A stretch of DNA of 43,624 nt, taken from IMG/VR virus record IMGVR_UViG_3300049460_000071, positions 1 to 43,624 of that record. The stretch is one strand, 5' to 3'. The position numbers were made by a program, and so were the translations under genes. Each line of letters starts with the position of its first letter. Within the stretch, counting starts at the first letter, position 1. This DNA is from a virus. The notes beneath the pieces are model-generated. The model was not told the origin of the DNA and made no database searches. It saw only the letters and a list, made by a program, of their open reading frames with translations. Below are positions 1 to 43,624 of the stretch, piece by piece.

Positions 1-125
1 CATCGTTCAATATCCTCTAATGTGACTTGATCATTGCGAACAACTTTTACTTCCTGATCCAACTCGCCAAAGTACTGGACGATGTTGTAGGTAAAAGAGT
101 CGTAATTGTCGATCATTAGAAGCAT
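1..125 (-). CDS. trpG: Anthranilate synthase component II (TrpG), N-terminal part, host gene
   Basis: This is the glutamine amidotransferase subunit of anthranilate synthase (tryptophan synthesis). Reading leftward from the ATG at 125 gives a protein starting [20 protein letters not shown], the typical TrpG/PabA N-terminus with the NYDSFT motif. Only about 41 codons lie in the window and the gene runs off the left edge. The start codon lies inside the prophage attachment core, so the coding sequence stays intact but everything upstream is now phage DNA. An AGAAGG ribosome binding site at 137-142 (phage side) sits 11 nt before the ATG, the same spacing as the displaced host site. Confidence 0.93.
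109..125. other. attL core (17 bp), overlaps trpG start
   Basis: TCGATCATTAGAAGCAT occurs here and again at 42724-42740, and the flanking bases differ. One copy lies in the first codons of trpG. The other is where phage DNA rejoins host DNA next to the integrase gene. This is what a tyrosine recombinase core site is expected to look like. Confidence 0.92.
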
Positions 126-226
126 GATGAACTTAACCTTCTGAAATATAATTGATATTTTTGCAAGCTATATAAAGTTACTCACAATGTTACTCACTTT
201 TCAAAAAGTGCCTTATTTGAATCAAA
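126..226 (-). promoter_or_regulatory. Phage-borne leader for trpG and integrase arm region
   Basis: This non-coding stretch lies between attL and the left operon. Read on the minus strand it resembles the native trpG leader now displaced to 42741-42848. Both have ATAGCT, then AAATATCA, then a purine-rich ribosome binding site followed by TTA, at the same distance from the ATG. It also contains the 20-bp arm-type repeat at 178-197. I see no clear -35 box, so promoter activity is an inference from the resemblance. Confidence 0.5.
178..197. repeat. Integrase arm-type site, left copy
   Basis: TTACTCACAATGTTACTCAC, itself a tandem of TTACTCAC spaced by AATG, is repeated exactly at 42584-42603. 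The two copies sit 53 bp and 121 bp from their att cores. In the circular phage they would flank the core on both arms, as integrase arm sites do. Confidence 0.7.
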
Positions 227-251
227 TAAAAAGCCGCTTTTCTAAGCGGCT
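227..251 (-). terminator. Terminator of the leftward early operon
   Basis: On the minus strand AGCCGCT and AGCGGCT form a 7-bp stem followed by TTTTTATTT. The stem begins inside the last codons of the AlpA-like gene, and its stop codon is in the loop. It should stop the early leftward transcript before it enters trpG. A near copy exists in host DNA at 42849-42867. Confidence 0.85.
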
Positions 252-511
252 AATGTAGCAGAATTTGATCGTCTTGTGACAACCTCATTAACATATGAGT
301 TTAAATAATAACTATATGTTCCATCCTTTAGAGGGGGAGCAATTTCACCCATCTTTATGCGTTCATAAAACTTTGTATTTTTCCAGCCGAGACGTTCTTG
401 AAACTCCTTTACACTTACCCGTCTTTCATTATCTGCGGCTAGTTGTTTTTTTAGGCTTTGCATTTCCTCCAAAATTTTATGGAGTAATTCGTGATCTGTA
501 GCCATTCCCAT
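242..511 (-). CDS. AlpA/MerR-like small DNA-binding protein, candidate excisionase
   Basis: This 89-residue protein starts at the ATG at 511, which follows an AAGGAGGGG ribosome binding site and lies just after the stop of the upstream gene. A start at 589 would overlap that gene by 77 bp. Residues 1-30 are helical and probably coiled. Residues from about 32 (RRVSVKEFQERLGWKNTKFY) look like the helix-turn-helix of AlpA-type regulators, followed by a wing-like YSYYLNSYVNEVV. It is the last gene of the leftward operon and sits about 120 bp from attL. Position and size fit an excisionase (directionality factor), but this is inferred. Confidence 0.6.
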   Translation of the reverse strand: MGMATDHELLHKILEEMQSLKKQLAADNERRVSVKEFQERLGWKNTKFYERIKMGEIAPPLKDGTYSYYLNSYVNEVVTRRSNSATLAA

Positions 512-512
512 T

Positions 513-809
513 TCACCCCTCCTTACTTTCCGCTTTGACTTCTTTGGTACTTGAACTGAATGTTGGTATTGCTTCCATATCCACTTCAAATGTCGCTATA
601 GGATTCTCAGATTCTTCAGTCTCAAATATTTGAAACTCTAAAGGCCATCTTGCTTCCCATCCATCATGATTGCTCCAGTAGTCTTCTGCACACTCGTCGC
701 AAACCACCCAAAGATCATGCATTGCAAGAGGAAACGCGCTCTTTAGCGAGAACTTGTATCTTGATTCGGTGCAACTTTCTGGTACGCAATACCAAACTGA
801 TCTACTCAT
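513..809 (-). CDS. Hypothetical phage protein with a CxxC pair
   Basis: A 98-residue protein of unknown function. Its start overlaps the stop of the preceding gene as ATGA (806-809), so it is probably translationally coupled. A CDEC motif near residues 37-40 and a cysteine at residue 8 could bind a metal. The C-terminal half is acidic (ETEESEN, FEVDMEAI). No family was recognised. Confidence 0.7.
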   Translation of the reverse strand: MSRSVWYCVPESCTESRYKFSLKSAFPLAMHDLWVVCDECAEDYWSNHDGWEARWPLEFQIFETEESENPIATFEVDMEAIPTFSSSTKEVKAESKEG

Positions 810-1198
810 CCCTCAGCTCCCGATTCGCTTGCCTTTACCATCTCTCTATAATCGCGTATTAATCGATATTGCTCAGCTTGAAGATTATCCTTGTAGGCTT
901 GCTCTACCAACTCATTCCAGACATGATCATTTCCTGCTGATTGTTTGAAAATTCTTTCTTTTGCCATCTTCATAGCTATTTCTATGTGCAACTCTTTAGG
1001 AACAATTACGCAGTCCTCTGGCACCACCTGAGCTTTGGCTTTTTCTAGTTCAGCTTCAAGTTTCTTTATCTTTGCTTTTAAGAGATGTTTCTCCCAAGAA
1101 TTTTGGATTTCATCATTAATATAGAAGCCATTAGCATCACGTTCGATTAAGTGTTCTGCTAAATCACTCTCGAACAACTCTCTTTCATTCAATGTCAT
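806..1198 (-). CDS. Hypothetical protein with central coiled coil
   Basis: This 130-residue protein is rich in Lys, Glu and Ala. Residues about 38-58 (HLLKAKIKKLEAELEKAKAQ) form a clear coiled coil, so it is probably an oligomer. A GAGGTGG ribosome binding site precedes the ATG, which overlaps the upstream stop as ATGA. Its function is unknown. The layout (coiled coil, then a helical C-terminus) recalls small accessory proteins of lambdoid left operons, but no homology is claimed. Confidence 0.7.
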   Translation of the reverse strand: MTLNERELFESDLAEHLIERDANGFYINDEIQNSWEKHLLKAKIKKLEAELEKAKAQVVPEDCVIVPKELHIEIAMKMAKERIFKQSAGNDHVWNELVEQAYKDNLQAEQYRLIRDYREMVKASESGAEG

Positions 1199-1509
1199 GC
1201 TGCCACCTCAAAACCTTGAGCCGTTAAATACTCTTGAATAGATTTGATAATATTTTTCAACCATCTTCGTTCTTGATGTGCCTGCGTTCTTGACAGAGAA
1301 GTCACCAAGTAATCAATGTTGTCCATTAATAAAAAACATTCCACTTGTTCAACCCAATGACCACCCCAGTAAGCTGTCCACGCCTTATCCCAACAACGGA
1401 TAACTACCTGAGATTTATGTTCGCCATACCAAGTAACAAACAAATCAATCGGATCTACGCTGTTTTGAGCAGGAATTCGATAAATACGAGTCTCTTTAAT
1501 TTCCATCAT
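1195..1509 (-). CDS. Hypothetical phage protein
   Basis: A 104-residue protein with two possible ATG starts at 1509 and 1506; the first overlaps the YqaJ gene stop as ATGA. It is rich in aromatic residues (WYGEHKSQVVIRCWDKAWTA, about residues 27-46) and has a helical C-terminus ending in YLTAQGFEVAA. The context (between recombination genes and small unknowns) says only that it belongs to the early leftward operon. Confidence 0.7.
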   Translation of the reverse strand: MMEIKETRIYRIPAQNSVDPIDLFVTWYGEHKSQVVIRCWDKAWTAYWGGHWVEQVECFLLMDNIDYLVTSLSRTQAHQERRWLKNIIKSIQEYLTAQGFEVAA

Positions 1510-2117
1510 GCTGCTGCACCCAAAATCACTTGCTTACGTTTATCTAGTTCTTCAAGGAACTGATCAACACGGTTATCTATTTCTTTAATTACCTTTTCAT
1601 CTCGATAAAGGCGCTTAATAAATATAGGCATTGAAGGGCAGTAGCTTATGAAGTCGATCCATTCGCGTTCCGCTGCCGAAATACCGCCCATACACTGGTA
1701 GTAATGTTCTGTAGGTAAAATCCCTTCATAAAGAATTTGTGCCTGTAGCTTAGGTAACTTGGACTTAACTTCTGTTAAACCGTTTGCACCAACTAAACCG
1801 TCAGGGCTATATCCAAAATTCTCACCTATAATGAAGCCGCATTTAGCAACTTCAGTACCTGTCTGCATTTCATAAAGTTCAATTGCCATTGGCTCATGAA
1901 CATGCCCACGTTCTGTATGAAAACCTGAATAACTTTCCTTTGGCTCACCAGTGATTTGCTCACCAATAAGCTCATACATGTAAGTGATTGCACCTTTACC
2001 AAATGGGTTTTTTCCAGTGCCTTTCGAGAAAACAGCTTCAAGTTCAGAACAGGTGATTAAACCCGCTCGTGCTTGTAGCCACTCAGGCGAACCTTGCTCA
2101 CAATCAAGTATTAGCAT
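1506..2117 (-). CDS. YqaJ-family viral recombinase exonuclease
   Basis: A 203-residue protein of the lambda-exonuclease/YqaJ branch of the PD-(D/E)XK nucleases, which digest one strand of double-stranded DNA ends to give 3-prime overhangs for annealing. Visible motifs are QGSPEWLQARAGLITCSEL near the N-terminus, the glutamate motif ERGHVHEPMA (about 68-77), the catalytic aspartate in GYSPDGLVG (about 102-110) and the E-x-K motif LTEVKSK (about 113-119). The gene overlaps the end of the ERF gene by 14 bp, and its GAGGAACAAGC ribosome binding site lies inside that gene. Together they make a Red-like pair. Confidence 0.9.
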   Translation of the reverse strand: MLILDCEQGSPEWLQARAGLITCSELEAVFSKGTGKNPFGKGAITYMYELIGEQITGEPKESYSGFHTERGHVHEPMAIELYEMQTGTEVAKCGFIIGENFGYSPDGLVGANGLTEVKSKLPKLQAQILYEGILPTEHYYQCMGGISAAEREWIDFISYCPSMPIFIKRLYRDEKVIKEIDNRVDQFLEELDKRKQVILGAAA

Positions 2118-2835
2118 TGCTTGTTCCTCGATTGATCTTTATAAACTTTTGAAGTTGTGCCTGAGCATGATTGAAATTCTTTTTGTCTATTTCACTAAAC
2201 TCACCATACGATCCAATGAATAGGGCTTTTTGCTCATCCGTAACAAAGTCCCACAACGCGCTCAGCATCTTTGTTTGAGATTCAGTAATAGGATTGAATA
2301 TGGATGAGTTTGCATTGTCATCTTCATCATATGTTGCAATATTCAAAAGCGTAGTAAGTGTGTAGCGCTTCCCATAACTAAGTGCACTACCAACTGCTTG
2401 TGCAGGGTTCTTGCTCCCTGATGTGTCAAAAGGAATAGCAGATTTAGACTTTTTAAACATTCCATTTCTGTGAGTAGCAAAGCATTCCACAATTACAAAC
2501 TTAGCTTGAATATCGGTGTCAGTTTCAAAGCGGATACTAAAACCATGATTAACAATAATTGGTTTAACCTGACTCCAAATTTGCTCAAAAGGAGTGTACT
2601 TTCCAGAATGACCACCTTTAGTTTTCTGCAATATTGGCAAGTCAGAAATAAGGGCTTGGAATGCCATGTTGAATTCTGACTCTTCTTCTTTTGCAATAAT
2701 TTCCTTTTGAATTGCCAACATGCGTTCTAGCTTTTCGATATCACAATTTGGATCGTTTATATATTTCTCATAACGAGAAAGGTCGATTACTTTAGGCTGA
2801 TAAGCAGCCACTTCTGTTTTTACTGGCGCATTCAT
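2104..2835 (-). CDS. erf: ERF-family single-strand annealing recombinase
   Basis: A 243-residue protein. ERF proteins bind single-stranded DNA as rings and anneal complementary strands, circularising phage DNA or repairing breaks. The core runs from about residue 40 (EIIAKEEESEFNMAFQALI) to the signature SALSYGKRYTLTTLLNIAT followed by an acidic DEDDN (about 155-180). The C-terminal 60 residues are helical and variable, ending in a basic stretch. It is encoded just upstream of the YqaJ exonuclease, the usual exonuclease-annealase pairing. The start at 2835 has an AGGAAAAG ribosome binding site. Confidence 0.9.
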   Translation of the reverse strand: MNAPVKTEVAAYQPKVIDLSRYEKYINDPNCDIEKLERMLAIQKEIIAKEEESEFNMAFQALISDLPILQKTKGGHSGKYTPFEQIWSQVKPIIVNHGFSIRFETDTDIQAKFVIVECFATHRNGMFKKSKSAIPFDTSGSKNPAQAVGSALSYGKRYTLTTLLNIATYDEDDNANSSIFNPITESQTKMLSALWDFVTDEQKALFIGSYGEFSEIDKKNFNHAQAQLQKFIKINRGTSNANT

Positions 2836-2844
2836 AATCTTTTC

Positions 2845-3048
2845 CTAATTCTTTGGTGGTTCTGGTAGTGGCATCCAGTGAGTGACATTGTTTTTCACTT
2901 CGACCCATTGCTCTTTTGCAAATGGCGGGAAGATGTAAAACTTGTTATCTAAAAAAACCGTATCGACCATTCGTCTTTTCCCATTGATAAGAATGTCAAC
3001 ATATTCGTTATCTTCAGGCAGCCGCTCTTCAACACTAATCCACTCCAT
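2845..3048 (-). CDS. DUF551-family small phage protein
   Basis: A 67-residue protein that begins MEWISVEERLPEDNEYVDIL and ends VTHWMPLPEPPKN. This is the standard beginning and end of the DUF551 family, found in many phages and of unknown role. The ATG at 3048 overlaps the preceding stop as TGATG and has a GAGAGGTGG ribosome binding site. A GTG one codon upstream is a possible alternative start. Confidence 0.85.
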   Translation of the reverse strand: MEWISVEERLPEDNEYVDILINGKRRMVDTVFLDNKFYIFPPFAKEQWVEVKNNVTHWMPLPEPPKN

Positions 3049-3434
3049 CACCCACCTCTCAACTCTGTCTTTTTCTCTTCTATTGCCAGCTCTTCTAAAT
3101 ACTCGTTCAACTTAAGAATCTGAACAGAAGTAAGGGCAAATGGCATACCTTCGATTGCATCCACATAATCAAAGTCATCTACATGTGGGCGGCTAGTTGA
3201 ATCGACTGTCATCATCGTGTATTCGACATCTTTCCAGTCTTGATAATCCAAGCCTTCGCCATATTCGAAAGTGTCGTTCTTCTCAATGCCTTTGACACTT
3301 GCCACGATGTAGATATGCTCAGCGTTCGTGATAGATAAAGAGAACTGCACAACACCATCCTCAACATCAACATTCATCACTTCAAGGCTTGTGAAGACTG
3401 CTGCATCTAGTACAGGGGTAACGAACATATTCAT
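3048..3434 (-). CDS. Hypothetical acidic phage protein
   Basis: A 128-residue acidic protein rich in Asp and Glu, with alternating hydrophobic strands in the first half (VVQFSLSITNAEHIYIVASV) and a helical C-terminus (SVQILKLNEYLEELAIEEKK). It overlaps the next upstream gene as ATGA. No family was recognised. Confidence 0.7.
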   Translation of the reverse strand: MNMFVTPVLDAAVFTSLEVMNVDVEDGVVQFSLSITNAEHIYIVASVKGIEKNDTFEYGEGLDYQDWKDVEYTMMTVDSTSRPHVDDFDYVDAIEGMPFALTSVQILKLNEYLEELAIEEKKTELRGG

Positions 3435-4153
3435 GAGTTGTTACCTCCAGGCTTTCTAAGTTGTTCTACGACTTGCTTGATTTCTTCTTCGGTGCGCCAT
3501 GCTCCGAATTGCATAATGTCTTGATCGGCTTTGTTGTTATCAAAATAGGTGTATGAGTAACCTTCCTCAGAAGTTGCATCAATCCACCAGTACATTTCTC
3601 CATGTTTAGGCTCAAAAGGCACAGGGATTTCAAGATCAATCTTGATGGTTTGTGGTTTGAGGCGGAAAAATAACTTCATACTGTTATAGTCATCAGTTTC
3701 TGCCGTCTCTTCTGCAAGAATCTCTTCAGCTGAATAGGTTGCAGTGTCATCATTCCAAGATGATTTAGTAAATTCTGTACTTACCTGAACATCCTTACGA
3801 TCCGCCAAAGCTCTCAACGCCTCAGCCCCGCTAATCAAGCCTTGGTCTTGGGGTTTTCTAATCCATAACACTTTGTGTGTTAGATCAAAATTTCCATCTC
3901 TAAAGTCCTCATTTAATAAGTCTTCTTTAGACCATTCGCTTTCTTCCCATCTGGGATCTTTCTGACTGAAACTTAACTTCCCATTATTCTTGTAGAAACA
4001 AATGCCATGAGCATCTCTATCAACATTAAATTTGATAGCTATTTCTGCACCTTCTGGAATTGCAATCCAATGCGGATGTACTGGCATATTCACTGACTGC
4101 TTGACTAAGGCACACCCATCAGCAGGATCTAAATATTCTTTGTAGTTATCCAT
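3431..4153 (-). CDS. Hypothetical phage protein
   Basis: A 240-residue protein preceded by an AAGGAG ribosome binding site 7 nt before the ATG. The middle part has LISGAEALRALADRKDVQ (about 105-122), a segment that recurs in Acinetobacter phage proteins of this operon position. The C-terminus has a WRTEEEIKQVVEQLRK helix. It is otherwise mixed alpha/beta and acidic. Function unknown. Confidence 0.7.
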   Translation of the reverse strand: MDNYKEYLDPADGCALVKQSVNMPVHPHWIAIPEGAEIAIKFNVDRDAHGICFYKNNGKLSFSQKDPRWEESEWSKEDLLNEDFRDGNFDLTHKVLWIRKPQDQGLISGAEALRALADRKDVQVSTEFTKSSWNDDTATYSAEEILAEETAETDDYNSMKLFFRLKPQTIKIDLEIPVPFEPKHGEMYWWIDATSEEGYSYTYFDNNKADQDIMQFGAWRTEEEIKQVVEQLRKPGGNNS

Positions 4154-4164
4154 GAGAGGGCTCC

Positions 4165-4629
4165 TTAATCTGTATAGGCTATGAAAGAGAAACGGTTTTC
4201 AGTAACCCACTCAAAGCGCCCGCCAAAAGTTCCATCAACTTCTTTTTTAAGCTGCTCTCTAGACATTCCACGAGGGAACGCACCTATCTTTTTCATCGAG
4301 CTGTTTGAATGGCTTTCTGTTCTGAATGAAACCTTCTCAAACTCAAAGGAAGCGTCGTTTAACTGCTCACGAAATTCCTTTTCACGCTGCTTCATTTGCA
4401 TATACCAATCACTTGGTGGTACAGGTGTGCTTTGTTCTTGAACGTTTTCATTGCGCGACGCCCAACCACATTCGTTGCACTGAACTTCGCAGTGGCAATA
4501 GCTACAAGGTGGGCTGATATGACAGCTACAGCTTTCTGCAGCAGTATCTTTAACAATCGTTCCTTCACAGCCATTACGACCGCAAATATCTTCTTCACAA
4601 CAGCCATGTTCAATCGAGTAGATTTCCAT
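4165..4629 (-). CDS. Cysteine-rich, probably zinc-binding phage protein
   Basis: A 154-residue protein. The N-terminal 55 residues carry about eleven cysteines in close pairs (GCCEEDICGRNGCEG, CSCHISPPCSYCHC, CNECG), which suggests two or more zinc knuckles. The rest is a linker with a helix (MQMKQREKEFREQLNDASF) and a small C-terminal domain. The ATG at 4629 overlaps the upstream stop as TGATG and follows a GGGGGTGG ribosome binding site; a GTG one codon earlier is possible. Function unknown. Nucleic acid or protein binding is plausible. Confidence 0.7.
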   Translation of the reverse strand: MEIYSIEHGCCEEDICGRNGCEGTIVKDTAAESCSCHISPPCSYCHCEVQCNECGWASRNENVQEQSTPVPPSDWYMQMKQREKEFREQLNDASFEFEKVSFRTESHSNSSMKKIGAFPRGMSREQLKKEVDGTFGGRFEWVTENRFSFIAYTD

Positions 4630-4835
4630 CACTCCACCCCCTCAACCTGAACGCGGACATAAAGGTTTTCTTTTGCTTTGAGTTCGTTTGCTGCTTGTTC
4701 TGCTGCACAGCTACGAAGGAGGGGAACTACAACCAATATGCCTAGGGCCATTGATATGATTGAGCCGCCTATGAAGCCCTTAAAGCTATCTACTGTAGCT
4801 TGGCTAAACTTGTACTTTCTGATTCTTTGATTCAT
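4629..4835 (-). CDS. Small single-pass membrane protein
   Basis: A 68-residue protein with a basic N-terminus (MNQRIRKYKF) and one hydrophobic span, about residues 20-42 (FIGGSIISMALGILVVVPLL). A Glu/Lys-rich tail follows. It is the first gene of the leftward early operon, preceded by GGAGATAAGT. Its place directly behind the CI-controlled promoter suggests an early function at the inner membrane, perhaps exclusion or host takeover. That role is only a guess. Confidence 0.7.
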   Translation of the reverse strand: MNQRIRKYKFSQATVDSFKGFIGGSIISMALGILVVVPLLRSCAAEQAANELKAKENLYVRVQVEGVE

Positions 4836-4856
4836 ACTTATCTCCGCATTTGATGC

Positions 4857-4891
4857 AAACCGCCTAGACTTCGACCCCTATGGCGGTTTTT
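4857..4891. repeat. Hairpin in the leader of the leftward operon
   Basis: AAACCGCC (4857-4864) and GGCGGTTT (4882-4889) form an 8-bp stem with a 17-nt loop, between the leftward promoter and the first gene. The T run follows on the plus strand, so as a terminator it would act on rightward transcripts. On the leftward transcript it would be a leader hairpin near the ribosome binding site. Confidence 0.55.
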
Positions 4892-4908
4892 GTTTATATG
4901 ATGAGATA

Positions 4909-4937
4909 AATATAGAATATTCTATAAAAGTAATCAA
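4909..4937 (-). promoter_or_regulatory. Leftward early promoter (PL) with embedded operator
   Basis: On the minus strand TTGATT (4932-4937) and TATATT (4909-4914) are separated by 17 bp. The palindrome TATAGAATATTCTATA (4911-4926) lies in the spacer and overlaps the -10 box, so a bound repressor would block polymerase. The leftward operon begins about 75 bp downstream. Confidence 0.8.
4911..4926. promoter_or_regulatory. OL operator 1 (CI/Cro binding palindrome)
   Basis: TATAGAATATTCTATA is a perfect 16-bp palindrome, repeated identically at 5879-5894 in the rightward promoter. The shared sequence in two early promoters flanking a CI-like gene marks it as the repressor operator. Confidence 0.85.
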
Positions 4938-4950
4938 TAGAAATTTCTAT
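4937..4950. promoter_or_regulatory. OL operator 2
   Basis: ATAGAAATTTCTAT is a perfect 14-bp palindrome and touches the -35 box of the leftward promoter. It occurs identically at 5847-5860. Extra half sites (TTCTAT) follow at 4965-4970 and 4976-4981. Confidence 0.82.
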
Positions 4951-5034
4951 ATATTGTCTATAATTTCTATATTTCTTCTATTAAATTCCTAATTATATAG
5001 AGGATATTTTTGTAATTATTTTATAAAAGGCAAT

Positions 5035-5056
5035 AAAAAACCCGCTCAAGGCGGGC
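5035..5056 (-). terminator. Terminator of the cI repressor gene
   Basis: On the minus strand GCGGG pairs with CCCGC around a 5-nt loop, then six T and ATTGCC follow. It lies 18 bp after the repressor stop, so the repressor transcript should end before the leftward promoter region. Confidence 0.88.
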
Positions 5057-5072
5057 ATCTTTCTATATTTTT

Positions 5073-5783
5073 CTATCCAGCTCTATAAAACTGTCTTCCA
5101 ATTACTCTAAAACTAGCACCATTATCAGCTGAAACAGTCTTATCTCTATATTTCGGATTAAGGCTGTGTAGAGTTAATTTCCCACCTTCTTCCTTGAAGA
5201 TCTGCTTCAACATTGCTTCACCTTCAAAGTAAACAGCATAGAACTCATTATCCCTAATTTCTGTGTCTGCTAAATCAATGGCGAACACATCCCCCGTACA
5301 CACATACGGCTCTTGTGAGTCGCCTTTTGCAAAAACAAGTTTTACATTTTCAGGCTTAACACCATGTTTTTTAAAAAACTGTGGAGGAAAATCACGCTTT
5401 TCAAGAACTTCATCATAATGAAATTCAATTGATTCCCCATCCCCACAGGCAAACCGTATATTCACCAAATCAATCCAAATTCTTTCGTCTTTTTCTTCTC
5501 CTGAGATTACCGTAACTTTCGGAGAGTTTTCAAGAATTTGACTTAAACTTTTGTCGGTATCTTCAACAGATTCACCAGTTCTCAACCAATATGGATCTAC
5601 ATTCAATACTTTAGCTATCTCAGCTAAGTGAGATGAACCGTGTTTTGCTGACTTTTCTAAATATGCATAAGAAGGCTGTTTCATTCCCACAGCTTCTGCA
5701 ACTTGTTTTTGTGATAGCCCAGCTTTTAAGCGTGATTCTTTCAATCTTTCAGATTGGGTGGACATGCTCTGAATCTCAAACAT
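5073..5783 (-). CDS. cI: CI/LexA-type phage repressor (HTH plus S24 peptidase domain)
   Basis: This is the lysogeny repressor. Its N-terminal XRE helix-turn-helix (RLKESRLKAGLSQKQVAEAV and following) would bind the ATAGAA..TTCTAT operators. The C-terminal S24 domain has the catalytic serine in GDSQEPYVCTGDVFAID and the general-base lysine in EAMLKQIF, so RecA-stimulated self-cleavage is expected. The linker segment FACGDGE is a possible cleavage site. The length (236 residues from the ATG at 5783) is normal. Another ATG at 5765 is possible, and neither has a strong ribosome binding site. It is divergent from the Cro-like gene and has its own terminator. Confidence 0.92.
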   Translation of the reverse strand: MFEIQSMSTQSERLKESRLKAGLSQKQVAEAVGMKQPSYAYLEKSAKHGSSHLAEIAKVLNVDPYWLRTGESVEDTDKSLSQILENSPKVTVISGEEKDERIWIDLVNIRFACGDGESIEFHYDEVLEKRDFPPQFFKKHGVKPENVKLVFAKGDSQEPYVCTGDVFAIDLADTEIRDNEFYAVYFEGEAMLKQIFKEEGGKLTLHSLNPKYRDKTVSADNGASFRVIGRQFYRAG

Positions 5784-5846
5784 ATAGATCGAACTCAATA
5801 ATATATAAACATTTCTATCACCTCAAATATTAATAGAAACAATAAA

Positions 5847-5860
5847 ATAGAAATTTCTAT
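5847..5860. promoter_or_regulatory. OR operator 2
   Basis: This perfect palindrome ATAGAAATTTCTAT is identical to 4937-4950. It lies just upstream of the rightward -35 box, where it could also control the cI promoter on the opposite strand. Confidence 0.82.
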
Positions 5861-5869
5861 TAACTCTTG

Positions 5870-5898
5870 TTGACTAAATATAGAATATTCTATAAATT
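5870..5898 (+). promoter_or_regulatory. Rightward early promoter (PR) with embedded operator
   Basis: TTGACT (5870-5875) serves as -35. The -10 is either TATAAA (5891-5896, 15-bp spacer) or TAAATT (5893-5898, 17-bp spacer). The palindrome TATAGAATATTCTATA (5879-5894) fills the spacer, the same design as the leftward promoter. Confidence 0.78.
5879..5894. promoter_or_regulatory. OR operator 1
   Basis: This perfect 16-bp palindrome is identical to 4911-4926. Three further bases on each side also match, so the two sites are near copies. Confidence 0.85.
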
Positions 5899-5924
5899 AG
5901 TCTATACATATAGAGGAGATGGTT

Positions 5925-6149
5925 ATGTCAACTAGCCAAATAGATGAGGTTGTTTCCTTCTTCGGCAGTCAGCGTAAAACAGCCACTGCCTTAGATATTA
6001 CCCAACCAACTGTTAATCACATGGTCTCTACTGGTCAGGTATCTGTTAAGTCAGCCTTGATCATTCAGAAGAGAACAAATGGGCAATTCAAAGCTTTGGA
6101 CTTATGTCCTGAATTAAAAAATTACTTTTCAGAATTAACTGTTGTTTAA
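5925..6149 (+). CDS. Cro/YdaS-like DNA-binding protein
   Basis: A 74-residue protein divergent from the repressor. The helix-turn-helix is visible in SQIDEVVSFFGSQRKTATAL followed by DITQPTVNHMVSTGQVSVKSA, the Cro/YdaS pattern in which a single short domain is the whole protein. The ATG at 5925 is preferred because TAGAGGAG lies 6 nt upstream; the ATG at 5919 is too close to that site. It is the first gene of the rightward operon and probably antagonises CI at the shared operators. Confidence 0.85.
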   Translation: MSTSQIDEVVSFFGSQRKTATALDITQPTVNHMVSTGQVSVKSALIIQKRTNGQFKALDLCPELKNYFSELTVV

Positions 6150-6159
6150 GGACAATTTT

Positions 6160-6426
6160 ATGAGCCTTGAAAAAAAATCTACGCATGTGCGTTTATCTCC
6201 TGAAAACCATGAACGTGCAAAAGTTCTGGCTGAAATTAAAGGTAAAGACCTTGCTCAATATCTTGCGTACTTACTAGAGAAAGAAATAGCAGGTGAGTGG
6301 CATGTACTTAATTTACAAGCAAAATCATTTGAGCGCTTGGGATTAGGAGCTTTGATGCGGGATTTATCAACAGAAGTAATTTTTGCTGAGGGATCGGAAG
6401 GGAATTGCAGGGATTTAGACAAATAA
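6160..6426 (+). CDS. Ribbon-helix-helix-like regulator
   Basis: An 88-residue protein. KKSTHVRLSPENHERAKVLA, then an Ile-Lys-Gly turn and DLAQYLAYLLEKEI, match the strand-helix-turn-helix pattern of Arc/CopG-type DNA-binding proteins. The start at 6160 follows TAAGGA. It lies where CII lies in lambda, second after Cro, so a role in the lysis-lysogeny choice is possible, but no CII-like sequence is seen. Confidence 0.68.
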   Translation: MSLEKKSTHVRLSPENHERAKVLAEIKGKDLAQYLAYLLEKEIAGEWHVLNLQAKSFERLGLGALMRDLSTEVIFAEGSEGNCRDLDK

Positions 6427-6452
6427 AAAAGCCTGATTTCGTGGATCAGGCT
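6424..6452 (-). terminator. Leftward-facing hairpin with U tract
   Basis: AGCCTGAT (6430-6437) and ATCAGGCT (6445-6452) form an 8-bp stem. The A run precedes it on the plus strand, so the U tract exists only for minus-strand transcripts. It would stop leftward (antisense) transcription before the cro/cI region. No leftward gene is seen here. Confidence 0.6.
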
Positions 6453-6476
6453 CAATGTTCAATCGGAGCGAACCAA

Positions 6477-6635
6477 ATGAACTATCAAATATTAGCAGAA
6501 ACAGAACTGAATCGGAAGATAAGTTTGTTTCAACAAGCGGTTGAGGCTTATGTGCTTAATCGAACACTCGAAAATTCAATGGCAGTGGCTAAGGCGAAAG
6601 CTGAATTAGCTGAACTTGTGATGAGAGGTGTTTGA
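6477..6635 (+). CDS. Small helical hypothetical protein
   Basis: A 52-residue protein, mostly alpha-helical (ELNRKISLFQQAVEAYVLNR, then AKAKAELAELVMRGV). The start at 6477 follows CGGAGCGA. It ends in a TGATG overlap with the replication gene. Function unknown. Confidence 0.6.
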   Translation: MNYQILAETELNRKISLFQQAVEAYVLNRTLENSMAVAKAKAELAELVMRGV

Positions 6636-7522
6636 TGGGTGCATCAATTCCAATTATTAAGTTGATTGAAGCTATGAACGAACAGCCAATAGCATTCAAC
6701 AAACACTATGTATTTTTAGGTTGTGGGATCAATGGCGCTCTTATGCTGTCTCAATTGGTCTACTGGACCTCTCGCACTAAAGACAGTGAAGGTTGGATCT
6801 TTAAAACACATCATGAGTGGACTCAAGAAACTGGTCTTACTCGTCGTGAGCAAGATACGGCTAGAGCAACACTAAAATCACTTCAATTTATCTCTGAAAA
6901 GAAAATGGGTGTACCTCGTCGTGTTTACTTCCGTGTAGAGCGTGAAAACCTGTATCAAGCTTTGATTGAATACTCTGAAAGCATTGATATTAATAGTATG
7001 CACAATTCCGCCATACTGAATGCACAGAACAGCCATACTGAATGCACAAATCCGCCAGACTGTATGCACGAAAGCGCCATACTGAATGCACAAATCCGCC
7101 CATCTAATACAGAGAATACATACAGAGAATACACAGAGAATACTACAGATATTATTCGTGTTGAATCAGCGCCAAAAAACCAAAAGTTCAAAGCAAAAGA
7201 TTTCTTAGTGAAAAACGGTGTATCTGAACAAACAGCATCTGAATACATCGAACTTCGCAACAAGAAGAAAAAACCAATCACTCAACGTGCATTACAACTT
7301 GTTTTCAAACAAGCACAGGAAGCAAAGCTTAGCAATGAGCGTGTATTCCAAATCATCGTTGTGCGTGGTTGGGAATCTTTCAAAGCTGCTTGGAACTGGC
7401 AAGAGACAAACACTGAGCTTGAGCAGTTAGAAAACCCAGTTGTTGAGCAACAAACCATCCCTGAACTACCAGCAACACAATTCAAAGGTGTTGCTAAGAA
7501 ATTTAAGGGGATGGACCAATGA
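6635..7522 (+). CDS. Replication initiator, lambda O-like role, with iterons inside the gene
   Basis: A 295-residue protein. The N-terminal domain (about 20-115: YVFLGCGINGALMLSQLVYW, GWIFKTHHEWTQETGLTRRE, YFRV) is the winged-helix domain common to phage replisome organisers. A low-complexity linker (about 122-170) is encoded by the 22-bp iterons. The C-terminal part (KAKDFLVKNGVSEQTASEYI, then ALQLVFKQAQ and GWESFKAAW) should contact the helicase. The gene overlaps the DnaB-like helicase gene as ATGA, the classical initiator-helicase pair. The start at 6635 overlaps the upstream stop as TGATG with GAGAGG ahead of it. Confidence 0.82.
   Translation: MGASIPIIKLIEAMNEQPIAFNKHYVFLGCGINGALMLSQLVYWTSRTKDSEGWIFKTHHEWTQETGLTRREQDTARATLKSLQFISEKKMGVPRRVYFRVERENLYQALIEYSESIDINSMHNSAILNAQNSHTECTNPPDCMHESAILNAQIRPSNTENTYREYTENTTDIIRVESAPKNQKFKAKDFLVKNGVSEQTASEYIELRNKKKKPITQRALQLVFKQAQEAKLSNERVFQIIVVRGWESFKAAWNWQETNTELEQLENPVVEQQTIPELPATQFKGVAKKFKGMDQ
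6996..7098. repeat. 22-bp iterons: likely replication origin
   Basis: Four tandem 22-bp units start at 7011, 7033, 7055 and 7077, each with CCATACTGAATGCACA or a one- to two-base variant (the unit at 7055 has CCAGACTGTATGCACG). A partial unit precedes them at 6996. Because 22 is not a multiple of three, the repeats are read in different frames (for example NSAILNAQ, then HTECTNPPD), so selection acts on the DNA. Lambda has the same design, with origin iterons inside O. Confidence 0.85.
7109..7143. repeat. Three ACAGAGAATAC direct repeats next to the iterons
   Basis: ACAGAGAATAC occurs at 7109-7119, 7122-7132 and 7133-7143. The stretch is purine-rich and AT-rich and directly follows the iterons, as does the unwinding region in lambda-type origins. 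Confidence 0.6.
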
Positions 7523-8892
7523 TTGAATTATTTTCTATTCCAGTTGAGCAAAGCATCCTGTCTACGTTCATGACGATTGACCAAGGGGCTGATGAGTTTA
7601 TCTCACAGATTGATTCTCAAGATTTCTATGCATCACAACATCAGATCATATTTGCTCACATCAAGGCCCAACTAAACAAAGGCGAAGCATTTGATGAAGT
7701 AACAGTGTTTGAGTTGGTTAAAGCAAATCCACTTGAGGCAAATCAGATAGATGAGAAATTTGTTGTCAATCTGATGAACCGAGTTAGTAACGTGAGCTTG
7801 TTAGTTACTCACATCAAGAAGCTTAAAGATTTATCCACTCGCAGAAAACTTCAAGAGACAAGCAAGCTGATTAATTCAATTGCTAATGACATGGTTACTC
7901 ATTCTGCCGAATCAGCTGTGAACAAAGCTCAATCTTTAGTTCAAAACTTAGATTTTGGTGCAGGTGACGACAAGCTTAAACATGCTCATGAATTCTCTAA
8001 GCAAGCTGTGAAAGAGTTCCTTGATCGTCACATGGCTATTCACAACCAAGTGGCTTTTGAAGGTGGTATTAAGACTGGATTTACAGCTCTAGACAATAAG
8101 CTTGGTGAAATCAGCAAAGGTGACCTAGTAATCATTGGCGCACGTCCTTCGATGGGGAAAACAACTTTAGCTCAAAACATCGCAGCAGACATGATGATCA
8201 ACCAGTCGTTGCCAGTGTTGTTTATATCAATCGAAATGCGCGGACATCAGATCGCACAGCGCTTAATTAGCGGCATTGGTGGTGTAGAGCTGCGCAAAGT
8301 ATTAACAGGCCATATTGACGCAAACAGTGACGATACGGTGAAGGTAAATACTGCTGCTCATATCCTTGAGAATGCGCCTTTAATGATCGATGACAACAAC
8401 CGCTCAACAGTAGCGACTATTCGCAGATCAGCGAAGAAGGTTCAAGCGAAGTACGGGAAGATCGGCGCAATCTTTGTTGATTACATCCAGAAGGTAACAC
8501 CACTCACCAAAAACAACTTTGGTCGTTCAGACAAAGACATTGGCGAAATCTCAAATGAGCTTAAACGCATGGCAGGTGACTTTGATTGTCCTGTGGTGGC
8601 ACTAGCTCAGCTTAACCGTAACTTAGAAACACGCCCAAACAAACGCCCTATAAATGCAGACCTGAAAGAGTCAGGTGACTTAGAGCAAGACGCAGACATC
8701 ATCATGTTTATCTACCGGGATGAAGTCTACAACAAGGACTCTAAAGAAGCGGGTACAGCGGAAATCATCATTGGTAAAGCTCGTAATGGCTCAATTGGTA
8801 CAGTTCGATTGGCTACAGACTTGTCGCGCGCAACATTCACTGACTTAAGCCCTGAGTACTACCAGTCACAGGACGAGAGAGGTGCGGCATGA
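7519..8892 (+). CDS. dnaB: DnaB-family replicative helicase
   Basis: A 457-residue hexameric 5-prime to 3-prime helicase that opens the fork. The N-terminal DnaB domain (SIPVEQSILSTFM, FYASQHQIIFAHI) is followed by the RecA-like domain with Walker A GARPSMGKTT (about 207-216), FISIEM, Walker B IFVDYIQ (about 317-322) and the C-terminal KARNGSIGTV region with an arginine finger nearby. Its length is normal for a full DnaB. It overlaps the initiator gene by ATGA, so the phage appears to bring its own helicase and not a lambda P-like loader. Confidence 0.95.
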   Translation: MIELFSIPVEQSILSTFMTIDQGADEFISQIDSQDFYASQHQIIFAHIKAQLNKGEAFDEVTVFELVKANPLEANQIDEKFVVNLMNRVSNVSLLVTHIKKLKDLSTRRKLQETSKLINSIANDMVTHSAESAVNKAQSLVQNLDFGAGDDKLKHAHEFSKQAVKEFLDRHMAIHNQVAFEGGIKTGFTALDNKLGEISKGDLVIIGARPSMGKTTLAQNIAADMMINQSLPVLFISIEMRGHQIAQRLISGIGGVELRKVLTGHIDANSDDTVKVNTAAHILENAPLMIDDNNRSTVATIRRSAKKVQAKYGKIGAIFVDYIQKVTPLTKNNFGRSDKDIGEISNELKRMAGDFDCPVVALAQLNRNLETRPNKRPINADLKESGDLEQDADIIMFIYRDEVYNKDSKEAGTAEIIIGKARNGSIGTVRLATDLSRATFTDLSPEYYQSQDERGAA

Positions 8893-9299
8893 TGCTTTCA
8901 GAAATTAGAGAACAATTGGCTGTGGTTGCTCAACGGAATGGCAGACCAGAGTATGAAGTTTGTGTGCTTAAGGCAGTTCAGTTCGCTGTGATGAATGGGA
9001 CAGAACATCCGCTTAAAGAGTATCTGAATATTAAGCAACCTGTAGAGATTCCGAAGGTTATTAAGAAAGCACCATTGCCCAAATCAGGTCCAAAAGTTCC
9101 ACAGGCTTCAAATGAAGAAATTAAAGAGCTTTGCGAATGGGTATCAGCGAAAGTTGGTAGGCAAAATCAGCTTGCTGTTAAAGCTGGCACATCACATTCA
9201 ATTATCTGGCGTGTTCGTAAATCCAGATCATGCACAAAGCGTTTATATGCGCAATTACTTAGAGCTAAAAATGAAATTATGTCAGGAGTAAGTGCATGA
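8889..9299 (+). CDS. Hypothetical protein with possible C-terminal HTH
   Basis: A 136-residue protein of unknown function. The N-terminal third is helical and a Pro/Lys-rich linker follows (IPKVIKKAPLPKSGPKVP). Residues about 78-130 (EIKELCEWVSAKVGRQNQLA, then KAGTSHSIIWRVR) look like a helix-turn-helix. It overlaps both neighbours as ATGA. It could be a DNA-binding accessory replication or regulatory factor. Confidence 0.65.
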   Translation: MMLSEIREQLAVVAQRNGRPEYEVCVLKAVQFAVMNGTEHPLKEYLNIKQPVEIPKVIKKAPLPKSGPKVPQASNEEIKELCEWVSAKVGRQNQLAVKAGTSHSIIWRVRKSRSCTKRLYAQLLRAKNEIMSGVSA

Positions 9300-9796
9300 G
9301 AAAACAACGCAAAGCTCCTAAGGCCCAGCACTTCCAATTGTCTTGGAATGTATTCAATGCAGTTGAAATCGTAGAGCAATACGAAAAGCAATCAGGTGAC
9401 ACAACGGGTCAACTGCCTTTACCAGTGCTTATGAAGATCTACCAAGGCTCATTACTCACAGCACTTCAGTTTGGAACTATCCCAAATCATCAAACATATG
9501 GTGTTACGTTCTTTGCAAAGATCAAGAAGGACTCAGGTGAGGAAGGGATTGTTGAGCGTGGCTTCCGAATCGATACGCCTATGAAGCTATCAGAGTTCAT
9601 TAACGGCTATTCAGATTGCTATGTGAATAAAGGGCATGGACTCAAAACTAAAGGTTGGAAAGGCGCTAAGGAAGAGTGGCTAGACATGATGGATGAAGAG
9701 TTCAAAGGCGATACATGTCTTGATGCTTGGGCAGTGGCTAATTGTCTTCACAGAGCTGGTAAGAACATGACCAAACGTGACGGGGTGAAGGGATGA
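9296..9796 (+). CDS. Hypothetical phage protein
   Basis: A 166-residue mixed alpha/beta protein with a basic N-terminus (MRKQRKAPKAQ). It is coupled to both neighbours by 4-bp ATGA overlaps. Segments such as YGVTFFAKIKKDSGEEGIVE and RGFRIDTPMKLSEFINGYSD form a compact domain, but no known family was recognised. Confidence 0.65.
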   Translation: MRKQRKAPKAQHFQLSWNVFNAVEIVEQYEKQSGDTTGQLPLPVLMKIYQGSLLTALQFGTIPNHQTYGVTFFAKIKKDSGEEGIVERGFRIDTPMKLSEFINGYSDCYVNKGHGLKTKGWKGAKEEWLDMMDEEFKGDTCLDAWAVANCLHRAGKNMTKRDGVKG

Positions 9797-10122
9797 GAGC
9801 AGAACAATTTATCAAAGACCACGGTGTTGAGAAGGCGAGAGAGGTTGTTGAGGGGTGGAAAGATAGATCATTTGATGACTCTTTCAATATTCAGGATGGT
9901 GTTTATTGCAATCTTCCTTTTGAGCCAACTGATGATTGTGAAACTCTTGGATTGTTTGAGTTAAAACGCCTCGTGGAGTCGGTTGATTTGGTTAAAGCAT
10001 ATGGCGGTATCGAGTCATGCAAACAAAGTCTTTACATGCTGCATGAACTGACAGAAGACCCGCAACCAATTCGTGACGCTGTGCGTGATTACAAATCGAT
10101 CTACGGAGAAGGGAATGAGTAA
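9793..10122 (+). CDS. Hypothetical phage protein
   Basis: A 109-residue acidic, mainly helical protein starting MRAEQFIKDHGVEKAREVVE. It overlaps the upstream stop as ATGA, and the following membrane protein begins inside its end. Function unknown. Confidence 0.65.
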   Translation: MRAEQFIKDHGVEKAREVVEGWKDRSFDDSFNIQDGVYCNLPFEPTDDCETLGLFELKRLVESVDLVKAYGGIESCKQSLYMLHELTEDPQPIRDAVRDYKSIYGEGNE

Positions 10123-10255
10123 AACAAAAACAATATGTTTATTTGCAGCCCTAGTATTTGTGGCAGTTGCGGTGATTGGTTCTGATGCATACAGGATCTT
10201 CGTTCTTAAGCAGTGTGTCTATACGTGCCAGTCAAAAGGAGCCAGCCATGAGTGA
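10115..10255 (+). CDS. Small membrane protein
   Basis: A 46-residue protein with a basic N-terminus and one hydrophobic span (ICLFAALVFVAVAVIG, residues 7-22), then a short tail with two cysteines (QCVYTC). The ATG at 10115 has GGAGAAGGGA directly upstream. It could be an N-terminal anchor or an uncleaved signal peptide. Function unknown. Confidence 0.6.
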   Translation: MSKTKTICLFAALVFVAVAVIGSDAYRIFVLKQCVYTCQSKGASHE

Positions 10256-10556
10256 GTTTAAAACAAACGACTATGTCGTATACAAAGATGTAGCACATGA
10301 ATTCGGCATCTATCCAACAAGTCTTTTTAAGGTCACAAGAACTGTTAATAAATGGAAATATTTAGAAATAACTGAGACTAAGTGCTGGCACCACAATAGA
10401 AAAAGATGGGGCTCATATGGTGGCGACATTCGTCATGCAACACTCGAAGAAATCGCAGCAGGCCACCGCATTGACACAAAACAAATCGAAGAAGTTGGCG
10501 ATGACCGAGACATGAGCCAACACATTTCGCCAAACTGCAAAGCTAAGGATGTTTGA
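10248..10556 (+). CDS. Hypothetical phage protein
   Basis: A 102-residue protein that starts at the ATG at 10248 after AAAAGGA, overlapping the preceding stop by 8 bp. The first half is strand-rich (NDYVVYKDVAHEFGIYPTSL, FKVTRTVNKWKYLEITE), resembling small SH3-like beta proteins. A helical acidic end follows. Unknown role. Confidence 0.62.
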   Translation: MSEFKTNDYVVYKDVAHEFGIYPTSLFKVTRTVNKWKYLEITETKCWHHNRKRWGSYGGDIRHATLEEIAAGHRIDTKQIEEVGDDRDMSQHISPNCKAKDV

Positions 10557-10557
10557 G

Positions 10558-10911
10558 ATGGATAGGAAAAGACATGATTTTGAAAGTAGTATCAAGTGCT
10601 CTGACAGCTATGCAAAGCTCATATATATGCATGGTGAAAAGCTATTCATCTTTGATGATGGGAAATACAAGATTGCTGCGATGCAATTATCTTGGGAAAT
10701 CTATTGTGATCGTTTTGACGAAATTGAAGGGCTAAAGAAAAAGCAAGCGGAAGTGGAGGAGCTGCAAAATCGGGTGGATGCAGCACTTCAAGAGATCAAT
10801 GGTGCTGCACGCTGGGTAGATGAGGATGCAATAGATGATCCTGATTTTATCAAAGGCGGTGTTTTAAGTGCGTTGAGGCGGTTAGAGCAAGCGCTCAAGG
10901 GGGAGGAATGA
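10558..10911 (+). CDS. Hypothetical coiled-coil protein
   Basis: A 117-residue protein with a short strand-rich N-terminus, then a coiled coil (GLKKKQAEVEELQNRVDAAL, about 58-77) and a helical end. The ATG at 10558 is preferred over 10549 because AAGGA is then at normal spacing. It ends with a GGGGGAGGA ribosome binding site for the next gene. Confidence 0.62.
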   Translation: MDRKRHDFESSIKCSDSYAKLIYMHGEKLFIFDDGKYKIAAMQLSWEIYCDRFDEIEGLKKKQAEVEELQNRVDAALQEINGAARWVDEDAIDDPDFIKGGVLSALRRLEQALKGEE

Positions 10912-11093
10912 AAAGGATAATAGTTCTAGGAAATTTGCCGCACTTGAGCATGGCAAGTGCATTTGCAGAGGCAATACCTGCTGAGGTGCCAGAACTTGAG
11001 TTAAAAATGCCAAAGATCCTTAGCAACTCAACTCCAAAAGAGCCTGAGCCATGGCAGGGCAAGGGCAATCGAAGAAAACCTAGAGTTAAGTGA
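10908..11093 (+). CDS. Small hypothetical protein
   Basis: A 61-residue protein, ATGA-coupled to the preceding gene. The sequence has a hydrophobic start (MKRIIVLGNLPHLSMASAF), a Pro/Glu-rich middle and a basic tail (GKGNRRKPRVK). No family was recognised. The strong ribosome binding site supports translation. Confidence 0.55.
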   Translation: MKRIIVLGNLPHLSMASAFAEAIPAEVPELELKMPKILSNSTPKEPEPWQGKGNRRKPRVK

Positions 11094-11103
11094 GGCTTGA
11101 CCA

Positions 11104-11406
11104 ATGACCACATTGACTCTTGAAGATCACATTCAGCAATTTGGATGGTCGGTAGCTAAGCCTGAACTTTTAAGTCGCCAAGACTTTAGCACATTGACTC
11201 AGTTTCAAATTGAATATGCGATACGGAATTACGAGCCATTGATTAAAGCGGCTAATGAAATTGGGCGATTAGAAGATGCTGAATACATTTCTGACTCATT
11301 GGTGATTTTCAAACAAGTTAAATACAACATGCAAAAGCATGAGAGCTCTTGGACATTGACCGACGTTGAATATCAAAAACTATTGAGTTTGGGAGCAGTT
11401 AAATGA
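11104..11406 (+). CDS. Hypothetical phage protein
   Basis: A 100-residue helical protein starting MTTLTLEDHIQQFGWSVAKP. It overlaps the nuclease-like gene as ATGA, so the two are probably translated together. Function unknown. Confidence 0.62.
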   Translation: MTTLTLEDHIQQFGWSVAKPELLSRQDFSTLTQFQIEYAIRNYEPLIKAANEIGRLEDAEYISDSLVIFKQVKYNMQKHESSWTLTDVEYQKLLSLGAVK

Positions 11407-11804
11407 CCACATTCAAAGAGGCTCAAAGAAGAAATTCACAACCTGTGGCGCGTTCTCGCGTGCCACCTAAGTTTAAGAAGACTGCCAGTAAAGGCGAGCA
11501 AATGCTTTGCAGCCAACTAGACATAATGAAGATCAAGTACGAACAAGAGTATCGCTTTAACTCGGAAAGAAGATGGAAGGCTGACTTTCGAATTAAGGGT
11601 TATCAAATCTTAGTCGAAGTAGAAGGCGGTGCATTTTGCAATGGACGTCATACACGTGGTCAAGGCTACACAGATGATTGTGAGAAGTACTCTACGGCAG
11701 CGGCTATGGGGTGGACAGTAATTCGTGGCACTACGAACCAAGTGAAAGAAGGTCTAGTGCTCAAGTGGATTGAATTGGCAATGGAAAGGGCGAAGGTGGC
11801 GTGA
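11403..11804 (+). CDS. Putative PD-(D/E)XK endonuclease (DUF559/Vsr-like)
   Basis: A 133-residue protein with the small-nuclease layout. A conserved glutamate (SKGEQMLCSQL, about 31-40) comes first, the aspartate strand is RRWKADFRIKGY (about 57-68), and the E-x-E-like strand is ILVEVEGG (about 70-77). HTRGQGYTDDCEKYSTAAAM and GWTVIRGT follow, as in DUF559/Vsr-type folds. It is likely a metal-dependent nuclease acting on phage or host DNA, and lies in the nin-like part of the early operon. Family assignment is by motif only. Confidence 0.7.
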   Translation: MTTFKEAQRRNSQPVARSRVPPKFKKTASKGEQMLCSQLDIMKIKYEQEYRFNSERRWKADFRIKGYQILVEVEGGAFCNGRHTRGQGYTDDCEKYSTAAAMGWTVIRGTTNQVKEGLVLKWIELAMERAKVA

Positions 11805-12478
11805 TGGGTTTGGTGAAGGTTTGGGATAAAGAGATTAAAGGCAAATTGTGGACAGTTGGTGATATTCACGGCTGCTACAACTTGCTGATGAATCGCCTCA
11901 AAGAAATTGGCTTTGATTTTGAAAATGATCTTTTAGTTGCTGTTGGCGATCTGGTTGATCGTGGTGTGCAGAATCTTGAATGTATTGAATTGCTTTCTAA
12001 GCCTTGGTTCACATCTGTGCGCGGCAATCATGAAGATCTATGTATTGGTGGTTTGCATGATCAATCCTATAAGCGCTGCCATATCGATAATGGTGGTGAA
12101 TGGTTTTACATGCTTGATGGGCAGGCTATGTACAACATTGCGAAGGTGTTCTCTGAATTACCAGTCGTGCTTGAGGTTAATTACAAAGGCAAGAAGTTTG
12201 GTTTTGTTCATGGCCATATTGAACAGAACAACTGGGATGAATTTAAGGAGTCATTTTGCCTGCCATCTAAAAACCGTGCGCCATCTGATTTAGCGATGTG
12301 GGGTCGAGAGCGTCTTGATTCTGATAATCAACAATATGCACATGTATCAGGTGTTGATGCAGTGATTATGGGACACACAGTGACTCAAAAGCCTTGCAAG
12401 CGTGACAACTGCTATTGGATTGATACAGGTGCAGTTCACTGGGGAACTTTGACTATTTTGGATTTGGATAAGATTTAG
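11804..12478 (+). CDS. Serine/threonine protein phosphatase (lambda phosphatase/NinI type)
   Basis: A 224-residue calcineurin-like metallophosphatase. The motifs are in order: GDIHG (19-23), GDLVDRG (48-54), GNHE (74-77), a histidine in VHGHIEQ, and MGHTV near the C-terminus. These bind two metal ions and the phosphate. The size matches lambda NinI phosphatase (about 221 residues). The ATG at 11804 overlaps the upstream stop as TGATG. The location just before the antiterminator copies the lambda ninI-Q order. Confidence 0.92.
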   Translation: MGLVKVWDKEIKGKLWTVGDIHGCYNLLMNRLKEIGFDFENDLLVAVGDLVDRGVQNLECIELLSKPWFTSVRGNHEDLCIGGLHDQSYKRCHIDNGGEWFYMLDGQAMYNIAKVFSELPVVLEVNYKGKKFGFVHGHIEQNNWDEFKESFCLPSKNRAPSDLAMWGRERLDSDNQQYAHVSGVDAVIMGHTVTQKPCKRDNCYWIDTGAVHWGTLTILDLDKI

Positions 12479-12488
12479 GGGTAAGGGT

Positions 12489-12980
12489 ATGAATGCGGCA
12501 GTGAATCACATTATGCAAACAACAGACTGGACTAAATACAGTCTTGAAGAATGGCTTTATCAGTTTGGTGCATGGATGTACTCAAACTCTGGAACTTGTG
12601 GTAAGAGCATAAATCCGATTGCTGTCGCTATGGATCAGGCAGTAACTAAACGGAAGAAGTTTAAGCTTGGTGTTAAGAAGAAGCGTCAGGTTGTGGCAGA
12701 TTACATGTTGAGTGAGCATGAGAAGCCAAAGGTGTCACGTAAGGGTCTAACCTGTGAAATTACAGACAATGAGGCGAGAGCTGTGCAGAAGTTAATCTTA
12801 GATATGCAGGGTGAATCATTTATATTGGACGAGTGGTTGGATGCTGTAATTGACCGATATTTCTATGGTAACTCATGGGCTGAGATGGTTAATGAAAACC
12901 GAACAGGAGTTGATGCAAAGTTTGATGTTAAGTGTGGATTAGCTGCAATGCATGTTCGCTACCCATTTATTAAATTTTAA
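12489..12980 (+). CDS. Probable antitermination protein Q
   Basis: A 163-residue protein. The N-terminal YSLEEWLYQFGAWMYSNSG resembles the start of phage Q-type antiterminators. The C-terminal part (ITDNEARAVQKLILDM, then WLDAVIDRYFYGNSWAEMV) has the helical pattern of that family. It is the last gene of the early operon and is followed at once by a strong promoter and a promoter-proximal terminator, the arrangement Q acts on. A basic KRKKFKLGVKKKRQ stretch could contact DNA or RNA. Without a search the family call is moderate; position is the strongest argument. Confidence 0.65.
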   Translation: MNAAVNHIMQTTDWTKYSLEEWLYQFGAWMYSNSGTCGKSINPIAVAMDQAVTKRKKFKLGVKKKRQVVADYMLSEHEKPKVSRKGLTCEITDNEARAVQKLILDMQGESFILDEWLDAVIDRYFYGNSWAEMVNENRTGVDAKFDVKCGLAAMHVRYPFIKF

Positions 12981-12992
12981 TACCCTGAAAAA

Positions 12993-13021
12993 TTGACCTT
13001 GATCAAGGCAAGTGTTATATT
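12993..13021 (+). promoter_or_regulatory. Late promoter (pR-prime type)
   Basis: TTGACC (12993-12998), a 17-bp spacer and TATATT (13016-13021) lie just after the Q-like gene. Transcription would start near 13028 and meet the terminator at 13071 after roughly 60 nt, as in lambda pR-prime/tR-prime. Confidence 0.82.
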
Positions 13022-13070
13022 CGTGTTATAGTGGTGCGAAGTGTAAGTAAGGCATCACTGATAAATAATT

Positions 13071-13095
13071 AGCTCATCATTCGATGGGCTTTTTG
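13071..13095 (+). terminator. Promoter-proximal terminator (tR-prime type)
   Basis: AGCTCATC pairs with GATGGGCT (one G-T pair) around a 4-nt loop and TTTTT follows. It would end the short leader transcript unless Q modifies polymerase. Confidence 0.82.
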
Positions 13096-13110
13096 CATTT
13101 TGGAGGTCAC

Positions 13111-13224
13111 ATGCTCCGAATCATCAAGCAAGTATTCTGTTGGCATTGTTGGGAACATGATTTTGATTTCAATGGTGATCCGATAAAGGAATGCAGAAAG
13201 TGTGGAAAGGTTAAATCTTTGTAG
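13111..13224 (+). CDS. 37-residue zinc-ribbon protein
   Basis: An ATG 3 nt after a perfect GGAGGT ribosome binding site opens a 37-residue frame. It contains CWHC (residues 10-13) and CRKC (residues 28-31), a four-cysteine zinc ribbon, with an aromatic/acidic middle and KVKSL at the end. It resembles very short phage DUF1660-type proteins. It is the only protein between the two terminators at 13071 and 13225. Confidence 0.68.
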   Translation: MLRIIKQVFCWHCWEHDFDFNGDPIKECRKCGKVKSL

Positions 13225-13252
13225 CCCCGCCGATTGGTGGGGTTTTCTTTTT
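13225..13252 (+). terminator. Terminator after the zinc-ribbon ORF
   Basis: CCCCGCC and GGTGGGG form a 7-bp stem with a GATT loop, followed by TTTTCTTTTT. It begins directly after the stop codon and ends at the tRNA gene. Confidence 0.9.
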
Positions 13253-13329
13253 ACGCCATTCGTCTAATTGGATAAGACATCATAATTCTAGTGTGATTGA
13301 TGCGGGTTCGAGCCCTGCATGGCGTGCCA
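13253..13329 (+). tRNA. tRNA-Arg (anticodon TCT), CCA encoded
   Basis: The full cloverleaf is visible. The acceptor is ACGCCAT/ATGGCGT. The D stem GTCT/AGAC encloses AATTGGATA. The anticodon stem TCATA/TGTGA has the 7-nt loop ATTCTAG, giving anticodon TCT. The variable loop is 5 nt, the T arm is GCGGG-TTCGAGC-CCTGC, the discriminator is G and CCA is encoded. It should read AGA codons. It lies within the phage between the late promoter and the structural genes. Confidence 0.93.
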
Positions 13330-13340
13330 GTTAATTTAGA

Positions 13341-13390
13341 GAAGTGATTTTACTGTAATAGTGGATTGGGGAATCTCAGCCGGTCACTTC
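13341..13390 (+). repeat. Possible tRNA-like or structured element after tRNA-Arg
   Basis: GAAGTGA (13341-13347) and TCACTTC (13384-13390) form a 7-bp closing stem. Inside is a small GATT-GGGG-AATC hairpin (13364-13375) and a weak ACT/AGT hairpin. The 50-nt size is too short for a tRNA and no T loop is present. It may be a degenerate tRNA or just a leader structure. Confidence 0.3.
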
Positions 13391-13416
13391 ATCTAAGCTA
13401 AGTGTTTGGGGTATTT

Positions 13417-13662
13417 ATGAATCGAAAACAGAAGAAAGCTAAGCGTCTGAATGCAAAAGCACATACACAAAAACAAGCTCAGGTTTATATTACTCCAAAA
13501 GAAAAACAGGACATTTATGAGTGGAATACTGCTCACAATGATCTGCATGACGAATTTATGGAAGGCTTTGAAGAGCCCAAGTTCATTAAGGACTTAAAGG
13601 TTGGTATCTGGCTTGCATTCTGTGCAGCAATTATCTGGATATTCTGGCATTTCTTGGGGTGA
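13417..13662 (+). CDS. Small C-terminally anchored membrane protein
   Basis: An 81-residue protein with a very basic N-terminus (MNRKQKKAKRLNAKAHTQKQ), an acidic middle (HDEFMEGFEEPKF) and a C-terminal hydrophobic segment (about 61-80: KVGIWLAFCAAIIWIFWHFL). This looks like a tail-anchored protein. TGGGG lies upstream of the ATG at 13417. Function unknown. It is the first conventional gene after the late promoter and tRNA. Confidence 0.65.
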   Translation: MNRKQKKAKRLNAKAHTQKQAQVYITPKEKQDIYEWNTAHNDLHDEFMEGFEEPKFIKDLKVGIWLAFCAAIIWIFWHFLG

Positions 13663-13664
13663 GT

Positions 13665-13838
13665 ATGGACACAATCGAAGCGAAGAAGAATTTAGATTTA
13701 CTCTATAAAGATCGGTTCAATCTAGAGAATCTGAATCATCTCAATGCAAGAGAGCAGTTTAAACAAGACTGTAAACGTCGTATTAGAGATATCGATACTC
13801 AAATAGCTAACATCAAACAGAACCTTAAAAATGCGTGA
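13665..13838 (+). CDS. Small coiled-coil protein (57 residues)
   Basis: An ATG at 13665 after TTGGGGTGAG opens a 57-residue frame (MDTIEAKKNLDLLYKDRFNL and on) rich in Leu, Lys, Asn and Asp and probably a coiled coil. Its end overlaps the next start by 8 bp. The compact packing with neighbours supports it as real; function unknown. Confidence 0.6.
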   Translation: MDTIEAKKNLDLLYKDRFNLENLNHLNAREQFKQDCKRRIRDIDTQIANIKQNLKNA

Positions 13839-14106
13839 TGCAAAGCGATTGAAGACTGTTAGGTTGTTGCCCTGCGTTAGATGTGGTCAGAGTCCTTCAC
13901 AGGCAGCACATTCAAACAGTTCGAAGCATGGCAAGGGTAGAGGCATAAAAAGTTCAGATATCTACACAATCCCCTTATGTGCAATGTGCCATGCTGCTTT
14001 CGACCAATTCAAACTAGGCACAAGACAAGAATCAGAAGCTTTGTTTGATGGGTGGCTGGAAAAGACAAACCGCATGCTTGATCTTAAGGATGAAAGTGTT
14101 TTTTAA
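13831..14106 (+). CDS. HNH/NinG-Ref-like zinc-binding nuclease
   Basis: A 91-residue protein with PCVRCG (C15, C18), an AAHSN histidine (H27), GKGRGIKSSD and LCAMCHAAFDQF (C50, C53, H54). This CxxC...H...CxxCH pattern is that of DUF968/Ref-type and HNH nucleases of the lambdoid nin region, where the final CH binds zinc and the histidines act in catalysis. It is short for the family, so it may be just the catalytic core. It could assist recombination or packaging. Confidence 0.75.
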   Translation: MRDAKRLKTVRLLPCVRCGQSPSQAAHSNSSKHGKGRGIKSSDIYTIPLCAMCHAAFDQFKLGTRQESEALFDGWLEKTNRMLDLKDESVF

Positions 14107-14219
14107 ACAATAAGAAATTTGCTATAGCGAATAAGTGGTTGAAATAAATAAATTAATTATTGTAAAGTCCGTTTAAGTGCGCATAAGATGAGTTTCCTTA
14201 ACATGATTTGGAGAGCCAC

Positions 14220-14441
14220 ATGGTGGTTGAATCATTTAAACCTTGTTCAGCAGACTCATTAGTAAGTCAGCTAAATACTGGATTGACCTACATAAGTAAT
14301 CCGTTCCAAATAACAGAGCCTACTAGGCACTTTGATGGCAATGCGGTTGAACGAGCAATAGCCTATTTTAAAGACTCGAATGTTGAAGTTGGAGTTGTAG
14401 ATAAAGATGGGTGGACGGTAATTACTGCAAAAATTAATTAA
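14220..14441 (+). CDS. Hypothetical phage protein
   Basis: A 73-residue protein with its start at 14220 after TTGGAGA. The C-terminal half (RAIAYFKDSNVEVGVVDKDG, then WTVITAKIN) is a helix-strand-strand unit. It is followed by a terminator. The 113-bp gap upstream (14107-14219) is very AT-rich and holds no gene that I can see. Confidence 0.6.
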   Translation: MVVESFKPCSADSLVSQLNTGLTYISNPFQITEPTRHFDGNAVERAIAYFKDSNVEVGVVDKDGWTVITAKIN

Positions 14442-14448
14442 ATATAAG

Positions 14449-14468
14449 CCACCCTCGGGTGGTTTTTT
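14449..14468 (+). terminator. Intrinsic terminator in the late operon
   Basis: CCACC and GGTGG pair around CTCG, followed by TTTTTT and ATTGCG. It lies between two same-strand genes, so read-through (Q) or a downstream promoter is needed. Confidence 0.85.
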
Positions 14469-14482
14469 ATTGCGAGGTCAAA

Positions 14483-14608
14483 ATGACACTTCAAGAACAT
14501 ATGCAACAGAAACGCATCAGTGAAGATGCTAAAGAGTCAGCAAAACAAGCAGCAGCTAAAATTCATGAGATTCTGAAAAAACGTTATCCAAATGCAGTGA
14601 AAAAATAG
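14483..14608 (+). CDS. Small hypothetical protein (41 residues)
   Basis: An ATG after GCGAGGTCAAA opens a 41-residue, basic, helical frame (MTLQEHMQQKRISEDAKESA, then KIHEILKKRYPNAVKK). It sits 18 bp ahead of the NinB gene. It is likely translated, with unknown function. Confidence 0.55.
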   Translation: MTLQEHMQQKRISEDAKESAKQAAAKIHEILKKRYPNAVKK

Positions 14609-14626
14609 TTAGGTTGAGGTGTCAAA

Positions 14627-15109
14627 ATGGAATCAAGATTCACTATTAAGAACCATTGCGACATCAACTATGTGACGAATTATCTAAACAAAAACCATTC
14701 ACAGGCAGCAGTTGAAGGGAGGCCTTTGGTTGTCTTAATAGCACCTCAAGAGAAAGACCGCACAAAAGCTCAGAACCGGTTGTACTGGATGTGGCTCCAT
14801 CAGTGGTCTAAGAATCGTGGAACTGACAAAGAGTATGAACATCTCTACTTTAAGAAGCAGTTCCTTTCAAAAATCTATGATCGTGACGACGTAGGACAAT
14901 ACAAGAAAACATTCGAAGCTGTTAGGGGATTGAGAGATTCAAATCATCCAGCCTATCAGCAAGTAGCAGATGGTCTATGTGAGCTAATGAGCACTACAGA
15001 TGCAAGTACAGCTCAATTCACGGAATACCTAAACGACATACATGCATTTTGCTTAAAACAAGGGTGTTATTTGGAAACGCCTGATGACCTTAAATATGCG
15101 TTGGAGTAA
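14627..15109 (+). CDS. ninB: NinB-family recombination protein
   Basis: A 160-residue protein. NinB (Orf) of lambda binds single-stranded DNA and replaces RecFOR functions. Family marks are KDRTKAQNRLYWMWLHQWSK (about 44-63), FKKQFLSKIY, and the C-terminal STTDASTAQFTEYLNDIHAF. The length is typical. The ribosome binding site is GAGGTG. It belongs with the HNH/Ref-like gene upstream to the nin-type recombination set. Confidence 0.85.
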   Translation: MESRFTIKNHCDINYVTNYLNKNHSQAAVEGRPLVVLIAPQEKDRTKAQNRLYWMWLHQWSKNRGTDKEYEHLYFKKQFLSKIYDRDDVGQYKKTFEAVRGLRDSNHPAYQQVADGLCELMSTTDASTAQFTEYLNDIHAFCLKQGCYLETPDDLKYALE

Positions 15110-15114
15110 ATATT

Positions 15115-15357
15115 ATGCTTAATCCATTCTGGCTCCCTAAAGGCTTTGACCCTAAAGAAGACTACAAAACAGAATCTGACTCAACTTTAGAGTGTGGAAC
15201 TATCCCGAAAGGAACAAAGATCAAAATCGATGGCTGCCCGTTTGTACTACAAGACGATGTGAAAGTCGCAGCATCACAAGAAATCGTAGACTTAGCAATT
15301 AAAAATCAAAATGATTTCGATAATGGAATCGGTGTTGTAGGCGAGCAAAGTAAGTAG
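15115..15357 (+). CDS. Hypothetical phage protein
   Basis: An 80-residue protein beginning MLNPFWLPKGFDPKEDYKTE with a central hydrophobic strand region (IPKGTKIKIDGCPFVLQDDV). It sits between NinB and the small terminase, 7 bp before the latter. Function unknown. Confidence 0.6.
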   Translation: MLNPFWLPKGFDPKEDYKTESDSTLECGTIPKGTKIKIDGCPFVLQDDVKVAASQEIVDLAIKNQNDFDNGIGVVGEQSK

Positions 15358-15364
15358 GTGTTAA

Positions 15365-15895
15365 ATGGAAGAACAAATCAAAGGCGCAGAACCCTTAAAG
15401 AATTTACGCCATGAAGAGTTCTGCCACGAATACTTAAAAACGCTTAGTCCTCAAGAGGCTGGCAAAACAGTAGGTTTTAAAACTCGACAACATGCTTGGG
15501 ACGTGCTGCAACGTGAGGAAGTAGAAGAGCGTATTGCTTACCTAAATGGACAGCGTCTAAACCGTGTTGATGTTGATGCTGATTATGTCTTACGTCGTCT
15601 GGTTGAAATTGACCAGATGGACGTTTTCGACATTATGGACGAAAAGTTAAATATGAAGCCGTTAGATGAATGGCCTCCTATTTGGCGTCAGTATGTCAAC
15701 AGTATTGAGAATATGGAAATAACTGACAGTGCTGGATGGATGAGAAAAATCAAATGGCCTGACAAAGTTAAAAACCTTGAACTATTAGGCAAACATATTG
15801 CTGTTGGGGCTTTCAAGGACAAAGTGGAACATTCAGGAACAATTGAGATTCAGTCTGTTTCAGAATTAATGGATGAATTAAGCGAGGGTGATTAA
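15365..15895 (+). CDS. terS: Terminase small subunit
   Basis: A 176-residue protein of the Terminase_2 type that recognises phage DNA and recruits the large subunit. The N-terminal HTH region is HEEFCHEYLKTLSPQEAGKT, then VGFKTRQHAWDVLQREEVEERIAYL, typical of this family. The middle is helical for oligomerisation, and a C-terminal tail SVSELMDELSEGD may bind TerL. It is followed directly by the large terminase. The packaging site (cos or pac) was not identified. Confidence 0.88.
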   Translation: MEEQIKGAEPLKNLRHEEFCHEYLKTLSPQEAGKTVGFKTRQHAWDVLQREEVEERIAYLNGQRLNRVDVDADYVLRRLVEIDQMDVFDIMDEKLNMKPLDEWPPIWRQYVNSIENMEITDSAGWMRKIKWPDKVKNLELLGKHIAVGAFKDKVEHSGTIEIQSVSELMDELSEGD

Positions 15896-15911
15896 TTTTT
15901 AAGGAGTAGCC

Positions 15912-17405
15912 ATGCTGAAACCTGAGCATAAAGCGAAACTTAAAGACCAGTTATGGCGCTTAAATAATCTTTACTACATTACCAATAAAGAAGGTAAGCA
16001 AGTTAAGTTCAAGATGACTCTTGAGCAGCTTGAATACTTCGAAAACGAATGGACACGGAACATTATCCTTAAGGCGCGTCAGTTGGGTTTTACAACTGAG
16101 ATGTGCATTATCCAGTTAGATGCTGCGCTATTCATGGCTGATAAATGTGCTTTGATTGCACACACCTTGCATGATGCTAAACGTCTATTCCGTGAAAAGG
16201 TTAAGTATGCCTATGATCGGTTACCGCATTTAATCAAAGCAGCTAATCCATTAGAGATTCAAACTAAGGATGAGCTTGTCTTTGGCAAGGGTGGATCGAT
16301 CACAGTATCAACCTCTTTCCGTGGTGGGACACTAGACCGCTTGCACGTATCTGAGTTCGGTAAGATTTGCGCGAAGTTTCCAGATAAAGCTCGGGAGATT
16401 GTTACGGGGGCTTTTGAAGCTGTAAGTCTTAAAGGCCGTATTACTTTAGAGAGTACCGCAGAAGGTAAAAGCGGCTACTTTTATGAGTTTTGCCAATTAG
16501 CTGAAAAGATATTATTACTCAGCAAAAAACTAAGTCCTCTAGATTGGAAATTCTTTTTCTTCTCCTGGTGGAAGAATGCTGATTATGAAATTGAGCCTAC
16601 AGAAGAGATACCACAGCGACTAGTCCAATACTTTGATGAACTAGAAGCCAAGCACAATATTAAAACAACTGCTAACCAAAGAGCTTGGTATCACTCGAAA
16701 GAGAAGACACTCGGCGAGGACATGAAGCGGGAATATCCAAGTATTCCAAGTGAAGCATTTGCTCAGTCAGTTGAAGGGGCTTACTACAAGAACCAATTCA
16801 AATTCTTGTATGCCAATAAACGTATTGGTGCACTACCTGTTAATGATCACTTACCTGTTATGACCTTCTGGGATTTGGGTGTTTCAGACTCGATGGTTAT
16901 TTGGTTTGTTCGAAAGCTCTCAGATAATTATTACCAAGTGATCGATTACTACGAAAACTCTGGTGAAGGTATGCGCCATTACTTCAAGGTCTTGAAGGAA
17001 AAGGGCTACAAGTACAGCAAGCACTATGCACCACACGATATTAAAAACCGATCGATGATGAATGATGGTAAGTCTCGCTTAGACATTGCTAAAGAAGGCT
17101 ATGTCTTGGATGACGGTGAAAAGTACTCAGTTTCATTTGAGGTTGTACCAAACATTTTAGTGATGGACGGAATTGAGCAAGTTCGTGAAATTTTGCCGTT
17201 ATGTGAGTTTGACGAATACAAATGTGCTGAAGGTATTACTCATCTTGAGAACTACCGCAAAGAATGGAACGACAAATTAGGCTGCTGGAAAGATAACCCA
17301 CTTCATGACATGCATTCACACGGTGCTGATGGCTTCCGTATGTTCGCAGTAGCAATGGGTAAAAAAGTTGCAGCTAAAACACTAGATATAGGAATGGTTT
17401 TCTAA
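15912..17405 (+). CDS. terL: Terminase large subunit
   Basis: A 497-residue packaging motor. The ATPase part has a Walker-A-like KARQLGFTT (54-62), a LIAHTLHDAK segment and a Walker-B-like LHVSEFG (about 144-150). The C-terminal RNase-H-like nuclease has FWDLGVSDSMVIWF (about 318-331) with its metal-binding aspartate, and a DMHSHGADGFRMF motif near the end. Length and order are those of a complete gene. Its stop overlaps the portal start as TAATG. Confidence 0.95.
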   Translation: MLKPEHKAKLKDQLWRLNNLYYITNKEGKQVKFKMTLEQLEYFENEWTRNIILKARQLGFTTEMCIIQLDAALFMADKCALIAHTLHDAKRLFREKVKYAYDRLPHLIKAANPLEIQTKDELVFGKGGSITVSTSFRGGTLDRLHVSEFGKICAKFPDKAREIVTGAFEAVSLKGRITLESTAEGKSGYFYEFCQLAEKILLLSKKLSPLDWKFFFFSWWKNADYEIEPTEEIPQRLVQYFDELEAKHNIKTTANQRAWYHSKEKTLGEDMKREYPSIPSEAFAQSVEGAYYKNQFKFLYANKRIGALPVNDHLPVMTFWDLGVSDSMVIWFVRKLSDNYYQVIDYYENSGEGMRHYFKVLKEKGYKYSKHYAPHDIKNRSMMNDGKSRLDIAKEGYVLDDGEKYSVSFEVVPNILVMDGIEQVREILPLCEFDEYKCAEGITHLENYRKEWNDKLGCWKDNPLHDMHSHGADGFRMFAVAMGKKVAAKTLDIGMVF

Positions 17406-18862
17406 TGCCAGTAAATACTGAACATCAAGCTTACGCGGACATGAAAGAGCGTTGGAAAACTATCAACGATGTCTGTGAAGGCTCAACCAAGATTAAAAAG
17501 CGTGGTGAGTATTACTTGCCAAAGCCAAATGTTACAGCAGATGCTACTCAAAACGACCAATATTATTTAGCGTACTTAACAAGAGCTGTGTTTTACGAAA
17601 TTACGAAAGACACATTAAATAAGATGGTGGGAGTTGTATTTGCTGAGGACCCAACATTCGAACCGGATGGAATGGATTTTCTTAAGTACGATGCTGATGG
17701 TACAGGCAAATCAATTTACCAAGTGGGGCAATCATGCCTTCAAGGTCTATTGAAACATGCCCGTGGCGGTCTATTTGTTGATTATCCTACTACCGACGGA
17801 AATGTATCTGTACAGCAAGCCGAAAACTTAGGGATTCGTCCTACAATCGTTTTCTATGATGCTCTAAATATTATTAACTGGAGTGTTAAGCGTGTTGGAT
17901 CGGTATATAAACCTGACTTAATCGTTTTATATGAAAAATCTACAGTAAAAGATACTGAAGATGAGTTCGCCAAAAAAGAAGTAAATACTTACCGGGTATT
18001 ACGTCTTGATGATAACAATGAATATAACGTTCAAGTTTATTCGGATCAGTCAGGAGATTTACAGGGTGGTGAAATTCACTACCCAACTAATTCATTAGGC
18101 CAAAGATGGAATGAAATTCCTTTTATTCCTTTGGGGGCTTTGGCTAATGATTGGAATATTGACTCAATTCCACTAGAACCTATTGTCACCATGAACTTAG
18201 CCCATTATCAGAATAGTGCGAGCTATGAAGAGATGGTGTTCATATGTGGTCAGGCTCAACCGGTAATTAATGAACTAGATACCGATTGGCGAGATTGGCT
18301 TCAAAAGAATGGTGTTCGTCTGGGTTCTAAAAACCCTCTCATGCTTCCAAAAGGTTCATCATTTGATTACAAGCAGGTCACTGAAAGCACTTTAGCTAGA
18401 CAGGCTATGGAAGGCAAAGAAAAGTACATGCAGGCGCAAGGAGCTAAGTTATTTGAGGTTGAGCAAGCTAATAAAACGGCTACTCAATCCAATAATGAAA
18501 AACTTGCACAATACAGTGTACTTTCTCTTTGTGTGGCCAACACTAATGAAGCGATGGAATATGCGCTGAAATGGTGTGCAGAGTTCTATGGCTCAGGAAG
18601 TAAAGCCAAGCTCACAATCAAGCAAGACTTTGCTAAAGGAAAGATTGATCTTGATACGCTTAAGTTCTATTGGGAAATGGTGCTTGCTAATCGTATGAGT
18701 ATGGAAACCTTCCATGAGATTCTAACAACAGGAAAAGTTCCTGAAATTAGTTTTGAGGATGAGCAATTGCGTATCGAAAAAGGAATCGTCAATGCCCCAA
18801 TGACCGGATATGTATCAGGAGTGACAAATGAACAGCCAGTTGTCACAACAAGCACTACTTGA
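17405..18862 (+). CDS. Portal protein (DUF4055 type)
   Basis: A 485-residue protein that forms the dodecameric ring through which DNA enters and the tail attaches. The N-terminus HQAYADMKERWKTINDVCEG, YYLAYLTRAVFYEITKDTLN and the central HARGGLFVDYP are typical of DUF4055 phage portals. Helical C-terminal segments (KEKYMQAQGAKLFEVEQANK) match the portal stem/clip area. It overlaps the next gene by 35 bp. Confidence 0.9.
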   Translation: MPVNTEHQAYADMKERWKTINDVCEGSTKIKKRGEYYLPKPNVTADATQNDQYYLAYLTRAVFYEITKDTLNKMVGVVFAEDPTFEPDGMDFLKYDADGTGKSIYQVGQSCLQGLLKHARGGLFVDYPTTDGNVSVQQAENLGIRPTIVFYDALNIINWSVKRVGSVYKPDLIVLYEKSTVKDTEDEFAKKEVNTYRVLRLDDNNEYNVQVYSDQSGDLQGGEIHYPTNSLGQRWNEIPFIPLGALANDWNIDSIPLEPIVTMNLAHYQNSASYEEMVFICGQAQPVINELDTDWRDWLQKNGVRLGSKNPLMLPKGSSFDYKQVTESTLARQAMEGKEKYMQAQGAKLFEVEQANKTATQSNNEKLAQYSVLSLCVANTNEAMEYALKWCAEFYGSGSKAKLTIKQDFAKGKIDLDTLKFYWEMVLANRMSMETFHEILTTGKVPEISFEDEQLRIEKGIVNAPMTGYVSGVTNEQPVVTTSTT

Positions 18863-19913
18863 TGCTTTGGTCTCTCATCAAGCTTACCTTTATCGCCTGT
18901 CATCTAGTGAAATTACAAAGCTAGTATCTCAGTTTGATTCAATATCGGGAGAGATGTTGTCACAGCTTAGAGATTTGCTAGATGAGTTAAGTGATGCTGA
19001 AAGATCAGCTTTGATGGCAGGGCAATATACAACTCCTGTTTTAAAAGAGATTCGGACAGTTATCCAGTCATGGCAAAGTACAGTGGCTTCAGCGCTGCTT
19101 GAGAGCTTCTCTGTAAGTGCTACGGCATTGGCGGTATACGAAGCTACATATCAAGCTAAAACACTTGCTGAGAAGGCAATAGAGCCAAATGGAAAGACAT
19201 TGCTCAATAAGGCGAAGAAAGCTCCTTTAAGTGGCGGTATTTTACTTGATTCTATCTTTGCTCGAATTGCTGATGATACTCGGTTGAGAGTTGAGCAAGT
19301 TATTCGAGATGGGTTATCAAAAGATCAGAATAACCAACAGATCATCCAGCGAATTAAGGGTAAGAAGGCTCTTAATTATCAGGATGGTTTGCTAGATCAA
19401 AGCCGATCACAGATTGCCACAATGGTTCGTACTGCTCGAAGCCATGTATCAAATGTTGCTTTGAATGAAACGTACACAACCATTGGTGTTGAGTATGTGA
19501 AGTTCATTGCAACGCTAGATAGTCGTACTTCTAAAATCTGCATGGGATATTCGGACAAGGTTTATAAGAAAGATGAGCCTCATCCAGTTCCACCACTTCA
19601 CCCAAACTGCCGATCTATTCTTATTCCTGTCACTGATGGGCAAGGTAAAACCATTGGCAAGCGACCATTCAATAACAAAGTGAATGGCGAAGGCGAAATT
19701 GGTGTTGTTGATTCAAATACAACATTTAAGGGTTGGTTTGATAAGCAGGATGCAGCTTTTCAAAAGTCTTGGCTTGGGCCTTCGCGATACAAACTGTACA
19801 AAGAGGGTAAATACTCTCTAGATAAGTTTGTTGATCCACTCACAGGTCAGCCATTCACACTTGCTGAACTCAAAAAGCTTGATGAAGAAATGTTTAAGAG
19901 GTTGGGGTTATGA
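18828..19913 (+). CDS. Head morphogenesis (SPP1 gp7-like minor head) protein
   Basis: A 361-residue protein. It contains the gp7/MuF signature of phage minor head proteins: VRTARSHVSNVALNETYTTI, then ATLDSRTSKICMGYSDK and HPVPPLHPNCRSILIPVTDG, where His/Cys residues may bind metal. These proteins bind the portal and may enter the cell with DNA. The gene starts within the portal gene end. A C-terminal FKGWFDKQDAAFQKSWLGPS segment is also typical. Confidence 0.88.
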   Translation: MNSQLSQQALLDALVSHQAYLYRLSSSEITKLVSQFDSISGEMLSQLRDLLDELSDAERSALMAGQYTTPVLKEIRTVIQSWQSTVASALLESFSVSATALAVYEATYQAKTLAEKAIEPNGKTLLNKAKKAPLSGGILLDSIFARIADDTRLRVEQVIRDGLSKDQNNQQIIQRIKGKKALNYQDGLLDQSRSQIATMVRTARSHVSNVALNETYTTIGVEYVKFIATLDSRTSKICMGYSDKVYKKDEPHPVPPLHPNCRSILIPVTDGQGKTIGKRPFNNKVNGEGEIGVVDSNTTFKGWFDKQDAAFQKSWLGPSRYKLYKEGKYSLDKFVDPLTGQPFTLAELKKLDEEMFKRLGL

Positions 19914-19978
19914 CCACATCCGAACAGCAGATAATTCAAGATCTAATTTTATTAGCTTGGACAAAACCAAGAAAGTAA
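19910..19978 (+). CDS. Possible 22-residue peptide
   Basis: An ATGA overlap with the minor head gene opens a 22-codon frame (MTTSEQQIIQDLILLAWTKP and two more). It has a GAGGTTGGGG-like ribosome binding site and ends just before a terminator. The coupling is suggestive, but such a short frame may be chance. Confidence 0.35.
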   Translation: MTTSEQQIIQDLILLAWTKPRK

Positions 19979-19995
19979 AACCTAATTCTATTTAT

Positions 19996-20016
19996 AGCAC
20001 CTTCGGGTGCTTTTTT
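19996..20016 (+). terminator. Intrinsic terminator in the late operon
   Basis: AGCACC and GGTGCT pair around TTCG, followed by TTTTTT and ATTGCCC. It separates packaging/portal genes from the scaffold-capsid genes. Confidence 0.88.
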
Positions 20017-20060
20017 ATTGCCCGCAGTTTGTGACTGCAAAACCGCTCAGGGAGCAAAAC

Positions 20061-20789
20061 ATGCTTAAGTACAAATTGGAAAGCCTAGAGGGCTTAACCG
20101 AAGAACAAAAAGGAATGTACCAAGAAAAAGACGGTGCATTTTATTTAAAAGTTGAAGGGCTGCCACAGTCAAATAATGGTGAGCTTGAAGGTCTTAAAAA
20201 CAAGGTAGAGCAACTCCTTGGAGAAAAGAAAAAAGAGCAAGAGAAACGCCAAGAAGCTGAAGAGAAGGCCCAAAAGGAAGCTGAAGAAGCTGCACGTAAA
20301 AAAGGTGACGTTGCTGCAATAGAAGCTTCTTGGAAAGCCAAACTTGATCAGGCAGAAGCTAAACACACTGAAGCAACCAAAGCATTGCAGGACCAAGTCT
20401 ACAAATTAACTGTCGGGCAAACAGCACAATCATTAGCAAGTGAGCTTTCTATCAAAGGGTCGGAGGCAGTATTGCTTCCACACATTACTAACCGCCTTCA
20501 GGTTGAAACTGATGAAAACGGTGAAGTCAAAGTTCGCGTACTAGATTCGCAGGGCAAACCTAGTGCAATGAACATTGATGACCTTAAAAAAGAGTTCCGG
20601 AGCAATGTGGCATTTAAGCCATTAATTGTTGCTTCAAATGCGTCAGGAAGTGGGGCTTCTGGCGGTGGTTCAGGTGGTGGAGCTGCCAAGAAACCAAGTG
20701 AAATGACTACGCAAGAGCGATTGGATTTCCAAAAGAATGATCCTCAAGGATTCCAAGCAGCAATGGCGAATGGCGAATTTAATAATTAA
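20061..20789 (+). CDS. Phage scaffolding protein
   Basis: A 242-residue protein. It begins MLKYKLESLEGLTEEQKGMY at the ATG preceded by CAGGGAG. Residues about 40-120 are a long charged coiled coil (EKKKEQEKRQEAEEKAQKEA and on), and the C-terminus has a Gly/Ser linker (GSGASGGGSGGG) and KKPSEMTTQERLDFQKNDPQ. This is the common layout of scaffold proteins that direct procapsid assembly, and it is encoded directly before the capsid gene. Confidence 0.88.
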   Translation: MLKYKLESLEGLTEEQKGMYQEKDGAFYLKVEGLPQSNNGELEGLKNKVEQLLGEKKKEQEKRQEAEEKAQKEAEEAARKKGDVAAIEASWKAKLDQAEAKHTEATKALQDQVYKLTVGQTAQSLASELSIKGSEAVLLPHITNRLQVETDENGEVKVRVLDSQGKPSAMNIDDLKKEFRSNVAFKPLIVASNASGSGASGGGSGGGAAKKPSEMTTQERLDFQKNDPQGFQAAMANGEFNN

Positions 20790-20806
20790 TTATTGGGAGT
20801 AACTCC

Positions 20807-21823
20807 ATGCCTTCTTTAGTAGAAGTATTTAACCGTGACGTAGTTTTATCTTATCTGCGTCCAAACCCTGTGGCAGTTTCGCCACTAGTGCAATCAGGTG
20901 CATTTGTTTCTGATGAATCTTTACGTCCATTGCTAACTAGTGGCTCTTCAACATTTATTGTTCCATATATTAACGGTGTGGATGGCAATGTCGAACAGAA
21001 CTATGGCAACACCATTCTGACTGACATTGCAATGCCTCGACAAATCGATGCAGGTGAGATGCAGGGCCGCGTTGCGTTCTTGAATGAAGGCTTTCTTGAA
21101 TCAGTTCTTGGGCAGTATTTATCTAAGGTCAATTCACTTGAGCTTATTGGCGGAATGCTAAATAAATATTGGCAACAAGCCGCGGAAAATCGGGCTTTAG
21201 CTACTGTTATCGGTTTACGAAACTACGACCAAGCAAACGGCAAGCGATTCACTACTGATATCTCTGCTTCAACAGCAACAGAGGCATCGCGTTGGTCCGT
21301 AGATGCTTACATTGATGCCGAAAGCACAATGAATGCAAGTTTGCGTGGACGTGGTGTGATGTTTGTGCATTCACGTATTGCAGCGAAGATGCGTAAACAA
21401 CAATTACTTGAAGAAGTAACCACAAGTGATAATTTGCCTCCTATTAAGGTTTACAACGGCCGTGCGGTCATTGAAACAGATAGAAACACGCAAATTGGTA
21501 CGGGGGCGAATGCTAAGTTTATTTCTATTCTTGCAGGTCCACGAGCATTTGCATACGACTCTGTGCCAGGACGTAAAGATTTAGCTGTTGAAGAAACGCA
21601 ATCAACTGGTAACGGTGCTGGTCATGAAATCCTTTGGACTCGTCGCAACATGCTGATTCATCCACAAGGCTTTAGCTTCATTGCACCTAAAGATACTTTA
21701 ACAGGTGGTACTGAGCGCGAGGCTTTAAGTGCTTCTTGGGCAGATTTACAAAAAGCTGAAAACTGGAATCTTGTGACTTCACCAGAAGACACTTCAATCC
21801 GCTTCCTAATTACTAACCTTTAA
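20807..21823 (+). CDS. Major capsid protein (HK97 fold expected)
   Basis: A 338-residue protein. The segments VNSLELIGGMLNKYWQQAAE (spine-helix-like), RFTTDISAST, a loop with MFVHSRIAAKMRKQ, and a C-terminal MLIHPQGFSFIAPKDTLTGG are typical of siphovirus major capsid proteins next to a scaffold gene. Its position after scaffold, strong ribosome binding site (TTGGGAG) and length support the role. No protease gene is seen, so processing may be absent. Confidence 0.88.
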   Translation: MPSLVEVFNRDVVLSYLRPNPVAVSPLVQSGAFVSDESLRPLLTSGSSTFIVPYINGVDGNVEQNYGNTILTDIAMPRQIDAGEMQGRVAFLNEGFLESVLGQYLSKVNSLELIGGMLNKYWQQAAENRALATVIGLRNYDQANGKRFTTDISASTATEASRWSVDAYIDAESTMNASLRGRGVMFVHSRIAAKMRKQQLLEEVTTSDNLPPIKVYNGRAVIETDRNTQIGTGANAKFISILAGPRAFAYDSVPGRKDLAVEETQSTGNGAGHEILWTRRNMLIHPQGFSFIAPKDTLTGGTEREALSASWADLQKAENWNLVTSPEDTSIRFLITNL

Positions 21824-21834
21824 GGAGAGCAGTC

Positions 21835-22020
21835 ATGGCTGAGAAGCAACCAGACTACAAATACCAATACCCAACTGACCGCCGATATGCTGATGATGCA
21901 ACAGACACATTAGCAGCGGGTACGATGTTTGACCCTGCAAAAACGGCAGGCGATTACGGCATTAAGGACCCTGAAGTAGCGGTTCCAGTACCAGAAGCAC
22001 CTGATAATGGCGGTGCATAA
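21835..22020 (+). CDS. Small hypothetical virion-region protein
   Basis: A 61-residue, Pro- and Asp-rich, low-hydrophobicity protein (MAEKQPDYKYQYPTDRRYAD, ending PVPEAPDNGGA). It lies between the capsid and head-tail connector genes with GGAGAG ahead of its ATG. It could be a head accessory or decoration factor, but nothing in the sequence proves this. Confidence 0.6.
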   Translation: MAEKQPDYKYQYPTDRRYADDATDTLAAGTMFDPAKTAGDYGIKDPEVAVPVPEAPDNGGA

Positions 22021-22076
22021 CTAAAGCGGGGTGGCTTTCGGGCCGTCCTTCTTAATTAGATTTTTAGGATTAAGCT

Positions 22077-22463
22077 ATGAACTATGTGACAGTCGAAAGT
22101 GTGACTCAAAAACTAGGGCCTAACTGGTGGGGCAATGGTGACCCTGTCATTGCAGTAATGCAGGCGAATGCGTGGCTTAATGCTAAGAATTTACCAGAAT
22201 ATCCAGAAGGCGAAGTGCCTGATTCTATACTGACGGCAGGCGCTTATCTGGCAAAGCTTGCATCAGCAGGTCAACTCTACACAACCAAAGAAGGGGTTGT
22301 TGCTTCTAAAACGGTTTCTGCTCAATCAGGTACGTCTGTTAGCAAAACCTATGTTGCAGGAAAAGAAGAGTCGGTCAGCGGGGATATGCAATTCATCCTT
22401 GATCTTCTAGAGCCTTTCTTGAGCGAGAAGTATCACATCAACACATTTGTCATTACGGAGTAA
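22077..22463 (+). CDS. Head-tail connector (adaptor) protein, DnaT-2-like family
   Basis: A 128-residue protein. VPDSILTAGAYLAKLASAGQ, LYTTKEGVVASKTVSAQSGT and SVSKTYV are typical of the family named after a DnaT-like domain that occurs in phages right after the capsid gene and corresponds to head-tail adaptors. It would bind under the portal. The DnaT name in such families is not evidence for replication. Confidence 0.75.
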   Translation: MNYVTVESVTQKLGPNWWGNGDPVIAVMQANAWLNAKNLPEYPEGEVPDSILTAGAYLAKLASAGQLYTTKEGVVASKTVSAQSGTSVSKTYVAGKEESVSGDMQFILDLLEPFLSEKYHINTFVITE

Positions 22464-22466
22464 GTC

Positions 22467-22859
22467 ATGGGAATGCGTGATGAGATTCAGCAAGAACTTG
22501 GTGCTGCCTTTGATGCAGAGGATGAACTGGCAGATGCTGTAGATTCCTTCACCTGTACTCGCAAAATATTAGTTGGATCTAATCCTGCCACTGGAGAAGA
22601 CACCTACACCGAATATGTATATAGCGGTAGAGGCGTCCTATTTGGCTCATATTTGAAAGATTTAGTGAAGCCTATAGATTACCGCGCCACAGACTCTAAA
22701 GCCGTGCTATTGCAAAATGAAGTGGTATCAAGTGAAGGTGCTTTAGTAGAGCCTGATGTTAATGACATTTGGGTTATTAGAGGCGGCAATTATCGAGTTG
22801 TTAGCTATGGGAAAGATCCCGCGGACGCAACGTGGACGATTCAATTAAGAAAAGTATAA
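22467..22859 (+). CDS. Head-tail joining (stopper) protein
   Basis: A 130-residue beta-rich protein (CTRKILVGSNPATGEDTYTE, YRVVSYGKDPADATWTIQLR) in the place where head-closure or stopper proteins are encoded, after the adaptor. The repeated strand pattern and size fit the SPP1 gp16-type fold. Homology is inferred from order and general features only. Confidence 0.65.
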   Translation: MGMRDEIQQELGAAFDAEDELADAVDSFTCTRKILVGSNPATGEDTYTEYVYSGRGVLFGSYLKDLVKPIDYRATDSKAVLLQNEVVSSEGALVEPDVNDIWVIRGGNYRVVSYGKDPADATWTIQLRKV

Positions 22860-22863
22860 AGCT

Positions 22864-22891
22864 TTGCTTAAGAAAGAATATTTGATATAAG
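22864..22891 (+). promoter_or_regulatory. Promoter of the membrane-protein moron
   Basis: TTGCTT (22864-22869), a 16-bp spacer and TATAAG (22886-22891) lie just upstream of the accessory gene. With the terminator at its end this lets it be expressed from the prophage. Confidence 0.6.
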
Positions 22892-22914
22892 CCTCTTAAA
22901 CACATGGGGGCTAT

Positions 22915-23640
22915 ATGAAAAATAAAACTTTAAAACAGAAGATTAGTTTAACTTTATTCGGAACAGTAGTTTTCTTCGCATTCCTTTTTGCTTTGGGATT
23001 TGTTCTTAAAACAGAGATCATAAGTAGATCCCCAACTGCAAATGAAGTTTATGAAATTGGCCGTGATGCTTTGACTTTAACTGCTTACTTTCTTGCCCCT
23101 GTAACTGCCCTAATATTATTTTCTGATTGGCGATTAGAACATGTGGAAAAAAGCAGGGAAGAACAAGGTAAGGAAATATATAACCTTGTGAAACAGGTGG
23201 ATTCACAGATTCATGACTTCCACATGGATGTTGTTGATGAAGAAAATTATTCTGAAGTGCAAAGTAAATATATGGAAAATAACTTCAAGGAAATATTAAA
23301 TAATATATTCAAGCTTGAAGCTTTACTCAATGAATTTGAATTTGATGATGCTAATGCAATCGCCTTTAAAAGTATGGTAAAGCAAATTTTAGATATACAG
23401 CTTGAAACATATATGTATGTGGAGCGTATGTATTCATCGGTAATCAAAGCTAACGATATAGCTACATACAAGACCCTATATACAAATGATACAGATGAAG
23501 AATTTTTGGCAGAACAGCAAAAAAACTATGATGAAGCTGAAGGTTATGTTCAGGAGAATTTTCATAAGAAGTATCCACTTCTGCAAGAATTGAAGCCTTT
23601 AAAGAATTCAATCAAGGTAAAAGTAGAAAGCCCTAATTAA
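22915..23640 (+). CDS. Two-TM membrane protein, accessory (moron) gene
   Basis: A 241-residue protein. Residues about 9-31 (ISLTLFGTVVFFAFLFALGF) and about 52-68 (LTLTAYFLAPVTALILF) are membrane spans. The rest is a soluble, charged helical domain (WRLEHVEKSREEQGKEIYNL onward, then KEILNNIFKLEALLNEFEFD), probably a coiled coil in the cytoplasm. It breaks the head-tail gene order, has its own promoter and a terminator overlapping its stop, and is richer in AT than its neighbours. A lysogenic conversion or superinfection-exclusion role is a reasonable guess; no family was recognised. Confidence 0.75.
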   Translation: MKNKTLKQKISLTLFGTVVFFAFLFALGFVLKTEIISRSPTANEVYEIGRDALTLTAYFLAPVTALILFSDWRLEHVEKSREEQGKEIYNLVKQVDSQIHDFHMDVVDEENYSEVQSKYMENNFKEILNNIFKLEALLNEFEFDDANAIAFKSMVKQILDIQLETYMYVERMYSSVIKANDIATYKTLYTNDTDEEFLAEQQKNYDEAEGYVQENFHKKYPLLQELKPLKNSIKVKVESPN

Positions 23641-23651
23641 GGGCTTTTTTT
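23629..23651 (+). terminator. Terminator of the membrane-protein moron
   Basis: AGCCCT and AGGGCT form the stem around AATTA and seven T follow. The stop codon of the membrane-protein gene lies in the hairpin. Confidence 0.9.
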
Positions 23652-23662
23652 ATAGGTGAATT

Positions 23663-24085
23663 ATGGGCTGGACAAACAAACCTTCGAGCTTCATCCAAAC
23701 CGTTGAATCAGACCTAACCAAAAGACAAAAAGATATTGTGATTGATGCCCTTGGTGGTGTAGTTCTTCAAAGTCCAGTTGATACAGGTGCTTTTAGAGCC
23801 TCACACAGAGTTAGTGTTAACCAACCTGACCAATCCTACAATGAAGCCGAAAAGGATAAAGGCGGGGCTTCAACGATCAGCAAGGGTACAAGTACTTTAT
23901 CTCATTTAGTTCCTTACTCAACTGTCTACATTCAGACCAATAGTCCTTATGGCACAAAGATTGAGTACGGAAACTTCACGAACAAGCCTTCCACTCCCAA
24001 AACAACTGGCGGCTTCTCCAAACAAGCACCCCAAGGCGTATATGGCCTTACCTTTAATTATATTGCTCAAAAATATGGTGGTTAA
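23663..24085 (+). CDS. HK97 gp10-like tail/neck protein
   Basis: A 140-residue protein. The marks are SPVDTGAFRASHRVSVNQPD (about 37-56) and a C-terminal YGTKIEYGNFTNKP, then SKQAPQGVYGLT, the standard pattern of the HK97-gp10 family that completes the tail end or neck. It resumes the morphogenesis order after the moron. GGTG precedes the ATG. Confidence 0.85.
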   Translation: MGWTNKPSSFIQTVESDLTKRQKDIVIDALGGVVLQSPVDTGAFRASHRVSVNQPDQSYNEAEKDKGGASTISKGTSTLSHLVPYSTVYIQTNSPYGTKIEYGNFTNKPSTPKTTGGFSKQAPQGVYGLTFNYIAQKYGG

Positions 24086-24087
24086 AA

Positions 24088-24483
24088 ATGGCAATGACAC
24101 TAGATCAAGCACGACAAGCCATAATCACTCGAGCATTGGCATTTACTAGAATAGCTCAAACTCGGATTAAATATCCAAATAAAGATTTTGCTGTGCCAGT
24201 TGATGGACTTTGGTGTGACATAAATATTTTATGGGGGCAGTCATTAATTGCAGCTATTGGAGATGATCCTTGCACACGCCGAACTGGGATTATTTCAATT
24301 AACTGTATGGCTCGCTTAAACACTCATGAAGTGGTAATCACTCAGCTTGCTGATGCTTGGCTAAGTCACTTTGAATATTTCTCAATCGGTCAATTAGAAA
24401 TACTACAAGGCCAAGTGCAGAACTTGGGGAATAACACAGACTTTGTTCAATATAATGTGTCCATTGGATATAGGGTGAATTGA
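24088..24483 (+). CDS. Tail terminator/completion protein (DUF4128-like)
   Basis: A 131-residue protein that begins MAMTLDQARQAIITRALAFT and has a central PVDGLWCDINILWGQSLIAA, then RTGIISINCMARL and VQYNVSIGYRV. This is typical of the small proteins that cap the tail tube in siphoviruses. The gene order (gp10-like, then this, then tube) supports the call. Confidence 0.75.
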   Translation: MAMTLDQARQAIITRALAFTRIAQTRIKYPNKDFAVPVDGLWCDINILWGQSLIAAIGDDPCTRRTGIISINCMARLNTHEVVITQLADAWLSHFEYFSIGQLEILQGQVQNLGNNTDFVQYNVSIGYRVN

Positions 24484-24484
24484 T

Positions 24485-24703
24485 ATGTCTTGCATGCTGA
24501 CATTAGAAGAAATTGAAATTAAACGCCAAGAACTTGAACGACACCTTTACAACATGATGGGTGCCGAACTTCAAAAATGGCAAAAAGAAAATAAACTTTG
24601 CATCTCTGATGTGAATATCCGACTTGCAAGCAATCACAGTCTAGGTGGTCCAAAACAAAACACTGTAACTGGTGTATCTGTGGATCTGGATTACAAGCCT
24701 TAA
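24485..24703 (+). CDS. Small hypothetical protein in the tail region
   Basis: A 72-residue protein with a helical N-terminus (LTLEEIEIKRQELERHLYNM) and a strand-like C-terminus (ISDVNIRLASNHS, VTGVSVDLDYKP). It is followed by several terminators. Unknown role; it may be host-related and not part of the virion. Confidence 0.6.
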   Translation: MSCMLTLEEIEIKRQELERHLYNMMGAELQKWQKENKLCISDVNIRLASNHSLGGPKQNTVTGVSVDLDYKP

Positions 24704-24734
24704 TCACACAAAAAATCTAATTCACTTTTAAACG

Positions 24735-24758
24735 AACCTGTCCTTTGCGGCAGGTTTT
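24735..24758 (+). terminator. Terminator before the C4/Rha module
   Basis: AACCTG and CAGGTT pair, with CC/GG pairs inside, and TTTTATTG follows. It is the first of two terminators that isolate the C4/rha unit from upstream tail transcription. Confidence 0.7.
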
Positions 24759-24816
24759 ATTGTTTTCAAACTAGGAAAAATGGACAAAAACCCATTTTTT
24801 CAACTGAAAGAATAAG

Positions 24817-24841
24817 CCTTGCAGCAATGCAGGGTTTTTTT
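24817..24841 (+). terminator. Second terminator before the C4/Rha module
   Basis: CCTTGCA and TGCAGGG pair around GCAA and a run of seven T follows. Another weak A/T-rich hairpin (AAAAATGG/CCATTTTT) lies between this and the first terminator at about 24776-24799. Confidence 0.82.
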
Positions 24842-24844
24842 GTT

Positions 24845-24859
24845 GCCTGAAATTCAGGC
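24845..24859. repeat. Palindrome upstream of the C4 RNA
   Basis: GCCTGAA and TTCAGGC are 7-bp arms around one base. It could be a hairpin in the RNA or a protein-binding site that controls the module. Confidence 0.5.
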
Positions 24860-24925
24860 GAACACTGGCTAGGTTGATCCCCGAAAAGCACACTTTTCAT
24901 GTTCAGTGTGCCTGCCAGTTCTTTT
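24860..24925 (+). ncRNA. C4-type antisense RNA controlling the Rha gene
   Basis: An outer stem ACTGGC (24864-24869)/GCCAGT (24914-24919) encloses GCTAGGTTGATCCCCGAAAA and an inner stem GCACAC (24888-24893)/GTGTGC (24906-24911). The inner loop contains CATGTTCA (24898-24905), which is exactly complementary to TGAACATG (24929-24936) just before the rha ribosome binding site. This matches the known C4 RNA of phages P1/P7, which is cut from the antirepressor transcript and pairs near its start to block it. The core GGTTGATCCCCGAAAAG resembles the C4 consensus as I remember it. Confidence 0.72.
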
Positions 24926-24956
24926 CTTTGAACATGAGCAAGTAAGAGGAAATCTT

Positions 24957-25487
24957 ATGAACATGATGACAACATTGAATTTACGGGCTTTGGTTACTAA
25001 TGATAATGGTGAACCAAAGACTACAAGTTATGCCGTTGCTGAAGCATTTGGGAAACGACACTCTGATGTGCTTCGATCAATAAAAAATATGAAGTGCTCT
25101 ACAAAGTTCCGTGAGCGCAATTTTGCGTTTACCTTAGAAAACAAGAAGATAGGGAATACTAAGCGTCAAACAGGCTTTTACCAAATGACAGAACGGGGCT
25201 TTATGTTCCTCGTTATGGGCTTCAATGGTGAGAAAGCTGATGCAATTAAAGAACAATTCATTGATGCATTTGAGTGGATGGCTAACCAATTAAGCCAAGC
25301 ATTCCAGTCTAAGTGGGCTCGTTATAACCACGTTACTCATGAGTACAAAACAAGAAAAGAACATATTAGCTGCTCAGCACGTGATATGCGCGCGTGGCGT
25401 GATGATAAGCCAGTCTATGAGAGCGAAATCTCACAATTAGAAATAGAACTTCAGCCTTCACTTCTTCCTCTAAAGGGTGGCATTTGA
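24957..25487 (+). CDS. Rha-family phage regulatory protein/antirepressor-like
   Basis: A 176-residue protein with the Rha domain: SYAVAEAFGKRHSDVLRSIK, FRERNFAFTLEN, TKRQTGFYQMTERGFMFLVM and AIKEQFIDAFEWMANQL, about residues 20-115. Rha proteins regulate phage development and are related to antirepressor N-termini. The C-terminal 60 residues vary (KWARYNHVTHEYKTRKEHIS). The start at 24957 follows AAGAGGAAA. The gene lies within the tail genes, is framed by terminators and is preceded by a C4-type RNA, so it is probably kept silent in the prophage. It could antagonise the CI repressor; the target is unknown. Confidence 0.88.
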   Translation: MNMMTTLNLRALVTNDNGEPKTTSYAVAEAFGKRHSDVLRSIKNMKCSTKFRERNFAFTLENKKIGNTKRQTGFYQMTERGFMFLVMGFNGEKADAIKEQFIDAFEWMANQLSQAFQSKWARYNHVTHEYKTRKEHISCSARDMRAWRDDKPVYESEISQLEIELQPSLLPLKGGI

Positions 25488-25513
25488 AATGTGACCCTTA
25501 ATAAACAAACCAC

Positions 25514-25535
25514 GCCCTCAATTCGAGGGCTTTTT
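25514..25535 (+). terminator. Terminator after the Rha gene
   Basis: GCCCTC and GAGGGC pair around AATTC and TTTTT follows, then AATGCC. It closes the C4-rha cassette. Confidence 0.87.
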
Positions 25536-25558
25536 AATGCCAAATAAAGGGAAATCTA

Positions 25559-25759
25559 ATGATCAAAAGAATATTTAAGACTACTGAAGGTCAAAGTATT
25601 TCTATTGATTTTATTGAAGAAGAACCATGCAGGCATGATCATGTTGAGTACTTAAAGATTGAAAGTTTGGGTGGCGCGCCTGTTTGGCTGTGTTCAAAAT
25701 GTGGCAGGAAATTTAATGAAAAAGAGTTCTTAGAATTGCAACAAGCACATCCAAATTGA
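25559..25759 (+). CDS. Small zinc-ribbon-like protein
   Basis: A 66-residue protein. CRHDH (about residues 24-28) and CSKCGRKF (about 45-52) form a probable Cys/His zinc site. It sits between terminators, with AAAGGGAAA before its ATG, so it is another accessory unit in the tail region. Function unknown. Confidence 0.62.
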   Translation: MIKRIFKTTEGQSISIDFIEEEPCRHDHVEYLKIESLGGAPVWLCSKCGRKFNEKEFLELQQAHPN

Positions 25760-25780
25760 AATCAACAATCTGAAACTACA

Positions 25781-25800
25781 CCGCCGAAAGGCGGTTTTTT
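25781..25800 (+). terminator. First of two tandem terminators
   Basis: CCGCC and GGCGG pair around GAAA, followed by TTTTTT and ATTGCC. Confidence 0.9.
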
Positions 25801-25820
25801 ATTGCCTAAATATTTTATCT

Positions 25821-25844
25821 ACCACCTTTCGAGGTGGTTTTTTT
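25821..25844 (+). terminator. Second of two tandem terminators
   Basis: ACCACCT and AGGTGGT pair around TTCG and seven T follow. It is 20 bp after the previous terminator and just before the tail tube gene. Confidence 0.9.
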
Positions 25845-25866
25845 ATGCCTAACAGGAGTAAAAGCC

Positions 25867-26796
25867 ATGTCGAGTGGTGCAAAAATCCGCCTCTATTATG
25901 CAGAGGAACAAACACCTGAAGTATTGCCAACAACGCCAGTGTGGAAAACCGTTCGTCGCGTGACTGATGGTTTAACCGAAAACGTTACAACTGAAACCTC
26001 TACAAGTGTTGCAGATACACGCTTCCGTCAAGGTGGCATGGCTACTGAAGCAGAAATCACAGGTTCATTAGAAGTTGAGTTGTCTATTGGCTTGTTTGAT
26101 GACTTCTTATCTGGTGTTGCGCTTAACAACTGGGACAGTGACGTACTAAACTTCGGTGGAGATGTTCGTAAAACATTTACCTTTGTTAAAGTCTATTCTG
26201 ATATTAACCAAGTCTTTATTTATCGTGGTGTTCGCATTAATGAGTTCACGATGTCGATCGCTACCACTGGCAAAATTACAGCAACGTTTGGCTTGATGGG
26301 CACTTTATTTGAACGAACCACAACAAGCCCTGTAGTGATTCCTCTTCCAGTTCCTGAAACTGTACTTGTATCAGCGTTGAACGTTGGCGATTTAACAGTA
26401 AATGGTGAAACGGTGGTTGGTACGGCTTGTATGCAATCGCTTGAACTTACTATCAACAACAATATGGAAGCAATTCGCTGTATTGGCTCTAAGAAGCTCA
26501 CAGCAACGACATATCTCGAAAAGATTGTCGACATTACCTTGAACACTCAATACATGTTCTCGGCGCAATCTGCGGGCTATATCGACTTCATCAAATCTCG
26601 TGACACGATGCCAATTAACTTCTCAATCGAAGATAAAGACGGCAATGGTTATGCCTTCGAGTTCCCAAAACTTGAAGTAGCTGAAGCTAATCACCCTGAT
26701 GGTGGTGGTGAGGATACCATCACAATCGACATCAACTACAACCATATCCGTGTTTCACCAATCATTACCCGTGTGATTGCACCTGTAACGCCTTAA
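25867..26796 (+). CDS. Major tail tube protein
   Basis: A 309-residue beta-rich protein. The start MSSGAKIRLYYAEEQTPEVL is followed by TPVWKTVRRVTDGLTEN and repeated strand segments (TFTFVKVYSDINQVFIYRGV, INEFTMSIATTGKITATFGL), the layout of siphovirus tube proteins. The C-terminal third (SIEDKDGNGYAFEFPKLEVA) may be an added outer domain. The ATG at 25867 has GGAG upstream. It is followed by the two chaperone frames, as in lambda V-G-T. Confidence 0.88.
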   Translation: MSSGAKIRLYYAEEQTPEVLPTTPVWKTVRRVTDGLTENVTTETSTSVADTRFRQGGMATEAEITGSLEVELSIGLFDDFLSGVALNNWDSDVLNFGGDVRKTFTFVKVYSDINQVFIYRGVRINEFTMSIATTGKITATFGLMGTLFERTTTSPVVIPLPVPETVLVSALNVGDLTVNGETVVGTACMQSLELTINNNMEAIRCIGSKKLTATTYLEKIVDITLNTQYMFSAQSAGYIDFIKSRDTMPINFSIEDKDGNGYAFEFPKLEVAEANHPDGGGEDTITIDINYNHIRVSPIITRVIAPVTP

Positions 26797-26842
26797 TTCT
26801 GATTTGGCAGCTTAATTGCTGCCTTATTTTTGGAGATATAAA

Positions 26843-27367
26843 ATGGCTCTTGAAGTCAATATTCAAAGAAATAAAGACGTCAGTTTGTGGCGCGAATATA
26901 AAGATGCGGAAGGTAATGTTTTAGCTGAGTTCAAGATTCGTGGAATTAGCTATAAGCCTTACCAAGTCGCATTGGAGCGGGTTAACAATCAAATCACTTC
27001 TAAAGGCTTTGATGTGGCCTTAGCTTCAAAAGAAGATAAACTTTATCATGAGCTTTTACTGGAAGCCGCTGCATGTCATCTCATTGAAGACTGGAAAGGC
27101 GTGGTATTCGTAGAAGTGAATGCTGATGATGCGCAAGTAAAAACTGAACCGCCTTACAATGCGGAGAATGCGACGAAGCTTCTTAACATGGGTGATTTAG
27201 GTATTTCTATCTGGTCCTTTATTCGCAAAGAATCTGAAAAGATGCAGAAGGAAGCTGATGCATATAAGGATGAAGTTGTGGGAAAGTCACAGCCCTCTAC
27301 AACTACGCAAACAAATTCGCGGGGCTCACGGACCACGAAAAAAAGCAAAGAGAAGCGCTCGGCGTAA
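26843..27367 (+). CDS. Tail assembly chaperone, G-like frame
   Basis: A 174-residue protein, the unshifted product. It begins MALEVNIQRNKDVSLWREYK and has a helical second half and an unstructured tail of Ser/Thr/Lys (TTTQTNSRGSRTTKKSKEKR). In lambda this protein coats the tape measure during tail assembly. The tail after the slippery site looks non-conserved, as expected if the shifted frame is the one under selection. GGAGATATAAA precedes the ATG. Confidence 0.82.
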   Translation: MALEVNIQRNKDVSLWREYKDAEGNVLAEFKIRGISYKPYQVALERVNNQITSKGFDVALASKEDKLYHELLLEAAACHLIEDWKGVVFVEVNADDAQVKTEPPYNAENATKLLNMGDLGISIWSFIRKESEKMQKEADAYKDEVVGKSQPSTTTQTNSRGSRTTKKSKEKRSA

Positions 27368-27606
27368 AACTGCCAGATCCTCCTGAATATTCCTACTCTG
27401 CAAATGCCATTCTTTCAGCCTATAACACCATTGCTCGTTCTCGACGATACGAGCAGGGTGTTCCGTTGGCGATAGATATAGCTGCGATAAATTCTTATGT
27501 AGAGCAGTACGACTTACCAGTTGAGCGATTCATCTTTAATGACTGTATCTTTACGCTGGATAACTTGTTCTTGGACGAGGCGCATAAGAAGGCTAATAAG
27601 AAATAA
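26843..27606 (+). CDS. Tail assembly chaperone GT, -1 frameshift product
   Basis: The heptamer G GGA AAG (27280-27286), identical to the lambda G/T slippery site, is in the correct phase of the G-like frame. A -1 shift continues as VTALYNYANKFAGLTDHEK and on to a stop at 27604, giving about 254 residues. The added part (KLPDPPEYSYSANAILSAYN, ERFIFNDCIFTLDNLFLDE) has good protein character but no start codon or ribosome binding site. That open frame extends only from 27274. In lambda the shifted protein is essential and is made at a few percent. Confidence 0.88.
27280..27286 (+). promoter_or_regulatory. Programmed -1 ribosomal slippery site
   Basis: GGGAAAG is read as G GGA AAG in the upstream frame and allows tandem slippage of two tRNAs. 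A second run of seven A at 27338-27344 is a weaker alternative. Confidence 0.87.
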
Positions 27607-27609
27607 GAA

Positions 27610-27630
27610 CCACTAGTGATAGTGGTTTTT
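27610..27630 (+). terminator. Terminator after the chaperone frames
   Basis: CCACTA and TAGTGG pair around GTGA, followed by TTTTT and ATTG. It lies just before the lipoprotein gene. Confidence 0.82.
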
Positions 27631-27688
27631 ATTGATTCCTAAATAACCAATTGTTAAATTACTCTCATAAATAATGTTGGGTAATTCC

Positions 27689-28363
27689 ATGAAAAAAATC
27701 ATATTTGGTACATTTGTATCTGTAATGCTCGCTGGCTGTGTAGCACCTTCATATAATGCCACTTCGAAAATTACAGAGATGACAAGCCGTCCTAATATTG
27801 GGGAGGTGGTTACAGTTGGTGTTGGAGAGCAAATGCTGTATCAAGGCAATGCTAGTGAAGATGATGTTTTGGATATTGCTAATCCAATAAAAGTTAATCT
27901 ATACAGCTTACCAGCAGGGCAGTATGCAAAGACTGGAAGCAATGAGAAAGGCGATTTCTTTTCACCAATAACTAAGACTGGCGCATTAGTCGGGAAAAGC
28001 TTTTTTGCAGATCCTGTTCAGGTACTAATGGTCTCCAAGGAAAATAAACTATGTGCAGTTACAATCTTTAATGCAAGTTCTTGTTCAAAAGATGCTGAGT
28101 TTAAAGTTAAGAAAATCACCTCACTCCGCGATAATACATTTCAGCAAACACTGATTTATAGTGGGAAAATAGGAAACAAAATTAATGTAGGTTATCGTGA
28201 ATTTTCGGGAAATCTAGCTAGACCAGCCTTTAATAACGATGTTGAATATGATTTAAGTGAATCCAAACAAATCGGCTATAAGGGTGCTCTTTTAGAAATT
28301 CTAGATGCCAATAATCAGAATATTAAATACAAAGTTTTGAGAAATTTTAATTTAGTTCAATAA
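27689..28363 (+). CDS. Phage-encoded lipoprotein, accessory (moron) gene
   Basis: A 224-residue protein with a lipoprotein signal: MKKIIFGTFVSVMLAGC, lipobox LAGC, cysteine 17 lipidated. The mature part is beta-rich and polar, without a family I recognise. It is inserted between the tail chaperone and tape measure genes, framed by terminators at 27610 and 28437. AT-rich sequence upstream could hold a promoter (TTGATT, 17 bp, TAAATT at about 27632-27660). An envelope role such as receptor masking or exclusion of other phages fits phage lipoproteins in general. An ATG at 27674 would add five residues. Confidence 0.78.
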   Translation: MKKIIFGTFVSVMLAGCVAPSYNATSKITEMTSRPNIGEVVTVGVGEQMLYQGNASEDDVLDIANPIKVNLYSLPAGQYAKTGSNEKGDFFSPITKTGALVGKSFFADPVQVLMVSKENKLCAVTIFNASSCSKDAEFKVKKITSLRDNTFQQTLIYSGKIGNKINVGYREFSGNLARPAFNNDVEYDLSESKQIGYKGALLEILDANNQNIKYKVLRNFNLVQ

Positions 28364-28436
28364 ATTTTAAATATTGAAGACACACTAAAGACTAAGCTGA
28401 TTATGAATTAAATATATTCAATGCTAAACCACAGGA

Positions 28437-28458
28437 ACCCGCTTATTGCGGGTTTTTT
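28437..28458 (+). terminator. Terminator after the lipoprotein gene
   Basis: ACCCGC and GCGGGT pair around TTATT, followed by TTTTTT and ATTGCC. The tape measure gene starts 20 bp later. Confidence 0.88.
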
Positions 28459-28478
28459 ATTGCCTAGAGGAAAGTAAG

Positions 28479-31400
28479 ATGGTACAAGAATCACGTCTCG
28501 TCATTGTAATTGATGCTAAAAATGCAGAGCGTAATGCGCGTAATCTAGGCAATGAATTAGATAGCATTGAGCGTAAAGGTGATTTTGCAACTAAGTCAAT
28601 GGATAACCTGTCTGTATCGACGCGTGCTTTAGCCGGTTATATGGCTGGACTGGTAACTGTGAGTGCTGCCATCAGTAAAATGGATGCCTACACAGATCTT
28701 CAAAACCGTCTTAAATTGGTTACTAATAGTCAAATCGAACTTAATAAGGCTACTGAAGACACTTTCCGTATCGCGCAAAAAACATATTCATCATGGGATT
28801 CTGTTTTACAGGTTTACCAACGCTTTAGTGATAATGCTAAAACTTTAAATCTAACAATGGATGATACCGCACGCCTAACTGAAACGGTTTCAAAAGCTGT
28901 TGCAATCAGCGGGGCAAGTGCAGGGGCGGCTGATGCAGCATTAGTACAGTTTGGTCAGGCCTTAGCGAGTGGTACCTTACGTGGTGAGGAACTGAACTCT
29001 GTCATGGAGCAAACCCCAGCATTAGCTAAAGCTATTGCACAAGGCATGGGAATTACTGTAGGCGAACTAAGATCCGTTGCAGCAGAAGGAAAAATCACAT
29101 CACAAGAGTTGGTTCGTGCTCTTAAAAACGTCCAATCTAATGTTGATGAATTATTTGCAAAAACTGATATTACTATTGGGCAGTCTTTAACTCTTCTTGG
29201 AAATGAAATTACAAAGTTTGTTGGCGAGGCTGGCAAGAGTTCAGGTGCTGCACAGGTACTTTCAGGGTCTATCAAAACATTAGCGGGCAACTTAGATGTT
29301 TTAACCTCTGCCATGATGGTTGGCGGAGCATATTGGTTAGGAACATATATTCCAGCTATTTATGCTTCAGGTGTTGCGGTTGCAGCAAAGACTAAAGAGT
29401 TAGCAGCGCAAACATTTGCACAATATACAGCGATCCAAGCAGACCGAGCGGCAGCAGCTCAGGAAGTAATTAATACTCAAGCTGTAGTCGCAAATACCCA
29501 AGCAACCTTAGCATCATTGGCCGCGGAGAAAGCTCTCGAAGTACAGCGCTTAAAGTCTCAAATCACTGAAAAAGGGCGGACAGCAACATTAACACGTATG
29601 GCTGAGCTGAAGAAAATTGAAGCCCAAGTCACACGTGAATTAGCTCTAGCCGAGGGTGCTTTAGCTGCTGCACAATCTAGATCAGCTGCTGCGAGTGCTG
29701 CAACTGTGGGAATAGGTTCTCGACTTTTAGGTATTCTTGGTGGGCCAGTTGGCATTGGTATTACTGTAGCAAGTTTGGCTGCTGGTTATCTCTTAATGCG
29801 TGATAGCTCTGACAAAGCCAATAAGAAACTTGAAGAACAAGCAGCAGTCGCTAAAAAGGCAAAAGATGAACTCTTAGCTTTAAAAGGATTGGAAAAAGAT
29901 TCAGCTATTAATGATATGACTACTTCTTTTGAACGTCAGAATCAGGCCCTTGCCGAATCAAGCAGTAAAATTAATATCCAACTAAACGCCATTGCACAAC
30001 TCTACAAAGGAAACAAAGATATTGTTCAGGTGGTTAATGATGCTAGAGATGGCACTATTAGCATGAATGATGCTGTTAAGCGCTTTAATGAGTTGCGTAT
30101 AAGTAAAGATATTTATAACGCAATCAAAGAAAACACTGCTGAGTTTGAAAAGAATGCTAAGGAAGCAAAAACGACTCGAGATTCGTTGAAGCTTTTTGGT
30201 ATTGAAGTTGAATTATCTGGTCGAAAAGCTCAGACAGCAGTTGCTGGTATTGATGACAACTCAAAAGCTTTAATTGGTAATGAGAGTGCAGCACAAAAGG
30301 CCACCAAAGCACAGAAAGGATACTTTGATAGTCTTCGTACTGAAGTTCTTAATTCTAATGAAGAGCTTGCTTTGTTGAATCTTGGATATAGTGAAGAAAC
30401 TATTAAAAAGATTAATGAGTTGCAAAAAGCAAAACAAGCTGTTGCAGCACCCGGCACAACCGCAATTGTCACTAATGAAGAAATAGAGCAGATTGTGCGT
30501 GCACAAAAAGCTCTGGATAATCTTAAGGACAAAAAAGATGCGATAGCTGCTGCTGAAAGAAAACATACTAGTGAACTTGAAAAGCAGCAGAAAGTACTGG
30601 CTGTGAATGCCAAAATCCAAGCAAATGCAGCTAAGTATGGCTTTGCAGCAATTGAATCTAAATACAACTTGCCTGCAGGCACCCTGTCTGCAATTCATGC
30701 AATTGAGACAGGTAATACAGGGCGTACAGATCAAGTAAATAAAAGTACTGGTGCAACTGGAGGTTTTCAGTTCCTTACCGGAACAGCTAAGCAATATGGA
30801 GTAAAAGACCGTACAAACTTAGCTCAATCAGCGGAAGGTGCAGGTAAGTACATGTCTTATCTTTTGAAGCTTTTTAAGGGTGATTTAGAGAAGGCTGTTC
30901 GCGCTTATCATGCTGGTGAAGGTAATGTTCAGAAAGGTAAAGGTATTGGAAAATATAACAACCAATACTGGAAAGACTTTCAGGGATATGTTGCAGGTGC
31001 CAATGGCTATACGGCTGGAGATATCTCATCTAAAGACTTCGACAAACTTCTGCAAGATGCCACAAAAATGGCAGAAGATCAGGCAAAACTGCGTCTTCAA
31101 TTGGAGAATGATGTTGCAAATGAAGTCACCAAGATTAGAAATGATCTTGCCAAAAAGTTAGAAGATGTTGATAAAGCAAACTTCACACCTGAACGGTCGA
31201 AAGAAATCAAGGCTGAATTAACTTCTCGTGCAGAAACCGATATTGCAATTGCTCAACAAGCTTTAAAAACCAAATTGGATGATTACAAGCAATTTAATCT
31301 GACTGAAGAACAATTACTTAAAGATAGTTTTGATCGCAAGAAGTTTAATGCGGCTCATGATATTGAATTAAGTAAGGATCAACGTGATGAGGCGATTAAA

Positions 31401-32441
31401 TATCTTGATCAGCAATATCAGCATGAACTGACTTTAATCAACCTTACTAAAGCGGCTCGCCTAGCTTCATATGAACAAGCAAATATGAGAGCACTTGTAG
31501 AGCTAAAACAGCAACGTGATCTTTTAACTGCACCTTTTGAGCAAAGAGAAGGACTTTCTTTGCAATTTGGAGAAAGAAATGCTTTTTCTGAAAATGATAC
31601 GAACCTCATTAACAAAAGGGATGAGCTCAAAATCCAACTTGAGCAGAAAGTTATTACCACACTTGAATACAATAAACGGATTGAAGATGCAGTTTTGCTT
31701 CATGAGCAGAACAAGTTCAAGATCCAAGAGGAATATGCTCAGAAATATAGTGATTTACAGTTTAACCAAAATCAAAGTCAGTTAAACATGTACTCGTCCA
31801 TGCTCTCAGCTGCTCAGGGAACATGGGGAATGATGACCAGTATTATTAAGGATGCACAAGGGGAGCAATCTAGTGCTTATAAAGCAATGTATCTCATACA
31901 ACAAGGGATGGCAGCAGCTCAAGCAATTATCTATGGGAACCTTGCTTCAGCAGCAGCACTTGCTCCACCTCCAATTGGTTTGGGGCCGGTGGCTGGTATT
32001 CCGCTATCTACAATGATGAAAACCACAGGTTATGTAAATGCTGCATTAATCATGGCCCAAGGTGTCGCAGGAATATCAGGCTTCTCATCAGGTGGCTACA
32101 CAGGCGATATGGGGCGAGGTGATGTAGCAGGTGTGGTTCATGGTCAGGAATATGTATTGAATGCCGCTGCTACTAAACGGGTTGGTGTAGATACATTGAA
32201 TGCAATTAATTCAGGTCAAAGCCTTGATAAGGCATCTTCAAATCAGCCTATTGTGAATATTTATAACTTACCCGGTCAAACTGCTGAGGTTACTCAAAAC
32301 AGTGACGGCACCTTAGATGTCCGCATTAGACAGATTGCAAGTGATGTTGCAGAGCAGACTATGTTAGCTGGATTGAATAATCCAAACAGCCGAATCAATA
32401 AGTCGATGAAACAAAACTTTAATGTCGCTCCTAAGCGCTAA
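28479..32441 (+). CDS. Tail tape measure protein with transglycosylase (SLT) domain
   Basis: A 1320-residue protein that sets tail length and is ejected with DNA. The N-terminus has the tape-measure domain (ALVQFGQALASGTLRGEELN, VMEQTPALAKAIAQGMGI, AAEGKITSQELVRALKN, about 150-215). Hydrophobic stretches near 265-285 and 410-440 follow. A lytic transglycosylase-like domain lies at about 705-830 (YNLPAGTLSAIHAIETG with the catalytic glutamate, then GATGGFQFLTGTAKQYG and AVRAYHAGEGNVQKG). Long coiled coils follow, and the end has a hydrophobic region and NIYNLPGQTAEVTQ. The start at 28479 has GAGGAAAGTAAG. The SLT domain should cut peptidoglycan during DNA entry. Confidence 0.93.
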   Translation: MVQESRLVIVIDAKNAERNARNLGNELDSIERKGDFATKSMDNLSVSTRALAGYMAGLVTVSAAISKMDAYTDLQNRLKLVTNSQIELNKATEDTFRIAQKTYSSWDSVLQVYQRFSDNAKTLNLTMDDTARLTETVSKAVAISGASAGAADAALVQFGQALASGTLRGEELNSVMEQTPALAKAIAQGMGITVGELRSVAAEGKITSQELVRALKNVQSNVDELFAKTDITIGQSLTLLGNEITKFVGEAGKSSGAAQVLSGSIKTLAGNLDVLTSAMMVGGAYWLGTYIPAIYASGVAVAAKTKELAAQTFAQYTAIQADRAAAAQEVINTQAVVANTQATLASLAAEKALEVQRLKSQITEKGRTATLTRMAELKKIEAQVTRELALAEGALAAAQSRSAAASAATVGIGSRLLGILGGPVGIGITVASLAAGYLLMRDSSDKANKKLEEQAAVAKKAKDELLALKGLEKDSAINDMTTSFERQNQALAESSSKINIQLNAIAQLYKGNKDIVQVVNDARDGTISMNDAVKRFNELRISKDIYNAIKENTAEFEKNAKEAKTTRDSLKLFGIEVELSGRKAQTAVAGIDDNSKALIGNESAAQKATKAQKGYFDSLRTEVLNSNEELALLNLGYSEETIKKINELQKAKQAVAAPGTTAIVTNEEIEQIVRAQKALDNLKDKKDAIAAAERKHTSELEKQQKVLAVNAKIQANAAKYGFAAIESKYNLPAGTLSAIHAIETGNTGRTDQVNKSTGATGGFQFLTGTAKQYGVKDRTNLAQSAEGAGKYMSYLLKLFKGDLEKAVRAYHAGEGNVQKGKGIGKYNNQYWKDFQGYVAGANGYTAGDISSKDFDKLLQDATKMAEDQAKLRLQLENDVANEVTKIRNDLAKKLEDVDKANFTPERSKEIKAELTSRAETDIAIAQQALKTKLDDYKQFNLTEEQLLKDSFDRKKFNAAHDIELSKDQRDEAIKYLDQQYQHELTLINLTKAARLASYEQANMRALVELKQQRDLLTAPFEQREGLSLQFGERNAFSENDTNLINKRDELKIQLEQKVITTLEYNKRIEDAVLLHEQNKFKIQEEYAQKYSDLQFNQNQSQLNMYSSMLSAAQGTWGMMTSIIKDAQGEQSSAYKAMYLIQQGMAAAQAIIYGNLASAAALAPPPIGLGPVAGIPLSTMMKTTGYVNAALIMAQGVAGISGFSSGGYTGDMGRGDVAGVVHGQEYVLNAAATKRVGVDTLNAINSGQSLDKASSNQPIVNIYNLPGQTAEVTQNSDGTLDVRIRQIASDVAEQTMLAGLNNPNSRINKSMKQNFNVAPKR

Positions 32442-32453
32442 GACGAGGCAATT

Positions 32454-32930
32454 ATGAACACATTAATGTATTGCTCAACACAAGAAGGCTACTCTGTTTC
32501 TTATAACAGCGGAGTGGGCGCACAGGCTTTGGATGGTGGTGCTGATAGATATCGCAGGTTGAGTAAAAACAGTTTTCACACTGTAAGCGTTCAGTGGAAA
32601 GTGCTTGAGGGTGGTTTCCAATATCTTGATGCATTCTATAACGTATGGTGCGAAACACCAGGAGAGAAGTTTAATGCTTCTCTTCGGGTAAACGGACCTG
32701 AATTTAAGCCTTATGAGTGCTACTTTGTACCTGATAGTTTCCAACTAACAAGCATGCAAGGCCCAGTTTATACAATTACTGCTCAGCTAAAAGTTAAGCC
32801 AATTGTTGACTCAGCATTGAACTGGATTATCGTTGAAACAGGTAATGGTAATCAGGACTTAGCTTCAATCGTCAATCCTCTTGAAAAGCTGGTGAACGAA
32901 GACCTGCCAAATGCCATGGAGGGGATTTAG
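32454..32930 (+). CDS. Minor tail (tail tip) protein, lambda M-like position
   Basis: A 158-residue protein of the tail tip, right after the tape measure. The sequence (GGADRYRRLSKNSFHTVSVQ, FQYLDAFYNVWCETPGEKF, YTITAQLKVKP) is strand-rich and has the layout of lambda-M or distal-tail-type proteins. The order tape measure - this - DUF1833 - NlpC-like - J-like matches lambda H-M-L-K-I-J. Confidence 0.75.
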   Translation: MNTLMYCSTQEGYSVSYNSGVGAQALDGGADRYRRLSKNSFHTVSVQWKVLEGGFQYLDAFYNVWCETPGEKFNASLRVNGPEFKPYECYFVPDSFQLTSMQGPVYTITAQLKVKPIVDSALNWIIVETGNGNQDLASIVNPLEKLVNEDLPNAMEGI

Positions 32931-33437
32931 ATGCCTGACTATACATCCTTCTTTCTAAACTCAAGCAGTGGTGTTGTGCCGTTGGAATGTGTCGAGATTT
33001 CTCATCCTGATTTCACTGAGCCATTTAGATTCGTCAAAAACGATACTGAAGGCGTAATGGTAAAGCATGAGTCGGCAGGACCTGATATTCAATACGATTA
33101 TCAAGCAATGTCCATACAACGCTCTACAGTCACAAATGACCTTGATCAGAAGTTAAGCCTTACCATTGGTGATGTTGAGGATGAACTCATTCAGTCGGTA
33201 GTTTCTGCTCGGCGTGGAACTAACTGGAAAGTTAGACCTACGGTTAAGTGGAGACTATATCGAGATGATGATTTAACAGCTCCAATGGTTTCACTACAGA
33301 CACTAGAAGTAGCTTCAATGTCCAAAGATGGTTCAGGCAACTGTACTTTCGATGCTCAAGCACCTGAACTTAATAGTGTAAAAACTGGTGAAATCTATGA
33401 TCTTGAGCGGTTCCCATTATTGCGGGGCATGATATGA
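32931..33437 (+). CDS. DUF1833-family minor tail protein (lambda L-like position)
   Basis: A 168-residue protein. CVEISHPDFTEPFRFVKNDT, then YQAMSIQRSTVTNDLDQKLS and LTIGDVEDEL, are typical of DUF1833, which occurs in siphovirus tail tips. It starts 1 bp after the preceding stop and overlaps the following gene by 4 bp. Lambda L binds an iron-sulfur cluster; no such cysteines are obvious here. Confidence 0.8.
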   Translation: MPDYTSFFLNSSSGVVPLECVEISHPDFTEPFRFVKNDTEGVMVKHESAGPDIQYDYQAMSIQRSTVTNDLDQKLSLTIGDVEDELIQSVVSARRGTNWKVRPTVKWRLYRDDDLTAPMVSLQTLEVASMSKDGSGNCTFDAQAPELNSVKTGEIYDLERFPLLRGMI

Positions 33438-33754
33438 ATCTTGATGACTTGCATAGCCGTGTTTGGACTAAAGACTACACCTGCAATGAATTCCTCTGTG
33501 AAGCTTGGGAACGGGTAACTGGTAAGGATTTAAAGAAACGTCTCGATCGATTTCTAAATGGTAAAGGCCGTTTTAAAAAGCTAACTGAACCGATTTCCCC
33601 TTGCATTGTCTTTTTCACAAATGGATCTAGAAGCTCGACTCATGTCGGGCTTTTTTATTGCGACAAGGTTTTGCATTTAACGGGACGAGGGGTGCAGTAC
33701 GTACCTCTTGAGATTATTTCAATGAACTTTCGGGAAGCGAGGTTTTACACATGA
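33434..33754 (+). CDS. NlpC/P60-like tail-tip peptidase (lambda K-like position)
   Basis: A 106-residue protein. YTCNEFLCEAWERVTGKDLK gives the catalytic cysteine (C17, where the family usually has D/N-C), and SSTHVGLFYCDKVLH the catalytic histidine (about 70). It is shorter than a full NlpC/P60 domain protein and lacks the N-terminal half of lambda K. It would trim peptidoglycan at entry or act in tail assembly. A terminator-like hairpin lies within its coding sequence (33633-33656). Confidence 0.78.
   Translation: MNLDDLHSRVWTKDYTCNEFLCEAWERVTGKDLKKRLDRFLNGKGRFKKLTEPISPCIVFFTNGSRSSTHVGLFYCDKVLHLTGRGVQYVPLEIISMNFREARFYT
33633..33656 (+). terminator. Intragenic terminator-like hairpin in the NlpC-like gene
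   Basis: GCTCGAC and GTCGGGC (one G-T pair) form a 7-bp stem with a TCAT loop, then TTTTTT and ATTGCG follow. The T run codes for Leu-Phe-Tyr. It has the same form as the intergenic terminators. Confidence 0.6.
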
Positions 33755-36543
33755 GCTTGAAAAAAGTCATCATCGTTCCTGATCCATATAGTGAAGAAGG
33801 AAGGTCTGAAGCAGAAGTTGAAGATGTTCTGGCATACATTTACCAACAGTTTGATGTGTGGCCTGAGAACGCCAGGATTTACCATAATCATATGGCAGAA
33901 ACCTGCGATGTTACTCCTAATCATCCAAAGAAAATTAATGCTCAGCTCCAACACATTCAAACTCTTGAAGGCACGTTCTATGTAGTCATTCAACCAGCTT
34001 GGTTACAGTTCCTTTACTATGCCATTGTGGCGATTACTGCGGCATACAGTCTTTACACTGTTTTAACGATGCCTAAGCCACAGTCTCCAACGGTAGGTTC
34101 ATCTAACAACGAATTGGCTCAACGTTCTAACCAAGCACGAATAAATGGCCGCATTCCAGATATTTTCGGGCAAGTGCGTTCATATCCTGACTTAATTGCA
34201 CAGACCTATACTCTTTATATTGATGGGGTCGAAACTGAAGAGTGCTTGATGGCAGTTACTCGCGGGTACTGTCAAATCTTAGATATGCGAGATGGTGACA
34301 CTGATGTTGCTAATATTGCTGGCACATCAGTTTCTGCTTATGACCCATTTACTTCGATTATAGGCACACCAATTTATCAAGTAGGTGAACCATTCACGGA
34401 ACTACCAAAGTATGTAAGAACCTCATCATCAATCAATGGCCAAACAATTGAACAACCAAACAGTGCAGTACTTGAGTCAAGCAGCATCTGGTTTCAAAGT
34501 CCGAACTTAATTAAATCCACTGGTTTAGACTTTACACAGAAGTTTGCAGCTAGTGATCGTATTGCTTTGAGTGGTGCGGTTTATGGTGTGCAAGATGTAA
34601 ATCTGTCAGGTTCGATTATGGTGAATGAAGACAATATAGTCATCATCGAATCTTCCACAAATATTGATAATCCAAACCTATTTAAAGGACTTCAATTAAC
34701 AGGGGCACTTGTTGAGATTTCAACGAATGTTCGTGATTTGTCTGGTCAATTTATCGTTTCTGGTGTGACTAAAACAGTTATTTCTGGTGGCTTTCACTAC
34801 GAAATTTCTTTATCAAATCCTGAATCTGTAAATGCTAACTGGACCTATGTAAATACGAGTTACACCATCACAGCCGGGGCAGAACTGAACCGCAATGCAA
34901 ACTCTATAACGCTCGATGACACTTACACAATCAATAGTGTTACGGCCGATACGATTGCATTGGTGAATCCATCAGCAATTAACAGTGATTGGGATAAGCT
35001 ACTGACACTTCCAAACCAAAGCACACAAGGGCAAGACGTTCTAGTCCGCTTTGATGCTGTGAGTTCCAAGCATGTCGGTTGGTTCAACTTTGATATGCCT
35101 GAGGCAACTCAAGCAGTGTTTAACTTCTTCTTTCCTAATGGTCTGTTCTATCAAGATTCAAAAGGCGGGGTATGGGAAGAAAAGATCACAGTAATAATTG
35201 AATTACAGGCAATCGATGGGAATGGTGATCCAGTTGGATCTATCACCACCATAAACCAAGAAATTCGTGCTAATAACAAATCTCAGTTCGGTAAAACGAT
35301 TTATATCGATTTGCCAACGGCTGGCTCTTTCCGATTCCGTTTAAGTCGCACCACACCAACTCAAGCAGGTAAAACTCAAGACACCTGCAAGATTAAGTCT
35401 GTATATGGCATGACTGATTCAAGCATTAGCGACTATGGCAATGTCACAGTTGTGCGTTCTAGAACAGTGGCGACAGATGGCGCTTTGTCTATCAAAGAAC
35501 GTAAGCTCAATTGCTTAGTTAATCGTAAGCTTCCTTTAAATGGGACAGGGCCTTTACAAGTCACACGCTCTGCAGGACAAGCACTGATTAACCTTGCCTT
35601 AGATGATTACATTGGCCGACGAACAAGTGCGGAAGTGGACATCGCACAAATCAATGCGGAGATTGACAAAGTGAATGCGTATTTTGGCTCAGATGTTATG
35701 TCTGAGTTCAATTACACCATTGACGATGACAACTTGAGTTTTGAGGAAATTGCAGGAATGGTTGCAAGTGCTGCATTCTGTGAGCCGTACCGGTTCGGTA
35801 GCCTTACTCGAATCAAGTTTGAACAGCCTCAGGAAAACTCAGTCTTACTTTTTAATCATCGAAACAAAGTGCCTTTAAGCGAAAAGCGTTCTTATACGTT
35901 TGGTGTGCAGAAAGATTATGACGGAGTAGAGCTTGAATACACTTCAGATGTAGACGATGCCCGCATCAAATACACCATTCCTGAAGATGTCACGCCCAAG
36001 AATCCATTAAAGATTACGACCACTGGTATTCGCAATGAAGAACAAGCAAAAACACGTGCATGGCGTGAGTGGAACAAGCTCCGCTACAAGTACGTGTCTT
36101 GTGAAGTGGAAGTGTTGGATGAGTCTGAACTTCTTATCCGCAATGACCGGATCTTAAATGCCAACAACACCGTTGTTGACGCCCAAGACGGTGAAGTTAC
36201 TGGTGTAGATGGTCTAACAGTAATGACTTCTCAGCCGTGCAAGTTTGAGGTTGGGCATGATTACTACGTTCATTTGCAAATAGCCAATGCCACTGTGGAT
36301 ATGGTGCCGTGCACTGTAGGAACAGATGACTATTCATTAGTTCTTTCTAGACCTCCAGTTCAACCACTTGTAGTTGATCCTGATCGATATGTGAAGACGC
36401 TTTATACATTGGTTAGAGCTGACCAAGCCGAGATCGATGCATTCATGCTCGAAGAACTGACACCCCAAACCCAAATGACTAACACGCTGAAAGCATCAAA
36501 TTACGATGACCGATTCTATGAGCGTGACCACGACTTTATTTAA
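33751..36543 (+). CDS. Host specificity (tail tip J-like) protein
   Basis: A 930-residue protein. The N-terminal 100 residues (VIIVPDPYSEEGRSEAEVED, then a hydrophobic segment FLYYAIVAITAAYSLYTVL at about 88-106) look like a lambda I-type part fused to the J-type part that begins NNELAQRSNQARINGRIPDI. The central region is strand-rich, and the end has YVKTLYTLVRADQAEIDAFM. J-like proteins form the central fibre and contact the receptor, but here a separate large fibre gene follows, so receptor binding may be shared. It overlaps the preceding gene by ATGA. Confidence 0.88.
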   Translation: MSLKKVIIVPDPYSEEGRSEAEVEDVLAYIYQQFDVWPENARIYHNHMAETCDVTPNHPKKINAQLQHIQTLEGTFYVVIQPAWLQFLYYAIVAITAAYSLYTVLTMPKPQSPTVGSSNNELAQRSNQARINGRIPDIFGQVRSYPDLIAQTYTLYIDGVETEECLMAVTRGYCQILDMRDGDTDVANIAGTSVSAYDPFTSIIGTPIYQVGEPFTELPKYVRTSSSINGQTIEQPNSAVLESSSIWFQSPNLIKSTGLDFTQKFAASDRIALSGAVYGVQDVNLSGSIMVNEDNIVIIESSTNIDNPNLFKGLQLTGALVEISTNVRDLSGQFIVSGVTKTVISGGFHYEISLSNPESVNANWTYVNTSYTITAGAELNRNANSITLDDTYTINSVTADTIALVNPSAINSDWDKLLTLPNQSTQGQDVLVRFDAVSSKHVGWFNFDMPEATQAVFNFFFPNGLFYQDSKGGVWEEKITVIIELQAIDGNGDPVGSITTINQEIRANNKSQFGKTIYIDLPTAGSFRFRLSRTTPTQAGKTQDTCKIKSVYGMTDSSISDYGNVTVVRSRTVATDGALSIKERKLNCLVNRKLPLNGTGPLQVTRSAGQALINLALDDYIGRRTSAEVDIAQINAEIDKVNAYFGSDVMSEFNYTIDDDNLSFEEIAGMVASAAFCEPYRFGSLTRIKFEQPQENSVLLFNHRNKVPLSEKRSYTFGVQKDYDGVELEYTSDVDDARIKYTIPEDVTPKNPLKITTTGIRNEEQAKTRAWREWNKLRYKYVSCEVEVLDESELLIRNDRILNANNTVVDAQDGEVTGVDGLTVMTSQPCKFEVGHDYYVHLQIANATVDMVPCTVGTDDYSLVLSRPPVQPLVVDPDRYVKTLYTLVRADQAEIDAFMLEELTPQTQMTNTLKASNYDDRFYERDHDFI

Positions 36544-36561
36544 TTAATTAACAGAAATCTA

Positions 36562-36584
36562 AGCCCCCTAACAGGGGCTTTTTT
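36562..36584 (+). terminator. Terminator before the tail fibre gene
   Basis: AGCCCC and GGGGCT pair around CTAACA, followed by TTTTTT and ATTGC. Confidence 0.9.
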
Positions 36585-36602
36585 ATTGCTTGGAGAAAAG
36601 TA

Positions 36603-39494
36603 ATGGCTGATGAAATCATTACTCGGGAACAGTTAGTAAACGCCTCTTTAGATGCTAATAGTTTAGAGCTATTTATAAGTGGTTCAGATATTGATGAAGT
36701 TTTAACTCGATTAGGGCAACAATACCCTACATTAGCAAAGTTAGTTCGAATCCTAATGGAGACAGGTGGCTGGAAAGCCTATCTAACAGAAGCCGCCTTA
36801 CTTGCTACAACGCCAACTGTCAATCCTTCAGTTGGTTATGCCTTTGACACAAAAAAACTATATTTATGGAATGGGACTACTTGGATTGATGAGGGTTTAA
36901 GCCAATTTGACCAAGCTGTTAAGGTTTCATTGGATTCTCTTAGAACTTTGGAATCAAACCGCCCACAAAATCCAAACAAGCTAGACTTTAAGCAAGTCAC
37001 ATTTATAACAGCACCAACTTCTGTTGTGGGAACTGCAACTTACCCATACAGAAATGGCCTAAAGCAATTAAAACTAGTTAGTGCAACAACTGGAACACCA
37101 ATCACTGTTTATTGGGAGCTCCCTGCATCCCAATTCTTAAGAGATTTTTCTGGTTCCATTACTATTGAAGGTTTAACAACTGGCTCAAACGGTGTTGTCG
37201 GAATTGAGCAGCGTAATGATGCTGGCTCTCTTATTTCTTCACAATACGCAGCAACGGGCATAACAGCAGCAGTCACTAAACAGACATATAAAGTCAATGT
37301 TTCAGGCGTTACAGCCGGAGCCACGAAGATTCGCTTAATCGTGAATATGCTGACTACTGGCACACGTGAAATGTACGTTCATAGCCCATTCATTGCGGAT
37401 GGATCGAACGCAGAGTTTATTGCACCTCGAGATGCCAGGAATGAGAATTTACTTTTATCATCCTTCATTAAGACTATAGGTATTAATCAATTCAATAAGG
37501 CATTAGCGGAAGATGCAAAATTAATTAGTTTTCAAACTGGAGCAACAACAACTTTTGCGAATGGTATCGCATTTGGAAAACAGGCAGTACAGGCGGGAGG
37601 AACATATACTTTCTGGATGCCTTTAAGTACCTCCTTTGCTTTCAAACGGATTATTTATACATATGATAAGAATGGTGTGTTTTTGGGTATGGATGCTGCA
37701 CAGGGTTCAGCTGGCGAAATAGTAAACCCAAATCCACCAACCGGCATTACATACGCAGATAGTGACAAAACAGTAACTTTCACAATCCCTGAAAACTCAA
37801 CTATTGCTTTCGTCTCAATGATGATTGTTTATGCAGCTCATACCACTACAGATTTTAATAATTTGATCAATGGTATGCAGCTGGAGTTGGGCTATAAACG
37901 TTCAACTTACGTAGCATATGATCCTAATGGGCAAGAGAAATTATGGGTAAAGCCATCTGCAATAATTGATGTGCCTGACAGTGGTGGCGCCACAACAGTT
38001 GTTACAGCGGGTAATACATTTACGTTATATATTGATGGCGTTTACGCATACATCCGTACACCTTTCAGCGATACGGTTGACATGGTACAGATGGTGCAAT
38101 ATGGAACAACTACAAAGTGGAATAACAATGTAATTAACCCATATCAGATTAAAACCATACCTAAGTCTACCGCTAAAGAAAACTTAGTCACTGCATATAA
38201 TGCAGGAACGTTAGTTGTGAACCATGGTGATGATGCTGCACCGATGAATTACAACGGTACATACATTGGAGCAAACCACGGTGCTTTCATTGTTCATGAA
38301 ATCACACAGATAGGTCACGGAAAAGGCTATGTTGATGTAGGCTCGAAGTGGTCCAACGGTACACGCGAATATACTTTAGTTCGCATTGTTGACGCCAATA
38401 AACTTTGGTTTGTATCTGATAATACTGGTACTTCTGCACAGTGGGTATACAACAATACTTTATTAACCGGCAATACACTAACTCATGTTAGTGGTGCAAC
38501 AAACACTGCTAGTATTGCAGTTGCTAGTGACGCAATTACTCAGTTATATACCGCGATTAACAATCACGTTAAAAAGATTGTTGTCGATGGTTATAAGACA
38601 ATTGCAACTTCGGGCTTTTATGATGTCGAAAGTGTCGAGTTTATTGACACATACAATATTATGAATGTGCCTGCGATTATTAGTTATCTGCAAGCTCATG
38701 TAGGCACTGCGACAGAACAAGAGCTGAATGTTCCGGCAATTGACTACGATGTCAATGTACAAGTTAGCTATAAGTATGTGCAGAATGGCGCTTTAACTAT
38801 TAATACTCAATTTCAGAAGAAGTCGAATATTAATTTTAACTTTGCTGGATTAACCCAAGCTTTGCCGCTGAACTACACAGGAAAAACACTGCTTTACTAT
38901 GTGCCAAAAATGAACCCTGTAACTGTTGGTTCAAACACATACAACTTGAGTAATGTTATTGATGTTACGTCAGTAACTGATGTTATTAACTTACTTAAAG
39001 CAAATTGGAGCTATGATAATAATCCACCCGACCGAATGGCTCAGATTGTCAAGAACGGTGCAACTAAAGAGTTTGGACATGTTATTGGGTATAGCTTAAG
39101 TCGTGGTGCAACTCAATCAAGCATTCGAGCAAATACAACTGATGCTGGCTTCTTTAATGGGCCAACTCGTAAGATGTATCCGAAAGCATTAGTAACTAAT
39201 CTAAACACTGTGGTGAATACGATTACATATAGGATTTTATTTAATCCCAATGTGCTCCCTGAGGCAACTGTATATGGGTGGTATGAAGATAATGGTGCAA
39301 TCTTTGTCGTTTTGGACATTCATCAAAGTGCTTCATTGTTAAAGTTACCTAATCTTGGATTATTTAACGGAAAGTCAGCAACAGTAGTTGATTCTAATGA
39401 TAACTTTACTTTGTATAGCGAAATAGTCAGTGACGGTGGTTTGCTTTGCTCCGTTGTAAATGGCTATGCCCAAGCAACGATCAAACTTAGTTAA
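36603..39494 (+). CDS. Tail fibre/receptor-binding protein
   Basis: A 963-residue protein. The N-terminal 75 residues (DANSLELFISGSDIDEVLTR, then LAKLVRILMETGGWKAY) form a helical virion-anchor. A short TKKLYLWNGTTWIDEG segment, common in tail fibres, follows. Next are carbohydrate-binding-like beta domains (about 130-275 and about 295-450; note QLELGYKRSTYVAYDP) and a large C-terminal region rich in Asn, Thr and Val (NYNGTYIGANHGAFIVHEIT, YVDVGSKWSNGTREYTLVRI). It could be a receptor-binding fibre or a capsule-degrading spike; no catalytic motif is evident. GGAGAAAAGTA precedes the ATG. Confidence 0.8.
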   Translation: MADEIITREQLVNASLDANSLELFISGSDIDEVLTRLGQQYPTLAKLVRILMETGGWKAYLTEAALLATTPTVNPSVGYAFDTKKLYLWNGTTWIDEGLSQFDQAVKVSLDSLRTLESNRPQNPNKLDFKQVTFITAPTSVVGTATYPYRNGLKQLKLVSATTGTPITVYWELPASQFLRDFSGSITIEGLTTGSNGVVGIEQRNDAGSLISSQYAATGITAAVTKQTYKVNVSGVTAGATKIRLIVNMLTTGTREMYVHSPFIADGSNAEFIAPRDARNENLLLSSFIKTIGINQFNKALAEDAKLISFQTGATTTFANGIAFGKQAVQAGGTYTFWMPLSTSFAFKRIIYTYDKNGVFLGMDAAQGSAGEIVNPNPPTGITYADSDKTVTFTIPENSTIAFVSMMIVYAAHTTTDFNNLINGMQLELGYKRSTYVAYDPNGQEKLWVKPSAIIDVPDSGGATTVVTAGNTFTLYIDGVYAYIRTPFSDTVDMVQMVQYGTTTKWNNNVINPYQIKTIPKSTAKENLVTAYNAGTLVVNHGDDAAPMNYNGTYIGANHGAFIVHEITQIGHGKGYVDVGSKWSNGTREYTLVRIVDANKLWFVSDNTGTSAQWVYNNTLLTGNTLTHVSGATNTASIAVASDAITQLYTAINNHVKKIVVDGYKTIATSGFYDVESVEFIDTYNIMNVPAIISYLQAHVGTATEQELNVPAIDYDVNVQVSYKYVQNGALTINTQFQKKSNINFNFAGLTQALPLNYTGKTLLYYVPKMNPVTVGSNTYNLSNVIDVTSVTDVINLLKANWSYDNNPPDRMAQIVKNGATKEFGHVIGYSLSRGATQSSIRANTTDAGFFNGPTRKMYPKALVTNLNTVVNTITYRILFNPNVLPEATVYGWYEDNGAIFVVLDIHQSASLLKLPNLGLFNGKSATVVDSNDNFTLYSEIVSDGGLLCSVVNGYAQATIKLS

Positions 39495-39515
39495 TCACAC
39501 AATCAATCTATATAG

Positions 39516-39548
39516 GCCCTAGCTTTAAATAAGTTAGGGCTTTCTTAT
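39516..39548 (+). terminator. Terminator after the tail fibre gene
   Basis: GCCCTA and TAGGGC form the base of the stem, with CTT/AAG pairs inside, then TTTCTT and ATTGCC. Confidence 0.75.
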
Positions 39549-39571
39549 TGCCGAAAAATTAGGGGTATGGC

Positions 39572-39859
39572 ATGGAATCATGGAAATTCATTCAAGAGTT
39601 TCTACAGACTTTTGGCACAGCAATCACTTCATTTTTTATGGGGTTCATTATGGCTTATTTCCGAACGAAGAAAAAACTAGGTAAGGCTGATTGGGCAGAA
39701 TCCATTATGTGTGGACTTTTTTCAGTTGGCGTCTGGTCATTACTTGAGTGGCTTAATGTGCCTCAGATTGTATCCGTAGGTATTGCATCAGGCATTGGTT
39801 ATATGGGCACTCATTTTGTTAGCAACCTGATTGAGAAGAGGATTAACAGAGATGGGTAA
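39572..39859 (+). CDS. Holin
   Basis: A 95-residue membrane protein with two to three hydrophobic segments (about 13-30 FGTAITSFFMGFIMAYF, 46-60 MCGLFSVGVWSLLEW and 64-85 VPQIVSVGIASGIGYMGTHF) separated by a basic/charged loop (RTKKKLGKADWAES). The C-terminus is charged (LIEKRINRDG). Size, topology and the 8-bp overlap with the endolysin gene identify it as the holin that opens the inner membrane at the time of lysis. AGGGG precedes the ATG. Confidence 0.87.
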   Translation: MESWKFIQEFLQTFGTAITSFFMGFIMAYFRTKKKLGKADWAESIMCGLFSVGVWSLLEWLNVPQIVSVGIASGIGYMGTHFVSNLIEKRINRDG

Positions 39860-40301
39860 AACGACAAGTAATGCAGGACTAAACCTCATCAAAGGTTTTG
39901 AGGGTAAGCGTCTGTATGCATACGATGATGGTGTAGGTGTTTGGACAATTGGTTTTGGGACTATCAAATATCCCAATGGCATTCGAGTCAAAAAAGGTGA
40001 TGTGTGCACTGAAAAACAAGCAGAAGAATATCTTAGAAATGATTTATCAAAGTTTGAAGCAACTATAAACAAGCTTGTTAAAGTGCCGCTTAGTCAAAAC
40101 CAATTTGATGCTCTAGCATCCTTTACATACAATCTTGGAGAAACCAATTTAAGTACGTCAACTCTACTTAAGAAATTAAACAAAGGTGACTATCAAGGTG
40201 CGGCTGATCAATTTCTTGTCTGGAAAAAAGCAGGAGGTAAAGTTCTACCTGGTTTAGTTCGTCGTCGTGAAGCAGAGCGAGCACTTTTTTTAAAGAAGTA
40301 A
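39852..40301 (+). CDS. Endolysin, GH24 muramidase (T4/P22 lysozyme type)
   Basis: A 149-residue lysozyme that cuts the glycan bond in peptidoglycan. LIKGFEGKRLYAYDDGVGVW, then TIGFGT, gives the catalytic triad Glu17, Asp26 and Thr32 with the T4 lysozyme spacing (Glu-9-Asp-6-Thr). The C-terminal NQFDALASFTYNLG and VLPGLVRRREAERALFL are also typical. There is no N-terminal membrane anchor, so it depends on the holin. The start at 39852 lies inside the holin end; earlier codons in the frame are unlikely. Confidence 0.93.
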   Translation: MGKTTSNAGLNLIKGFEGKRLYAYDDGVGVWTIGFGTIKYPNGIRVKKGDVCTEKQAEEYLRNDLSKFEATINKLVKVPLSQNQFDALASFTYNLGETNLSTSTLLKKLNKGDYQGAADQFLVWKKAGGKVLPGLVRRREAERALFLKK

Positions 40302-40306
40302 CTTAT

Positions 40307-40426
40307 ATGTGTAAACGTACTAAAGTTGCATCGATCATCACAATTCTGTGTCTACTTTTCTCAGGTTGCACAGCTCACACAATGAACACCTCAGTTAATG
40401 TTGGCATTTGTGTCAAAGCCCTTTGA
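40307..40426 (+). CDS. Small lipoprotein, possible Rz1-like outer spanin
   Basis: A 39-residue protein with a lipobox: MCKRTKVASIITILCLLFSG then Cys21. The mature peptide would have only 19 residues. It directly follows the endolysin, where the spanin genes Rz/Rz1 lie, but no inner-membrane partner gene is seen and the ribosome binding site is poor. It may be a minimal outer spanin or a remnant. Confidence 0.55.
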   Translation: MCKRTKVASIITILCLLFSGCTAHTMNTSVNVGICVKAL

Positions 40427-40434
40427 GTAGGGCT
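40417..40434. terminator. Hairpin between convergent late and accessory genes
   Basis: AGCCCT and AGGGCT pair around TTGAGT. It lies at the end of the late operon and at the stop of the convergent minus-strand gene. T runs on either side are weak (TATTTGG rightward, CTTTGAC leftward), so its activity is uncertain. Confidence 0.5.
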
Positions 40435-40615
40435 ATTTGGAACTTTTAATTATTTCATTCACTGCATCTTCAAAAGACTCCAAGTCTTTTGCTTTCATAA
40501 AGTCTTCTATAAAAATTATATTTTCAGGTAAAAACCATATTTCTTTTGCTTTCATTCCTTGTTCTTTTTTCTTGTTACGTTCTACTTTTTTTCTTTCTGC
40601 TGATGTTTGAGCCAT
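40433..40615 (-). CDS. Ribbon-helix-helix regulator (antitoxin- or Aca-like)
   Basis: A 60-residue protein. The N-terminal 22 residues are very basic (SAERKKVERNKKKEQGMKAK). Then a strand (KEIWFLP), a helix (ENIIFIEDFMKAKD), a turn and a second helix (EDAVNEIIKS) give the ribbon-helix-helix pattern. The start overlaps the upstream stop as TAATG, so it is translationally coupled to the acidic protein. It probably binds the palindrome at 41066-41079 and represses its own operon. Confidence 0.68.
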   Translation of the reverse strand: MAQTSAERKKVERNKKKEQGMKAKEIWFLPENIIFIEDFMKAKDLESFEDAVNEIIKSSK

Positions 40616-41031
40616 TACCAGTTTTCCTCAATCTCAGTTTCAACTTCTTCGCTTTTGCGATGTCCTAAAAACTCTACTTTGCCATTAACAACTAACCATC
40701 CGTCATTTTCTTCAACTGCATCAAAACCTAGTTCAGTAGCAATCAAAGCGCGTAATTGCTGGTTCTCGAAATATGTGCCATCTTGTTCTGCATCATCACA
40801 ATCAATAACAAAGCTAGGATGAGTTTCCAAAAAATCAGGATTATTTTCTAAATATTCTTCAATATCAGATTTCTCACAGATATTTTCAAACTCCACAGTG
40901 TAGATATAGTCCCCATAATCCCCGTTAGCAGTTAGGGCAATGTTTTCAGAAGTAAAAAGACCAGTATAATCGCCATGTCCTTTGATGATTTCTTTTAGTT
41001 CTTGATTGTTAGTAGCATGATAAGTTTTCAT
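40615..41031 (-). CDS. Acidic protein of unknown function, first gene of a two-gene operon
   Basis: A 138-residue protein. The ATG at 41031 follows AAGGAG, while the ATG at 41061 has none. It is strongly acidic, about 33 Asp/Glu against 8 Lys/Arg. It begins MKTYHATNNQELKEIIKGHG and has TSENIALTANGDYGDYIYTV and TYFENQQLRALIATELGFDA. The YHAT start, central Tyr and late Glu loosely recall ADP-ribosyltransferase-like folds (H-Y-E), but this is weak. Alternatives are an antitoxin-neutralised toxin, an anti-CRISPR or a DNA-mimic antirestriction protein. The partner regulator and operator suggest tight control. Confidence 0.6.
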   Translation of the reverse strand: MKTYHATNNQELKEIIKGHGDYTGLFTSENIALTANGDYGDYIYTVEFENICEKSDIEEYLENNPDFLETHPSFVIDCDDAEQDGTYFENQQLRALIATELGFDAVEENDGWLVVNGKVEFLGHRKSEEVETEIEENW

Positions 41032-41065
41032 TGCATTGCTCCTTGGGTATGAATTAATCATATAA

Positions 41066-41079
41066 TGTGACTAGTCACA
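41066..41079. promoter_or_regulatory. Palindromic operator of the acidic/RHH operon
   Basis: TGTGACTAGTCACA is a perfect 14-bp palindrome 35 bp upstream of the acidic-protein start. On the minus strand it lies between possible promoter boxes TTCTTG or TTGCAT and TTATAT or TATATG, where a bound repressor would block polymerase. Confidence 0.7.
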
Positions 41080-41142
41080 ATGCAAGAACTATTTCCCATT
41101 ATCCTCAATTTTTTTATCATTTAATAAAAGGAGAGCGCTTTA

Positions 41143-41333
41143 ATGTCTACACAGCTAATCAAGATCTTTAAAAATGGAGCACTAACTTTGTAGATTTACC
41201 AGCCGAGCTTGATAAAAATGGAGAGGTGACAAAAATTTATGACTATAGTGGCAATGAATTAAAAATTAATTTCCTTCGAGATGAAGTTTATTATAAGGGC
41301 ATCTGGTGCCAGTTTCAGAGGAAACAGCACTAA
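41143..41333 (+). pseudogene. Small gene broken by a one-base slip
   Basis: An ATG at 41143 with AAAAGGAGAG upstream reads MSTQLIKIFKNGALTL and stops. The -1 frame (41172-41333) carries a coherent continuation, WSTNFVDLPAELDKNGEVTK, IYDYSGNELKINFLRDEVYY and KGIWCQFQRKQH. One extra A in the A5 tract at 41170-41174 would join them into a 63-residue protein. It overlaps the end of the integrase gene (convergent) by 4 bp. Either a mutation, a sequencing error or phase variation explains it; I see no programmed slippery site in the right phase. Function unknown. Confidence 0.7.
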
Positions 41334-42553
41334 TCCGCCCAACTGTCTACAATATCTGCCCAGTCTTGCATCATTATTCTACGCTCATCTAAATAGAGGG
41401 CATGGTTATAAGTATCTCTAATTTTGTTTTTATCTACATGAGCCAGCTGCAATTCAATATGATCAGAAGGGTAGCCAAGTCCATGCAAAATGGTTGAAGC
41501 AGTAGCACGAAAATCATGTGCAGTCAGATCATCAAAACCCATTGATGCAAGAGCACTATTAATTGAAGACTTATTCATAAGCTTATTTAGATTAAACACA
41601 CTAGAGAAGACATACTTTCCAGTTCCGGTCTGTGAGAGTTGATCAATCAATATAGCCTTCACTTGTTTGGACATAGGAATGATATGCTCCCTATTCATTT
41701 TGATATTCCGTTGCCCTGAATTTAGTTGCTCCTTTGAAGCTGGAGGGATCCTAATTAGATCATCTTCAAAATTCATCCACTCCCATTGAAGTCGGGTAAC
41801 TTCAACAGATCTGAGCATCGAATAAATTAGAATCAAAATACTATTTTTAGTAGTTGCAGCACCTTTATAATTTGTAAATCTATCCCAAAAAACACCTTTT
41901 TCTACATCAGACATAGGGCGCGCACCTTCTTTAGCAGGTCGCTCAATTGTATTTTTAAGTGCCGAGATAGGATTTTGCTCACAACGCGATGTGGCAATTG
42001 CATAATCAAGGATTTGACTAGTAATTTGTCTATTTAAAATTGCGGTCGCTTCACCAGTACCAAAGTTAGATTGTTTTCTTATTCTGGCTACAGTCTTTTT
42101 TTGCATCTGAAGAACATCAAATGCTGTAATATTTTTAATGTCTTTATTGCCGAGACTTGGAAAAAGGTCTTTCTCGAATGCAGTTTCAACAGCACGTCGA
42201 TAACTAACTGAACGCTTTTCTTTTCTGCCTTCATACCATTCTTTGGCGATATTTTTAAAGAGACATATCTCTGTTAATAGAGCTTTAGCCTTATCTTCCT
42301 GTCTTTGCTGAGAAGGATCTAAATTTTGGCTAAGAAGAGTTTTTTGATCTTGGGCTAGCTTTCTTGCTTGCGCCAATGTCACAATGGGATACTCACCAAG
42401 ACTTATCATCTTGGCAGCTCCAAGAAACCGATAACGGAAGCGCCAAAACTTTGAGCCATTCGTACGGACCTCAATACAAAGCCCCGCTTGGTCAGCAACA
42501 CGATAAGACTTATCTTTTGGTTTTAATTGCTTAATTTTAGTGTCATTGAGCAT
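41330..42553 (-). CDS. int: Tyrosine recombinase/integrase (DUF4102 type)
   Basis: A 407-residue protein that inserts and excises the prophage. The N-terminal arm-binding domain (LNDTKIKQLKPKDKSYRVAD, then FRYRFLGAAKMISLGEYPIV) is DUF4102, as in P4-type integrases. A core-binding domain follows (about 100-190). The catalytic domain has the first arginine in YSMLRSVEVTRLQWE, then HDFRATASTILHGLG (H-x-x-R), LAHVDKN and the nucleophile tyrosine in DTYNHALYLDERR. No good ribosome binding site precedes the ATG. An arm-type half site (42558-42566) lies just upstream, so integrase may control its own transcription. Confidence 0.95.
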   Translation of the reverse strand: MLNDTKIKQLKPKDKSYRVADQAGLCIEVRTNGSKFWRFRYRFLGAAKMISLGEYPIVTLAQARKLAQDQKTLLSQNLDPSQQRQEDKAKALLTEICLFKNIAKEWYEGRKEKRSVSYRRAVETAFEKDLFPSLGNKDIKNITAFDVLQMQKKTVARIRKQSNFGTGEATAILNRQITSQILDYAIATSRCEQNPISALKNTIERPAKEGARPMSDVEKGVFWDRFTNYKGAATTKNSILILIYSMLRSVEVTRLQWEWMNFEDDLIRIPPASKEQLNSGQRNIKMNREHIIPMSKQVKAILIDQLSQTGTGKYVFSSVFNLNKLMNKSSINSALASMGFDDLTAHDFRATASTILHGLGYPSDHIELQLAHVDKNKIRDTYNHALYLDERRIMMQDWADIVDSWAD

Positions 42554-42557
42554 TTGA

Positions 42558-42566
42558 GTGAGTAAC
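42558..42566. repeat. Additional integrase arm half site, inverted
   Basis: GTGAGTAAC is the reverse complement of the GTTACTCAC element of the arm repeats. It lies 5 bp from the integrase start codon. Confidence 0.5.
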
Positions 42567-42583
42567 GCAAGTGAAAAATATGA

Positions 42584-42603
42584 TTACTCACAATGTTACT
42601 CAC
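42584..42603. repeat. Integrase arm-type site, right copy
   Basis: This is an exact copy of the 20-bp TTACTCACAATGTTACTCAC found at 178-197. It lies in the 170-bp non-coding region between integrase and attR. Confidence 0.7.
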
Positions 42604-42607
42604 AAAA

Positions 42608-42691
42608 ATAGCGAATGTCACCGAACGCGAGCGAATTAAAACGGATGTATGTGTTAGATGAATATTAAGATGAACTTTAGATAGCGAATGT
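42608..42691. repeat. Direct repeat ATAGCGAATGT in the attR arm
   Basis: ATAGCGAATGT occurs at 42608-42618 and 42681-42691, each followed by a second, degenerate CGAA element. These could bind excisionase or another directionality factor. The rest of 42554-42723 has no gene. Confidence 0.5.
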
Positions 42692-42723
42692 GAACGAATG
42701 TGGTCGGATTTCACTTCTTCTAA

Positions 42724-42740
42724 TCGATCATTAGAAGCAT
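42724..42740. other. attR core (17 bp)
   Basis: TCGATCATTAGAAGCAT is the second copy of the attachment core. Phage DNA ends here and the sequence to the right is the original upstream region of trpG. Confidence 0.92.
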
Positions 42741-42848
42741 TTTGAGTCTAACCTCTTGATATATGATATTTATTTAAATAGCTATTTAAATTTTTACCTG
42801 TTTAATTACCCGTTTTGATTATCACACCAAAATCGTAGGCAAAAATAA
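42741..42848 (-). promoter_or_regulatory. Displaced native trpG promoter/leader
   Basis: Before integration this 108-bp host region lay directly upstream of trpG. On the minus strand it is AT-rich with ATAGCT, AAATATCA and AGAGG followed by TTAGACTCAAA and then the ATG in the att core. It is now separated from the trpG gene by the prophage and would transcribe into the attR arm and integrase side. The interval 42741-43042 contains no gene. Confidence 0.55.
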
Positions 42849-42867
42849 AGCCGCTATCTAAGCGGCT
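42841..42867 (-). terminator. Host terminator of the aminopeptidase gene
   Basis: On the minus strand AGCCGCT and AGCGGCT form the stem, then TTTATTTTT follows. It is a near match to the prophage terminator at 227-251, at the same distance (about 108 bp) from the trpG start. Confidence 0.78.
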
Positions 42868-43042
42868 AATATAACAAAAAATGAAGTGACCAGTTTAACT
42901 ATTTCATTCGTTAGAAATTTGCCAAAAAAGTCAGCTTTAAATTGATATTAGATCTGTTAAGAAACAGAGATATGTGCAACTAGGGCAGAATCGGCTTTTT
43001 CATTAGAACTAAAAATTATTCTGCCTTAGTTAGAAAAGCAGA

Positions 43043-43624
43043 TTAAATCGCACGAGTGTTGTAAATCAGCCAGTCTAGAACCTCTCCAGATAAATGTTCA
43101 GCTAGTCTTTCTTGAACCATTTGGTGATAAGCATTTAGCCAGTCTTTCTCTTCATTGTTAAGCATATCAACAACGATACAGTCTAAATGGATTGGGCAAA
43201 GCGTAAGTGTTTCAAACTCCAAAAACTCACCATAAGTTTTTTCAAACCCTGAGTGAAGTCTGTTTGCAACCAGATTTTCAATACGAATGCCGTATTGTCC
43301 TTCATGGTATAAGCCCGGCTCGTTAGAAAGGATCATGCCCGCGCGTAGTTTGCTGTAGGCATGAATAGGCGCGTAATAAGAAAGAACTTGCGGCCCTTCA
43401 TGAACATTAAGCGCAAAGCCTACGCCGTGACCTGTTCCGTGTCGATAATCTAAACCATGTTGCCATAAGGTATGCCGACAAATTGAATCGAGTAGAGGAG
43501 CAGCTAAACCTTCTGGATAAATCGTTTTGGCCAAAGCAATATGACACTTTAAAACCAAGGTATAGTCACGTTTTTGTGGTTGCGTTGGCGTGCCTACTGG
43601 AACTACACGAGTAATATCTGTTGT
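43043..43624 (-). CDS. Xaa-Pro aminopeptidase (M24 family), C-terminal part, host gene
   Basis: This is the C-terminal 193 residues of a pita-bread metallopeptidase that removes N-terminal residues before proline. The gene enters from the right edge. Visible are the TDITR metal-site strand, the HGTGHGVG motif, SNEPGLY with a metal-binding glutamate, and GIRIENL. The final part (ETLTLCPIHLDCIVVDMLNN, WLNAYHQMVQERLAEHLSG) is the M24 C-terminal extension. It belongs to the host chromosome and lies outside attR. Confidence 0.92.
   Translation of the reverse strand, partial: TTDITRVVPVGTPTQPQKRDYTLVLKCHIALAKTIYPEGLAAPLLDSICRHTLWQHGLDYRHGTGHGVGFALNVHEGPQVLSYYAPIHAYSKLRAGMILSNEPGLYHEGQYGIRIENLVANRLHSGFEKTYGEFLEFETLTLCPIHLDCIVVDMLNNEEKDWLNAYHQMVQERLAEHLSGEVLDWLIYNTRAI

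Follow-up and report, generated by a model that had tools for sequence, protein, structure and literature searches.

The rha module in the tail operon

What keeps an antirepressor-like gene from being expressed at the wrong time when it lies among the tail genes of a temperate phage? The gene in question, rha, is carried by a 43,624-base virus record of an Acinetobacter-type temperate siphophage (this whole stretch of DNA is called the window below) with its structural genes on the + strand (Table 1). A preliminary description of the locus had proposed that rha is silenced by a C4 antisense RNA of the kind that controls ant in phages P1 and P7. The analysis presented here argues for a silencing RNA and places it in a different class.

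Table 1. Positions of the features of the window that are discussed in the text
Feature	Position	Strand	Remarks
CI-like S24 repressor	5073-5798	-	
Cro-like gene	5919-6149	+	
Tail terminator gene	24088-24483		phrog_179
72-aa gene	24485-24703		phrog_1707
Terminator-like hairpin, 5' of module	24734-24757	+	counterpart directly 5' of RNA in most relatives
Second upstream terminator-like hairpin	24814-24837	+	found in some relatives only
Short hairpin GCCTG-AAATT-CAGGC	24845-24859	+	directly 5' of RNA
int-alpA-like RNA element	24864-24919	+	model R1 44.1 bits, E 6.2e-10; RF02996 26.6 bits, below cut-off
Outer stem of RNA	24864-24869/24914-24919	+	
Conserved CTAG of RNA	24869-24872	+	
Conserved CGAAAAGC of RNA	24882-24889	+	
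Inner stem of RNA	24888-24894/24905-24911	+	
Pairing loop CATGTTCA	24898-24905	+	covaries with both targets
Target site 1, TGAACATG	24929-24936	+	
Hairpin with Shine-Dalgarno GGAAA in loop	24942-24958	+	z -2.82, window copy
AAGAGGAAA	24944-24952		followed by rha ATG at 24957
rha, 176 aa	24957-25487	+	PF09669 Phage_pRha and PF10549 ORF11CD3
Target site 2, TGAACATG over start codon	24958-24965	+	
Downstream terminator-like hairpin	25514-25530	+	
Tail tube gene	25834-26796		
Integrase	41330-42553	-	

The module consists, in order, of two terminator-like hairpins, the RNA element, rha and a further terminator-like hairpin. Its position inside the tail operon, between the phrog_179 and phrog_1707 genes on one side and the tail tube gene on the other, and the two terminators before and one after it are as the preliminary description had them; most relatives have one upstream terminator, against two in the window. 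The rha module looks like a moron-type cargo insertion into a late operon, because in phages TCUAN1 and AM106, which are without rha, the tail tube gene begins ~90-110 nt past the gene before it and the gap holds no annotated gene. The rha product matches PF09669 over the full length of the domain (92.5 bits; gathering cut-off 29.9), and its antirepressor role is a label taken from PHROG names. The phage also carries a tRNA-Arg (TCT) gene (13253-13329), and the end of a Peptidase M24 gene at the right end of the window, near the integrase (43043-43558, - strand), probably belongs to the host flank outside the attachment site.

An int-alpA-like RNA

The only sensible Rfam match to the window RNA is RF02996, the int-alpA RNA, which aligns over all 71 positions with 26.6 bits (E 4.0e-5), short of the curated cut-off of 35.8 bits. 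Relatives of the element, from phage qsb1 (35.9 bits) and A. towneri (37.6 bits), exceed that cut-off. Sub-threshold matches near the element to other Rfam families (Phe_leader, isrJ, Leu_leader and others) fall mostly on terminators and were taken as chance. When 50 of the 72 viral loci described below were searched with RF02996, all 50 matched, 42 of them above the cut-off, a result that is partly built in, the records having been found by sequence pattern or by their rha protein. Scanning for the exact core yielded 41 stretches, and a looser pattern at least 120.

A covariance model of our own, R1, was built from an alignment of 61 of 73 copies. The window copy and three Acinetobacter rha copies were deliberately kept out of the alignment, as were, by eye, eight odd or near-duplicate hairpins. 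In these 61 copies 91.6% of 853 cells are paired in the three-helix structure and 192 are changed on both sides, against 69.1% paired and 62 changed on both sides in shuffles; the search pattern had itself fixed part of the outer stem and, in the inner stem, the two outermost pairs. R1 finds the window RNA over all 56 positions (44.1 bits, E 6.2e-10), and since the model was built without that copy, the match ties the element to the class independently of its own sequence. By these comparisons the window RNA is a divergent relative of the int-alpA class: it has the three-helix fold, the CUAG and CGAAAAGC core and the size of RF02996, and departs from it in score and in its long inner stem and loop. 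It departs in location as well. The name int-alpA refers to a location between int and alpA, whereas the window RNA is sited between tail genes.

The nested stems noted in the preliminary description, outer and inner, agree with the family structure; the minimum-energy fold of 24860-24925, in contrast, re-pairs the inner stem, and in single-sequence folding the family inner stem has an ensemble probability of only ~0.05 in the window copy. The inner stem is therefore placed by comparison, and single-sequence folding, which did not yield it, was dropped as proof of structure. Past the outer stem comes a stretch rich in U. The short hairpin directly 5' of the RNA is kept, though varied, among Acinetobacter copies.

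One loop and two sites

The apical loop, CATGTTCA, is exactly complementary to TGAACATG ahead of the Shine-Dalgarno sequence, just as the preliminary description had observed. It had overlooked a second exact copy of TGAACATG, which lies over the rha start codon. On both strands of the window together 2.8 occurrences of this 8-mer are expected and five are present; for a 60-nt stretch of one strand the expectation is ~0.002, so that chance does not account for two copies next to the loop. The match of loop and target in the window is real.

The letters of loop and sites change together among 37 distinct Acinetobacter copies. In 23 the loop reads CATGTTC and GAACATG stands at both sites; in four, which may share one ancestor, CATATTC is accompanied by GAATATG at both. 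Two copies have mixed sites, tolerated by G-U pairs: CATGTTC with GAATATG and GAACATG in one, and with GAGCATG and GAATATG in the other. Ab105-2phi and the plasmid pANC7933.2 have longer loops with other letters and one G-U pair each (GACTGTTCATA with TATGAGCAGTC, and GACTATTCATT with AATGAGTAGTC).

The remaining eight of the 37 have no target within 60 nt. Copies that are target-free and retain an intact CATGTTCA loop were seen in records L003 (4028-4210), L005, L007, L013, L014, L015, L021, L028, L034, L035, L041, L042, L199 and L243. In these copies a second, terminator-like hairpin follows, with a loop, CTCGTTACC, that is complementary to GGTAACGAG at the ribosome-binding site of an antB-type gene (GGTGACGAG for L013 and L021); the second hairpins of L003, L007 and L013 have no match in Rfam. 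A search for rha elsewhere in target-free records matched in none of 12, several of them fragments, and was run without a positive control.

In A. towneri (L261, 3724-3860) the same RNA and target leader lie ahead of an AntB-like start instead of rha, a case that came from a comparison in which 5 of 12 loci could not be parsed. Because of it, RNA and leader seem to move between antirepressor genes as one.

The rha leader and how the RNA may act

Between the two sites lies the Shine-Dalgarno hairpin. In 64 of the 73 loci the stretch from site 1 to the start codon could be compared with shuffled sequences; it folds better than these (mean z -1.87, with 46 of 64 loci below -1), and the Shine-Dalgarno sequence is commonly in the loop of a hairpin. 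The distance from the RNA to site 1 is nearly constant (mean 12.9 nt, sd 1.6, in 43 of the 73 loci), tighter than that from site 1 to the start codon (sd 3.6), which is why site 1 is proposed to cap the loop in cis.

The fold of the RNA as drawn from covariation, its loop, both sites and the joint covariation of loop and sites are the part of the scheme that is read directly from aligned sequences. The rest is a proposal. On that proposal rha would be a phage cargo gene, antirepressor-like in kind, that carries its own RNA brake: a three-helix int-alpA-like RNA of roughly 56-75 nt within the rha leader, whose apical loop would pair with a short sequence that the same mRNA carries twice, once ~13 nt past the RNA and again on the start codon. 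Pairing at site 2 would shut out the ribosome and the gene would stay off; repression, rather than activation, is the presumed effect. In the full-length transcript site 1 would occupy the RNA's own loop in cis, and a short RNA freed from the leader would, in the manner of C4, act in trans on the full-length mRNA. A first transcript would thus be translatable, while a cell filled with the short RNA, such as a lysogen, would stay shut. We consider it likely that the element is a single-loop, two-site translational silencer in the rha leader, resembling C4 in its action and distinct from it in kind, and the RNA is probably a reusable brake on translation. That Rha would then relieve repression by CI was a guess of the preliminary description.

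Where the RNA comes from bears on all of this. No sigma-70-like promoter emerged from a search of the + strand from 24400 to 24960, and the gap between the upstream terminator and the RNA is no more than about 20-25 nt in most relatives. Since no promoter was found and the RNA begins so shortly past the terminator, either it is made only by read-through, as may be the case, or its promoter lies before the terminator. The two layers of immunity of the preliminary description (CI on the one hand and a silencing RNA on the other) are put forward here only as a hypothesis, because the search gave no promoter from which a lysogen would make the RNA. If read-through is its sole source, the immunity reading fails and a reading purely in cis wins.

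On that purely cis reading the leader is a switch in which the loop pairs either with site 1, leaving the ribosome site free, or with site 2, shutting it; late transcripts that read through would yield no cargo protein, and there would be no free small RNA and no immunity. We hold this to be possible rather than probable. It would suit several features: in loci with a target the RNA is placed directly 5' of it and on its strand; the distance from the RNA to site 1 is fixed; no promoter was found between terminator and RNA; and the targets are in many cases cargo genes, HNH nucleases for example. Yet target-free copies persist beside antB, and the similarly laid-out C4 of P1 works as a free, processed RNA according to Weiss et al. 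(2016; PMC5320573). Both points argue against action in cis only.

Loop and site matching across independent loci

Matching of the loop to the gene behind it recurs, with other letters, in more than 100 further phage loci. For each independent copy the apical loop, with one base on each side, was compared with the sequence downstream and the longest exact complement recorded; loops swapped between loci served as the control (200 swaps in the viral set). The viral set comprised 72 of 80 clusters, drawn from 89 distinct hairpins among 236 copies. At 5-25 nt after the RNA (site 1) it gave a mean length of 5.75 against 3.38 +/- 0.10 for swapped loops (maximum 3.62), and at 22-60 nt (the ribosome site) 5.12 against 3.89 +/- 0.11 (maximum 4.22); the control stretch at 60-98 nt gave 3.74 against 3.69. 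Complements of at least 5 nt were present at both sites in 48 of these 72 loci, and in 10 site 1 fell below 5 nt.

Two further sets behave alike. Among 29 of 31 loci from named genome contigs, which like the viral loci were picked out with a sequence pattern in which part of the stems is fixed, site 1 gave 5.10 (swapped, 3.26 +/- 0.17), the ribosome site 4.59 (3.88 +/- 0.16) and the control stretch 3.62 (3.52). The third set was found with the Rfam model only, in Pseudomonadota genomes: 60 places were fetched, 41 could be parsed and 19 could not, six were redundant, and the 35 used gave 5.77 against 4.24 +/- 0.20 at site 1, 5.60 against 4.45 +/- 0.17 at the ribosome site and 3.83 against 3.85 in the control stretch. 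In all three, then, the apical loop complements one site 11-16 nt downstream and another at the ribosome-binding site. Site 2 usually lies 9-17 nt 5' of the start codon, on the Shine-Dalgarno sequence; in Acinetobacter rha it is on the start codon. This covariation of loop and sites strongly supports an RNA loop that would silence an antirepressor-like gene at its ribosome-binding site.

It also makes it highly improbable that the element is a terminator or RNA-processing hairpin whose loop match is a by-product of loop bases complementary to Shine-Dalgarno sequences. The U-rich stretch after the outer stem would fit such a hairpin, and loops of the class are often complementary to GGAG-like sequence. 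Swapped loops, however, keep that base richness and yet stay far short of what is observed, at site 1 and at the ribosome site alike; there is no excess at 60-98 nt downstream; and the Acinetobacter loop CATGTTCA, which is not complementary to a Shine-Dalgarno sequence, nevertheless covaries with both sites.

Relation to C4 and to other phage antisense RNAs

C4 is a free RNA of ~77 nt, processed by RNase P, that represses translation. Like the window RNA, the C4 of P1 and P7 (also found in P4 and N15) lies directly 5' of an antirepressor operon and is complementary to its leader. The two also share pairing of loop to leader on the ribosome site and ahead of it, and their distances from the start codon are similar; in P1, C4 occupies 48343-48419, its targets a2 and b2 lie at 48423-48429 and 48452-48459, and icd begins at 48470. 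Sequence and fold are different. C4 has two loops, a' and b', directed at the different sites a2 and b2, whereas the window RNA has one loop and the same 8-mer twice. In C4, as described by Weiss et al. (2016; PMC5320573), b' covers the ribosome site and a' provides specificity.

The preliminary description had named a covariance search with the Rfam C4 model as the test of C4 identity. RF01695 gave no match in the window (membership threshold, 45 bits) and none in the 48 related records searched, which cover 48 of the 72 viral loci; P4, N15 and P1, as positive controls, all matched, and R1 in turn found nothing in P4 or N15. C4 family membership is ruled out on these grounds: judged by its covariance profile the window RNA is not a C4 member, and it resembles C4 in layout without belonging to the family. 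That it is a true C4 RNA after all, as its position, its target logic and the antirepressor-like gene behind it, all reminiscent of P1 c4-ant, had suggested, is improbable in the extreme in view of these searches and of one loop with a repeated site in place of two loops with two.

Other phage RNAs invite comparison. The Group 1 sRNAs of Acinetobacter baumannii, abundant phage-derived RNAs of antisense type, come from the same genus; Weiss et al. (2016; PMC5320573) report them as Rfam C4 matches, unlike the window RNA. P22 sar and the 24B_1 RNA of Phi24B are small RNAs of phages that are reported, or have been proposed, to reduce the synthesis of antirepressor; the likeness drawn to them follows the description in a review (PMC12197685), not fold or layout.

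What the int-alpA class may do

Literature searches, which covered titles and the beginnings of abstracts, found no published function for the int-alpA (RF02996) class, only a single table row. The genes behind its members include those of Rha, KilA-N, AntB, primosomal proteins and HNH nucleases. For 71 of the 73 loci the downstream protein was assigned to families, which overlap: DUF1376 (8), a primosomal PHROG (up to 9), HNH_3 (5), HNH (3), Rha (3), a methyltransferase family (3), and KilA-N, NUMOD4, GIY-YIG and others (1 each). With downstream families so diverse, the class is not tied to antirepressors. In a sample of 200 Pseudomonadota genomes, 42 have an RF02996 match, among them the known-positive centre genome. 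With strict filters R1 matched at least 8 of 119 Acinetobacter genomes, a minimum figure, since the known-positive centre was itself missed. In L140 (G013) and MW202426.1, two int-alpA-like copies stand in one phage record, possibly with two separate loop-target pairs.

We see an even chance that the int-alpA class as a whole consists of programmable brakes other than C4, and that its target-free copies provide superinfection immunity in trans against relatives that bear the target. If so, a fixed scaffold is combined with a freely changing loop and two matching sites on the gene behind it, and phages put this brake before antirepressors, replication genes and selfish nucleases. The corrected finding is in any case broader than that of the preliminary description: a probable class of loop-programmed RNA silencers in phages, of which the window holds a divergent relative. 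An orphan class of RNA, common among the prophages of proteobacteria, would gain a concrete and testable job. Since the loop names the target, one could read off the target of any copy by eye. The logic of C4 would have been reached by a second RNA scaffold unrelated to it, and the use of one loop with two identical sites begs for a mechanism. For the phages themselves, such a brake would offer a simple reason why cargo genes can be carried in late operons without being produced at the wrong time.

Follow-up and report, generated by a model that had tools for sequence, protein, structure and literature searches.

The locus at positions 40433-41079 of the window (the whole 43,624-nucleotide stretch of viral DNA that was analysed, IMG/VR record IMGVR_UViG_3300049460_000071) is very probably an acr-aca operon carried by a temperate phage of Acinetobacter, encoding an AcrIF11-type enzyme and a ribbon-helix-helix (RHH)-like autorepressor. 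This reading, one of three offered by an earlier note on the same DNA, was strongly supported by the AcrIF11 profile, model and fold matches of the first protein, by a self-targeting lysogen of A. rathckeae carrying a related locus, and by the canonical AcrIF11 genes found next to relatives of the second protein. Both claimed open reading frames were present and shared one base, in agreement with the claimed TAATG coupling. The pair was located as described, with the lysis genes on one side and the integrase on the other, and in the direction opposite to the late genes. The features of the locus were as follows:

40615-41031, minus strand: acr gene, 138 aa, predicted divergent AcrIF11-type ADP-ribosyltransferase (NCBIfam, profile and fold matches; invariant H5, F26 and D110)
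40433-40615, minus strand: aca-like gene, 60 aa, RHH-like putative autorepressor, TAATG-coupled to acr (PHROG 536; operator covariation)
41066-41079, no strand assigned: putative operator palindrome TGTGACTAGTCACA, 14 bp (same site or variants in relatives)
41080-41085, minus strand: probable -35 element TTGCAT, TTGACA in A. rathckeae (sequence reading; inferred by comparison)
41057-41062, minus strand: probable -10 element TATGAT (sequence reading)
41039-41044, minus strand: acr ribosome-binding site AAGGAG (sequence reading; kept in close relatives)

The probable -35 and -10 elements of the acr promoter were separated by 17 bases, and the TTGCAT element was absent from the list produced by a promoter consensus scan. 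Between the acr promoter and the integrase, a small gene (41143-41336, plus strand) was observed that seems to be interrupted by a premature stop codon; an intact relative of 84 aa was present at L103 204-458. Past the integrase (41330-42553), an open reading frame at 43043-43558 (minus strand) resembled, by sequence reading only, the C-terminal part of a host peptidase, and the right end of the window is therefore probably bacterial flank.

The 138-aa protein, previously assigned to no known family, was placed in the AcrIF11 group by NCBIfam, profile and fold comparison, through which alone the relationship surfaced; a Pfam search returned nothing relevant, and solved structures searched with the single sequence yielded no match. 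The NCBIfam model NF052490 (AcrIF11) matched the protein with an E value of 5.8e-8 and 33.7 bits, below the equivalog cut-off of 50 bits, and the A. rathckeae copy scored 22.3 bits, as compared with 144-151 bits for the canonical Acinetobacter AcrIF11 copies. The canonical genes were located as follows:

L105 2573-2995: canonical AcrIF11 gene
L107 2576-2998: canonical AcrIF11 gene
L112 2573-2995: canonical AcrIF11 gene
L114, L115 and L116: further canonical AcrIF11 genes

A profile built from the relatives of the 138-aa protein matched the AcrIF11 structures 6KYF (E 1.8e-17) and 8DWQ (E 5.2e-6). For the AlphaFold model (pLDDT 81.6), whose comparison with ADP-ribosyltransferases and known anti-CRISPRs had been proposed, the best match by Foldseek was AcrIF11 6KYF (rank 1, E 1.4e-6, TM 0.64), the sole PDB match with E < 0.001. 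Residues H5, F26 and D110 were invariant across all aligned relatives, and D110 was aligned with the D of the DEHG loop, that is, with AcrIF11 D115, the mutation of which abolishes activity (PMC12421852). The protein shares with AcrIF11Pae1 (PDB 6KYF) and AcrIF11Pae2 (PDB 8DWQ) the fold and the conserved His, Phe and catalytic Asp positions, and it is likewise a small acidic protein of a phage or plasmid, encoded upstream of a regulator gene. It differs from them in its low identity (~20% to 6KYF), in its score below the NCBIfam cut-off, in the active-site set read from the alignment (H-F-Y-D instead of the published H-F-H-D, the third residue being Y and not H) and in a shorter catalytic loop, in which the acidic E116 beside D115 of AcrIF11 has no counterpart in the alignment. 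By homology and predicted fold, the 138-aa protein is a divergent AcrIF11-type enzyme that falls below the strict equivalog score, and its enzymatic activity and exact target would be those of AcrIF11. In the IMG/VR viral contigs, 14 relatives with 75-94% identity were found, together with a copy at 90% in an A. baumannii plasmid record and remote relatives in Erwinia phage phiEt88, Moraxella phages and enterobacterial plasmids. AcrF11, of the window branch or of the canonical one, is already on record from in silico studies of A. baumannii (PMC11035748, PMC8389025).

The 60-aa protein had been called an RHH protein; its context and the pattern of its sequence make this likely, and no library or fold search proved it. 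The residues ERK, G20, W27 and E37 were common to the protein and its relatives in a pattern that fits a ribbon followed by two helices, and all 17 aligned members of the regulator family matched PHROG 536 ('transcriptional regulator'). Searches of NCBIfam and Pfam gave no helix-turn-helix (HTH) family match. In the monomer model, helices were predicted at 30-43 and 48-59 and a helix stood at the expected strand position; the fold search with this model yielded no significant match (E above 4), as may be expected when an obligate dimer is modelled as a monomer. The partner is most likely, as judged above all from the comparison of related loci, an RHH-like autoregulator of the acr operon, which would bind DNA and repress.

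The TAATG overlap of acr and regulator was found in the window, in close relatives and in A. rathckeae. RHH relatives of the window type (RHH-A) were located directly downstream of canonical AcrIF11 in L105, L107, L112 and G067 (L106 being nearly identical), and the canonical genes of G021 and G032 were accompanied by a second RHH type and by a 153-aa HTH protein with another promoter sequence, respectively. This second, unrelated RHH-type regulator also occurred with the acr lineage of the window (L012, L013), the enterobacterial acr relatives had small HTH partners and other promoter sequences, and in L014 an intact acr gene stood without an adjoining regulator. Like Aca1 to Aca12, the 60-aa protein is small and encoded second in an acr operon whose promoter contains an inverted-repeat operator, and its family is swapped between acr lineages as in other acr-aca pairs (PMC9410906); unlike them, it is RHH-like. 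According to two papers, all known Aca families are of the helix-turn-helix class (PMC9410906, PMC9765179), and a literature search of open-access papers found no RHH Aca. The 60-aa protein thus appears Aca-like in role, yet outside the described Aca families.

The palindrome TGTGACTAGTCACA at 41066-41079 was perfect over 14 bp, as claimed. An equally good palindrome was obtained in ~10% of the shuffles of the 120-base upstream region, so that it is not significant alone; its reality is indicated by its conserved position, since the site recurred in relatives at ~32-37 bases from the acr start although the surrounding DNA differed. In the window and in relatives it was located between -35-like and -10-like elements, and the A. 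rathckeae operator TGTGACTAGTCAC lay between TTGACA and TAATAT. As the operator fills the -35/-10 spacer, its occupation should block RNA polymerase and would thus result in repression. TGTGAC-TA-GTCAC went with RHH-A in A. rathckeae as in the window branch, and likewise ahead of the canonical AcrIF11 of G067, and relatives were accompanied by TGTGACATGTCAC in L009-L011, TGTGACCGCTCACA in G166, TGTGAGCGGTCACA in L105 and TGTGAGAACTCACA in L107 and L112. With the different RHH type, TGTCGTAGCTACGACA, TGTCGTAGCCACGACA and TGTCGGGTGTACGACA were found in L012, L013 and G021, respectively, and this second type and its operators occurred under both acr lineages. Among the sequences compared, operator identity tracks the type of regulator and not the acr lineage, across two acr lineages. 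A distant RHH relative was also observed at L113 2744-3159, where it follows an unrelated 85-aa gene and GTGACTAGTCAC lies upstream; this kind of operator may thus predate anti-CRISPR loci and extend beyond them.

The occurrence of the acr genes was surveyed in 176 Acinetobacter genomes by genus-wide searches, which were used in place of a mixed-alignment profile scan of genome contigs that gave only four loci. The window acr branch was found in two genomes (G001, which is A. rathckeae, and G166) and canonical AcrIF11 in three (G021, G032 and G067). A Csy1 match was present in all five AcrIF11-positive genomes, against 40 of the 176 overall (P ~5e-4, ignoring kinship). A. rathckeae had a complete type I-F cas operon (Cas3f, a divergent Csy1, Csy2, Csy3, Csy4 and Cas1f) and a CRISPR array of 38 spacers, of which 12 matched its own acr prophage perfectly and one more differed from it at one position, each of these sites having a CC PAM; further self-sites with three mismatches each were found, two with CC and one with GC. 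The targeted prophage carried acr, the TAATG-joined RHH gene and the operator between the lysis genes and the integrase. Among the other ~1,950 Acinetobacter spacers, just one matched the same prophage region, with four mismatches. Three self-spacers (0-2 mismatches, CC PAM, within ~26 kb of AcrIF11) were found in each of G067 and G021, which carry canonical AcrIF11, and no convincing self-target was found for the G166 spacers in the contig pieces searched. Because a viable self-targeting lysogen needs a blocked CRISPR system, acr is the obvious candidate inhibitor; the self-targeting could also be tolerated if the cas operon were silent or if the prophage encoded a further inhibitor. Against the window phage, other Acinetobacter spacers gave 11 imperfect matches (<=6 mismatches), 6 of them with a CC PAM, as compared with none in two shuffled controls, which shows only that this type of phage is targeted by type I-F systems.

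The Csy1 asparagine that AcrIF11 modifies (in P. aeruginosa N250, with which the motif GGTKPQN ends) was kept in the Acinetobacter Csy1 proteins compared, including the divergent ones (L037 and four divergent Csy1 were taken in). Function of the acr family is supported indirectly, in its kin, by the self-targeting lysogens and by this conserved residue. The very divergent Csy1 proteins of four Acinetobacter genomes (387-397 aa) were scarcely recognised by the Csy1 model and kept the PAM-loop motif; they were located as follows:

L039 9902-11074: divergent Csy1
L040 8855-10018: divergent Csy1
L041 9266-10450: divergent Csy1
L042 9671-10864: divergent Csy1

AcrIF11 is known to act by ADP-ribosylation of Csy1 (PMC12421852). 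In the proposed mechanism, the promoter would be free on infection and the 138-aa enzyme would be made; using NAD, it would ADP-ribosylate the Asn with which Cas8f/Csy1 reads the PAM (Pseudomonas aeruginosa N250), so that phage DNA would no longer be bound by the type I-F surveillance complex. The translationally coupled RHH protein would then accumulate, bind the palindrome between the -35 and -10 elements and turn the operon down to a maintenance level.

A second reading of the earlier note, a reverse-order type II toxin-antitoxin pair in which an ADP-ribosyltransferase toxin is neutralised by an autoregulating RHH antitoxin, is disfavoured and is considered very unlikely. The two-gene operon, the ADP-ribosyltransferase fold, the RHH-like second gene and the operator in the promoter would all fit it, as would a weak match of one regulator relative to MazE-like antitoxins (E 0.01); the 60-aa protein also resembles RHH antitoxins in its size, its RHH-like character and its likely autoregulation through a palindrome. 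Here, in contrast to such antitoxins, the partner is an AcrIF11-type enzyme and the regulator is exchangeable and dispensable among the relatives, the same acr lineage occurring with two unrelated RHH types, its distant members with HTH partners and the L014 copy with no adjoining regulator. Moreover, regulator and operator were swapped jointly and independently of the acr lineage, which is predicted for an autorepressor and is not expected of an antitoxin tied to one toxin. The characterised AcrIF11 is specific for Csy1 (PMC12421852), and the occurrence of the family tracks type I-F systems and self-targeting.

An AcrIF11-fold enzyme under the same autoregulation might instead have changed its target to another host defence or another host protein, in keeping with its distance from the characterised AcrIF11 (20% identity to 6KYF), the altered details of its active site and the missed equivalog cut-off. 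This is judged unlikely, since A. rathckeae combines this acr branch with intact type I-F cas genes and with 12 spacers of its own that match the acr prophage perfectly, and since its Csy1 retains the target Asn. The strong acidity of the protein (pI 4.07; 33 D/E against 8 K/R), on which the earlier note was correct, had also been taken there as a sign of a DNA mimic, whose negative charge would block DNA-binding defence proteins. That is extremely improbable, because the fold and the invariant catalytic residues are those of an ADP-ribosyltransferase, and acidity is a trait of the AcrIF11 family, the canonical relative in L105 being nearly as acidic (pI 4.26).

Apart from the acr operons, relatives of the RHH regulator were found beside type I-F repeat-like hairpins, which were located within ~220 bases upstream of the RHH gene in eight IMG/VR loci (L100-L103 and L108-L111, some nearly identical); the window itself had no such repeat hairpins, and no such repeat-like match was found in 477 kb of shuffled controls. 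In the four loci scanned (L100, L102, L103 and L109), a promoter (TTGCCA-17-TATATT, extended -10) was directed from the start of the RHH gene to the repeats, at whose distal end a terminator-like hairpin was predicted on that strand, and the folding of the L109 hairpin RNA gave z = -6.7. The divergent promoters and repeat-like hairpins were located as follows:

L100 1699-1835: divergent promoter and repeat-like hairpins by the RHH gene
L102 2871-3007: divergent promoter and repeat-like hairpins by the RHH gene
L103 1155-1267: divergent promoter and repeat-like hairpins by the RHH gene
L109 2193-2362: divergent promoter and repeat-like hairpins by the RHH gene

These divergent hairpins resemble the RNA anti-CRISPRs (Racr; PMC10651486), and differ from those solitary repeat units in that usually two or three hairpins were found per predicted transcript; by this analogy they are candidate RNA anti-CRISPRs with their own regulator. 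That the RHH family marks the type I-F anti-CRISPR loci of Acinetobacter phages, controlling two AcrIF11 lineages via TGTGAC-type operators and, in other phages, adjoining a divergently transcribed RNA anti-CRISPR made of tandem type I-F repeat hairpins, is a proposition for which we consider the chances evenly balanced. Two small conserved genes (~95 and ~71 aa), observed upstream of the RHH gene and hairpins, are candidate anti-defence genes and were located as follows:

L103 549-1066: small conserved gene pair
L108 530-1047: small conserved gene pair
L109 1593-2104: small conserved gene pair
L111 1282-1793: small conserved gene pair

In addition, one IMG/VR contig was observed to carry both an RHH-bearing prophage and a type I-F CRISPR array with a 60-base period (L104 1-550). 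A helicase-like gene was observed after the acr locus in G166 (L044 7874-9865, 663 aa) and in L014, and is possibly an accessory defence gene at the same phage position.

The locus had been put forward as an undescribed system, which does not hold for the acr family, a known one, and stands for the class of regulator, new for the AcrIF11 family. What appears to be new is the divergent branch of acr, the regulator of the RHH class with its covarying operators and the link to repeat-derived RNAs. Phage therapy and CRISPR immunity are under active study in Acinetobacter, and two hypothetical genes have here been turned into a testable type I-F anti-CRISPR operon of Acinetobacter prophages. The regulator swaps show that acr loci can exchange their control modules, and the association with I-F repeat hairpins suggests that protein and RNA anti-CRISPRs share one regulator family. 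As current Aca mining seeks helix-turn-helix proteins, an Aca of the RHH type would be missed; if the reading is true, the RHH family could guide the finding of protein and RNA anti-CRISPRs that HTH-based searches miss.
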